Assembly (NCBI RefSeq): GCF_025024155.1
Contig: NW_026251710.1
Location: 930,001 to 994,000, forward strand
Direction of reading: 5' to 3'
Source of the DNA: Gamsiella multidivaricata
Lineage: Eukaryota; Mortierellomycota; Mortierellomycetes; Mortierellales; Mortierellaceae
DNA length: 64,000 bases
Shown: piece after piece, positions 1 to 64,000 of the stretch
Layout: each line of letters opens with the position of its first letter
How positions within the stretch are numbered: the stretch's first letter is position 1
The notes under the pieces: model-generated
Databases searched by the model: none
What the model saw: only the letters and a program-made list of their open reading frames with translations
What the model was told of the DNA's origin: nothing
Program-made: the position numbers and the translations under genes

Positions 1-1913
1 TATCTATCCCTCAATGTTTGTGAATTTGGTCTCCATCTGTTGTTTGAAAAATGAATTTGCTTCACATCACCAGAACCTTTGATATACGTGTCTACTGGAT
101 GCGCGGTCCTTGAACAGTATGCGACTGCAGGGCTCATCACCGCAAAAGAAATGCGAAGATAAGGTGTCTTCACCGCACTGACCCCGAATAAAAGAATCCT
201 TCACACAACGTGAGAGATGGGCCTCTTTTGAGCCAGATGTGAGAGATGGTGGCCTTTTACGTTAAAATAAGGAATTATCATAATAAAAAAACAGATATGG
301 AGTTCGAAGCAGATTCCACTGCAGGTAAACCAAATGACGGTTGCGCTCAGGTCTTCAAACCGGCTCACAGTGTGCTTCAAAATAAATTAACTGACTCACA
401 TGCCCTGTACACATTCAAGACCATTGTCTGGATGTGTGCGCAAGTCATTTAATGGCCCTGCATGCATGCACTGTGCATGCGCATTGTCTATATTAGAGTT
501 GGGGGAGAGGCACATTGTCGGAGGGGAGGGGGGGCTCTTCGACGCGTCCAAAACAACAAAACGAAGGGCAGCGCCCGGAGTGGGGTATGAGTCGAGGAGA
601 GCATGTGCCTACAGCTCTTCTGGATTTTGCAAGTCCGGTAAACAACTCGACATAATGTTATGTGTCTGTATGTGTGTACCTGAAGGCAAATGTCAAGTGA
701 TAAACTGAGTGGTTAGTTGCCCACCGAATCGGACTTCGAGCGCTCAGTTTATGAGCAACAGACTGTTTCTATACAGCTGATGCTTTCGATGGTCCCCCTT
801 CCCTCCTCTCAGCAGGATCTATTTTTGCGTAGAATGAGCTATTGTCAGTATGGATGCCGGTGCAGCCATCTGTAAATACCAAGACGCATCATAGTCTGCG
901 CTCTGGGACAGGATCAGGGATGCCTATAACAGTCCAGATCACTTCCATGGCTCTCTACGAATAAATCTACGCGAATTCGGTGCCAGAAAAAAGAGTATAG
1001 GTATTGAGTAAACGGTGCATGTAATGGATTGTATAGCTCCCACACGTCAGTTTAATATGAGAATCAGCCCCTTTGGAAAAGTAATGACAAAGTTTTCTTT
1101 GTTAATGTAAATTGGACCAGCACCATAGCACCAACATTTGGCTATATTTCCGGAATTGTGTTTTGGACTGAGATGTTGATCGTGCCGTGGGAAGAGGACG
1201 GTGTGGGGACACAGTGCGGTGTTATCATTCCTCTGCTCTCAAGCTTGGCTCCACAAATTAGTCCGCTGCATTGGGTGCTGTCTGCGTGAGCACAAGCATG
1301 TTGACGACCAATTAGTGTTTCGGCTCGCTGGCAGAGGGCGTACAAAAAGGACTTGTAAGCATTTTTGTCCAGAAAAGGGAAATCGAGCCGGGTAGGAGAG
1401 TTCCTCCTGCACAGAGGCCCTACGCCTAGAGGTCGTGTCAAGGGAGATGAAGAAGACCATCTGCCGTTCCTCCACACGCTCTGTTCTTTCTCCTGCTCGT
1501 TCTCGTTGGTCGTCCACCATTGCTCTCCGCCTCTTTATTCCTTATTGAAGCTGACGCGCCTTGGAGAGACAATAAAAACGGCCCTTCAGATCAGCTTTCT
1601 TCCTTTCTTTCGCTCTCCCGCCAACATCTTTTCAACATCTTAGGCTTCATTTTTTTTGTGCTTCTAAACGAGGGCTATCTGCAGTACTGTACACGCCCTC
1701 ATTCTCCTCCTCTCCACACACTCTCCACTCTCAGCTCTCCATCCTCGCAATCTTCACAGCGCACCTCGTTTAGCAACTTCACAAATACATCGCCCTAATC
1801 CTATCCGCCTTGCGTACCACCCCGCTCGACCTCTTCCTTCCCCTGCCCCTGCCACTGCCATCTCTTCCTATTCCCTCTCTTTCCTTGCCTGACACCCGCA
1901 GCTCACTAGGACT
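1..1913. other. Upstream intergenic region without a recognised gene
   Basis: No open frame here carries a recognisable domain or a consistent splice structure. The last 450 bases (about 1470-1913) are strongly pyrimidine-rich, as is usual for fungal promoters and 5' untranslated regions, and lead into the transcription factor start at 1914. A short GCATGC-rich stretch lies at about 459-482. Confidence 0.5.
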
Positions 1914-4900
1914 ATGGAAGCGAGTCAAGTTGTCCGCCAGAAGCGCCTGAAGGCAGGTACGGCATGCACCAATTGCCGTAAAAAGAAGCTAAGGTGCACA
2001 GGCACACCCAACTGTGCTCGCTGTGTCAATCACAAACTCGTGTGCGTTTTCGACGAGGCTCTATTTCTGAAGACAAACACTCCCCAGAGTCTGTGCGTAA
2101 AGATCGGAGCCCGGCAGGCTTCATCCTCGTACACGTCCTCAGCCGCCTCTGCTTCGCACCCAGATCGATCCAAATCCAGCCATTACCACCGCCAACAAAG
2201 ACTGTCGTCACACCAGCCATATCATCGTCAAGGAAACTCGTCTTTCTCGTCAACGTCCTCCTGCTCCGGTGATGAGATGGCGGATCAGAGGCACGCGACA
2301 GAGCTCCCAATAGATCGTCGCATGTCTGCCAGCAGCACGACGAGTTTCTCGAGTCTTAGTCCTGGCCCTTCCTCGCCATATTCGTATCAATACAACCCTT
2401 ATGCATCAACATCGCCTTCCTATCATCATCATTCCCCATTATCGGACCCATCATCGTCCTCAAGGGCCAGGATGCACTCTAGTGCCACCATGGTTCGCGG
2501 TGACACGAGAGCTGGTTCCTTGGATCCTGCTCTCGGTGAAGATGCAAGAAGAAGCATAGGTAACGATCGTCCATCGCCGCCAATCACATCTGTCTCAAAA
2601 GGACAAGGATCCACCAAGTCAACGGAAAATAAAAGAAACTCGGGGCAAAACTCGAACAGGATGCCATCCAACCAAGGCCGACAGCCTGATGGATCGTCTT
2701 CAGATCCTACGCGCCATGATTTACCAAAGTCTCTGTACAAAGAAGGTGTATCCAAGTCTGCGGTTAGTATGATGAGTCTGGATGGTCATGGCCAACAGTA
2801 AGTCGTCGCAAACATCCTGGATAGATTTTTAATGTCGTTCTTCTGCTTGTGGTTTTAAAGCCATTGACACCAACTCTTGCATGGCTTTTTTCTTGCATTT
2901 ACATCCTTAGTTTCCATGGAAGCAGCTCTGGATTTTATGTCTGTCAACTCAGCTCACGTTCCCGCTTAGGTGTCTGTAAGTTATTTGAACTTCTTGCAAA
3001 ATCTTCGAAGCATCCGAATGGACAGTGTACAAATGGGAAGGGGGGAGGGGCCTGATGCACATAATTTCCTATCCTGTTAGATCCTCTTCCTATGGCTCAT
3101 TTAAATGACAGCGACCTATGGTCGCATTCGCTCCAGATGACCAGCGAGCGCGAGCTTCCATCCAAAGAAGGGATGGAATATCTTCTCGGTCTATACTTTC
3201 AGTACATGTATCCCTTCGCACCCATGTTCATCCGCAAGACATTTATGGAGGCCCATCGCCAGAACCGGCCGGATCTCTCCCAAATCCTGATCTTGAACGC
3301 AATCTTCTGTAATGCATGCTGGTACTCGGATGACCCTGTGGTGGCACAGGAGTCGACAAAATATTTCAACCGGGCAAAGATCATCCTGGATGAGACGTAC
3401 CATGTCTCGAATATTAGCACGATCCAGGCACTGCTGTTGATGTCGCACCATCAGTACGCGACGGGCAATTATTCAGGAGGTTGGCTTTACACAGGCATGG
3501 CGTCGCGTATTGCTACGGTAAGCTTTTATCATGACCAAATCTGCCAATATTCTCATTTATTTTCAAAAGTTGAATCTTTAACCATTGAACGCAATGTTGT
3601 CAACGTAGGATATTGGCCTTCATCGTCAAGATGTGCAGTCGGATGAGCCTGAGCAGGCTGAGATCAGGAAGCGCGTCTGGTGGGCATTGTATCTGTCCGA
3701 CCGCTTCGGTAGCGCTATCTTGGGCCGACCTATGACGTTTCGCGATGAAGACTTCAATATGGCGTTGCCCTCGGACGACTGGATTCCCGAGGTGATAGGC
3801 GAGGATGTAGTCGAGCAACCTTACGAGCCCGAGAAAACTATCTCCTGTCGACTTCTCTGGTCCATGAAGTTGTTCATTCAAATGGGAAAAGTGTTGAACA
3901 CAATGCATTGCATCAAAGCCGAGATTAATGGCACCTATTTGGCAGATGTCTCCAAGACACAGCTTCCGCAGCTGCATAACGCCCTGACTTCTTGGTTCCT
4001 GGCATTACCGAACGAGCTCATGTACACGCCGTACACTATGTCGCCCGGGACAAATCATCCCCCGTCGCCAACAGCTGCGTTAATGCATATGCTGTACTAC
4101 ACGTGCTTGACAATACTGCATCGGCCTTACCTCCGTCCTGTCGACTCTGCAGCGATCGACAGCAACTTCTTGGTCTCGTCCCGTAACATCTGCACCGCAG
4201 CTGCGACGAATGTCTCCCACATTGCGGACTCACTGATGCTACATGGTCAATTCCGAGATACCTGCTATTTCGGAATGAGCTGTCTCCTCGCCGCGGGTAC
4301 CGTGCATGTCCACAACACCATCAGCCCGACGCTCGGCAACCGCGAAACGACCCGCGCGGGACTTGCTAAGACTATCAAGGCCGCGCATGATCTCGGAAAG
4401 ACCTTCCCTATAGCCGATTCCCTAATTGCGGTGGCATTGGATGTCTTTACAAGCCAGGCTAATTCAGTATCCCCGGAGTTGGCGACGTCGATAGAGAATA
4501 TTTACGAGGCCACTCGGTTGGCGCAGTCGTCTAAGGGTGGGCCTGGCCCTGCTCCATCAATTCAGTTGCGACATCCATATGGTAACTTCTCGATGCCGCT
4601 GCCGGAATCATCGCAGGAGCAAGGGGCGACAAAGCTGAGTGCGATGTGGCAGACGCATATCACGTCGGCGGTGGCGATGGCGGCTATTGCGTTTGGGGGA
4701 ATGGATCCTTCTCAGCAGCTGGGCCAGGAGGGAGGGATACAGCTCTTTGCGACCCCGCTCGAGTTGCCAGAGGCACTGAAGTTGGCGTCGATTGAGAGTA
4801 TGATGTTCGGGCAGGTCAATCCGACGGCTGCTGCCCCTATCACTCCTACTGGGACAGATTGTGCTCTAAATTCATTTGGCTCGGGCGATAATTTTGGTTT

Positions 4901-4930
4901 AAGATCTTTGCAGCAGCAGCAACAACGACA

Positions 4931-4961
<31 letters not shown>

Positions 4962-5702
4962 CAACAGCAACAACAGCAACAACAGCAACAACAGCAACAA
5001 CAGCAACAACAGCAACAACAGCAACAACAGCAACAACAGCAACAACAGCAACAACAGCAACAACCGCAACAACCGCAACAACGACAGCAGAAGCAGGATC
5101 TGTCCATGACTGCGTACCAGGACATGCAGCAACCTATCTTACGGTCTCAGCAGCCACAGCAGATCTCGGCCAACATGATGATGCATTATCCAGCTCCATT
5201 CACGCCAACGCCGAGTACTCGAAATCTGATGCATGAACTATCGCCCAGTCTCAGATCTTCACTACAGATGCAACAGCCGTCGTCGATTCAACAGCATGGC
5301 AATAGCGCGGTCATGGAAGACGACGCTGCAGATCCACCCTCACCGCCTGCTGTTTCTTCGGACGACATGGATATAGAGGCATCATCGTTATCGGATGACT
5401 CTGACCGACAGTCGGTAGCGCAAGCAGCAGAGGCGGTAGCGGCACCTCGACAGGATGCTCAGACCCAGTGTGACATCACTTCCGGTAACGAGTATGACAA
5501 ATACGCTTCTTCGTCATCTGCAGAGGCTAATGTCCATGGTGCTGCACATGAGTCGTTTGTAGCGTCGTTGACGAGTGCTGATATGGGCCTGAACACGGCC
5601 ATACGGCAGCAGGAGTCGGCGGGTGAGGGCGGTTATAGGCGCCATCGAAATGTGGAGGAGGTGAGCAGTTTGGTTTTTGATGAGCGGGCCATGGAGTGCT
5701 GA
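1914..5702 (+). CDS. Zn2Cys6 fungal-specific transcription factor with long polyglutamine tract
   Basis: This predicted nuclear DNA-binding regulator is modelled as join(1914..2797, 2911..2975, 3081..3517, 3609..5702), giving 1,159 residues with phases that fit at every junction. Residues 18-44 form a binuclear zinc cluster with spacing C-x2-C-x6-C-x5-C-x2-C-x6-C. After a Ser-rich linker, the short second exon supplies the GSSSGF motif that usually precedes the fungal-specific transcription factor domain. Exon 3 and the start of exon 4 carry that domain, including DIGLHRQD and RKRVWW. The C-terminal half is low in complexity: nt 4929-5063 encode 45 consecutive glutamines from mixed CAG and CAA codons. 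Glutamine-rich regions often act as activation domains, but that is inference here. The target genes are unknown. The 65-nt exon is the least certain part; a shorter 23-nt exon (2953..2975) would also keep frame but loses the conserved GSSSGF motif. Confidence 0.88.
4911..5090 (+). repeat. CAG/CAA microsatellite encoding polyglutamine
   Basis: A trinucleotide tract, mostly a CAA-CAA-CAG nine-base pattern, lies in frame in the last exon of the transcription factor. It encodes five Q, one R, then 45 uninterrupted Q, followed by a P/R/K-interrupted Q tail. The reverse-strand polycysteine and polyleucine frames over it are shadows. Confidence 0.95.
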
Positions 5703-7006
5703 AGAGAAGCAAGCGCATCGCGTTGAGGATGGAGCTTTTGTATATACATAACGCAACACGATGTTGTAGATAGCATCAGATAATACTTTTATTTCGTGTA
5801 ATAAAAAAAAAACTAAATTGCTTACTACTAAAACACGTTACAATGCTGCCTTTTCTTCCTGAGAAAAACGCCAGGAGGGCTGTTACACAACCTCTTTTCT
5901 TGTTGCTTTGCCATGGCTGTCTTGAAGTTAGAGAAAAGCGAGTGCACCATTTATGGAAGCCATGTTGGTTTTTTTAGCCACCCAAACTCTGTTCTATCTG
6001 GCGGATAGCCCTTCGAGGATATGTCGTTTAGAGTTTTTTGGCGGGTGGTGTCCATGGGATAGAAGGAAATCTAATGTTTCTTTTCTGGTTTATATACACA
6101 TGGCGTGCAGCAACATGCGAGCAATCATAGCCTACAAGTGCAGTAGTGCGCGCCTTTGTGTTCGACTCTATAGTCTATGAGAGGGAAGAAGAAAAAAAGT
6201 GCCACCTTTTCCTTTTGTCCTGGGCGTAGCGGGTAAGGAAGTGGTTTATCCCGCGTCGGTTCACAGGCCGTTCGTCTTCTTTTCGCATAATGGTTAAGAG
6301 CATGCGAAAAAAAGAGGGGTGGGCGATTGGTTTGGTTTGTGCAACTACGCGTTCCTTGCCTTTTCAAGCGCTGTTTATTACAAATGTGATCACAAGAAGG
6401 AGGGCTTTCAGGCAGCGATGACAACTCTTAGCTTTCTTATCGACCATCCTCTTACCTCCCTACCTCCTGCCCGTTCCCCGATCGACGGTTGTTTCTACGA
6501 ACTCCTCCTCTCTTGCAATTGTTGTTCCTCTTTCCCCCCCTTTTTCCAGCAGTTACGCGTTCGTCCTTCGATTGGATCGACCAAACACTTCCCTTTCCAG
6601 GAACAGGGCTATAGTCGTGAAAAGGTACATACTCATACGTAAGAAATGCGTGGTACCCCAGGTAAAAGCAGTTGTTGACGAGTCTGGTCTGCTCGAGTGA
6701 TTTGAAATGAATTCCAAAACAGCTGAACCTGTTTGGTCCATGGCAACAATCTCGTCCAAGCTGTGTTCATCCTCCTTCGTCAGCCCATGCTCATTCCTAT
6801 ACATCGTGTTTCTTTTTGTTTTTTCTTCTTCTCTTGCTTATGGCGAACACTTCTCTCCCGACTGCACACTTTCTTCTAAATATTTTTTTTTTCTATTCCG
6901 TTTTATGCTTCTCACGCCTCGTTCATACTGCACTCTGCACACAGCCCCCTCTCGATTTCCCTGTTAGATAATCCACGGACAGCATAGACCTCTGCAATAC
7001 CCCAGC
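5703..7006. other. Intergenic region between the transcription factor and MFS genes
   Basis: No gene is recognised. The first 100 bases are probably the 3' untranslated region of the transcription factor; an A-rich stretch with AATAAA-like sequence lies near 5798-5815. Bases from about 6750 to 7006 are T/C-rich and are the likely promoter and 5' leader of the transporter gene. Confidence 0.5.
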
Positions 7007-9360
7007 ATGGCCGCCCAGCCCAATCGCGGCCCCGCCAACAATGGGTCTCGGCCCCACATCCCCCACGACATCTCTGAAGATACTATTCAGGTGGCAGACG
7101 AAGAACAAACCCCCCTTCTCTCCTCCTCTCAAGCCGAAACAGACCCCATAACTATCTATGTCAGAATCCTGAAGGAGAACCTACCCTGGTACAAGCGTCC
7201 GTCAGCATCATGGCTGTTCCCAATCTATGGGCTGGCCTCTGTCAGCGGAGGCATGCTGTCGTCCTCGATCGGACAGTTCCAGGCGGAGTTGTTGTGTAGG
7301 GAGTATCTGAATCGACACTCACCGAGCAATACGACGGTGGCGGCCATGGCGGAATTCACAGCGTCTTTGTTCCAGGCAGCGGTAGTGGGTAATAGCGAGA
7401 TGGTAATGTTGAGACCCGCACTAGAATGTCAGGTGCCCGAGATCCAGGCGTACACAGCAAAGACCATGGCGATGATCGAGGTCCTTGGCGCTATTGCAGG
7501 TATGGTGTTTCAAAGAGATGTCTTTCAGTTTGGTTCATTTTATTACAGCGCAGCATAGCCATGTGGACAGGTCGATGTCGTAGACTGACAGGGAAATCCA
7601 ATCGAGCGCGATCTCGCTCTTTCGCTGAAAAGAACATTGATACATTTTCTCTTTTTTTTTTTTTTTTTTTGTGTTGGTGTAGGCACACTGTCCATCGGAT
7701 ACTATGCCTCGCTGAGCGACAAGCATGGGCGAGTCAAGATCATGGTCATTGGCCTTGTCAGCTCGCTCTATATGATGTGCAACATCATCGCCATGAGCAA
7801 GTGGTGGGACCAGTTTGGCCTGCCACTCATGATCCTTGGGTCCTTGGTCCAGGGCCTACTGGGCGGTATGGGTGTCGGCGGAACGATGAGTCTGGCCTAT
7901 GCGGCCGATTGCACGGATCCGAGTCGGCGTAGTTTGATCTATTCGTGGCTTCATGCTGGATTATTCATGGGGCTCGCTATTGGGTAAGGCAGCGTTTCTG
8001 TCATACACGCGCGAGGCATCGTGCTTGGTATTGGATTCAGTTTGTTGAAGTCTTTTCATTGATGATGTGCAATAGATCGTTACTTGGAGGTCTGCTTGTC
8101 ATGTGGTCGGGCAGCATCTTGACGATTGTCTACATCGACATTGTCGCAACCATGGCAACACTTCTCCTCCTGATCTTCTTCGTGCCAGAATCCCTCCCGA
8201 GCAAGCAGCCTGCACATATCCAAAAGCTCTACGAACGGGCAGTTAAACACAAGCAGAACGACCACAAGAAACAAGACCAGCGACCCATGGCATGGCACTC
8301 ACACATGCTCCGGTCCCTCCAGTTCTTCAAGCCCAACGGTCAAAACACCAACCTGATCCTCCTGGGTGCGATCTCGTTCTTGCAATGGCTGGCACTCAAG
8401 GGCACGTTCTCGGTCATTATCCTGTACACGAACAGGGTCTTCAACTGGACAGAGTATGAAGATGGAATCCTGTTCGCGCTCAGCTCGACCGTGCGATTGA
8501 TCTCCTTACTGGCTCTGCTACCGGTTTTGGTGCATCTATATAATAAGCACGCCGGAAAGATTCAGAAGCGCGGACAGCAACAACAGGGAGCAATCAACAA
8601 CGACAACAACAAGAGAAACCGTCCAAGGATTCGTGATGGCACCGAGCACGATGAGGGCCTGATCACAGACCACCCAGAACGCGTTATGGTTGTAGGTCTA
8701 GAAGACCCGACCGTGGCCTCAAGTGTCGAACATCTGGGCGAAGCAGCTCTCAACCTTTCAGATGATGAGGCCCCATTCGAAGAGCGTCGACGCCGCCAGT
8801 CGACTGCAGACTCTATCGCGACCTGGTCCACTGATCGCACACGACGTCCCTCGCATCTATCCTCATCCTCGAACCCTGCTAAGAAGCCTATATCACCACC
8901 ATTATCATCATCCTCCGCACCAAGCCCAGCACGCACCAAAGAAAAGGCCGCCAGTGATCGCAAGCTCGACACATGGATCATGCGATTAGGATTCCTGATC
9001 AGCTCTGTGACCTACGTGGGTTACGGTCTTTCGACCAAGGGCTGGCACTTTTATCTGTGGTCATCCCTGCATGCCGTGAGCATCATTGCTGCCCCATCAC
9101 TGAAGTCGTTGTTGACAGCGTTGGTGGAGCCATCCCAGTTTGGGGCAGTACTGGGCGCAATCCAGGTCGTGGATTCGATTGCGGGGATCTTTTCGCCAGT
9201 GATGATCTCGTGGGTGTATGCATTGACGGTGAAGACGATGCCGGAGTTTGTATGGTATTGCTGTGCGGCCTTGACGGCGGTGTGCGCGGTGTTGTCGTTT
9301 ATGGTCAGGCAGAAGCAGTTCTTGAGACCGGGCACTTCTGGCGCCACTGCTGCTGTATGA
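7007..9360 (+). CDS. Major facilitator superfamily transporter
   Basis: The gene is modelled as join(7007..7499, 7683..7983, 8076..9360), 692 residues, with phases matching at both introns. It encodes a polytopic membrane transporter, probably proton-coupled. The family signature A appears just after the first intron as GYYASLSDKHGRVK, between transmembrane segments 2 and 3. Further hydrophobic segments include MVIGLVSSLYMMCNII and LMILGSLVQGLLGGMGVGG. A long hydrophilic, Ser/Asp/His-containing loop (roughly residues 420-560) separates the two six-helix halves. The short acidic N-terminus with an LLSSS motif resembles sorting signals of vacuolar or endosomal transporters, which is inference. 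It is most like the SLC46/tetracycline-antiporter-like branch, but the substrate cannot be told. Intron 1 contains an 18-base T run close to its acceptor. Confidence 0.88.
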
Positions 9361-9889
9361 GAGGAGCCGATACCTAGGGCAGCAAAGGCATGTTAGATAT
9401 TCCATCGATGGGAGGCAATTCACTTTACGCCGCATCTACGGCAGCGCGTTGAAAGGGCGAAGTCGTCGCATAAAAATACCAGTGTAAAAATAAAAATGGG
9501 TTCTATTTGATGACCACCCCTCGACAGCTAGTTGTTTCCGACACCCGTTTTCTTCGCTCTGGGACAAAGACCATAATAAAGAACCACTGCCCAGAGGTGA
9601 CGGATCTGCCAGGTTTTTGTTGTTCTTGTACCAAAGAACAACCACGTCGTACAAGCACGGGCTCGGCTCGCCTCTCCGTCCAAATTCAACTCACTCAAAC
9701 CTGCCTCCTTTGTACGCCCATGCTCATGTGGCGGGTGTTCGCCCTTCCCGCTGACACCATCTCCGTAAAAAAACCACCGATGCTGTGCTGTTCGTCGTAT
9801 AAAACAGCGTTACCCACCATCCTCGGATCCTTTACTCAACTCTCCCACTTTTTTTAACGTTTTAGCTTTTTTTTCCACACCCTCCCAGA
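9361..9889. other. Intergenic region upstream of the small gene at 9890
   Basis: No domain-bearing frame is seen. A TATAAAA-like element at about 9800-9806, about 85 bases before the ATG at 9890, and a T/C-rich stretch after it are consistent with a promoter for the small downstream gene. Confidence 0.4.
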
Positions 9890-10421
9890 ATGCTCGCACT
9901 CAATCTGTCAGGGCTGCCACACCCACTCCCAAAGTCGTTACTACCACTCACTCCACCATCACTTACATCTTCCCCTGTCGCTCCCAAGTCCTCCTTTCCC
10001 GCCGCCCCACTTTCCAGAGCAGAGTGCCAAACGTTCAACTCTGGGTCTGACACTTGCACGCTGCGTGTATTCCCAGGCACAGCATTAACCCAGGACCGCG
10101 CCTTCGTTCTCTGGGGTGATATCCAAGCATCCTTCCCGAACGCTGCTCGACTCCAATGCGGTCAGCGTGCTTTGGAATTCATGAACGACGCTGAAGGAAA
10201 CAGGTATGTATCCAAAAAAACACGGTAGTCAGAGTGGGTTCCTGACTCCAGTTACTAACCTTTTTCCTTTCTCAAGATTGAAACCCTGGCGGATAGAATA
10301 TCAAGCAGGCGCAACAATTCAGGTCATCATGCACCGCGCTTCAAGCCTGTATGCGCCTCCAGCGCTTCCACCGCCACCACCACCACGACCTCCTCTTACT
10401 TCTCCGCTTCCTCGGCGATAA
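9890..10421 (+). CDS. Small unrecognised two-exon protein
   Basis: Modelled as join(9890..10203, 10277..10421), 152 residues. The intron has donor GTATGT and acceptor CTCAAG, and joining it keeps the frame. I do not recognise the protein. The N-terminal 45 residues are Pro/Ser/Leu-rich. The central part (about residues 45-125, through FNSGSDTCTLRVFPG, RAFVLWGDIQASFPNA and LKPWRIEYQAGATIQVI) has the mixed composition of a folded domain that crosses the splice junction. The tail is a proline run followed by basic residues. A TATA-like element upstream and an AATAAA signal near 10534 support a short real transcript. No function is assigned. Confidence 0.6.
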
Positions 10422-10585
10422 TAACAAAACTGTATCGAAATGCTAAAAAACGACTCATCAATCCCCACCCAGCTAGTGTATATAATGAAGGTCCCTTTTG
10501 CGAAGGTTCATGTAACATAAACGCGTTTACTCGAATAAATAGTCTATGCATTTTTTTCTTCTCTTCTGCTGGTTCCCTGGTCTCT

Positions 10586-13500
10586 TTACTTCACTTCGGC
10601 CGGTGTCTGCGGCCTGACCAATTCAGCCGCATACGGGTGTCGACTCAACTTCGGCATCTCAAACAACGACCGATTTTGCTCTCCGGATGGCGTCCGTCCA
10701 ACTGTCCCATGATGTGTGCTGAACATCTGCGATTCTGGCGGCGCACTCGGTACAGCTCCGCTGCTAAGCGTCCTTGGATTTAGTGGCCGGATCAGTCGTG
10801 CAGCCTTTGCTACAGAGCCTTCCTGGCTCAGGCCCTGGCTGTTCTCCTCGCTATCATCCCCACGATCATCGCTGTCACCGTTACTGCCGCTGCGGTGGTT
10901 GCGACGGCGCCGGCGTTGACGACGCTCGTTTCTGCTCTCAGACACATCCTCTCCTTCAAGCCCATCCTCGCTCGAATTCTTCTTCTGTTCCAGACCACGA
11001 TGTCGGGTCGAACTTCTAGCCCGACGCCTCTCCGACTCGCGCGATTTCCTGCTGTATCTCCCTGCCTTCTCGCTCCTATAGTCGTACACGTCGTCATCGT
11101 CATCGTCGTCTTCTCCAGTATAGTATCTAAGCCCAGTATCCTTATCCGAGTAATATCTCTGCTGAGACTGTCGACGGTCCTGTTCCTCTAACTCCAAAAT
11201 TTCCATCATTAGCCGCTTCTGTCTCGCGATCGCGAACGGCAGCAATGTGAGCGGCACCAGAATCCACGCAAATAAGATCGGCAAGTTGTATACCAGTCGA
11301 TTATACGATCCCGTGAGCACAAACCGTGCCATCTGCACTGCGTTCAGGAAGGGCATCGCATACACCCATCGGTAGAACGGCGGCATCAGCTCTACAGGAT
11401 GAAAGATCGCAATCATGTTCATCACCACGAACGTTACAGTGATCACTGGGATGTATCTGACCGGGATCAGGAATATCAAGAACAGGATCAACGATGCCAC
11501 AGCCGCCTGGAGCAACAGCATGCCCATGAACAACGAGAGAAACTGCCCCGCCGACTCGAACAATACACCAAAGATCCGGAGCGTGATGCTGTACACCATC
11601 GAGAGTGAGCATAGGAACACCAACAACGGTATCAACAGCAGCATCATCGTCCGCGTCACACCGCCTTCCCGTGTCAACGGCTGGACCGTATATGCCACCA
11701 AATATGTGCTCCCGCCTGCAACCAGGAAGATCCAGATGTACGCCACCGACGTTGCGGAGGCGATAATCGACGATGATAGCGGATGGATATCTAGTTCTTC
11801 GAATGCCACGGGTATGCCCAAGACTTGGGGTGCGCTTGCTAGCGGTGTGAGCGTCGTATTCTTTTCGTCTGCATAAGTCAGCACGAAGTAGACCCATATC
11901 GGGTTGAACGTCTTTGTGAACTGTAAGAACTGTGTGTACATGCTAGCGAGGATATATGGCTTCACCGACAGTGGGTCCCGTCCGCCATCGTAGATAAACA
12001 TGAACGCCTTGGTGGGATCATAGTCAGAATTCGGTCCCGAGAGTGCCTTGTTGAGTGACACCGATGCGTTGGGCTGGACCACCATCGCGCCCCAATAGTT
12101 GCCATTCCCGACGTCCTCGATCACAGCATCGATAGTTTTGTACCCGCTCTGAACAGACCAGTTGACCTGTCCCTTCATTTTGTTGTCCTGCTGAGTAAAG
12201 TTAAGAAATTGGTTCCCGATCATCGAATGGTCCAGATCCACGACGAGGATGCTGATATTCTCAAGGCGATTAACATTCTGATACTATTGTTAAAAAAAAA
12301 AAGGCCCTCCATTATTATTAGTCCTTCGGATTCACCTTGTATCCAATCAAGATGCTATAGAAAATAAATTACCTCCGCTGCAAAATAAAGGGCCATAAGC
12401 ACAAAGTACCCGATCGTCATCACGACGAGGACCTTCAATAACTTCAACACCACAAATCGCAGACTCGGCCTCTCAGGCATATTCAATATCAGGTCCACAA
12501 AATTGAACATGTTCGTCTCTGGCTCCTCGCCGTTCCTGCCAGGGATCCCTGTCTTCCGCCGTCCGTCGTGTCCAATGATCCCTCCGCGGTTGAAGTACGG
12601 CACATGCTCCGTCATATCGTCCCTCAAGTATTGGCGACCTCCGTTGATGCCTGTCCTGGATTTGGTATTCCCACATTGAGGGTCCTTCGAGAGTCCCTCC
12701 CACGAGACGCTGTGGCCATGGCTCTCTGGCGTAATATAGTTATTTCTATTGGGCATTTTTTCCAGTGACGACAACCTACTTCGGAACAAGGAAAATCGTT
12801 TCTGAGATTGCGCAGGGAGCGTAGGTTCCGCCAGCTCCGAAGGTTCCTCTACCGGGGGAGACTGGGAATGTTTGGAAGACGATCGAGGTTCCTGAGCACC
12901 CAAGGACATGCGACTGTGGACCGAGGGAGAAGCAGAGGAAGAACGGCCTGTTCCGACGCCACTTACATCACTCGTCCGTGTCCAGTTGTCGCCGTTCACG
13001 CTGTTCCGTTTCCTGCGGATCTTACTGTTCGTATCGCTGCGTCGCTTCTTATGTTGGGGGGGTCGGATATTGGCGCCGGAGGCTGCTCCTCCACGGTAAA
13101 GCGAACTTGGTTGAGACTGATCAATTGAATGGGTATCCTGCTGTCCGTAATGGGCATGATTCTGCGCTTCCAAGTCGCTCGGGAGGGGGCGCGAGGATGT
13201 GTAGCCTGGGGTGCTGCTGATAGTGGGTGAGACTGTGGTGGAGGGGTGGGCAAACTGCGGGTGACTGGTGCTATTGTATGGGGGATTGGGGTTATGGTGA
13301 AACGTTGTGTGACACAAAGCTGCTGCATCGATATAGGGATTAGTAGATGGCGCGACAGAAGGCTGGATAGGGTGGAACGGAGACGAGAACGGGTAGTGAA
13401 GGACTTGGTGTGAGGCGGCCTTTCCGTCTTCGAACTGTCCGACGTGGTAGGATGAGAAAGATATTGATTCTGAGGGAATAGCGAGCGTCCATTTTTCGTC

Positions 13501-13977
13501 GTTGATATGGTCGACGTAGTCGTCCCCCTGAGATAACGGGCGCGTATGTGGGTTATGGATGCGAATAGCGGGTGGAGGAGGAGGTGAGGAGGGAGCTGGC
13601 GGTGAGTATGAAGGCGAATATGAAGGCGAGTATGAAAGCGAAGGAGAGGGTGCTTGTGAACGAGGCGCGGGATTCTGGTGCCTGAATGGGATAGAGTTGG
13701 GTTCATTATCGACGCCCTGGAAAGGAGGCGTGATATTATTCGCCATGTTACCCTGCCCCTGAGATCGACTACAATGGTTATCGTGTATGCTCAGCCTTGG
13801 GTTTCTATCTGCTGTCGATGTTGTTGTTACTGTTGGATTATGGTTGGGCCCCTCGGCCTGCTCAGCAGAGATGGAGCTCATAGCGGCAGAGGAAATGCCG
13901 AAGGGGTTGATGGGTTGATTAGGTGAGACTGGATCAGGTTCTGAGTATGATCCCACTGAAGGTTGCATCGGATTCAA
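10586..13977 (-). CDS. SNG1/DUF3533-family multispanning membrane protein
   Basis: Modelled as complement(join(10586..12283, 12373..13977)), 1,100 residues, phase 0 intron. The first about 500 residues are a Ser/Pro/His-rich cytosolic region without a recognisable domain. Then comes one transmembrane helix (VVLKLLKVLVVMTIGYFVLM), interrupted just after by the intron. Next is an extracytoplasmic segment starting ENISILVVDLDHS, the hallmark of the SNG1/DUF3533 and bacterial Pip/YhgE families, and then about five transmembrane helices (for example IIASATSVAYIWIFLVAGGS and MLLLIPLLVFLCSLSMVYS). The C-terminal about 220 residues are charged (poly-Asp, Arg/Ser-rich). Yeast SNG1 confers resistance to nitrosoguanidine when overexpressed and influences membrane lipid asymmetry; that knowledge is about the family. 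The unusually long N-terminus is the odd feature. Confidence 0.85.
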
Positions 13978-15295
13978 GAACCGAATGGAGATGGAGATGG
14001 AGGGGTAATGACCGAGTATTAGGGAGTGCTGGGTTGTTGAAGGGTTACTTGATCCCGGAGTGTCGTTGGTGCCGGGTGTGAGCTACTGGGGTATGGGATG
14101 ATATAGTGGTATAACGAGCAGAATAGAATACAAAAGTGAGGTGCTGTATAGAAAAGACAGGTGCTGGCAGCGGGAATGCAGAATGGGGATGCAACCAGCA
14201 ATGAGAATGAGCAAAAGTGAAAGGAATGCGAGGCTGAAGTGGATAGAAAAGGGCCAAACAAAAAACACCGCCAAAAGGCCAGGTCAACCGCGATCGAGGA
14301 TATCCTTTCCAGCGGTTGAAATTAAATGTCGCCAATTGCACCCCTTTGTAGACCGCGTGGGAGTCCCCGCCAAGGTCCCTGCTTCCAATATAACGTATAT
14401 CGAAAGCACTCGCTCTCGCCAGCTCTCATTTCCCTTCGTGATAAAAAAAAAATAAGGCGGCAAACAGCGTTCTTAGCCTCAGAAAGATAGGTCGAATGAA
14501 ATCAAATCTGATCCCCTTGTAACAATGCAGGCGGAGCACACTTTCCTGCTCCATTCATCTCGATCGCCAAACATTTTCTCCGCGGTGCAACTTCCTTGTT
14601 GACACATACTTTTTTTTTTAAAAAAAAGACAAACAAAAGCCTTGGCATGACCCAAATGAGCATCGCACGTTCCATGGTCGATCATATATTAGCAGCGCAT
14701 CTAATGGCCCGGCGGATGTCCCGCTCGATGTACTGTTGGTAATAGTTTTCTTTTTTTTTTTGGCCGCGTTTTTTACTACTGTATCAGGAAAATTAATGCA
14801 GAATTGGATTAAAAATCATGTGGATATCATTGGAAAAATTTCTACGCTTACAATGCCATCATTTTCACGTTACTCATCTCAACAAGATAAAGTGGTTGGC
14901 AAAGTGGGCACTGTGCTCAGAACGCTTGCTGTGGCAGTCGTAGATATCAATGTAGGCGCAGCCTCGCGCTAGTCCAACCGTGCCCGCGCTTCAAGTCGGC
15001 ACCAGCTCACGTAATTCCCTGCCCATCTACAGTTGGATGTCTTTTAACACATGGACTATTGAAAGTCAGCTCTTGGGCCTCATGGACGCGTTTTCTACGA
15101 AATCGCTTGCTAAAGGCTTGTCCTAGGCATACAGAATGATAATCAACAAGTGGTCTGCCTGTAGACATACCGCCACTTAGAGAGAATAGCAGCGTTGCAC
15201 TAGCCTAATACACTTGCTATGTATAAAACATGGAGAGATGTACGCGTCCGCTCACTACAGCAGTTACAGGAATAGGGTAGGAAATTATGTCTTTT
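13978..15295. other. Intergenic region between SNG1-like and FMT1 genes
   Basis: About 13,978-14,350 is the promoter side of the SNG1-like gene, whose leader is pyrimidine-rich on its own strand. From 14,450 to 15,295 I see only AT-rich sequence, homopolymers such as T10 near 14,750, and no supported gene. Confidence 0.45.
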
Positions 15296-17187
15296 TTATT
15301 CAAAACGGGAGACACCGGATTTGACATGGTATCCATTATAGAAGTCCTTAACAGAAACCCTCTTCTTGCCCTCGAACTGCACTGCCCTCACTCCGAGCAG
15401 GGATCCATCTGCGCAGGTGACATGGATTGTCTCTGACGGACGATGGTAGAATATCGTCCCAGGGGGCGAAGTCTTCGTGGGCGCCTCTCCATCTTCCACG
15501 GCATATCCAGAGGACGTCCCGGTGTCCGTTGAAAGATCATTTACACAGAAGAGATCAAATAGCGAGATAGGCAAAGTCTTTCCTGAATCCTTAACAGTCC
15601 ATGTCGCCGTAATGGGATACTAACACGAAGCAGACAGGACAGGGATGGACGGTTACAAACTATGAGTTCCCATACTTCAATATTCCCTCATTAGAAAGAC
15701 AATAGCGATTTCCAACATACTCTAAATCCATTGGCGCGATGTAACCTCTCTGCGCGAGATGCATCCCAGGCTGCCCATTGAACCATGCATGCCTCACGGC
15801 TAATCTTGTTCGCCTTGGTAACCTTTGCCGGATCCTGCACCTTTGCATCACGCTAATTCGGGATCGCCAGGAAAAAAAAAAATATTATGTCCGCATTCGT
15901 TGGGTCAGTCCAAGTTGTTTGCTTGCCCATGATGTTGTTTTAGAACGTGTAAATAGGTCCCTTACCCTCCGTTCATCATAGTTGTTAATCACATCAACCA
16001 CTAGTTCGCCACCCTTCTTCGCCAGCAGTGACTCCAGCGACCGATATGTAGGATTTTCTGGCATTGCCTACAATTTTCAATGTACAGAAGTGTAAATCCT
16101 CAAGACATTGGATCCAATTCATGTCTTTGAAAACCAAAACCGTTTGCAACCAATTTCCGTACTCACCACTTCTGCCTGGGCGAGAATCTTGCCTGCATCA
16201 AACTCGTTCGGGTCCAGAAGCTGCACTGTAACACCAGTCGCCTTATCCTGGTTCAAGATGGCGCGCTGTAATGGCGCAGATCCTCGGTACCTAAAGACAT
16301 AGATGAGTTATAATTCGACCTGTTTCAAAGTCGTAAACATGGAAATCGCCCTTGTTAACTTACTTGGGCAAGAGCGATGGGTGTACGTTGATACCAGCCC
16401 TCTTGAAACGCGAGATCACATCGTTTGGCAAAAACCACCCGAATGAAACTACGACGCCGAAATCCCAAGCGTCCACGTTCTTGTCCTCAGGGAAGGACCA
16501 TGCTTCAAAACCGCCCTTTCGGTCTGGTGCAGGAAACGTGTTGAGGTTGTGTGCCTTTGCCAGCAACGTCAACGGGGCTATAAATGCGAGATAGAGAGAT
16601 CTAATGGGTCAGTTGTGAGTGCTGCAGGATGGCCTTTATAGGCATTCATTCAGAAGTGTGGAGCGAGAACCACAGATCTTACAATCCTCTGCGTCGCGCT
16701 TTGATTTCTTTGCGCGCTCTTTAGGCGACACTACATCGATTCTCTCGATGATCGATCCGGGCTTTGCTATACGGATAAAAAGAAGAATGGGTTGGTTTGG
16801 AACAGACTTCATAATTTTTGAGGCAAGAAGACATAGATAAAGATCGGGAACCCAGTGTATACCTTTTTCAGCGATCAGTGCTTCCAAGTGCGGGACTGAA
16901 AACGAGTCGCTGCCAAAAAACAATATCTTGACTTTGTCCTGCTCCTTGGTGTGCTGTGAGGATAGACTGAAGGATCGCGTGGTCTATGCGCGTTGACCGT
17001 TATCCGATCAAAGTGGTTAGCGTGGCGTTCCAACACGTTGAGGCTAGAGCCGCAAGGAGGTAGAGGTATGATTTACTTGTGATGATCTTATGAATGGGAA
17101 AGGGGCCAAACTGCGCGTGCTGCCTACTACTCTAGCAGTAGCTGGGTTCTTGCAGTAACCCCATGCCAGGATGAATGAGCGCGACAT
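15296..17187 (-). CDS. FMT1: Methionyl-tRNA formyltransferase, mitochondrial
   Basis: Eight exons: complement(join(15296..15619, 15721..15852, 15966..16067, 16167..16290, 16364..16577, 16683..16766, 16863..16953, 17077..17187)), 393 residues, all phases consistent. It transfers the formyl group of 10-formyl-tetrahydrofolate to initiator Met-tRNA for mitochondrial translation. The N-terminus MSRSFILAWGYC... is basic, Ser/Ala-rich and free of acidic residues, a typical mitochondrial presequence. Catalytic-domain motifs follow: KILFFGSDSFSVPHLEAL, VVVSFGWFLPNDVI, then the formyltransferase signature GINVHPSLLPKYRGSAPLQR with the catalytic Asn and His, and GVTVQLLDPNEFDAGKILAQ with the catalytic Asp. 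VQDPAKVTKANKI and an OB-fold C-terminal domain complete the usual order. The length is normal for the family. The exon 1 start was chosen because it supplies the presequence and joins in phase. Confidence 0.92.
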
Positions 17188-17322
17188 TGCTGTGTTAATT
17201 CGAGTAGGAGTGCTTGGGACAGGTCGCCTTCTTTTAACACGGGTAGTGGCTTTGTGCCAGTTTATTTTTTTGGCTACGAACGCGCTTGGGCCAACAAGTT
17301 CAGGAGTTCTATCATTTTAGGT

Positions 17323-20300
17323 TTAGCGTTGGGCGACAGAATCTACAGGACTTGTTGGAGAAAGAGCAACTGGTGCTGGTGGAAGGTCAGCTGGTGCTGG
17401 CGGCAGTGGTCCCATCGCCAGCAATCGTTCACGACTTGATACATAGATTGCAGGGACCTTGGTATGAGCTTTGGATCGCGACCTGGGCAACTTTGAGGAC
17501 TGTGTCCTAGTCGGTCTCGAGCCCTTTGGCAATGCAATCATGCGATTCAAAGGGGTGCTGTACACCATACCCTCGTTATCCCTCATACCCATGGCCAGCG
17601 GTGAACCGCATCCACTATATAGAGTATTCCCGAGCGGAAACGACGAAGCTGTGGTTCCACGAGCGGGTACTGAGGCTGCTCGTCGTTCGAAACAAGGCAC
17701 CAAAGGTGAGTCGGGTTTGGCTGGATCACACCTGAAGGTGGAGGCGAAATCAACTAGGTTCTCTCCCTCGAGCAGTGCGGCCACTGCAACATCATAAAGG
17801 ATCGTCGAATACTGAGCCCTTATTCTGAAGTCATTTGAACGTCCTGAATCGCGAGAACGTTTCCTGCTCGTAAGTCGCTTACGAATGTACTGAGGAGATA
17901 CACTGGCGCCATGGTGAGTCGGTTTGCCCTTGCCATCGCAAACTACAGATAGATGATTATAAAAGTAATCCATGTCCTCATCAGAGTAAACATTAGACTC
18001 CGGTCGCACGAGCTTTCCTTCTTCAGGAATAAGGCCGAAATAAGGACTCCCCAACCGCTTGCGCCGACTGAATCGATGACAGCGGTGAGTCATAGACGAC
18101 AATGGGGACGCCGAACCTGTATATTGGACTGTGGAGGGCCGTCGCAGCCCAGGGCGAACAATTAGACCATTGTAACTGCATCCTTGTCGAGATGTAGAAG
18201 CGAGCAGGCGTGCCACGGCGGGCATATCGTTAGATTGCATCGTCTGTTGCATCAAGGTCAGCAATACATTGCGATTATCCTCGGGTATCGTGGCCTGGTG
18301 AATCGAGTCGTATCTTGCATGGGGGCAGCTGTATGTAAGTTTCTCCAAGGAGACGGTACCCATGGTCCCATCCTCACTGCTATCGTAATAGTCCTCAATG
18401 TTGCTTTGGCTATGAGCACGAGATGTCCTCGGAAATGTTGCATTTATCTTCAATCGCGTTACAGAACTGTGTCGTTTGACCTCCGCCAGCGTCTTGAATG
18501 CTCGGTCATAGCCTGTGATGCCGTCCAAGGACTGGGGTATGTCATCATCGGAAATTGCATGATGAGTATCCAGTGGATAGCTCATTTCCTGTATCCGGCC
18601 CATATCGTCTGAATGCTTATAAGAAGCAGACGGGCTCGGTCTGTCGGATCTCTGCCACGATCTCGATGTACCGGTGCCATTGCGCAATGCGAACCTTGGT
18701 CGGGACTTCAAGCTGGGCGTTGAACCGGAGGTAGATCTGCTAGTTGAAGACGAGGCTGTAGACGAAAGACGACGGTAAACTATACAGCGTTCGCGCATGG
18801 TGATATGTATCCTATGGTCTAGATTCGGCTTGGTTGCTTGGGGTATCAGGAAATCAAGATCATTGACTCCATTGGAGCGGATTAGCTCCGCATCGCCAAC
18901 AGAGGTGGATCTTGCTAGTCCACGCCTCGACCCCATGACGTCTGCTGGAGGAGTCACGACTGAGGAAAGCGGCTCAGAACACAGTTGATCAGTCGAGCCG
19001 CCTCGCATCGTCTCTTTCGCCTTGAAAATAAAGTCCTCTACCGTCTTGCGAGTACCAGGAGCGCTCGAGGATAAAGTCCGAGGCCTCAGCAACGACGGAG
19101 CTACTCGCGGCGGAGCACTTGTGCGTAAGGCCGAAGATGGTGTTTGTCGGGAGAGCAGCAGGTATTGGCCCATCATCTTGCCGCCCAAGTGTGTCTTTGG
19201 CAAGGATTGTCTGTGCACAGGCGGAGAGGGCAGCCAAGAAGAGTTATAGTGCACACGACAAGCGGCGGATGCGGGGGGCAGCATCAGGATAACATCGTTC
19301 TGTTTGCAAGTTGATGTATTAGCAGATGTACGCGGGTTCTCGAATTTTGCACCAGCATGGAGCTTGGGGTTAGCGTCGCTATTGAAGTACCGAGAATTCG
19401 CCCCTTGTTAGATTGGAAAGAACAGAAAAGAGGGTGCAGTTTCAAGAACCAGGCGTTAGGAGATTATTACTCGATAGAATCATAGCAAATTCGGCTATGG
19501 TACGTGGTCGATGAAGTTCTATGAATGACAGCAAAAACTCGGATTAATATGCAGTCAAAAAAAAAAAGAAAAAAAAAGACAAATGGTAGCAGACGATACC
19601 TACTCTGATATCCTTCTGTTATTGCTCTTCATACATCCCAGTAATGTCGGCGCGTTAGAAATCTGATCGCTTGTGACGGAAGCCTTCCTGAGGTCATGCG
19701 CTCTGCTCGGTCTGTCCATCAAAGGGCAAAGTCCTACATATGTCATTGCATTCTCTCTGGCTCCTGGCACTTCTTTGACAGACTGTGAAGAGCCTAAGTT
19801 GAACCGATGGGAACTTGTGTTCGTATCATCATCGCCAATGGTCTCCTTTTGTGGAGGATGTATCCATCGACGGATGACTTTCGCCAAGAGACGCAGGCGG
19901 GGCCACAGTAAGAAGAAGAATGACAGCAGGACCATAATGAATGCAACTGCTACTCGATAAACGTCGCGTTCGTTATGTGCTTGTTGGAAGAGCGGCGTAT
20001 GGTGCGTTCCGGCAAGAGTGGAAAGGCGCGGCAAGGTCGAGTGGGCAGACAGAAGTGATCTGAATCCGTCCTCTGTCGAGGGATTCTGTAAAGGCTGAGG
20101 ATAAGGAGCTGTGAAATGGTATTCGAAGAGGCCCAGGCTGACGATGCGTGAGATTGAAAGAACGGCATTCAGGCTCAGACAAAGCCCGAGAAAATACTTG
20201 ACTATCCTTGCCGATTTGTACAGACGAAGGACATCGGCGGTAGGAGTTAGGTTCTTGGTTTTACTGTTGAAAGGCCCGTTTTGTTTCCGAAATAGCAGAA

Positions 20301-21767
20301 CGGATATCACTGATAGAATATAAGTACGTGTTGATTAGTTGTCGGGTATGTTCGTTGAAGTATGGGAAGAACGAGTTGCGAAAATTGGTGATATGAAACT
20401 CAAATTGTACCTGCAAAGGCTAGTCCAAACAACGCAACAACTGCTGTAAAGGCTTCAAGTGAAAGAGCTAGGGCCCAATCTGTACGTCCGGTGCTCCTTG
20501 ACACGCGACATCCACCTCGATTCGAAAAAACCTCGTACGAACGTCTCTCAACGCTGATAAAGAACCGCAGAAAGAACAAGATGACTGGCAGAGCGATGCA
20601 CACTGTAATATCGCACAGAATCCTTCGATGAAGATAGATGCTTCTCTTCATCCTTCGAGCCAAGGGATCCCTGAAGTACTCGGTGCTGTCTCCAGTAAGA
20701 TCGTATGAGTAATATTCCTGAGTGGTATCGTTCAAATCCAACTGGTCGACTCGTAGTTTCGCTGCCAAAGTTGGAGGCGGAGATACGCAGGAGATCGTGG
20801 AGGACACTGGCCAGGAAGACTTAATCTCTGCACCTGGCAGAACCAATTTTGGACCAGTATTCGATCCTTGTTCCCTCAGCTCAAGGGCGTTGTTTGGGTT
20901 GTTCTCGAAATGTGCTGTTGGCCACTTGGGCCATGCTTCGAGCACATCTTCCTGTTGGCGCTCCGGATCTGGAATATCATGCTCATTATAGGAGCAGCCG
21001 CAACACTGCCTGATTCCAGTGCGAAGTATCACTCCAAAAATTAGCACTGGACTGACAATGAGCATGGGCACACGCAGCCACAGGTCGCCAAGGCTTCGAA
21101 AAGGTCGCTGGAAACTGGACCCGGTAGCGAGGTTTGGTTCGGTATTATCCTTGGCGCTGTCAGTGCATGTGTGCCAGCTGTCTCCTACGGGAGTGATTGA
21201 CGGGCGTAGATCGATGATTCCTCGATTGCGAGCGAGACGGTTAAAGATGTAGAAGGACCACTGCAAAAGAGATATACATACTGCGAACCACCGAATCTCA
21301 GCGAAATGAGCGGTCAAGATGCAGCTTTGTATTGGAACTAGGAGCTGGCTATGCTTTGGAGTGCCTTGGACTATAGACCTGGCAAGCAGCATGGCCGTCA
21401 AGCCCGAGAAGGATGTCGAATTGAATGGCTGCAATGCATTGGAGTCCATATTTACAGGAGACTTGGAGAGGTAGGCGGACTGAACGAGAGGGATACGAAC
21501 ATTGCTGTCTATAGTGTTTGTGCCGGTGTCGTTGGGAGCGAGTAAAAAGAACGGAAAGGCCACCGGTTGAATAAGAAGCTGGCTGAGGAAATCTAACAGG
21601 GACCCGAGCATTAGCCAGAAGAAGAGGAAAGAGAGGGCATAGTGGTGATGGCGATCTTTAGCCTGCGCAACCCATATTAATATTATGAGAATACAAGAGG
21701 ATGTAGAGATGATGGCTATTATTATTTGAGGTAGCTCGAAATTGGATGTCGCTGTCAAGGATGCCAT
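17323..21767 (-). CDS. Polytopic membrane protein, receptor-like, with long Ser-rich tail
   Basis: Modelled as complement(join(17323..19378, 19604..20309, 20411..21767)), 1,372 residues. Junctions are in phase, but the second intron (donor GTAGGT, 225 nt) is the weakest. The start at 21767 puts MASLTATSNFELPQ directly before the first helix. I count seven or eight hydrophobic segments: IIIAIISTSSCILIILIWVA, ALSFLFFWLMLGSLLDFLSQ, WFAVCISLLQWSFYIF, MLIVSPVLIFGVIL, DITVCIALPVILFFLRFF, ALALSLEAFTAVVALFGLAF, VKYFLGLCLSLNAVLS and VYRVAVAFIMVLLSFFFLLW. The loop after helix 2 has N-glycosylation sequons. The last about 700 residues are hydrophilic, Ser/Arg/Thr-rich and without a known domain, as in long receptor tails. 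The layout suggests a fungal G-protein-coupled-receptor-like protein, but no diagnostic motif was found. If intron 2 is wrong, 17323-19284 could be a separate protein. Confidence 0.6.
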
Positions 21768-21946
21768 TGTGAGCCGGTGAATGGGCAGGAGTTGAGTGAA
21801 GCGACAGGAAGGTAACGGGGCCTGAGCGTGATGAAGGATAAGTAGAAGTCGCTGTTGGATGGAGCTGTGGAATTGTAGAAAATAAAATAAAATAAAGCGA
21901 AAGATATGTACATCAGGTTGTTGAGAAAGCAAGGTGAAGTCAAAGG

Positions 21947-22827
21947 CTAGGGGACGAAATAAATAAACCGCTTTGGTGAGGAGTGTGGGAGGCGAGAAGA
22001 GGCTGGATTGAAAGAGAAGTAGCTGTAGTTTCTAACTGAAAAATAGTACTGAAAAGAAAAAGAAGGGGCAGCAACATGCAATTCCGTCCTGTCATCAGGA
22101 CGTCGAACGCTGCCCGAAGGACAGGATTCTAGGTTCACTTTCCTCCTGAATATGGCTGATTCTCCCGCCATACTACTAAATGTCCTCTGACGCATGGGCC
22201 TAGGAAGATGAAATCCTTTTAAGGTCGTGTTTCCCATTGAAACAGGAACGAAACAATAGCGATTGTTATTTTTTGCCTGTGCTTTGTAGCACATGCATGT
22301 CCTAAAATTAAAAACAGCATGTGGAGAACCCACTGCCGCTCTTTTACACGACTAAAATCGCTTCAAAAGAGACACCCAGACTGTCTTGGCTGTCTTAGAA
22401 AGAGATGTTATTCCACGCAAAGTCCCCATCATTGTAGATGCATCCATCCAGATTGTTTCCCTCTCATGTAATCTTAAAGTATACCTAGTCTATTCAAAGT
22501 TGCAATCGCTCGCTTCAAAAGCTATGTCTGGTGAGAATCTACGGATTCACTCATTAGGTAGGTCCAGGGTATCGCTTAACAGTCTCTGTCCTTGCATGCG
22601 TCACAATCACGGAGGAATCCATGTCAGTTACCCCAAAATATCCTTCAACGGTTGCTGGCCGAGCGGGGCTTCATTTTGTATGTATTGCGTGGCAATGGGA
22701 TGCGAACCCTGAAGTGCCTAGTGGTGTCGCCAATGCATGGACTGAAGCTCACAAGGGCTTTGATGCGCGTCTATTCTAGTTTGATTGTTCCATAAAAATC
22801 AGTGCCGTATTCTCCACCGATGGCACT
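21947..22827. other. Intergenic region upstream of the receptor-like gene
   Basis: No supported gene. Bases 21,770-22,300 are likely promoter and 5' leader of the receptor-like gene on the minus strand. From 22,300 to 22,827 there are only short frames without recognisable motifs. Confidence 0.4.
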
Positions 22828-23412
22828 TCAACCGCACCCCGTCCGATATGAGGGCATTGTCGCGACTTGACGCCAATGCTTCTCATAATCGTATTGCGCC
22901 TGTGCCCGGCTCTGGCACTTCGCACTTGTGTAAAACTCATCAGCGCTAATTAGAGGGTAGTCGAAGGCTCAGTCTAGAGGACATGGATGGTAAGACTTAC
23001 CCTTATAGCAAAATGCATCTCCAGACTCGAGTGATTTGAAAGCTGACCTACCTGCGTTGAACGGCCCCAGTTCGATAAAGAGACTATCTTTGTGTTATCA
23101 ATCTTCCTTGCACCCCAAGGGGCCTCCAGCCAGCCGTAGGAGAGTCTTGGTGAAGTAATCCATGCAAGTCCTCTGCGCCTTGCGTTAATCCAAAATCTCT
23201 CTTCTGAACCAAATATGAGGATAAGAGTTTACAAGCGGATCCAGGCGCCGATACCGGTACTGGTGCTGTTGTTTGAATGGTATTTGAATGCTTGTTACTG
23301 ACGCGTTCTCGCGATAGTCATTTGATAAGGTAATGACGGAAAGGGCAAGATATCGAGGGATGTCAACTTGAGCAACAACTGAAAACACGTCATGGAATCG
23401 CCCATCCTGCAT
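22828..23412 (-). pseudogene. Fragmentary coding signal, unidentified, divergent from SRP19
   Basis: Several blocks read like protein on the minus strand but do not join cleanly. One frame runs 23412-23185 (MQDGRFHDVFSVVAQVD...). A second block, 23085-23002, reads SLFIELGPFNAGRSAFKSLE and ends in DAFCYK beside a GTAAGT donor. A third, 22944-22828, reads ADEFYTSAKCQSRAQAQYDY and continues to TGCG and a stop. The acceptor before the third block would put it one base out of frame with the second. This may be a small intact gene whose exons I could not resolve, or a decaying one. I do not recognise the family. Its first ATG faces the SRP19 start 69 bases away, so the two may share a promoter. Confidence 0.35.
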
Positions 23413-23480
23413 CCTTCTACAACTTCAGAAGCACCCACCATCAGGAACCGGCCTTCGCAGCACTCCTTAGTCCCAGAGCC

Positions 23481-24764
23481 ATGTCCAAAAAATCCAGCTT
23501 AAACCTGCTCCGCAAGAGCAACAAGGAATCCTTCTTCTTGCCCGAATCAGATGAGGAAGGGGGCGATCAGATTCAGGAAGAAGAGGAAGAAGACTTCGAT
23601 GTCGACAACATGGATTTCCCTTTGCCTTCTGATGGCGCTTCATCGACTACTCACCATGCTGACGCACCTTTGACAGACGAGCAAATGGCGCAGATTCGGG
23701 CACTGATGGACACAGGAGCCGTCGACAAGGGGGCACGATATGTCTCAATGGAAGAGGCTGAGCAGTTCAAGGAGTAAGTCAGCACACCTCAATCAGCCGC
23801 TTTTGAATTATCGATCTGCCAGAGGCACAGATACGTACCAGGAGTTCAGCATTGAAGAGATATGCTGTATTCAGAGCGCAGGGCACACAAAGCAATGGCT
23901 TGATCTGGAACTGCTCGGGTTTGGACGCCGTTATTCGAAGTGCTTACCACTTCCCCTTCTTGTCGGATTTTTGATTATAGCTGGATGTGCGTTTACCCCT
24001 GCTACATTGACGGTACAAAAACGGTTGCAGAAGGTCGCAGGATTTCAAAGTCAAGGGCATGCGTCAAACAGCCCTGGGCTAAGGATATTGTCGAGGCGTT
24101 GAAGGAGTTGAGATTGTCTCAGGCTTTCGAGGTAATCGCGCGTGTTCTTTATCCTGTCATCAGGTAGCACGCTGTGCCAGCGGCGGCACTGTATGGATCA
24201 CGGGACGTGACATGGAAGCGTGCAGCTAACACTATATCTTGACCTTTTACACCGATCATCTATACAACCAGCCCGGAAAGACACACCCGAGGGATTGGGC
24301 GAACCGCGGGCGTGTCAGAGTCTTGTTCAAAGATGATGGCCGCTTCTGCCATCCGACCATCCACACAAGTAAGTGCTATCGCCTCAGTTCGAACAAAACA
24401 CGATTTTACAATTAGCTGTTGGTCGACGACGATACCAACATTTTTATTATATCTGCTTCGCGCCTCCTCAACAGAGAACGAGCTGCTGATTAGAGTGGCA
24501 GCCTCCATCAACAAGATGCATGCCAAGGAAGAGGCCTCTGGCCACAAGCGTGCGGAATTTTCGCCACTTTCGCCTTTGACACCCCTCTCGATTGTTATGC
24601 CTGGCATGGCGGATGCGGACCCATTGGCTGGTCTTTTGGGCGGCAACGACACAACGGAGCCATCAGCAGCATCCTCATCAAGCGCAGTTCAACCCCCAGC
24701 ACCAGAATCAAAACGACAGAAGAAGTTGGCCAAGAAGCCAAAGAGGGTCATGATCCGTGGATAA
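23481..24764 (+). CDS. SRP19: Signal recognition particle subunit SRP19 (Sec65 homologue)
   Basis: Four exons: join(23481..23773, 23981..24131, 24272..24368, 24475..24764), 276 residues, phases 2, 0 and 1. SRP19 binds helices 6 and 8 of SRP RNA and promotes SRP54 loading during particle assembly; it works in the nucleolus and cytosol. The core is unmistakable: WMCVYPCYIDGTKTVAEGRR, then VKQPWAKDIVEALKELRL, then KTHPRDWANRGRVRVLFKDD. The protein is longer than human SRP19 because of an acidic N-terminal extension of about 95 residues. The C-terminus is basic (SKRQKKLAKKPKRVMIRG), as in other SRP19 proteins, and probably contacts RNA. It converges on the Ecdysoneless gene, with stops only 156 bases apart. 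Confidence 0.92.
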
Positions 24765-24919
24765 GCGGGAATCAAAGCGAGGACATTGTGAAAATAAAAG
24801 AGACGATGACCATGAGTGCATTATCGTGTTTGCTTGATGGCGCCTCAATGATGCTCGATATGCAAATGCAAATTATATTTTACAGATGTAGCAATGAGTG
24901 CAATACTGATATGGTGCTT

Positions 24920-27999
<3,080 letters not shown>

Positions 28000-28002
28000 C
28001 AC

Positions 28003-29093
28003 TCAAAAGGGGGATGGCAAAGCGAGTAAAGACGGGAGTGACACTAAAATGCAGACGAAGACCGTGCTGTGGTGCAAACCCAATGGGCCCCCACGCCACC
28101 AAATTTGCTCGATTTCTCTTCCACATAGACAACGCCATTATATAAAAACAACCCATTCAAAGTTACGAAAGACGAATACAAGCTTATGAAGCCAGCATTG
28201 GATGATGCCAGGGATGGACCTTTGGCAGGTTCTGGCAGTACAGAAACGATTCACGACGCAAATTGGGCAAAGCAGATCTCATTTAAGTTTCCGATGCATG
28301 CCTAGATACGAGCCACATACGCAAGCCGTGTCTATGCAAGCTTTTCCTCCTTGCTTCCAGGTAGCGGCGGTATGGTCCGATTCAAGCGACCGTACCGATC
28401 TTGTGCATCACCAATCACTTCAGCTCGCACCTCGCTCCATAAACCTATAGTTTTATGACCAATGTGTCTGAAGACAACTGAAAGGACACAGCAGGGATGG
28501 TGTTGAAGTTGTCTAATAGGGAGTGGTATGCAGAGCGAGATAAAGCACAGACTTTCTCCCCTGGACCTGATATCCAGACAGAAAAACTCAATACATTGGT
28601 CAAGGACTATGCTATGTGGTTCTACGACTGGATCCTTCAATACTCACCAGAATATCCCTCGATCGTTGAGTCGCCGAGCTAGCCGATAATAGCTGCTCAC
28701 AAGTCGTATCTATAGAATAGGTGGATTAAGGCAAGGCTTTCGGTTCGGAGCTGCCGCGTTGTGTCAAACTTTCCAGGAGGGAGAAGATGACGATGATGCA
28801 TTTGACGCCTACCGTGCCTGTCACAACGATCGTTGAAATCCTGGATTTGGCAAGCATCCGGTATCAATTGGGCGCAGCGTATGTGAAGTATGCCAGGGCA
28901 TCTGTAGCATGATTCGGATTCTCGGGAGGATACAGGGGAAATCTCCGCGAGCCATCATGTGCCATCGGAACTACATGTAGAAAAGTATAAAAGATCATTC
29001 ACTTCCTTCCTCCTTGTACATTTGCCTACATTAAAAAACTGCGATCAACTTCCGTCAAAGAGTCTTGTACAAGTTTATTATGCGTGAGTGGGT
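28003..29093. other. Intergenic region with unresolved short coding-like frames
   Basis: The ECD promoter lies at about 28,000-28,200. On the plus strand a 61-residue frame at 28497-28682 (MVLKLSNREWYAERDKAQTF...) has protein-like composition. A second short stretch at about 28,749-28,847 reads FGAAALCQTFQEGEDDDDAF. I could not join them with confident splice sites and recognise no family, so no gene is called. Confidence 0.3.
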
Positions 29094-32266
<3,173 letters not shown>

Positions 32267-32758
32267 GGCCAGAGTCGAGCGACGTGAATAAGAAGTGTAG
32301 GTGTGGGGAGGTGCTCTAGGCTGTGCCAGATTATCGGCTCAGGAATAAAAAAAAAAAAAAGATCAACAAACAAATCGTGACTGCCAGACTGAAGACTATA
32401 GTCCTCCCTCGCACGGGCCACATGCAGCTTCGCCCTTCGACCGAGAGACAAACTTGATTCAGTCAAGCCGGAACAGACCAGCAGGAATACCTAAGACTAC
32501 AGAAAGTCCTCTATTAATGCCGCATGATGAATATAAGACAGCAAGCGCCAGGCTATGCTGGATATGTGTAACCGCTCTCTCTCATTGGGCAGAAACATTT
32601 TATAGTGTGACTGATTAGCATTTTTGCTATGACCAAACCTATCCATCATTCTTCTTTCTTCAACAGCTGCCCATCCGTACCACCAACTTGCACAAACCAC
32701 ATTCCCAATGACTATCTTGCTCACCCTCTAAGCATTAATTACTCAGCAAATCCCCAAC
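32267..32758. promoter_or_regulatory. Divergent promoter region between RIX7 and the LEA-like gene
   Basis: This 492-base stretch lies between the starts of two divergent genes. It contains an A-rich run near 32,346-32,360 and no supported frame. It presumably holds both promoters; I see no clear consensus element beyond the pyrimidine-rich leader before 32759. Confidence 0.4.
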
Positions 32759-35700
32759 ATGGAGCTCAATCTTAAGCACAAAGCCAAGGCTGTCATCGAC
32801 TATCTTTACCACCAGCTCTTCAACGAGCCAGCCTACAACCCATCATCCGCATCTCACACCACTGCATGTGTCAATTCCTACGCACCCACCAAGAGCGATC
32901 CTTGGGACGCTCAAGGGCAGTACTCCAATGACGAAATAGGTGAATGGGCAGCAACGGCCCACGACAAGGTCGTTGCTGTTGCCTCCAGTGCATCAAACGC
33001 AGTGTCCAATGCAGCAGCCAACCTGATCGACAGCACACAAACTGATGGCAATGAGCATGGTGAAGGCTCATCCTTCCCATCATTCTGGGGAGAGTCTCAA
33101 TCCAAAGACCAATACCACTTGCTCGAGCGCGCTCAATCCTCCCTCGGCCCCTCGACCGCATGGAGTGACTTTGCTGGATCCCACGCTCCGCGTCTTCACG
33201 AGCTGCAGTCGCAATGGGGGCTGCATGGTCTGGCAGACAGATTCGGTGTCGAACCATACATCGTGCTTTTGGTTCTGTTACTGCCTATTGTTGTTCTGCT
33301 GTTGAGTGTCTGCGCAATGATGGGAGCAGGTCATCCCAATGAGGAGCCTCATCACGACTACAGGCATGAAAACATGGCGGAACCGTCCAAGGTCAGAGGC
33401 AAGGAGGATCGAAAGTCGTCCTCATCTTCTAAGCAAGCAGATGGAACCTCCCCGAGGTCCTACGCCGGTGCGGTTAAGCAAGGCATAGATCGCAAGGGCC
33501 CAATGGCAGATGGCGCAAAGGGTAATGATAAGCGACACGTCAATTTAATATTGAATGTAGGTATCTATGTGCTACGTGCTCTAATAGCCTGTAATATCGA
33601 ACGTTTCGCCTACATAGCTGAATCACACGGAAATCAAGAGCAGGAACAGCTCGGTAACGGCGGCAGGCGTAGTTCCTGGGCCGCAATGATCGGTTCCGCT
33701 GGGCTTGTGCCTACTGAATCTCCTGAACATCACGATCTCGTATCTGAAACCCACGGCAAAGGTAAACTATGCTACTCTATTCGTTGTCCTACTAAAGTTC
33801 AATCTTTCGGAAGTTGGCCTAAGCCTTTATAGTGTTTTATAAAGATAACATAGCAGACGGAAATCCTGCCGACGCGCAGACCAGCAGAAGCAAGACTAAC
33901 GAAACAGCTAACTCCCACAACTCAAGCTTGGAAAACGCTGCCAAGTCGTTCAGCACTGGAGCTCACAGTATCACGCCACACGGAGGTACCGCCCATCGTG
34001 AATCCCAGTCAATGTCAACCGAGCTGCAGAAGGATCACTTACATGTCTTGCGATAACACTAAGCTTCTACGACGTTTGTTTTCTTATGGGTGTAGACACC
34101 CTTTCCATGATCATGGAAGGTATAAGAGATGGTCTTCCTCTATAATACAAATCAACGTAAACACATTTGTTCACATCCTAAACTAACGAGGAACTTTGAT
34201 TTTCTGTCTACAGACATAGTTGGACCCTCGGATATCCAGGTCGAAGGCGAGGAGATCGACTTCGATAATTTTATGGAGTACGAGACCGATGATTCCAAGA
34301 GCGAAACCCTAGGCCTCGCGAGCAAGGAATCTGGCATCCAACCGACAGGCACCAACAAGGATTGTCCTTCCTCGCACGACACCTTGTCGACTCAGGACGA
34401 AATTACTCCCGCTTCCAACAATAGGTCTAAGACACGAGTTCCGCGGACTTATAGCAGCATCAAAGAAACGGTTCGCCATCGCCATCAGCCGCACATCCTT
34501 AACCATCATCACAGCCGCTACGATCGTCATCAACCTCGCGATGATAACTACGAACAGACGGCAGAAGTGCAGAGCCTTGCGTCCAAAATTATAGACTTTG
34601 CGAACACCAACAGCATCGCGAAGAACTTGAACGGCATTTCAGGAGGAGTTCTTGGTGCGACTCTGGCCACTGTCGCTGCTGCAACAAACATTGCCGAAAC
34701 AGCGGCATATGCCTTCAAGGAAAAATTGCCCTCGCTGAATGGTAACTATGCTTCCCCGGATAATAATTGTGGGCACACCACTGTCAACAAATATCCTGAC
34801 ATGAGTGTTCTCTTATATCACTAACAGATGTCACAACCAAGGACGCATTGGCAGAGAACTTTATTTCCAAGGCCGCGAACGATCTGAAGGAACTCGCTGC
34901 GTCGACGGATGGTAAGGATTCTTTGCCGAAATGCGATAGTATTTTCAGCTATATCCGATAGTGTCAGTACTAACTTGACTGTTGTGGTTGTTCTTTTGTA
35001 TTACAGTTGGCCAGACTTCCTCCACGTCCGCTAAACCAGAAGTGTCTTCTATGGCTCAACTTCTCTTCCCCAGTGACCGGTTGTGTGTGGGTACCAAGGG
35101 TAAAGGCGTCGACCGCTCCTCGGTCCACACGCAAGAAAACCGAGATGAGAATATGTCCATTGAGCCCGGCATGGCTGCCAACGCGTCACGTACTCGTCAA
35201 CGAAGCGTCAATCATAGTGAGCCCACCATGACCACGGCAGCATCATCCACTTCATCCACCACTACCATGGAACCCACTACTGCAGCTACCGCATTCATTG
35301 CAAGCGTGAAAGCTGCTGCAGAGGTATTAACTGCCGAGGATATCTCGATTTATCGTGGAACATCGATCAGCACAGTTGACGGCAATACTGAGAGGTCGTC
35401 CATTTACAAGCGAGTTAAGGTTTATGATGTCGAAGACATTACTCTCGGGCCAAAGCTTATTCAGACGCCTTACCACGACCCTATCAGACGCGAGCACATC
35501 AAGCGCGATAAGGGGTATGCGGAATACGAGAAGAGCGAAAAAGGCGAGAAAGGCGAGGAGATTGGGGAAAAGACGGAAGCCAACTTTAACCACGATGCGA
35601 CCCCTGCCCCTGTCAAGTGGTCCGAGAGAAAGAAGCAACACGACGTTGAAGATATCTCTCTCGGTCCTAAGCGCGTTCACGTTTATCACGATCCTATCAA

Positions 35701-38700
35701 GAACAACGGCCATGACAAGCACGGCAAAGAGGTCAAGGTCAGTCACTCAGACACAAATGACTTGGCAGAGCCTGACAGCACCCGAGGGAAGAGCGACAAC
35801 CAGTCGCCGACACCAAACTCTCTCAAGACCTCACCGACGGAAATGGAGAAAGAGAACCCTATAAGGGGTACCGATTGGGGCAATGCGGCAGTCATGGCAG
35901 TGTCTGTGGAGCAAAGCAAGCCTCTGTCCGGATCACATTCCTTGCCCTTATCTTTGGGCTTTACGAGGGGGCCAAGGGTTGAGGAGGCTGTGTCAAAAAT
36001 CGAGACCGCTGTTCAGGAGTCATCACAAGAGTCTGTTCCCGAGACGACGAATGCTGCCAGGCAGCGCGGGAAGAGAGCCGCTAGCGATGTCAAGACAGCC
36101 AGCAAGAGCATGATTGATTCCGTCAACAGCTCTGCTCATGCAGACGGAGCTGCTGTCAAGGATCAAGCCAAGGAAACTGTCAGCGCGGCTGCTCACAGTG
36201 CCCAAGCCAAGATCGAGAACGTCAAGAGCAGTGTCAAGAAAAAGGTGCAGGGCGCCAAAACTGCCGTTGACAAAGTCACTCCCCAGACAATCGATGATAC
36301 TGTCGCGTCAGCCCATAATACAAAGGGACTTGCGGCCCATGTTATTGAGGACACGATCGATGGAGCCAGGAATACCGTTATCCCCAAGGTTAAGGATGCG
36401 AAGGACGCTTCTTTGCACAAGGCAGCTGATTTGAGCCAAGATGCCTCTGACAAGTCAAAGACGACAGCCAACTTGATCATCGACTCGGCACACTCGGCTA
36501 AGGCCGCTGCAGTTGGAGAGGCCACCACTGCTGGCAACACCGTCACTGAAACTGCACAGTGCACAAAGGACACAGCTCTCCATACTGCAAGCGATGTGGC
36601 ACAAAAAGCTGTGGAGAGAGCAAAGGGGACCGCTATCTCGACGGTTGGCACAGTCCTACATGCCACAGACATGGTCGCCAATGAGATGCAGGCTGCGATC
36701 GACACTTCCCTGGATAGAGTCCATGCGGTCAAAGATGTTGCTGTTGAACAGGTCGCCTCTGTCGTTGGTACAGCTCAATCCGTCGAAGACACCGGGGCGG
36801 ATCAAGCCAAGGCCACTATCGACTCGGCGCTTAACACCGCTCAGTCTGCAAAAAATACTGTCGCCAAAAGATCAGCTGATGCAGCTTATACTGGTACTGA
36901 TTACGCCAAGGCTACTGTCGGTTCAGTCAAGAACACTGTCGGTTCGGCCAAGGACACTGTCCTTCAGACTGCCGGTGCTGTGATCAGCGGCACCGCCGAC
37001 CAATCCCGGTCCACGGTCGACTCGGCCAAGGATGCTATTACCCACACTGTTGCAGAGCCAGCGAGGCAGGCAGAGCAAATGATTGGAACCATGGTTGACG
37101 CTGGTAAAGGGACTGTGGACTCGGGTATCAAGGGTGTGAAGGAGGTTGCAGAGAAACTAGGCCAAGAAATCCTGGAGAAGGCTGAGGAGGTAACCAACGC
37201 GACTTCCTCGAGTGCGAAGAAAAAGAAGAAGAAGAAGAAGAAGGCCAAGGCCAAGGCCAAGAAAACCAACGAGAAAGGAACCGAAAGTGGTACAGATGTT
37301 TTGGAAAACAAAGTGAAGGAATTCAAGTCCAAGCTCGATTCAGCGATTGCCGGTGCTCAAAAACGCGACAAGGCCACCGCCAAGAATCCCAAGAAGGGCA
37401 CTCGGAAGAAGATCGAGAACGATGCCTCCCAGGAACACTCCACTCTTGACGCAAACGCTGAGTCGTCTACTACAGAGACTGCGTTCGAAACGTCCAGGGA
37501 CACCCTTTCGTCTGTCAAGCACTTAGCTGGAGGAGTCGGTGATGCCGCCTCGGAGGTGATGGTGCACGCTGCTGAGATCGCATCCCAGTCGCTGACCAAG
37601 GTCAAAGGCAGCACAGCAGCTTTGCTTGAAGCTACAAAGAACGATGTGCTGGGTAAAAATATCGAGCATCACCACGATCGGAATGGTCGCCATGAAGAGC
37701 TGCGCGATATCGAGAACGATTTGGAGGACAAGCTACACTTCCACGGCATCAGTGCCTCAACATCTTCGGCGGCCAAGAAAGCTAATGAGGTCGCGAAGGA
37801 GTACTATGACTCCTTGCCCGGAGGAAACAGTTCTTCAGCATTAACTTCAACTGCTACTGATACGTCTTTCATCACGGCAAAGGACCAGGATGCGTCCAGT
37901 ATCAGCTCGAAATCTTCAAGAGACAGCATCGTCCTCGACCACGATGACTATGTGTTCAGAGACAAGAACGGCGACCAAGTTGCTGCAGAGGACATGGATG
38001 AAGTCAGTAACTCTGACGAGGAAAGCGACAATAACGGCGACCGTAAAGAAAACGAGCAGAGGGCTTTCTTCAAAGCGCCTGGGATCCTGCGAAGCGCAAA
38101 AGTTGCTGCTTCGGCAATGGTAGCTCGGGTGGCGGATGTCTCGTACGAGAACCTGGATATCGCTAGGAGCTCCTTGTCAGGACTTGCTGGCAATGTGGCT
38201 GGGACATTCCTTGGCCATCGTGAGCACCAGATCCAAGAGCAGAAAGACGCCCATGAGAGCAAAGATGCGAAGGCTGACTCGGAAGACGTCGCCGCTACAG
38301 GAACTGATTTATCTTCCAACAACAAGACGTACGAGGAAGCATCGGAGACTGAGAGCGCTGACGACGATTCCTTTATTGATATCGCTTCTGCTGAGGACTT
38401 TCATCTTGATCAACATCATGACGACTCCACCTCGAAAGACATTCCAAGGGATAAGAACAATGACGGGAAGATTGATCCCTCACCGCAGCTTTCTGCATCA
38501 CCCATGACCTCAACTCACACGAAGCCGGAACATCATCATGCTGCTGTACTACCCATATCGGAAGTATCCCATAACCAACCCAAGACCTCAACCACCGAAC
38601 ACACAACTTCTGCCCCAATGAGTTATAGCAGGGTCACAAAGTTGAACCTGGCTAAGGATGACTACGGTGTCCGCGCCGGCATGTCAGAGAGCCATGAAGG

Positions 38701-39025
38701 CGAGTCGCTTCAAGAGCCCGTGGCACAACCCACACAAGATCCGACCCCACCTGAGGATTCGCATCTTCTGAACCAGGACTCTATTCCGCACCATGGGCAA
38801 TCCGCTAGCATACTGCTCAAGAGTGCTCACAAGCACAACCATCATCATACGGCGTCGGAGGATAGAGACGAGCATGAAGTAAAGGAGCAAGTGAGTAAGG
38901 TTCCTGTAGCAGACGCCCGACAGGACTCTGGTTTTAATATTATTTTATGAAAATTATGGAATACAGGGGGCGATCATAACAGTTTGGGCGGTGACTACAT
39001 CTCGGACTTTTTCGACGACGAATAG
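32759..39025 (+). CDS. Large membrane-anchored protein with LEA/apolipoprotein-like amphipathic repeats
   Basis: Modelled as join(32759..33560, 33618..33761, 33833..33985, 34214..34741, 34828..34911, 35007..38894, 38967..39025), 1,885 residues. I do not recognise it as a named family. Residues about 168-192 (VEPYIVLLVLLLPIVVLLLS) form one strong transmembrane helix; the rest is hydrophilic. Between about nt 36,050 and 37,200 the protein is an Ala/Lys/Asp/Thr/Val-rich run of near 11-residue repeats (AKDTVLQTAGAV, VDSAKDAITHTV, TVDSGIKGVKEVAEKLG), as in late-embryogenesis-abundant proteins, perilipins and other surface-binding amphipathic helices. A Lys tract at 37,217-37,242 follows. The motif DVEDI-[TS]-LGPK is repeated twice about 230 bases apart. 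All six introns are phase 1. Intron 1 is 57 nt and stop-free, so it could be retained; the donor of exon 3 is uncertain (GTATCA at 33968 is an alternative). A lipid-droplet or membrane-contact role is inference only. Confidence 0.65.
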
Positions 39026-39194
39026 ATCTGAGCATCGATTGGAATCCAGGACCACAAGACAATAAAGGGTGTACCATTTATGCCGATATTTATTATGGCT
39101 CCCAGTTCTATGGTGCTCATGGACTCGCTCGAGTAAACAGCGGTCTGTTCTCTCCTTGTCAAGAAATAAAAGGACCGACCACTGCCCTCTTCCC

Positions 39195-40645
39195 TTACAC
39201 GACGCTGTACTCGACTGGCGTCAAAATGCTCTGCTTTGAGAAGGGAACTTCCGAGCCATCCGAGACCTGTGTAACAGCCACCACCTAATATTGTTTTCGA
39301 AAATGTAAAGAGATGGCATGTCAGTCTAACGATCTGCTGCTCGTCATCAACGACTCCGTGCAATGGTACAGAAAACCTACATCGACGTCGCAGATGAGGC
39401 GCTCGCTCTCAAACTGAATCGAGACAGGGAAGTAGTTCTCCGGGTCTTCGCCCTGGCAGTTGAACTCCATGCTTCCTGCTGGGTTATCGGAGGTAATCGA
39501 TGGCAATTGCCAGATCAGTGCGCTCTGTTGAGCGTCCACAAAATGTTCTCCATCCGCCTCGCCCACTGTGGGACGTGCTCCTTGTCTATAATTCAAGGGA
39601 AATTGAAATCAGATACACGGACAAGGACTGGCGGTATTGCAAGATTGCATTTGCTGCACAGGTTGAACACTTACGGAAGTGGGATGATGATGTTGACGTT
39701 CTTGAACTCCATAGCCTCATTCTCCAACTGATATTCAATATTGACATCGCACGATCCATCGCCAGCAGGAGATGGCCAGCAATTAACTAATAGAAGGAAG
39801 ACAGGAGACATCGCAAAGGTGAGAAAGAAGTTTGCCCAAAAAGAGATAAGCTTGGACCTGGTACAGCTTCTAAAACGAGATTAAAACGTACTTGAGAGTG
39901 GAATCGAGCTTTCGTCCTTGCTAATAAATCTCCAACGTAATACTCCTGTGGATGTGTTGAGTGGAAACTCTTTTGATGAATCCCTGAATGCGATGACCTT
40001 CTCGCTGTTGAACAAGACCTTGTTGACATTGGGATGGGTCTAAAGACAGTGTAAAGTTAAGAGAGGTCCGGTTGAGTATTAAATCCCGCTATCTGCTGAA
40101 TAGCACTTCCTTGTCCATCACGGACGAATAGCAATATACCTTGAATTGAATGCTAGGGTCTTCCAAATGCATCAGAGCGAGACTGATTTTGGCACGCGCG
40201 GGATCGGAGACACGGAGCATCAAGTCGCCCTTGACCTCCATATTCTCCAAACCGCCATCCCTGTTGGCGACCATCGTAATCTTTTCCTCAATATGAACAT
40301 GTACGCTCTCCATGGGAAATGCAGGCTCAGATGGAGCAGAATAACTGGGCTGAACCGGTACCTGGTGCTGCTGAACCATAGGTGATGATGTCTCAGCCTC
40401 AGAACGCAAGGACTCCATGAGATCGATATTGTTCTGTTTGCGTCCCAATTGCATGCCTCTGGCCTTTGTTGTTGGTGCTTTGGATGCGGCACTATCAGTT
40501 GAATATTGCAGATAGATAAAGATTAAGCACGATGTGACAATCGCTACTCAGAATCATTTCCGATTTTGATGTGCAAGCGTACCTGAACTTGGACAGGCCA
40601 TCATCCACGGGTGTGGGAGAGTCGTAGCCCTGGTTGCCACTCATT

Positions 40646-40677
<32 letters not shown>

Positions 40678-41795
40678 TCCTCCCATGCCTGACTGTCCGC
40701 CATAGCCCATAGGGCCGCTTTGGCCATATCCACCACTCATTCCCTGACCATAGCCGCCTCCCATGCCGCCCATGCCGCCCATGTTCTTCCTCTGCTCCTT
40801 TCTCTGGAGATCCAAAATCTTTGCCCTGCGCTTGAGCTCCTCCTTAGCCTCGCGCTCTTTGTTCTACATTAGCAGGAATGTTGTCGATTAGTGTCAAGTA
40901 AATCGCATTTTTATCGTCTCAAAACACATATGGGAATCCAACTCTCTTGCTTCATACCTTCTCAATCATCTCTTGGATCTTTTCTTCATGACTCTCCATC
41001 TCCGAGATGCTGGCGACCTGGGCCAAGTTGACGTTTTCCCTGTAGCCGAGTGAAATAATCTCATCAAATGAGCTGAGCAACTCGAAGGCATTCCTGTCAA
41101 TCTCGCGTGCGTCAGTGGGTCTACAGACCGAGGACACCACCCTCGAGACCAATTGCAGGGTGTCAATATCTACAAGAGTCCATAAGTCATGAATAACGGG
41201 CCTCCGTTAACATTGATGATATCGATCGATACGTCTTCTTATTGGAATACAGGCTACGTTGAAAGCTCGTTCCTGATGAGTGGCGGCAACTGAAGAAGAG
41301 TGCATCCCTACCTTGAAGAATGTTGGATTGTTTGTTGGTGATGAGCACAACGAACAGGTCTTCCAACGGCTGATAGACGTATCGCACATGCTCTGTTTCG
41401 ATTGTAGTATGTTGTTGTCCACTGCTGGTCAAACGAGGGAAGGAAGCGATCAAGCCCTCGATCCTGGCCCGTGTCATCTCGCGGAACTGACGCGAGATGA
41501 GAGCTATGAAAAAAGAGGACGAGAAGGAAACCGGATGAACAAATGCTGAAGACTATGATTCTTGAGAAAAAAAAAAATAGAGCAAGGAGGATAGGTTTCG
41601 GCGTTGGTTACCTTTGCCGCTCTTCGTGCAGATGGAGATTGCGAGAACGACCTAGGAAGATGACAAAGTGTAGATAGATGATGTCAGGTACCAAGCAGAT
41701 CGTTGCTGTATAAGACGTGTAGACACAATATCCTTGAATTCAGACTGTTGTTGTTGCTGTTCTTGTTGATGATGATGATCCCGATGATTTACCAT
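39195..41795 (-). CDS. RET2: Coatomer subunit delta (delta-COP)
   Basis: Ten exons: complement(join(39195..39284, 39381..39585, 39675..39786, 39892..40039, 40140..40491, 40583..40863, 40958..41169, 41312..41503, 41612..41651, 41793..41795)), 544 residues. Delta-COP is the adaptor mu-like subunit of COPI coats for Golgi-to-ER traffic (Ret2 in yeast, archain in humans). The longin domain starts [20 protein letters not shown] and continues [19 protein letters not shown] Gly-Met-rich linker (GGMGGMGGM repeats, about 40,620-40,790) precedes the mu-homology domain, which includes [39 protein letters not shown] and [17 protein letters not shown]. The last exon encodes [20 protein letters not shown] and ends EYSVV, matching the usual end. 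The coding part of exon 1 is only the ATG, with donor GTAAAT directly after it. The gene converges on the LEA-like gene. Confidence 0.93.
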
Positions 41796-41928
41796 CGTGT
41801 GCTATTATTGCTGTTGCTGTTAGTCGGTCTTGTTGCGTCGCCTGGTTGGTGGTGATGGTGGAAGTGATGATGAAAGGATGCAAGTCTATAGGGTAGCTCT
41901 CGTAGAGAGCAGTGGTGACTGTCCACAC

Positions 41929-41941
41929 ACTACAAGCGCTC
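41929..41941 (+). repeat. Left copy of 13-bp direct repeat (candidate target-site duplication)
   Basis: ACTACAAGCGCTC, identical to the copy at 49885-49897. Two copies of the same 13-mer in roughly 200-base windows on either side of the element are unlikely by chance. Sequence beyond the 13 bases differs on both sides. Confidence 0.5.
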
Positions 41942-42136
41942 GTTGGAGCATTAAAAACGCACCAACTACGCCAGCAAAAGGCGACGCCATAGAATTTTTT
42001 TGGTGAGCATAAGCAAATACATGCAGTAAAAGAATTTCGGCGTGCAATAACAGAATTATGCAGCTTTAGGATATAAATTACACCTACCGATCATTTTTAA
42101 ATGTGCTTGCGAACACATATATGGTTGAGATGGGGT
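41942..42136 (-). ncRNA. Candidate guide-RNA (omega RNA) scaffold 3' of the Fanzor frame
   Basis: In TnpB and Fanzor systems the guide-RNA scaffold usually overlaps or follows the 3' end of the nuclease gene and ends at the transposon boundary, with the guide taken from flanking DNA. This minus-strand stretch lies between the Fanzor stop and the candidate left end. It has a seven-pair stem-loop 19 bases after the stop (42101-42118, arms ATGTG and CACAT with further inner pairing). Position and structure fit, but no RNA evidence exists, so this is inference. Confidence 0.3.
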
Positions 42137-42680
42137 TTAGGCACTTCCTGGGGCCTGGCTAGTTGCCGATTCCTGCCCTGATGCCGCATTGGCCGCACGC
42201 TTGCGCCTTGGAGCTCCTTCTTGTTCTGCAGCCGCGGTTGATGCTGTCCTCTTTCGGGCCACACTGCCCTTGCTGGCGCTGGTGCTGCTAGTACTACTGG
42301 TGCTATTGGTGCTGCTAGTGCTACTGTTACCATTGATGCTGCTGCTACTGGTGCTCGCGCTATCGGTTACTGTCTGTGTAGCTTCCATCCAAGGATATCT
42401 ACCATTCTCATCTACAGGCTGAAGATAGAGTGGCTTCTGTTGCTGAAGCAAGTGCCCTTGAATAACGTTGCAAATATTGTGGCCCGCCATGATATCGCGG
42501 TGCATGTATGTCTTGCAAGTCTTGCAATACAGCCGACGTATTTGAACCTGGCCGACAAACTCCTCGCACATCGGACACTTCTTTGACGTGTAGTACTCAT
42601 TGACGCCCACGACAATATACCCGAGCGCCCTTGCCTAACGGACACAGAACGTAAGGCGCCTCATTAGCGTCATCAGTAGC

Positions 42681-42717
<37 letters not shown>

Positions 42718-44155
42718 GAAATCGAATGTCTTGCAATGAAGCACTAACCCTTTGAACAAAGTACGACTGGAAGGACTCATGTAACGAGGAAAGTCGTCCC
42801 GTGGATGAAAACTTGCCTAGACCAATGCCGATTACAACCTTGTCCTCTTCATCTCGCTGTCTACCAAGCGATCCTCCAACCATATTGAGCAGGCGATCTG
42901 CGATGATGTCGAATTCTGCCTCTCTAGCTTTTCTGGCATCCCACTGGTGCTTTTTGAATGTGGCGCTTTTGTTGTAGAACTCGTCGAGCTGCTCCTTGAC
43001 GCCTGCTAATCCCGCAACGTACTTTTCAACGCTGGCATCCTTTCCGCGAAGGGCTGGTAGCTCGCTTTCGATGTTGCTGATAGATTTTGCTGCGCCTAGC
43101 GGGATCGACCGTTTGCGTTCTTCTAACCAACGTCGAAACTTGAATGTTGGTTGGTATACGGCCTTCTGCTTTACAGCTAGGTTGTAAAAGACCTGGGAGC
43201 TGCGGGCGGAAGCCTCGGTGTCATTGTCATTGTCAGGTTGTTCGGTACCGACGGCACTGTTCTGTTGATGGAAGCTCTCCTTGGATCTCGGCATACTCGC
43301 TCCTGTAACACATGCTTGCTCTGGATTATAACTGTCGTTGCGTGGCTTTCCATTTTCGAGGCTGACGGATTTTTTCATGTCATCTAAGGTCTTCTCAGGC
43401 AATAGAGCGCTCGCTCCAACCACAAACGCTTGACCAAGATCGAGACCTAATATCTTGATTTTCTCTGGTTCACAGTCCCAAAGAACTGCGACATCCTGCT
43501 TCGTCTTGACAACGTTCCGAACCTCAGTTAGGTAATAGTCGACTCCACCCACAGTGGACGTAATCCGAGAAGGCAATATGTCCGTGGGATGCCGCCTGTA
43601 CCGAACCGAGAGAAGCTCCTTCAGCTTGAATGCCGTTAACTGGAGACGAAAGCCATCGGTCCGAATAGATCCGCGAATAACGTAACCGCGTTCCTTATAA
43701 GTGCGGGGGTCGAAATCCTCGTTCTGAATGATTCTCAGGTGCTCTTTGATCTCTGCAAGTGAAGGTGTCGCGAGGTTGTTGAATGATTTGCTGATTCCGG
43801 GCATGCGACGCTTTTTATGACCCAGTCCTACGTCGGTGATGAGTGTCGTGAGGAGGTAGCCTGGTGCTTGGTTGGCCAGCCAGTACGACATGTCAGACAA
43901 CGCAGGACGATAGTCCTTGGCTCCATGAAGACTCTGCAGCTTCGCCTTGAGTGTGTCGCTCTTCCAAAAGATTGAAATCAATTCCAGTTCCGTGAACGCG
44001 ACGAACGGCTGCGCGGAAGGCGTACACGCCATTAACTTCCGAGGGTTCTTGGTCAGCGGGTTCAGACGGTAAAAGTTCTCGACCGCAGAGACGTCGCCAC
44101 GAATGTCAATGCATGTCCCAGCCGGCAAGAGCCCTTTGACCAGTTGTTTCTTGAG
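42137..44155 (-). other. Fanzor nuclease domain (exons 4-5)
   Basis: Domain-level entry. Exon 4 begins LKKQLVKGLLPAGTCIDIRG and carries RuvC-I; exon 5 begins ARALGYIVVGVNEYYTSKKC and carries the zinc ribbon and RuvC-III Asp. After the nuclease core there is a tail of about 100 residues, Ser/Thr-rich then Arg/Lys-rich (about 42,137-42,420). Intron 4 contains the T20A17 palindrome. Confidence 0.85.
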
Positions 44156-46714
44156 CTGTTTTAAAGTTGCCGTGTGTAAGGTTCGAGTTAGCGGAATAGA
44201 ACCTTGTAACCTTGAACCTTGTGTCCCTTGTATGTACATGTACATATGTTGTTCCCCCCTCTCTTTTTTCTCTCTTTCTTTCTCCCCATTTCGCCACAGA
44301 ATACCTTCACTCTCAGTCATTCATTGTCTATGTCCAACATCGCCACTCCGGCATCCCTTACTCTTTCCTTCTCACATTTACCTTTTTATGGAGTTCCTTG
44401 CAGCCTTTTCCGTACAATCGCTTGAGATCAACCGACAGCTGCGCGATTATGCTTCGCAGTATGACTGACCCCGGGTATGGCATTCTCGTGTTGATGATAG
44501 CAGCATCTTTTCGTTCCAGTAAGTGTAGCTCCTGCGCTCGATCGATGAACCTCCGCGTGCACTGTATACTCTTCGTTTTGCCGCTAGGGATGATGCCCGA
44601 ATACACATATGTTGTTAATATCCCAAGGAACCTTTGATGATCGTCCTTATCGACCTCCGAATCTGCGTCTCTATCCTCCTGCTCCTTGTCGATCTCCGAA
44701 TCTATGTCCTCCTGCTCTTCGCCATCCTTATCACCATCCTTATCATCATCCTTATCACTATCCTTATCACCATCATTGTCCTTATTCGTACCCGGTATGC
44801 GCGGGCAGATGAGATCCAACAAATCCCTATCCGTTTCCTTAAAGATGGCTGGATCAGAGACACGCTCGATGAACCGACCAAGGAGCTGTTGGCAAGTGCG
44901 TTTTGTATCGGCTGCAAGGCGGATGGCTTCCCGGAGGCATCGGAGTACTTCAGAAGCTTCATCAGGGCTCAAGTCTTCAGCTCTTCTGACATTCGCGGAT
45001 AAAGTCCCAACATCAAGTGTAACTGTTGGATGCTCCCAGTCAAGAGCACGCGTGAAGTCAGCCTTGTTCATCTCGTCAACTGACTTAACTTTCTTGGCGG
45101 TTGCTGGTTCAGGTTGCGTCGTATTCTGTGGAGGAATCACTGGCGCGGACGGTGCCATCGGAGTTGTCTTCCAGGGCTTCCATTGGTATTGTGTCATTGA
45201 CTCTGGTAAGTCGTGTTGTATCTTGCGAGTCCGCACCTTCATAGAATACCGTGGGCGATGACGAGGTTTTTCTTGCTGTGAAACCGCTTGATGAAGTGTC
45301 GAAGACGTGGGCGCTACCGCAGGTTGAGGAAATGTTGAGGGTGAAGGTGCTTCCGTGAGTTGCGTAAGTGTCAAAAGCGGGGGTGTAGCCGCGGGCTGAG
45401 GATGTGTCGAAGGCGGATGTTCAGGTCGATCAATTGTGCGGTAGCGGTTGAATGTTTGTGAAGACTTGTGCCTTTGGGATTCATTATCATGCGTCTCACT
45501 AGATGCATTGCCATAGTACGTAGACTAGAGTTAGTAATGGACGCATTCAAGCGAAGGCAGAAGAATGAAGACTACAGGAGTAAAATTTTTTACCGTTTCC
45601 TGGCTTGAATGTTATCGCGCCGTTCTTTCCCATTGTCAATGCATTCCATTTGCAGACGGCGAAACGTAGACCAAAGTTCCTCGTATTGCAGCATCTGGTG
45701 GGACTGAGCTTGCTGCACATGCTGCAATGGTGTCTGCTTATGGTGCACAAACACCTGTAGAGAGGTCGCAAAGGTCAATTTCTTGTCGTTTTTGAGAATG
45801 ACACGACTGTTCGACAGGTACTCTTGCACCATCTCAGCTGGATCTAGAATTAAAAGGCAGGCAGCAGCAACACAGTTAGAGTTGGAATTTGTTTACAAGA
45901 ACACGCTAGAGTCTTTCGGTTGAACGCTAAACATTACCCTCTCCCTTTAACTGCTTAATGATACTGAAATTCGTTACACATCCCAATGAAGGAACGTTGG
46001 CGTTGTAGTCGTTCGATGAGACCACACCCAAGACTATGAGTTGCGTCCTGTTGATTCCAAGAGTAGTCAGGACATCGGGGACGTTGTACGCAAGGATGCG
46101 TCCTCTTGATATTGGTCGCCAGATGATCGAAATGTGTTGGTAAAGGAGCATATCACTGTCTCGCGATAGGACAACGTCTCCGGGCAAACAGTCTTGCGCA
46201 ATTTTGAGATCCGCCTCGGTCGGGCACACTTCTACAGACCACCCTCTCTGTTGTAAATACGCTGCAAACGCTTGTCGAGCCTCGAATGTCCAATAGAACC
46301 CCTTCGCCAAGTTTTTCTTCAGGCGAAAAAACAACTGCTTCCTCACACGCAACTTCTCCTTCACCCGAACCTTGAGTACGTCGATGTCGCTCTCAACCAA
46401 CTTTAAAGCCTTCATACGGTTGTTTTGCCGACGCTGGTGTGTCAAATCCTTTTCCTGACAGGGAGTGCCATCAAGGTACAGAGCGAGTTGGTCGGGGTCG
46501 CGAACTTCTGTATTTCTCTCTCGACGATCGAGTGGGCAGTATCCATGTCGTGGAACGAATAGGCTTGGCGGATAGTTGAGAAGTGGGTGCCTTGTATATC
46601 CACGTGTAACTTGGAACCGTTCTGAAGATGACTGGAGAGAATGTATCGTCCGTCGAGCACCTCAGCTTCATAGCCTTTCTTATTCAGAAAAGGCCAGAGG
46701 CCCTCAATGCCCAT
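42137..46714 (-). CDS. XPG/FEN1-like nuclease plus Fanzor (TnpB-like RNA-guided nuclease), one apparent frameshift
   Basis: Five exons join in phase: 46714..45938, 45843..45594, 45498..44382, 44155..42749 and 42634..42137, about 1,350 residues if the frameshift in exon 1 is ignored. Exon 1 is an XPG/FEN1-type domain: MGIEGLWPFLNKKGYEAEVL, then LHVDIQGT, LYLDGTP, EADLKIA, SRDSDMLLY and VVSSNDY, the usual acidic active-site positions. A Pro/acidic linker follows (exons 2-3). Exons 4-5 are Fanzor-like: RuvC-I ILGLDLGQAFVVGA, a VVIGIGLGKFSS segment at the RuvC-II position, a zinc ribbon CPMC...CKTC, and RuvC-III HRDIMAGHNI. Fanzors are eukaryotic TnpB relatives shown in 2023 to be RNA-guided DNA nucleases. 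Near 46,500 the frame shifts by one base between REIQKF and the LYLDG strand, with no intron signal. The Fanzor part could be a separate gene if the 44383-44154 intron is wrong; a frame opening at 44320 exists. Confidence 0.75.
42681..42717. repeat. T20-A17 homopolymer palindrome inside Fanzor intron
   Basis: Twenty T directly followed by seventeen A, lying in the 114-base intron between Fanzor exons 4 and 5. It can fold into a perfect hairpin without a loop. Such runs are prone to sequencing and assembly error. Confidence 0.9.
44692..44785 (-). repeat. Asp/Lys-encoding simple repeat in the XPG-Fanzor linker
   Basis: ATCCTTATCAC-like units on the plus strand encode, on the minus strand, the acidic repeat DKDSDKDDDKDGDKDGEEQE in the linker between the XPG-like and Fanzor domains. 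Confidence 0.8.
45938..46714 (-). other. XPG/FEN1-like nuclease domain (exon 1), frameshifted near 46500
   Basis: Domain-level entry. Acidic residues that coordinate metal in FEN1/XPG enzymes are all visible: Asp in VDIQGT (residue 39), Asp in LYLDG, Glu and Asp in EADLKIA, both Asp in SRDSD, and Asp in SSNDY. The exon length is 777 nt, which leaves the phase one base short of what the downstream acceptor at 45843 needs. This agrees with loss of one base between about 46,499 and 46,508. Confidence 0.75.
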
Positions 46715-46917
46715 GATGGAGTTTAAGAATGAAGGAGTTTGAAGAATGAAGAATGAAGAAGTTGATTGACAAGAGTGCAGCAAGAATTCATTATTTTATT
46801 TGATTTCATCGTTTCACTGTGAGAATAATTTTCCCAGTTATTATTCATGCACCGAGAAGGTGTCTTACTCTCTATAAAACACCCACCCCTATCCATCTCC
46901 CCCCTGTGTCAGCGATC
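46715..46917. promoter_or_regulatory. Divergent promoter region of the transposon genes
   Basis: The starts of the XPG/Fanzor gene (46714, minus) and transposase (46918, plus) face away from each other across 203 bases. A TATAAAA box at 46873-46879 sits about 40 bases before the transposase ATG. The side facing the nuclease gene is A/G-rich with GAATGAAG repeats. Shared control of both genes is inference from the layout. Confidence 0.6.
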
Positions 46918-49437
46918 ATGAACTCACTCAGAATTCGGGATGTCGCTCACTTCAGCCACGACTATGATCCATTCATCCCACCAGCTCCGTGCGCTTTCAC
47001 AGAAGGAATAGATCCTCTTCCCCTGCACAAAGATTTCACTACCCCAGAAGCCTTCCGTTCATTCTGGAAAAGAGAGCGCGAAAGAAGCCATTGGATTTTC
47101 GACTCTGAGAAACACTCCCGTGTGTGGTACAACTATGAGTCACCTCTGGGCAGCCTGCCTGTTGCCACCATCAAAGTAACTGGACGTCCGCCTCAATATG
47201 ACTGGTCCATCAAACATCTGTGTCGATTCTCAGGGGTCGCAAAGAAGCAATCAGAGCATGGACAACGCGATTCGGTTCGTCAAAACTGCCCTGTCTTTAT
47301 CAGGATCCAGAAGTTGCGCGGCGAAGAGAGAGTGCGCATTGAATACCACTGGCTGCACTCGCATGATACGGACCCTGTATTTCATTCGGCTTATCCTCGA
47401 GGTCGAAATGAGCAAAAGTGGATAGAATCTATGGTTAAAGACGGTAGAAACTGGAGAAGCATAAGAGAAAAGCTGACACTAGCCAGCTCTCAGATAACAA
47501 CGGTAAGATGTTACCTATTGCAGTCTGTTCTGTTATCTCACTATCCTCTTCTATGGAGCTAACGCCTTTGCATACACTAGCTGGAGGCCAACCCGGAAGA
47601 CCCTCGCCCCAAGTCCCTCCTTATTAGGTACGACGATGTCCGAAGCGCTATGTACCGACACAGGACTTTGGCATACAAGAAGAACTATGATGTTTCTTTG
47701 AGTGTGAAACTTTGGATGGACACCATTCGGAAAGAGGGTGGCAAATCGCTATTTGATGAAGATGTAGCAAAGCTCGATGGCAAGAACTACATGATAGCCT
47801 GGTCTTCTTCATTCCAAATCAAGGTTCTCTTTGCATGTGCTCTCAGTACCTTTTCTTTGTTTTTATTTTTTTTTCCTGCTAATTCAAATCGCTCCTCTGT
47901 TCCCAATGTACATGTAGATCATGCAAGACAACGCAAACATTGCTTGTGATTCGACGCACAAGGTTGTCAAGGAACTCAGGCCGTTAGAAGGATCTGTCCA
48001 ATCCGGGTACTTGTTTACTCTTCTGGTGAAGGATGTTCGCTCGCTCCAAGCGATACCTATCTCGTTCATGATCTCGAACACGGAATCACAGTACGTCAAC
48101 GCGAATGGAGATGCATAAAAGACAATGTTAGGTATAAAGACTGACAGCGACTGCATAACCACAGGTATCCGATCATCGCATGGCTCTCGTGGCTGAAGAG
48201 GGAGTGCAACCTCCGGATGGAAAGGTTCATGGTGGACTGTGCTAAGACCGAACATCAAGCAATCAGAAGCGCATTCCCGTGCGCCTCTATTTACTTGTGC
48301 CTCTTTCATGTCGCGAAACTATGGGAGGAGAAACTTCGGACAAGCACTTCCGTAAGGATAGAAAATACTAGGGAGGGCATACAGTCATATCTCTCAAACC
48401 ATTAACACGACTCTTTCTCGCGCAATTCTAGATAGCAAATGCAAAACAAATGCGTCCGCTACTGCGAAAAATACGCGAAGCAAAAACCGAGGCTGATCTT
48501 GAAGAGCAATGGGAGCAGTTTAAAGAGCGGTTTCAGAATGCTGATGTACTCATCAAATACATGGAGAAGCAATGGATCAACAAGGAAAGCATGCGCCGAT
48601 GGGCACCTCTCTATCGTTCAGTAAGTAATCGAGATCTCAGCTTTCTGATCGCCTTGCGCAATAGGTTTGGGTCTGGGTATGTGATTGAGTAGACAAAGAC
48701 TGAGATTCTATCATTTGGCAACGGTGCTCTTAAATAGCTGTGTGTAACAAGACGAAGGAAGTGAAAAAGAGAACTAACTTTAATAATAATTACTATACAC
48801 AAATACATATACATATACACATATACTATAACTACAAATCAAAGTCATTAACATACACTATCTCATTAAATGGCCTGGTCTACGATATGTAACTGGTCTT
48901 ATTCTAGTCAATTTGTTAACGTTGAAGCACTTTATTCATTTGAAATAGCACCATCAACATATTAACACAAATAACCTTGTGGAGCGATGGCATCGAAACC
49001 TCAAGCAAAACTTTCTGGCGGGAAAGCGCAACCTGCGAGCCGACGAACTCATCTACATCCTGCTAGGTGTGGTGGAAAGCCAGTACCGCACCACATACTT
49101 CAAGATCACAAGCGGCCTTCAACCCCGTCGCCTAACATTCCACGAGGAGGCACGGCGTAAAAAGGCCATCCAAGTTGATTCGGCTCGGGCGAGAACATTG
49201 ATCGACATTACTAAGTCTGTGGAAGGCTTGATCTCTGTGTTGTCGTTTCAGACCCCGCCTGAGGCGCAATATGCTATCGATATATTGTCGGACAAATGGC
49301 TCCGCTCCTGTTCTTGCCCTGACAACGAAAAACACGGTCTACCGTGTAAGCACATGTTCTTGGTATCGAGGATCTATCCAGGGTTCCAAGTGTGCTTTGA
49401 CAACAATGCAACTGAGCTTAACGGGACAGTCAATTGA
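46918..49437 (+). CDS. MULE (Mutator-like) transposase with SWIM zinc finger
   Basis: Modelled as join(46918..47502, 47581..47823, 47918..48090, 48165..48351, 48432..48620, 48949..49437), 621 residues, all phases consistent. It is the transposase expected to mobilise the element. The N-terminal part is a FAR1/WRKY-GCM1-like DNA-binding region (FRSFWKRERERSHWIF, KHLCRFSG, YHWLHSHDTDP). The MULE DDE domain has its first Asp in IACDSTHKVV, the second in MERFMVDCAKTEHQAI followed by the LCLFHVAKLW helix, and the Glu in TNNLVERWHRN. A SWIM finger C-S-C...LPCKHM closes the core. The frame stops at 49437, but a coding-like Glu/Gln/Arg coiled coil continues to 49798 in the next frame, starting near DENEETVLEEDYGP. 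The true protein may therefore be about 120 residues longer with a frameshift near 49,420-49,437. The 328-nt fifth intron is unusually long. Confidence 0.85.
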
Positions 49438-49798
49438 CGAGAATGAGGAAACCGTCCTGGAAGAGGATTATGGCCCTCCGTTAGAGGAGTTTCTCTCTCC
49501 GAATCTACTTCAACAACTACAAGCAGCACGAGAGGAGGAGGAGCAGCGACTCCAAGCCGTGCGACAACAGGAGATGCAGGAAAAAAGAAGACGGCAGGAG
49601 GAGGAAAGGGCTCAAGTGATGTGGGAGTGTGAGGAGACAATTCGCCAGGCTTGGATGGAGCTTGGTCGAGTGGTTCACAATGGCAAGACCAGGAAGTGCA
49701 CGGAGACTTACTTTGTTTCTGCGGCGGCACTCCTTCAGAAAGCAGTACGCGAGATAAAAGGAATAGATGAAGTTAATGCTGGTTCTCGCTGCCAGTAA
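49438..49798 (+). pseudogene. Out-of-frame C-terminal extension of the MULE transposase
   Basis: A +1-shifted frame reads IDENEETVLEEDYGPPLEEF and then a charged coiled coil (AAREEEEQRLQAVRQQEMQE) up to NAGSRCQ and a stop. It has good protein-like composition, immediately follows the transposase stop, and has no plausible start or splice site of its own. A one-base shift in the transposase is the simplest reading. Confidence 0.5.
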
Positions 49799-49884
49799 AT
49801 TCTCTTAGTGCACATTCATTATTTCCGCACGCGAGAAAACAATAAAACCCAACGCTATTTCGAGCCAATCAGCGAGGCCAGACT

Positions 49885-49897
49885 ACTACAAGCGCTC
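49885..49897 (+). repeat. Right copy of 13-bp direct repeat (candidate target-site duplication)
   Basis: ACTACAAGCGCTC, in the same orientation as the copy at 41929-41941. It lies 87 bases past the last stop codon of the transposase region (49798). Confidence 0.5.
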
Positions 49898-50392
49898 AAT
49901 GACGTCGCTCCAGCCGCGTCTTGAATAGGGCTTCTGCACGCGTTCCTATCGCGTCTTCAAACGCGTTTAGTCTGAACGCGTCCTGTGTACCACGCTGTGA
50001 TACTGAGGGCCAATCGGCCGATGTCGAGCTGAGGACGTTGGGCCATCCCTTGACCCCACTTAGAGCTGCGGAAATCTAGGGCAGACAGTCAAATCGCGTA
50101 TAAACGCCTTATATAAGTCTACGCAGTCCTACGTCCGAAGGCACTGCAAAATGCTGTCCAGTCGGATAAATGGTTCTCTGCTCAGAGGCTCAGTCGTCTT
50201 CAAGTTGAACGTTGATTGACGAACGAGGGGTTCAAATCACGCAAGAAAAAGGTCGTCCGTACTTTCATTTTATCCGTTCATGCCACAGGCATATTTTTTT
50301 TCGTGAGTATATAACCAACGATACTCGTCCAATCTTCTGTCCATTCTTCAAACAAAAACACCTCCCGAACCTTCTCAAGGACTATTCACGCC
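49898..50392. promoter_or_regulatory. Promoter region of the SDR gene with ACGCGT cluster
   Basis: Three ACGCGT hexamers lie within 44 bases (49938-49943, 49961-49966, 49976-49981), with further CGCGTC half-sites nearby. In fungi this is the MluI cell-cycle box bound by MBF-type factors; relevance here is inference. A TATATAA element at 50308-50314 lies 79 bases before the ATG at 50393. The 10-base palindrome ATCGGCCGAT is at about 50,014-50,023. Confidence 0.45.
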
Positions 50393-51385
50393 ATGGTCAA
50401 AGTTCTCGTCATCGGCGCCTCTGGCTACATCGGCTTTCGCCTCTCGCAGCAGCTGCGCCGCAACAATCACATCGTCTATGGCACTGCTCGTAGTGCCGCC
50501 AAGGAAAACCTTCTTCAAATCAACGAGATCATCCCCATCGTCGGAAGCATTGAGGCCGAGCTCCATCAGGCCGTGCCCTGGCTCGAAGCCGTCAGGACCG
50601 AGAATATCGAAGTCGTTATCGACCTTTCCGGCATCCAAACCTCTGTCAAGACCGTTCTCGAACCTCTCATTCGTCTTTCCAAGGAGCGTCAGTCTAGACA
50701 CCTGCCCAAGATTGGCTTCATTTACTGCTCGGGTGTATGGGTCCATGGTTCCAGCACCAGCCCGACCAGCGATCTCGCACCTGCAGGTCTCAAGGCCTCA
50801 GCGCACCAGCCCCCACAGTTGGTTGTATGGCGACCAGAAGTCGAGCACCAGGTTCTGGCTTCATATAATCACCTCAACGCTGCTGTGATCCGTCCTGCTA
50901 TGGTCTATGGAGGCACTAGCGATATATGGGGCCTTTATTTCGCGCAGATCTATCAAAGTATTCAGAACAACACTCCCATTTCGCTTCAAGCAGACCCCAC
51001 CGCCGCATTGTCGCTAATTCATGTGGACGATACCGCTTCCGCATTCGTGGCTGCCGTCGAGAAACTGGAGCTGATCGCCGGACGCAAGGACCAATACCCA
51101 GTGTTTGATTTGGCGACTTCACATGAGAGCCTGGCCTTTATCTTGACGAGGTTTGCACAGGAGCTGGGCTACAAGGGCAAGGTAGAATTGACAGGTGTGC
51201 CTGAGGGAGATTCAATGCCGCAGTTGTTCATCCAGGCCTTCAATACAAGCATCAACGAGAGCAGCACAAGGGCACGGTCGCTTCTCGCATGGACTCCCAC
51301 AAAGACAGGGATGGCCGCGGGGATGCACATCTACGCCAAGTCGTGGCTCGGAGGTTATCTTGAGAAGCAGAAGGCATCCAAGTGA
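50393..51385 (+). CDS. Extended short-chain dehydrogenase/epimerase-like NAD(P)-binding protein
   Basis: Single-exon gene, 330 residues. It should be a cytosolic Rossmann-fold oxidoreductase or epimerase. The N-terminal glycine motif VLVIGASGYIGFRL is the NAD(P)-binding GxxGxxG signature of extended SDR and NAD-dependent epimerase families. VVIDLSG and FIYCSGVWVHG are the usual strand 4 and 5 segments, followed by AAVIRPAMVYGG and SLIHVDDTASAFVAAVE, both typical of this family. A canonical YxxxK active-site pair is not evident: the expected region reads PQLVVWRPEVEHQVL, with no Tyr-x3-Lys. The protein may thus use another mechanism or be a non-catalytic NmrA-like sensor. The substrate is unknown. 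The gene lies just right of the transposon, with its promoter next to the candidate element end. Confidence 0.85.
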   Translation: MVKVLVIGASGYIGFRLSQQLRRNNHIVYGTARSAAKENLLQINEIIPIVGSIEAELHQAVPWLEAVRTENIEVVIDLSGIQTSVKTVLEPLIRLSKERQSRHLPKIGFIYCSGVWVHGSSTSPTSDLAPAGLKASAHQPPQLVVWRPEVEHQVLASYNHLNAAVIRPAMVYGGTSDIWGLYFAQIYQSIQNNTPISLQADPTAALSLIHVDDTASAFVAAVEKLELIAGRKDQYPVFDLATSHESLAFILTRFAQELGYKGKVELTGVPEGDSMPQLFIQAFNTSINESSTRARSLLAWTPTKTGMAAGMHIYAKSWLGGYLEKQKASK

Positions 51386-51691
51386 GAGTGACCTCGCACC
51401 TCAGTAGGACAAGTCCTTTATGGCAGCTTCAGATATGAAAGACAATGATTTGCGGATTAAAAAGCTGTCTTGACGAGCAGCTTCATGCATCTGGTTTATG
51501 AGCAGTATTCCATAGACATATTGTTCTACACAGCTTTGGTCAATCGATCTGACAGACTTTCTTAATCACCAGAGATGTATGTGTAAAGGGCGCTCTATCA
51601 GGTTAGTGAAATCTTGTCTGCCACGCGAGATGGACCCTAACCTTGATCGGCACTTTGTGGGGTCAACCCACGGCTCACAGCTTCTGTTTCC

Positions 51692-51735
51692 ACGGCTCAC
51701 CCTGACCTGACCCTGACCCTGACCATGACCATAGA
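51692..51735 (+). repeat. CCTGAC/CATGAC hexamer tandem repeat before the F-box gene
   Basis: Short tandem repeat of CCTGAC units passing into CATGAC units, ending at the ATG of the F-box gene. The extra in-frame ATG at 51744 makes the exact start ambiguous. Confidence 0.7.
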
Positions 51736-51737
51736 CC

Positions 51738-53501
51738 ATGACCATGAAATCCCCCGCGACAATTGCATCAAACCCATTGGACCTGCCAGAAATCCGCCTG
51801 CTAATCAGTCGATTCCTGACTGACAACACGCAAAGTCTTTACGCATGCACCCTGGTCTCCCGCGCATGGTATGCCGATTTCATTCCTCAGCTCTGGCGCA
51901 CTCTTCGATTCGATCGACATCTTTCCCACCATATAACGCCAGAGATCTTTCAGAGGCACGAGCATCTGATTCAGGAACTTGTCGTTAATGACCCCGACTT
52001 TTTCCTTGAGAATTACAACGGCGTCGGTTGTCGGAACATATCGCGTCTCATATACAAACCCCACGTCGCTGGACATCGGTGGACCGTATCAACCTATATC
52101 ACAGAAGCCGAGGCCACCCAGGAGCTCTCGGATGATCAAGTCACTGTTAGCGAAGATGAGGACAGTCAGTTAAACGTCGTGTTAGACATGGAACGGGATA
52201 GGAACAAGTTTCTTGATCTGATTGACCAACAGATCTCGCTTCGATATATCCATGACAGCTCTGGTCAAAGCATGACGCCGCCCTCACTCGAGTTCACATC
52301 ACGATATATCATGCAACATCGACCATTCCTTGCTTCTCTGTGCATCAGCAATTGGTCAGCCTCCACCCAGATGATGAACATGATGATTAGGAACGCTCCT
52401 AACCTCGAACTACTCTCGCTGAAGAATGTCAAGATTTTCAAGCAGTCGAGGGTCAGGAACAGGTCTTTCGAGATCCCAGACATGAACGACGAGAATGCCC
52501 TACGCTTACAACCGGAACATGTGCTGGATCTGCGACAGATCAAGATATTGGAGCTCGACTATCTTTTTCTGCAAATGGATCATGCTGAGATTCGTGGCGA
52601 TAACGTTCAATCGATTGAGCTCATTGCCCGCAACTACTTTCTGCCGCGTAGCGCCTCTATCATAGGAGCCTTTAATTCAAGGAACTTCATTTGGACATTC
52701 CCCCAGACGAGCAGTTTGACATACACAGGCAGTAACGCTCTCTTGACGGACACTGAAATCGACAGGGCTATCTGCGGCATCTTTGCAGGTTCAGCCGCAC
52801 GCAGCGTTGCTCATACTTCTCAGTCTCGCCATATCAAGGAGGTCGCACTCATGCATTGCGTACTTCCACGCTCGATCTATTCTGAAATCGTGACTCACCT
52901 GAGCGATGGGATTGAGGCTCTGGACCTTTTATTCTGCAATGGATTATCGAGTGCGAACTTACAGCAAATCATGACCACTTGCGGTAATCTGCGAGTCTTT
53001 CAAGGGCCGGAGGAGACGATTTTCTGGACGAAGGACATGCTGAACTCAGGACGACCTTGGGCTTCATGCAGATTGGAAACCCTTGTCGTCTTGGTTGGCA
53101 CAGAAGTACGCGAAACGGGAGCCAGCAAATACTCTGGTGGCGATATCCATGAGGTGGACTGGATCTTCCAGCAGGACTACACGAGGCGGTGTATCGACTA
53201 TATGTTTGAACAACTGTCCCGGCAAGAGTCGCTCGAAATCTTGGATCTCCGTAGCACTGGCGAGATTGGTTTCCATCGTGGTCTTGTGGGGATCCCGTTG
53301 ACGCTGAAAGCCGGACTCGACAGGCTGAAGGGGTTAAAGAATCTGAAGAACGTGCTCGTGACAGGGTGGGAGAGCGAGATGGGTGCTGCAGAGGCGGAGT
53401 GGATGCTTACGCATTGGCCCCGGATCAAGAACGTCAGCAGGCATGGAGATGTAGACAGCACCGGTTGGCAGGAATTCATGCAGAATCTGACATTGATATA
53501 G
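51738..53501 (+). CDS. F-box-like protein with leucine-rich C-terminal region
   Basis: Single-exon gene, 587 residues (or 585 from the ATG at 51744). The N-terminus NPLDLPEIRLLISRFLTDNT followed by LYACTLVSRAWYADFIPQLW is a recognisable F-box, which would bind Skp1 in an SCF ubiquitin ligase. The rest reads as irregular leucine-rich repeats, with recurring patterns such as LELLSLKNVKI, IKILELDYLFL, IKEVALMHCVLP and IEALDLLFCNGLS. Such F-box/LRR proteins are numerous in Mortierella-like genomes, and their substrates cannot be predicted. No splice signals are needed and codon use looks like the neighbours. Confidence 0.82.
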   Translation: MTMKSPATIASNPLDLPEIRLLISRFLTDNTQSLYACTLVSRAWYADFIPQLWRTLRFDRHLSHHITPEIFQRHEHLIQELVVNDPDFFLENYNGVGCRNISRLIYKPHVAGHRWTVSTYITEAEATQELSDDQVTVSEDEDSQLNVVLDMERDRNKFLDLIDQQISLRYIHDSSGQSMTPPSLEFTSRYIMQHRPFLASLCISNWSASTQMMNMMIRNAPNLELLSLKNVKIFKQSRVRNRSFEIPDMNDENALRLQPEHVLDLRQIKILELDYLFLQMDHAEIRGDNVQSIELIARNYFLPRSASIIGAFNSRNFIWTFPQTSSLTYTGSNALLTDTEIDRAICGIFAGSAARSVAHTSQSRHIKEVALMHCVLPRSIYSEIVTHLSDGIEALDLLFCNGLSSANLQQIMTTCGNLRVFQGPEETIFWTKDMLNSGRPWASCRLETLVVLVGTEVRETGASKYSGGDIHEVDWIFQQDYTRRCIDYMFEQLSRQESLEILDLRSTGEIGFHRGLVGIPLTLKAGLDRLKGLKNLKNVLVTGWESEMGAAEAEWMLTHWPRIKNVSRHGDVDSTGWQEFMQNLTLI

Positions 53502-53602
53502 AAAACATCGCCTCTCGGGCCACGCACAAATTTTAAATACTATATGGTCGATCTTTTCTTTATACTCTCCCTTCTCTTCGCGCCACCGATTCATTTATCT
53601 GG

Positions 53603-55935
53603 ATGTCACCCTTGCCCAATTCCCCCTTAAAGCGGCCCTACCCTTCAGCTACTGTCTTTGAGGGTACAGAGATCGGTCATGAGCTGGACTACATACCATA
53701 TGCAAAGTAAGCGCTCATTCCGGCCCTTGTGTCCAGTACTTGAACCAGAAAGGTTTATCTCACGACCAACTTTATCTTATAGGGCCTCGAAGACCTTCGT
53801 GAAACAAACAGGATACAGTACTAATACTTCGCCAGAGTATCAGGATCAATGGCTTTCCACTCATCCCGATGGTAATCATAAGTGATTCTGCCCAGTGCGT
53901 TCGCAAAAATCATCAATGAATTGCTTGAGAACTTGCGAATTTACTGGATTTCATAAATTGATTCTATAGACGCAAAAGTGCCGAGAATGGGCGAAGCAGA
54001 GAACGAAGATCACTCTTCACTCAGCACCAATCGAAGGTTCAGTGGCGTGGGTACTGCTTCAGAGAACACAGGAGGTAGCATCCATCCCTCGATGTCTCAG
54101 TCGCCCGTATCAGCAGTACCGAGCCATCAGGAGTTTGGGAATCCGTCGGAATTGAACTCCCTGTATCCCATCAACATGGGTGCGGGTTCGCATCAGACGC
54201 TACGGCAAAGGCAACTTCAGTATCAACAGCAACTGCAACAATTGCAGCAACAATACCAAAAGCAACAATGCCGATATCAGCATGACCAACAGGAGCAACA
54301 AGCCAGCGAGACAGAGGTCGTCCTTGAAATGCCTCCGCCTGCTCTGGGAAACAGGAAACCTCGAAATATGCGTAGATCTTCCAATCTGAATAACAAATAC
54401 GCCCGGATGAAGGTATCGTATGCTATATTGAAGTAGAATGATAATGGATCAATGATACTATATAACTTTAGATGCTAATATCTGTTCGTGTTGGGCGACA
54501 ATAGCGCGATATGGAGCTGATGGTGCATGGAAGAACACCGAAACTAAGAGCTCAATATGGTCGATCATTCGTTGAATACGTTCCTGTTCTTTATTATGAA
54601 CCGACAACTTGTAGCCAAGACCCTGGAGCACCTTTTGCTGACGCTTATGGCTCGGGAGCCCTCCCAACCTCGAGTCCGACTGCTCGCACTACTTTGCCAC
54701 CATCGTCATACCATGTGACGCAGTCTGTTACACAGCCTTCAACCACGAAGCCCATTCAAAGAAGCCCGTCTCTCTCGTCTGGCAAGAGAGTCCGATTTGA
54801 TGAAGTTGTTCCTCAAGTTACACCAGGATCTGTTTCCAATGCAAATTTAAGTGGAGGTGGTGGCGCCTATTCCACGCCTCACTTTCGTTTGTCCTCTGGA
54901 TCAAGTCTGAGCAGTTCAGGACGAGCAGTTGGGAATAACTACGTACCTTACAGTGAACCAGGACGACAATTCCACGATGACGGATTCGGAGACGACTCAG
55001 AGTTCGAGAACCTGCTCCTTGATCAGGATCCATTTCTTGACGGTATTTCCCCTGTCGAACCTTTTCGGGAAGCTGTTATGACAACAGATTACATGCCGCC
55101 AGTGTTGCCACGACCACAGCCGCTCTCCAAGGCAACCTTCGATACAGCGTACCAACAGATGAATCGCGCTACCGATTTGAGCGTTGGACAGCCCTATCAT
55201 CATGCCCCGAGACCAGAAAGCATTCTGGACGACCGATCCTTGGCCATTACCGAACGCATCCATAAGATTGGGTCCGCGATTCGAGCCTCTGCAGCGGTAA
55301 ACATTTCGCGATTTGGCGAAAAATTACCTCCTTCGATGGACATCCGACGAGGACGAGACCCAGAACAGGAACGGGAACAACAGCGAATTCGACAACAATC
55401 GCGCTTCGCCCACCCTAGACCGTCCTCACCTAGTCAACCCAAATCGGTGTTTGCCAACTCTGTTGTGGTCCCCCATTCGGATATCGCAATCACATCTATG
55501 GACCATACCGCATCAACCGGGACAGAGGAGCCGGTTCGTGAGGATAAAAAACATGCAGCTTCAACAACCAATCCTGCTTCTCACGGTGTGCACGATATCT
55601 GGGCCAACGATGCAAAAGTGGCTAATACTATTATTGCACAGTCGGATACTGCACTGACCACACCGACCACACCTACCACATTGACGGACGGCATAGCAAA
55701 AAAATCGTCCAATGGTAATGCGGTACAGAACAACTCCAAGATAACAGTATCGCTATTGCATCAGCTCCCCGCCGTCGGCGAGAATGTCCCGCTTTCGACG
55801 TCCGTGGTTCCTTCTAGAGACCGTATCCGCTCTTCAAATGATGCGATAACCACATTTGTGACCACAGAGAGAGACTTCGACGAGAACTACATCACAGTTC
55901 TTGAGAAGGAGATTGAGGACTTGGCCGACCTTTAA
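53603..55935 (+). CDS. Unrecognised Gln/Ser-rich protein
   Basis: Four exons: join(53603..53706, 53783..53871, 53970..54412, 54505..55935), 688 residues, with phases 2, 1 and 0 that fit. I do not recognise a family. The first two exons encode LPNSPLKRPYPSATVFEGTE and HELDYIPYAKASK. Exon 3 has a Gln-rich stretch (about 54,208-54,303, QQQLQQLQQQYQKQQ) and a basic end RKPRNMRRSSNLNNKYARMK. Exon 4 holds a SGKRVRFDEVVPQ motif, an acidic DDGFGDDSEFENLLLDQDPF segment and a short helical region around LAITERIHKIGSAIRASAAV. Overall it looks like a disordered cytosolic or nuclear protein. The start at 53603 was chosen because its exon ends in a GTAAGC donor that joins the next block in frame. Confidence 0.6.
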
Positions 55936-57700
55936 AAGTCTTGCTTTGATTTCATTCTTACTGCCGCCGCGTTTTTGCATGTGTTTTGTCCTGCTTGCAT
56001 TTAGCAATAAAGCATATATCTTTGTCTCCACGCTGTATAATGAAAAAGCCCATTTTTGTGTGCTGTGTTGCTTGGTGTATGATAACATTTATCTGTGGGT
56101 CTCTTTGGAACTCGCCTTGTTGCCTCACTGAAGGCACCTGCTGTAAAGAATCGCAATGAGCAACATAAATACGGACGCATTATTCTTCTAAGAACTCAAA
56201 ACACGCTTTGCTTAAAGTATCTCGCAAGACTGGAGAGTCTCATCACCATTAGCTACGCCTATCATTCCACGAACGACACCATAGCAGACGTCGACAATGA
56301 CTAGTAGAGCGCGACTGGCTGGATTTGTCTTCTTGGATGACAGTAGGGACCCAAGTGAGTCGGAACGCTCTGCTTGTGCGATTGAAAGGGCGTGCATTGA
56401 CAGCTAGGATAGCTAAGTTTTTTAAGAAGCGTTATTATCTCCGGCATGGCGTTACGCGATCAGTATGATAGAAATCCTAGAGTTCGAGATTAGGCCAGAA
56501 CGAAGTGGAATGAGCGGCATACCACTGATCAAAGCCGGAGGAGCCCCGCGGGATTATCGAAGCGGCGTGCTTTCCGACGATGAGCCGATGGGCTATATTC
56601 GATGGCTGCAAACGCGTTAGGGACCTCAAATGTTCAGTCATAAAATGACACATGTAGAGGGAACATTGTGTTATATAATACCTATGCATGCATGCATGCA
56701 CGAAACATAGAGATACACGTATTAGGACAAGCGTCGCATATTTTTCTTATTTATTCAGTGGCCCTTCATCTTCATCGTAAAATATGTTCTCTGTCTCGTT
56801 CTGTTGGCATCATCTCTATCGTCCTTGATGGCATGCAAGTTCTTCTGCTTGCACTCTACTTTTTTTCTCTTCCTCCGTTTATTTCCACTATCACTTTCAA
56901 GATGGACGCTCCCAGGCACTGACTCCTTGCTTTAAGATCGATGGGCCTCTTTTTTTTTATAATCCTAAAATGCAACAAGTAGAGAAGAGCTGGACAGATC
57001 CGAATGTCCTTCTTCACCAAAGGCGTCAGGGAAGACATGGTCCGATGACAAAAAGCCCTCAGGGGCGGTTCGCGGTAAAGATCGGATACACAAAAATACG
57101 TGAAAAGGCGTGTCTGGCTCAGCCAATGGACTGATTTTACCACAACAACAGCAACAACGAAACCGGCTATCCGATGCACTCCTCATAGTCAATGAGTCGC
57201 GGCGAAGGTTCCATAATAAAAAAAAAAAGGGAATGGTTTCCCAGAAAAAACCGTCCATTTGTGGTCTTGCAAGGAGCTCCTTCATTGCGGGTAGATGTGA
57301 ATGTTGCACAGGTACTCTGGAGGCCAGGGTCTATGTGATGCCATCGAGGCTGTGCACCGTCCAGGCCAGATATACGCGTCGATAACTATGTCCCTTCAAT
57401 GCAGTGCGAGCACCAAGTGCAAACCCATTCATTATACTGCCGACAAAGGCTTTTTTTGCTATTACACATTTCATCGTTTGGTTCAATCCTCACTCTTTAT
57501 TTCATTTTCACATTGACGTTTGCTGATTCTAAGGTGACTAAGGTGTGGGGTTCGAAGCGATACATACAAAGGAAAGTGGATTGGCTTGCCATCAGTCAGT
57601 CTTACTTGGGAAAGTAAAGACTGTGCAGGGTACACCGCGGGCAGGTTGCAAGCCATGGTACCCCAGAAAAAACCACAAGGGAAAAAAAGTTCGGCTTTTG
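55936..57700. other. Gene-poor region
   Basis: No frame here shows a recognised domain or convincing splice structure. An ATGC tetramer repeat lies near 56,684-56,700. Probable 3' untranslated sequence of the Gln-rich gene occupies the first few hundred bases. Confidence 0.4.
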
Positions 57701-57710
57701 ACCTTCTTAT

Positions 57711-58020
57711 TTTTTTTTGGGTATTTTTTTGTTTCTCAAATTTTTTTTTCTTTTTCTTGTTCTTGTTCTTTTTTTTTTCTTTCTTGTTTTGTTCTTGTTC
57801 TTGTTTTTATTCTTATTCTTTTTCTTGTTCTTGTTATTTTTTTCTTTTTTTGTTCTTGTTCTTGTTCTTGTTCTTGTTCTTTTTTTGTTCTTGTTCTTGT
57901 TCTTGTTCTTGTTCTTTTTTTTTTCTTTTTTTTCTTTTTTTTTCTTTTTTTTTCTTTTTTTTTCTTTTTTTTTCTTTTTTTTTCTTTTTTTTTCTTTTTT
58001 TTTCTTTTTTTTTCTTTTTA
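57711..58020 (+). repeat. Long pyrimidine (T/C/G-interrupted) microsatellite
   Basis: The tract begins as TTCTTG hexamers and turns into a run of CTTTTTTTTT-type decamers from about 57,910 to 58,017. One strand is almost pure pyrimidine. The Phe/Leu/Cys frames and the reverse Lys frames over it are composition artefacts. Such a tract can form triplex DNA and is slippage-prone. Confidence 0.92.
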
Positions 58021-58380
58021 TCATGCCATTTCATTCTTACCTTGTCTCCCTTCCGTGTACCTACTTTAGCTTTTCGCATTCAACCAATAAACAAGTGTAT
58101 AAGAATGTGTGAGAATGTGTATGAGTGTTTGTGTGCAAGTGTGCGCAAAGTGAAGGACGGAAGACGAAATGATTCCGTGTGGCAGGCGCGGCGAATGGAT
58201 TGTGATATGGAAGATGCAAAGTGGAAAGCGGAGAGGTGTAAGAGCGGGGAGATGAAAAGGCGGAGAGGGGAGGTAGATCTTTATCTGTGTCACTTACTTT
58301 CTTGGTGGTCCGTTCGCTTGCCGCCGTGGATGCACCCTAAACATTGATGTGCAAGAGAAAGAAGAAAAAAAGGCAAAACA

Positions 58381-58446
58381 ATATAAAAAAATATAAAATA
58401 TAAAATATAAAATATAAAATATAAAATAAAATATAAAATATAAAAA
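58381..58446 (+). repeat. ATAAAAT AT-rich tandem repeat
   Basis: Imperfect tandem copies of a 7-base AT-only unit (ATAAAAT) between two A-rich stretches. No coding potential. Confidence 0.85.
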
Positions 58447-59130
58447 AGAATGAAAGAAAAGCCCTCCGTATATCAGACAGCCTTTGTATTCATTGGCGAT
58501 CTAAAGAGGCCTTGAGAAATAGAGCTGTTCATCATGTCACGGAAAGAAAGCAGCTCCACAAGAATAAGCAAAATGCACCTTGGCTGGCCCTCAAATGTTG
58601 GTCAGATAGCCTGTACTCAATCCGATCGCCATCTGTATAAAAGAAGGCAAACAGCGGCACAAAGATCCCTCTGGCCGAGAAAATAGCTTTAAAGGGGGAC
58701 AATGCGCAAAGAAAAAACCACAGAACCGTGGAAAAAGAGAGGCCCAAACCCATTAGCCAACACCCAAAGCTGTCCCCCGGAACTCTCTCTTTTTTTTTTA
58801 CTTCAGCCGTTGGATCAGACCACATATGGAAGGCCATCATGTCCAGAAGAAACGTGGAGCCCTCGTCTCAAAAAGAATGCAATCCGTCAATCAAAAGCGC
58901 ATCTTCCTCTTCCAACTCTCTAGGGCTCGGATCGCTCATCCTTGTTCATTGAAATCCCCACCCAAAATACCAAAAAAACAAAAATAAAATAAAAATAAAA
59001 GCAAAAACAAAAGCAAAAGTAACAGCAGAACAGAAAAAAAAAGGGCCAAAGAAAAGGGTGGCAAATGGTCACAAGCGTGTTTTAACCAAATATGGTGAGC
59101 AACTGCAAGACAAACTCATGTTTTCACTTA

Positions 59131-59700
59131 CCTCGAGGTCCCACTCGCAGCAGGAGACGTCTGAGCATCAACCGGCTGTCACAGGTCTGCAGCCCTTGAA
59201 TGGTTGTCTCTTGGGAGAGGAGACCAGGCACCTAGCAATAACGAAAGAAGTAAATAAAGAAAGAGATGGAACAGGGGAAGGTGAAGGGGTAGGAGAAGGA
59301 GAAGGAGAGAGAGAGAGTGTGTGTGTGTGACAGAGAGTATTAGAAACAGTTGACACAAGGGATTCGCTGCGTAAGTGAGTGTGAGAGAGAGATACAAGTG
59401 CAGAGGAACAAGACTGAGGTGGACAAGAGTGGGAGAGAACAGCGAGAAAGAAGGGGCGAGAGACAGCAGAAGTGAAGGACTGAGGGTGAAAGTAAGAGTA
59501 GCTACAGCAGGGATAAAGGTGGAGGAGAAGGAAGGAGAAGAGCTTACCTTGAAGACCGGGCGAGAGAAGATGGGGGAGAGAAGAGAGAAGAGAGAAGAGA
59601 GAAGAGAGAAAAAGAGGAAGGCTCCGATAGACATTCCCTCCTCAGACAGACGGTAAACGTCATCACTGCTATCTGCAGTGCTTCCTATCGACGTAGTCTC
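59131..59700 (-). other. Possible spliced minus-strand transcript, unidentified
   Basis: Several strong splice-like junctions occur on the minus strand: CTTCAAG before GTAAGC near 59,547, TTGCTAG followed by a block at 59,231-59,131 ending CTCGAG before GTAAGTG, and a start-like MFRVHPRRQANGPPRK before GTAAGT at about 58,346-58,300. The block at about 59,703-59,620 reads LEETTSIGSTADSSDDVYRL. The surrounding sequence is low-complexity TC repeat. I could not assemble a full frame. Confidence 0.25.
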
Positions 59701-60129
59701 TTCGAGTCTTTCACATGAAAGAAAAGGATATAGTGACAGACAGCACGGAGACAGTGAACAGAGACAAGTAAGGAGATAATGGTGGCAAAATAAATCTGGC
59801 CGGTGACCTATCGGGACATGAAATATACTTTCGCGGTAAGACAGCCTGGTCTTGGCAGCAAAGGAGCAGAGAGAGAGAGTGAGGGAGTGAGAGAGAGAGG
59901 ATGAGAGAAAGAGAGGAAGAGAGGTCTCCTTTGATGAGCATACAGGCATGGAAAAGATAGTAAGCAATAGACAGAAAAGACATGGCAAAAGTAGTACCAC
60001 CACAAGAGTGTATTTTGTGAGTGCAGCCAGCACGTCTATTTAAGCAGCCGATGATGTACTTGGGAGTGCACAAGGATAAAAAGGCATAAGGCACAGGAAC
60101 AAGCAGCAAGGAAAGAAAACGAGTGAAAC

Positions 60130-61430
60130 AAGAAAAAAACGGCTACAGCGACGATGACCATAAAGGTCACACACAGCAATACTATCCTCTTGCAGCACTA
60201 TGCGGGCATACAATAGTCCCTAAAGACAATACACCGTGGGTATGTTGGACTCGGACCAAATTGTCTATTCCAACATAACCAGTGCTGGCTGCATCCTCTC
60301 CAGCTTTTTTCCTATTTCATCAAGTGCTCACATACGGCTGTGCTGCATCCACTCCTTAAGAAAATCAGCCTGCTACAGACAACACCACCAAATGGGCACA
60401 CGTCGCAGCTGTGGGCAGTAGCACTGGAGTGGCCAAAAGGGCTGTCAGTAACGCCGCACGCGTCCCTCTCCAAGGATTGTCCATGTTTATGCGCATACTC
60501 TGCAGCACTTCATTTCTTCCCTATTAGTGTAACCATACAGTCGCGGTAAAAATGGGCGCAGTCCACAATTTCGAAATGTCCCTCAGAAATCTGAACCCAA
60601 ACCTTATTTAAGATGGCGTAGCAGCTTACGACCTTCAGAAGAAACAGAGAAAGGGGATGATGCCGCTGACGACAGAAATCGCTGTCGCCGGTTTGCACTC
60701 GCCTCCAGGACAAAGGAGAGTGGAAACAATATTGATATAGCCGGTCACAGACCTTTCCATATGCTGTCACGTCCTCAAGAGCTACACCTTCCGCTTCCTT
60801 TTTACCCACCCCAAAGTGGTCGAAGACATGTGTGTAGGTCTTTATGGCAAGGTGGCTGCCTAACGCCAGAATTGTGCCTACCTCTTCCACGATGGTGTCA
60901 CTTGATACCATCAAGATCGTGCTCTGAAAGCGGCTAGAACTTGGCCGTCCCAAGATCTCGCCAGTCACGGCGATACCAGCACTCCTACCCGCAGGACGCC
61001 CTGCTTGTTCGATGCTGACCCTCTTACAAGGAGCGCGAAGAGAGAGGGAGAGAGCAAGGATCTTCCAATTCTAGTGCCATAACTGGGCACCCCTCCATTA
61101 TTGTTCGTCCACATTTGTAGGAATGTAGCAGAAAAAAGTCTGACCTGCCAATCCGTCGCTGTGTCTGGATATGTGTTCGGAGGACTGGTATAATAGTTCT
61201 TGACGCCCATGCAGAGATAAGACTTTGTTGCCATCATTCTTTCATGGAGAGACCCGTTTCACCAAATACATCGAGACGGCTTGACACATGAAAACCAACA
61301 TAATAATGTTTGAAGAAAAATAGCGAAGACACACCCCAAGTGCGCGTTTTACATACGGTAAGTAGGTAGCGGTCAGCGGAAACGCATCCCAGTCTTGATT
61401 AACACCCCAACACTTTGCTGTCGTTAAAAA
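60130..61430. other. Region with unrecognised open frames
   Basis: Two minus-strand frames, 60510-60968 and 60965-61237, overlap by four bases and have fairly protein-like composition, for example HLAIKTYTHVFDHFGVGKKE and TYPDTATDWQVRLFSATFLQ. I recognise no family in them and find no joining splice sites. They may be remnants of a mobile or multigene-family member. Confidence 0.3.
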
Positions 61431-61888
61431 ACGGTATGTCTATCCTTCCTCGGCGCCCTCTTTGTCCTCGCTATCGCCGCTGTTAGTGCGATTACTAACG
61501 GCGTTTATCGCATCTCGAAACTCAATGGCGGGCTGCTTACCCACAGCAGTTCAGAGCCTAGCTCTTCTATCGTCCTGCTGCGTCCTCATGGAAAGCCTGG
61601 AATCCATGATTGGGAGGCTCAGAACTTCAATGATAGCGTCGTCGCTATCCGCAACCTGGGTTTGGCTCTCTACCTTCCCTCAGGGGGGCAGAGAGTAGGT
61701 GCTCGTGTTCGATTCTGGGAGCAAGCAGGGGTAGATTTTAGAAGCCATCGAAGAAATCGAAGAAATCGAAAGAATCATTGTCCGTTTGCCTAGCACCCGA
61801 GACCCCGAATTGGATCTTGACCGCAATTACGGCTGATCAGGATTTTCCTATTCAACTATGGGGTTTCTACGCTCTGGAAGACTTCTGA
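61428..61888 (+). pseudogene. Ricin-B-like (beta-trefoil) lectin remnant with signal-peptide-like start
   Basis: A frame from about 61428 reads CLSFLGALFVLAIAAVSAIT, a good secretion signal core, then NGVYRISKLNGGLLTHSSSE, IVLLRPHGKPGIHDWEAQNF and VVAIRNLGLALYLPSGG. The pattern of a VYRI strand, a WE motif and an IRN...LYLP strand fits fungal beta-trefoil lectin-like secreted proteins. A plausible intron (61699-61793) leads to a second exon 61794-61888 reading NWILTAITADQDFPIQLWGF and ending in TGA. The frame has an in-frame stop just upstream and no ATG, so it is either a broken gene or its first exon was missed. A sugar-binding role would be inference. Confidence 0.4.
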
Positions 61889-62454
61889 AGCAACGGAGTT
61901 AAATCTCAATGGTGCTCGATCCGCCAGTGGAGTCCAAGGTTGTCACTCCCGGCTCCAGCATGTCAATAGCTTCCTGAACGATAATCTTTGGTCCAAGGGA
62001 TATTTGAAACCAGATGCGATAAAACGCGTGGTTTACAAAAAAGTGAGAAAGGACACTGTTCAAGATGCTTTGAAGCGGAGATGTCAAGTTGAAGCACAGG
62101 CCATGGTTACCCTATCTACCCACTGCCCGTAGCCATCCTGGTTGCATTGACACGGTTTAAATTAGAATTGATGGCGCTACTTCTTCACTTACAGAAATCA
62201 GCTGCGCAGAAAGAAAAAAAGAAAAAAAAAGCCGTTGTCCCTTATCGTCGTCCCTTCGCTTGCTCCATCCGTCGTTCTCTCCATAACTCCCCTCCTATTT
62301 AAATAACCTGTCGCCTTTCTTTTCAGTCTCTTTCCATCTTTCCGCACTCCCTACCATCTTCTTCCTCTTCACCCATCTGTCCTTCCCTTCGCATAACCCT
62401 CCTCTTCTTGTGTAAGGAGCACAAAGCCTAGGCTCTTGGAGACCCAACCTCGTC

Positions 62455-63378
62455 TTGAAGAACACTCTCCTTCTCCATACCAACCACAGTCCCTCTTACT
62501 TATACCTGAGCACAAGCATGAGCATGAGCATAAAAACCACGCCGACCAAAGATCTGTGCCATCCCTGCGATCACGTACCCGTGCAAAAGCCTTTACCTCC
62601 ACCTCCAGCGCCTCGCTGCTCTACTATCACTGGCACAAGCGTCTGCAGCAGCCGCAGATCCTCTGTTTGTAGCCGCTCTCACTCAACCATCAGCCGACCG
62701 CCGCTCAACGCGACAATCATTGCCGCTGCTGCTGCCGCCGTTGCTGCTGCGACTACCATCACCAGCACCACTACCGCTACTGCTAGCAGTAGCACTACAT
62801 CTGCCACCCCAAAGTATCGCCCCTCCGTGATCGCTGCCGGATACGATCGACCACTTTCACGTATGCCCCCGTCCATGAGCATGCCGCCCTCGTCCTCCTC
62901 CATGCTCGTCAAGCACAAAGCCCCGACAAAGTCCGTCAAGCTCCGTCCTTCCACTCCGCATTCGCTCCCAGACCCACCCCCGGTCTCGTCCGCTCTCTCT
63001 GTTTACGGCGGATGCCATTGCGGTAGCAGCACCTGTCGCTGTTGCGAGCGCGACGTCATTTACGAAGGGCTGCGTCGCGACCTTGCGGACGCAGAATTCG
63101 AGTACGAGGAGTGCATCTGCCTCCCGAGGGGCTGCACCAGGAAGCCCGAAGACCCGCCTGAGAACTGCCATCTGCAGCGACTGTGGTACTATGCAAAGGA
63201 TCTTGCGGACTACATGATGGCCGTTGAGCAGTATCTGGATGATCTGCAGGAAGGCTTGAAGGCCCATGTGTGCGAGAAGATGAGACGAAGGGAGCGCGCT
63301 GAGGCTGAGGAAAGAAAGTTGAAACACGAGTTGGAGATCGTCAAGGCCAGGGCCTTGTATCTGACTTCGGACAAGTAG
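62455..63378 (+). CDS. Unrecognised Cys-rich protein with C-terminal coiled coil
   Basis: Single exon, up to 307 residues; the ATG at 62518 (MSMSIKTT) is an alternative and perhaps better start. I do not recognise the family. Residues 1-185 are Ser/Thr/Pro/Ala-rich with a polyalanine stretch (TIIAAAAAAVAAATT). A compact Cys cluster follows at about residues 185-225: GGCHCGSSTCRCCERD, then EECICLPRGC and ENCH, which could bind a metal. The C-terminus LQEGLKAHVCEKMRRRERAE and beyond is a charged coiled coil. The TC-rich leader at 62,270-62,450 supports a real transcript. Confidence 0.65.
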   Translation: MKNTLLLHTNHSPSYLYLSTSMSMSIKTTPTKDLCHPCDHVPVQKPLPPPPAPRCSTITGTSVCSSRRSSVCSRSHSTISRPPLNATIIAAAAAAVAAATTITSTTTATASSSTTSATPKYRPSVIAAGYDRPLSRMPPSMSMPPSSSSMLVKHKAPTKSVKLRPSTPHSLPDPPPVSSALSVYGGCHCGSSTCRCCERDVIYEGLRRDLADAEFEYEECICLPRGCTRKPEDPPENCHLQRLWYYAKDLADYMMAVEQYLDDLQEGLKAHVCEKMRRRERAEAEERKLKHELEIVKARALYLTSDK

Positions 63379-63784
63379 TAGCGCAAACTGCCTTTTGTTG
63401 GATCCTCCGGGAAATGTGGTCTGTGCGTCAGTGTTTGCGATGCGTAAAGACGCGCTGTGAGAATTCGTAGTAGAGGAACATCAGTATATCCTAACCACAA
63501 TTAAAGCAAAAGCGGCGCGTTTGAGATAGCGCGTTGCCAATATCGTTTGTCCATTGTACGGCATTTGTGGACATATGTCGGGAATATATATAACATTCAA
63601 AACCGCCCACGAATATAAAACGTGGATCAGTAGAGGTGGTGCAGATTTAGACCCGACTCTGAACGTATTTTTTTTCCTTCTCCTTGACAAAGGTGGTTTT
63701 TTTAAAAGGGCAACTACCTTTTGGCATCAGATACACAACAAAGCCTTTTACGACCGACCACAATGCTCTATTCTCTTGAACAAA
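63379..63784. other. Convergent intergenic region at right edge
   Basis: 3' ends of the Cys-rich gene (plus) and the CobW-type gene (minus) face each other across 406 bases. No frame of note. Confidence 0.5.
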
Positions 63785-64000
63785 CTAATGGATGATAACA
63801 TCCCTCTCGCCCAGCTTCATGAAATATCTACAGGATGCAAGCAACGCCTTTTTATCTTCCAATCCACGTCCAATAAAAACAACTTTTCCAGCACCGACCA
63901 ACTCCTCCTGACCAGGCTGAGTTACTGCCTCCTTGACATCGTACAACTCTTGCACTCCCTGGATCACGACCTTGGTCCCTGTCGGTCGATCCGAAGGCTT
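63785..64000 (-). CDS. CobW/ZNG1-type metallochaperone GTPase, C-terminal part (cut by window edge)
   Basis: Only the last 71 codons are in the window; the frame is open through the right edge. The translation KPSDRPTGTKVVIQGVQELY, then VGAGKVVFIGRGLEDKKALL, matches the C-terminal domain of COG0523/CobW proteins, where VIQGVHELY and the VFIGR strand are conserved. Eukaryotic members of this family (ZNG1, formerly CBWD) are zinc-delivering GTPases that activate methionine aminopeptidase 1. The GTPase domain itself lies outside the window, so the assignment rests on the C-terminal motifs only. Confidence 0.75.
   Translation of the reverse strand, partial: KPSDRPTGTKVVIQGVQELYDVKEAVTQPGQEELVGAGKVVFIGRGLEDKKALLASCRYFMKLGERDVIIH

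Follow-up and report, generated by a model that had tools for sequence, protein, structure and literature searches.

A predicted fusion of an EXO1/FEN1/XPG-type nuclease with a Fanzor1-type nuclease in a MULE-type DNA transposon of the Mortierellaceae

Introduction

PpFz1, one of the Fanzor1 nucleases, comes from a fungus of the Mucoromycota sort. Branched or flapped nucleic acids are the substrates of the EXO1/FEN1/XPG (Rad2) fold. PMC10432273 states that the biological roles of Fanzors remain unknown. Bao and Jurka (2013; PMC3627910, in excerpt) give the motif D-X(125-275)-[TS]-[TS]-X-X-[C4 zinc finger]-X(5-50)-RD for Fanzor1 and describe Fanzor1 genes of other fungi (ROr-4, PBl-3 and MCi-4) within MuDr-type elements that have 9-bp target duplications. 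These elements are reported there without a MuDR transposase, and the same excerpt held no mention of an XPG domain in them. Further traits of Fanzor1, a TDG motif in the WED domain and an alternative RuvC glutamate, are given in the accessible part of PMC10711439, where a figure legend also names D-P-G in RuvC-I as a differentiating Fanzor signature; the latter was not treated as defining here. Additional domains and nucleases have been described in the company of Fanzors. PpFz1 carries the FRI, which according to PMC11423790 is a small cyclophilin-binding insertion within the Fanzor and no nuclease, and in the PGv-1 element of a giant virus a GIY-YIG nuclease travels with the Fanzor as a separate protein of another fold (PMC3627910, in excerpt). 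No fusion of a Fanzor with an XPG domain was found in the literature searched, though another group's survey of eukaryotic Fanzors from 2023 may contain an earlier mention.

The fusion analysed here resembles the Fanzor1 proteins SpuFz1, PpFz1 and GtFz1 in the fold of its Fanzor part, zinc ribbon, alternative glutamate, TDG motif and carriage by a DNA transposon. It differs in being about 480 residues longer at the N-terminus, where a complete second nuclease domain is encoded, and, in the window, in having D-L-G rather than D-P-G in RuvC-I. Like ROr-4, PBl-3 and MCi-4 it lies in an element of MuDr type, but with a transposase head-to-head; like PpFz1 it is a fungal Fanzor1 with an extra domain, and like PGv-1 it pairs a Fanzor with a second nuclease. 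In contrast to known Rad2 nucleases, the second nuclease is part of a transposon protein and is fused to a predicted RNA-guided nuclease.

Gene structure

The window, the whole stretch of DNA analysed, comprises 64,000 nt of Gamsiella multidivaricata (NW_026251710.1, positions 930,001-994,000, forward strand). The gene is on its minus strand and was divided as follows.

45938..46714, minus strand: exon 1, bulk of the nuclease domain of XPG/EXO1/FEN1 type; reading frame shifts near 46502 in this copy
45844..45937, minus strand: intron 1, phase 1; position and phase the same in L039, L040, L041 and L045
45594..45843, minus strand: exon 2, last part of the XPG fold plus a helical segment; fold extent from the P0005 model
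45499..45593, minus strand: intron 2, phase 2
44382..45498, minus strand: exon 3, motifs conserved in the linker (NRYRTIDRP at 45449), a disordered linker region, Fanzor fold from about 45080
44156..44381, minus strand: intron 3, phase 0; the Met at 44320 is within it
42749..44155, minus strand: exon 4, REC/WED/RuvC part of the Fanzor; TDG motif at 43660, RuvC-I aspartate at 43441
42635..42748, minus strand: intron 4, phase 0
42137..42634, minus strand: exon 5, alternative RuvC glutamate at 42598, C4 zinc ribbon at 42577-42517, last RuvC aspartate at 42496

The splice phases proposed in the initial annotation were borne out, all four introns having GT/AG borders and the spliced frame being free of stops from about 46.50 kb down to the stop at 42137. 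Downstream of the last RuvC aspartate, exon 5 encodes a Ser/Thr-rich tail with basic clusters. Exon 1 opens in one frame (MGIEGLW...EIQKF) and continues in another (RDPDQLALYLDG...), which may be due to damage to this copy or to an assembly error. The view of the locus as one XPG-Fanzor reading, as first annotated, is upheld in part, by the exons, phases, acidic residues and zinc ribbon, and does not extend to a whole protein from the frame-broken window copy.

Evidence for a single protein

Chance juxtaposition of the two parts was ruled out by their linkage across the genome. A TNB domain was found on the same strand within 8 kb downstream of 57 of 100 merged XPG sites, against about 1.2 expected (0.0116 per site), and wider searches paired 75 of 103 XPG sites with a Fanzor within 6 kb; both counts are lower bounds, and the 103 sites comprise the list of an earlier search and four sites chosen by eye. 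Fanzor sites for which no XPG site was found upstream numbered 66 of 140 in the same genome, these counts again being lower bounds, and this counts against the best explanation. At L058 and L059 there was no XPG within the stretch examined, which likewise counts against it; the two may be truncated or may never have had one.

Both parts were present, in constant order, in 28 single annotated proteins; these proteins are predictions, several are marked partial, and four of those counted as fused (P0004, P0016, P0061 and P0111) have fewer than 70 XPG residues. Annotated relatives are available from Linnemannia, Podila and Mortierella alpina. The relative searches used words from the first 500 residues, on the XPG side, and therefore favour proteins with XPG. 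Among 33 matches in one such search, nine (P0143-P0146, P0148 and P0150-P0153) matched XPG but none of the later Fanzor profiles, while P0154 matched neither; since all ten are 468-692 residues long, they have no room for a whole Fanzor. A Fanzor-only architecture was found in 70 of 127 proteins, which does not weigh against the fusion because the search scored the 7,996 best among a larger number of candidates, limited in length, and listed 120 of its 211 matches. The fusion is described here for the Mortierellaceae and may also occur outside that family.

The places and phases of the introns were conserved in five loci. Exon 3 encodes both the conserved stretch that follows the XPG part and the beginning of the Fanzor fold, and this stretch precedes the first Met of the exon. 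A separate Fanzor start at 44320, which the initial annotation had named as a possible objection, would fall within the conserved intron 3, downstream of the beginning of the Fanzor fold in exon 3; neither did the relatives always keep the two domains in separate genes, the other objection raised there. In a set of 60 non-NCBI proteins (metagenome or similar), P0018 lacks intron 4 with a clean junction at its position, whereas P0012 is translated through intron 4 and P0154 through intron 2 and on into intron 3; splicing of introns 1-3 had no support in this set. An open frame of 1808 residues over a Fanzor core on C32 proved to be a run of N. Structure prediction, proposed with the initial annotation, gave two models that agree with an XPG fold and a Fanzor fold; the linker is partly below pLDDT 50, which was counted against the best explanation. 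The conserved introns, two-part proteins, linkage and models support the earlier proposal of a single fused gene, as an interpretation drawn from predictions.

The XPG/EXO1/FEN1-type domain

The seven acidic positions of a FEN1/XPG nuclease are all present in the window (46600, 46472, 46217, 46211, 46160, 46154 and 46010), as was claimed at the outset, although the first stands in another frame than the remaining six. Six of the seven aligned with Rad2 or FEN1. The Pfam scores of this part were below the cut-offs (XPG_I_2 21.3 versus 24.2, XPG_I 18.6 versus 24.9), so its assignment rests on relatives, on a family profile search (RAD2, E 8.4e-14) and on structure. A Pfam scan of 15 annotated relatives placed P0130 and P0133 above the cut-off, the others being below it or unmatched. 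The P0005 model has the EXO1/FEN1/XPG (Rad2) fold over its first 304 residues, with an identity of only 13-18% in structural alignments. In a pattern search of 17 fused proteins, almost all retained the acidic positions that were checked; by this pattern P0135 lacked the N-D-Y motif and P0134 the D-G motif, and in L043 an N replaces the second D of D-S-D. The dN/dS of the XPG part was about as low as that of the RuvC part. For the pair L042/L043 dN/dS was 0.36. One protein, P0135, was left out of a comparison of 21 proteins for want of overlap. These data support membership of the XPG/Rad2/FEN1/EXO1 fold family with the catalytic acids kept, and structure-specific cleavage is predicted.

The Fanzor part

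The C-terminal RuvC motifs and zinc ribbon reported initially were recovered, the TNB zinc ribbon (PF07282) scoring 44.1 bits against a cut-off of 26.3 and the D, E and D positions of RuvC all being present. The window protein contains the published Fanzor1 motif, with D955, TS at 1201, cysteines 1205, 1208, 1222 and 1225 and RD at 1232. The TDG motif of WED is at residue 882 and the alternative RuvC glutamate at 1198, and the structure models have a Fanzor1 fold with REC, WED, RuvC and zinc ribbon. The D-L-G of RuvC-I was counted against the best explanation; D-P-G was read in the fused relatives L042 and L044, the feature varying within the fused family. Sequence and models together point to a Fanzor1-type protein with predicted RNA-guided DNA cleavage.

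The transposon

The gene is contained in a DNA transposon with the following features.

41941..49887 (7,947 bp): MULE-type DNA transposon, transposase and XPG-Fanzor gene head-to-head
46927..49437, plus strand: putative MULE-type transposase, several exons or broken frames
41941..42136, minus strand: 3' end of the element past the stop codon, where by analogy a guide RNA scaffold would be expected
41932..41940: 9-bp target site duplication, 3' side, AGCGCTTGT when read in the orientation of the Fanzor
49888..49896: 9-bp target site duplication, 5' side, from comparison of copies

The 3' end at 41941 is common, within 6 bases, to 12 other copies, and the 5' end was set by the target duplication and other copies, which narrowed 12 matching bases at the element ends to 9 bp. 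The duplication is exact in the window and the C131 copy and matches at 8 of 9 bases in the C126 copy; an 8/9 match was also seen in two copies matched up by eye between contigs. A scripted test for shared 10-mers gave none. Terminal inverted repeats formed no clear pair, a short degenerate likeness of the ends being visible by eye. The transposase scored 25.3 bits for SWIM (cut-off 19.6) and 20.5 for MULE, below the cut-off of 27.6. It was head-to-head with XPG-Fanzor at 15 of 24 transposase sites, a count made with a shortened XPG list and just five Fanzor-only sites chosen by eye. Copies sharing only the 3' end suggested 5' truncation by retrotransposition; this was rejected, as 7 of 12 stop within 4 bases of a contig end, introns are kept in the copies that span them and pieces on the transposase side likewise end at varied depths. 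The RNA fold of the element 3' end did not stand out from shuffled sequences (z -1.21, with 20 of 200 folding equally well) and Rfam gave no match in the window, so that no guide RNA was found by either search, which was counted against the best explanation.

Possible role of the fused nuclease

The gene suggests that guided cutting by a Fanzor and end trimming by an enzyme of the EXO1/FEN1/XPG kind are joined in one protein. This protein would have about 1,200-1,350 residues, its N-terminal part being a structure-specific 5' nuclease that a disordered linker connects to a Fanzor1-type nuclease at the C-terminus. The Fanzor would load an RNA from the element 3' end, with flanking host sequence as guide, and cut either the empty donor site after excision or an element-free allele. 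The fused domain would trim or resect the 5' ends at the break, and we infer that repair may then be steered to copying from an element-bearing template, so that the transposon is kept or spread. A rough probability of 0.4 was assigned to this reading, in which the Mortierellaceae MULE protein cuts and then trims the ends toward templated repair. Its extension, a natural RNA-guided nuclease into which an EXO1-type resecting domain is built and by which a cut-and-paste MULE would spread like a homing element, is conceivable and on the doubtful side. If true, this would be a natural single-chain pairing of programmable cutting and 5' end processing such as gene editors build by hand, and the constrained fused nuclease of a fungal family offers a direct, testable clue to what Fanzors do for transposons.

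The same fusion could serve another purpose, the XPG-like domain trimming the guide RNA of the element or opening branched DNA during excision. The known substrates of the fold, the retained fold and acids and the adjoining MULE transposase would suit such a role, which seems rather unlikely given that neither a guide RNA nor an excision intermediate was seen and that other Fanzors, such as SpuFz1, are active without such a domain (PMC10432273, in excerpt). A domain that mainly binds, docking the Fanzor to flaps, replication forks or repair factors while cutting weakly or not at all, would accommodate the low Pfam scores and the N of L043, but it is unlikely in view of the acids kept in nearly all fused proteins and of a dN/dS close to that of the RuvC part. 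That gene predictors have joined two neighbouring genes of one transposon is highly improbable: the annotated proteins are indeed predictions and in part incomplete, yet intron places and phases are conserved, the order is constant in 28 proteins, and exon 3 links the start of the Fanzor fold with the conserved stretch past the XPG part, which lies ahead of the first Met of that exon.

A fusion once active and now decaying, with no present role, is very unlikely. The exon-1 frame change of the window copy speaks for such a relic, and so do 5 of 11 other copies examined (L012, L013, L014, L016 and L017), whose exon 3 or exon 4, as read, is interrupted by a stop; both were counted against the best explanation. 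Against decay, the copies resemble each other at 88-99%, L010 is open across everything covered from 46283 to the stop, and exon-5 length differences among copies are always multiples of three.

Gene structure and state of the window copy

The gene and its carrier were placed in the window as follows.

49887-41941, element carrying the XPG-Fanzor gene
46714-42137, minus strand, XPG-Fanzor gene of five exons
45937-45844, minus strand, intron 1
45593-45499, minus strand, intron 2
44381-44156, minus strand, intron 3
42748-42635, minus strand, intron 4

The initial annotation had described 46714-42137 as one minus-strand gene that unites an XPG/FEN1-type nuclease with a Fanzor, with splice phases 1, 2, 0 and 0. 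Its exon and intron anatomy was upheld: the proposed exons and introns are present, and the spliced frame stays open through most of exon 1 and all of exons 2-5 as far as 42137. On the condition of this copy the annotation was incomplete, as there is a frame change in exon 1 near 46502. The N-terminal residues MGIEGLWPFL... and the first acidic residue (46600) lie in one frame and the remainder, from RDPDQLALYLDG, in another. A single frame crosses this stretch in L039 and L041, two loci elsewhere in the genome that carry their own frame breaks at other places, and in the related database proteins P0002, P0005, P0006, P0007 and P0008, so that the change resembles either damage or a misassembly confined to the window copy.

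The sister copy L010, 99.5-100% identical to the window over exons 1b to 4, shows an uninterrupted frame from 46283 up to its stop codon and has an in-frame insertion of 45 bases in exon 5; its contig stops short of the exon 1 break position. Contig ends cut off the near-identical copies L010, L011, L012, L014, L015, L016 and L018, which makes it probable that the assembly breaks within this XPG-Fanzor repeat. In intron 4 an A run adjoins a T run (42681-42720), forming a near-perfect palindrome of variable length between copies. The Ser/Thr/Asn-rich tail in exon 5 (42250-42360) also varies in length between copies, by 27 to 99 bases and always by a multiple of nine.

Fusion of the two nuclease parts

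The four introns occur at the same places and in the same phases in four other loci of the genome (L039, L040, L041 and L045); a look-up located the donors there, with the intron 4 donor of L041 seen in a separate comparison, and covered all but four of the acceptors. Exon 3 holds both the start of the Fanzor fold and, ahead of the exon's first methionine, conserved sequence that follows the XPG part. Among 5.8 billion proteins searched there are annotated ones that run from XPG through a helix and a linker to Fanzor in a single chain; all are gene predictions, and several are flagged as partial. Domain profiles built from these fused proteins themselves found both parts in 28 of 154 collected proteins, and more than 150 residues of XPG with the Fanzor C-terminal part in 15. 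P0130 (Linnemannia gamsii) and P0133 (Benniella) exceeded the curated Pfam cut-offs for XPG_I and TNB alike. The named genera were Dissophora, Mortierella, Linnemannia, Entomortierella, Podila, Haplosporangium and Benniella, all Mortierellaceae. One fused protein, P0138 (Mortierella alpina), bears the database name 'Rad2 nuclease'; the others are named after the XPG-I or TNB part alone.

Abundance and linkage in the genome

The 37.5 Mb genome of the window (180 contigs) was scanned, with match counts as lower bounds, giving at least 109 matches to the TNB family and at least 118 to one XPG query. With two further XPG queries and a Fanzor-core query added, XPG matches merged to 103 sites. A same-strand Fanzor site lay less than 6 kb downstream at 75 of these, upstream at 4, and on the opposite strand at 8; the median gap from XPG to Fanzor core was 1,732 bp (n=47). 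Conversely, 74 of 140 Fanzor sites had an upstream XPG site, and several of the other 66 are cut off by contig ends. Also among these 66, the members of the window's own family on C98 and C131 have lost the XPG part, and two further sites that were read, L058 and L059, had no XPG within the stretch fetched. The loci L042, L043, L044 and L046 represent two more, strongly diverged XPG-Fanzor types, and RuvC-I reads D-P-G in L042 and L044.

Carrier element

The 3' end at 41941 is common, within 6 bases, to twelve other copies (88-99% alike), and the 5' end at 49887 was placed by the target duplication and by transposase-side pieces at eight other places. The two 9-bp duplicates are identical in the window and the C131 copy; in the C126 copy, as in two pairs matched across contigs by eye, they agree at 8 of 9 positions. 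Opposite in direction to the XPG-Fanzor gene lies a transposase that has a SWIM finger and matches MULE weakly. The N-terminal part of this transposase was found at 24 merged sites; its head-to-head neighbour is XPG at 15 of them and a Fanzor piece alone at 4. From the duplication, the transposase and the head-to-head sites, the carrier is best read as a MULE-type element with transposase and XPG-Fanzor as divergent neighbours. Carriers of other types may exist, since a weak DDE_3 match (L045 1-549; 14.1 bits, below the cut-off of 28.6) lies upstream of the XPG-Fanzor gene of L045 on the same strand. The C131 copy (L017 near 3636, L054 near 1500) lacks the XPG stretch, and nested in its intron 3 is another element, whose transposase frame is pogo/Tigger-like.

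Fanzor1 has been placed in fungal elements of the MuDr type whose duplications are 9 bp long, as in the window's element, and its N-terminal halves were called highly variable (Bao and Jurka 2013, PMC3627910); the accessible part of that paper makes no mention of XPG. Literature searches, with incomplete coverage of Fanzor surveys, returned no account joining Fanzor with XPG or with Mortierella. Fanzor and FEN1 met only in an unrelated review, and Fanzor, exonuclease and resection in one review. Fanzor itself is known; its fusion to another nuclease, carried by a MULE-type element, appears to be new within the literature searched.

Proposed role of the fused nuclease

The 5' nuclease tied to Fanzor is best explained as a predicted end-processing module favouring templated repair. 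TnpB and other Fanzors are the model for the RNA origin proposed here. By analogy with them, a guide-bearing RNA would arise from the 3' end of the element, with its guide part from the flank. The fused EXO1/FEN1-fold 5' nuclease would process the ends at the Fanzor cut, and this processing would favour templated repair, by which the element may be retained or spread. Trimming of the guide RNA by the 5' nuclease, or a part in excision, is a tentative alternative, and a docking role for the XPG-like domain is unlikely. A fusion in decay is improbable, and a reading of XPG and Fanzor as two separate genes is very unlikely.

In two pairs of copies dN/dS for XPG was 0.34 and 0.36, against 0.29 and 0.32 for RuvC, with 7 to 25 changes counted per kind. 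Every length change of exon 5 between copies is a multiple of three, and many in intron 4 are not. XPG and Fanzor distances rose together across 20 fused proteins (Spearman 0.52; none of 2,000 permutations as high).

Other genes in the window

Two further sets of frames were recognised by eye, the second of which is likely a host ribosome-biogenesis gene.

1893-5702, plus strand, Zn2Cys6-type fungal transcription factor with a long glutamine run
29094-32059, minus strand, tandem AAA ATPase
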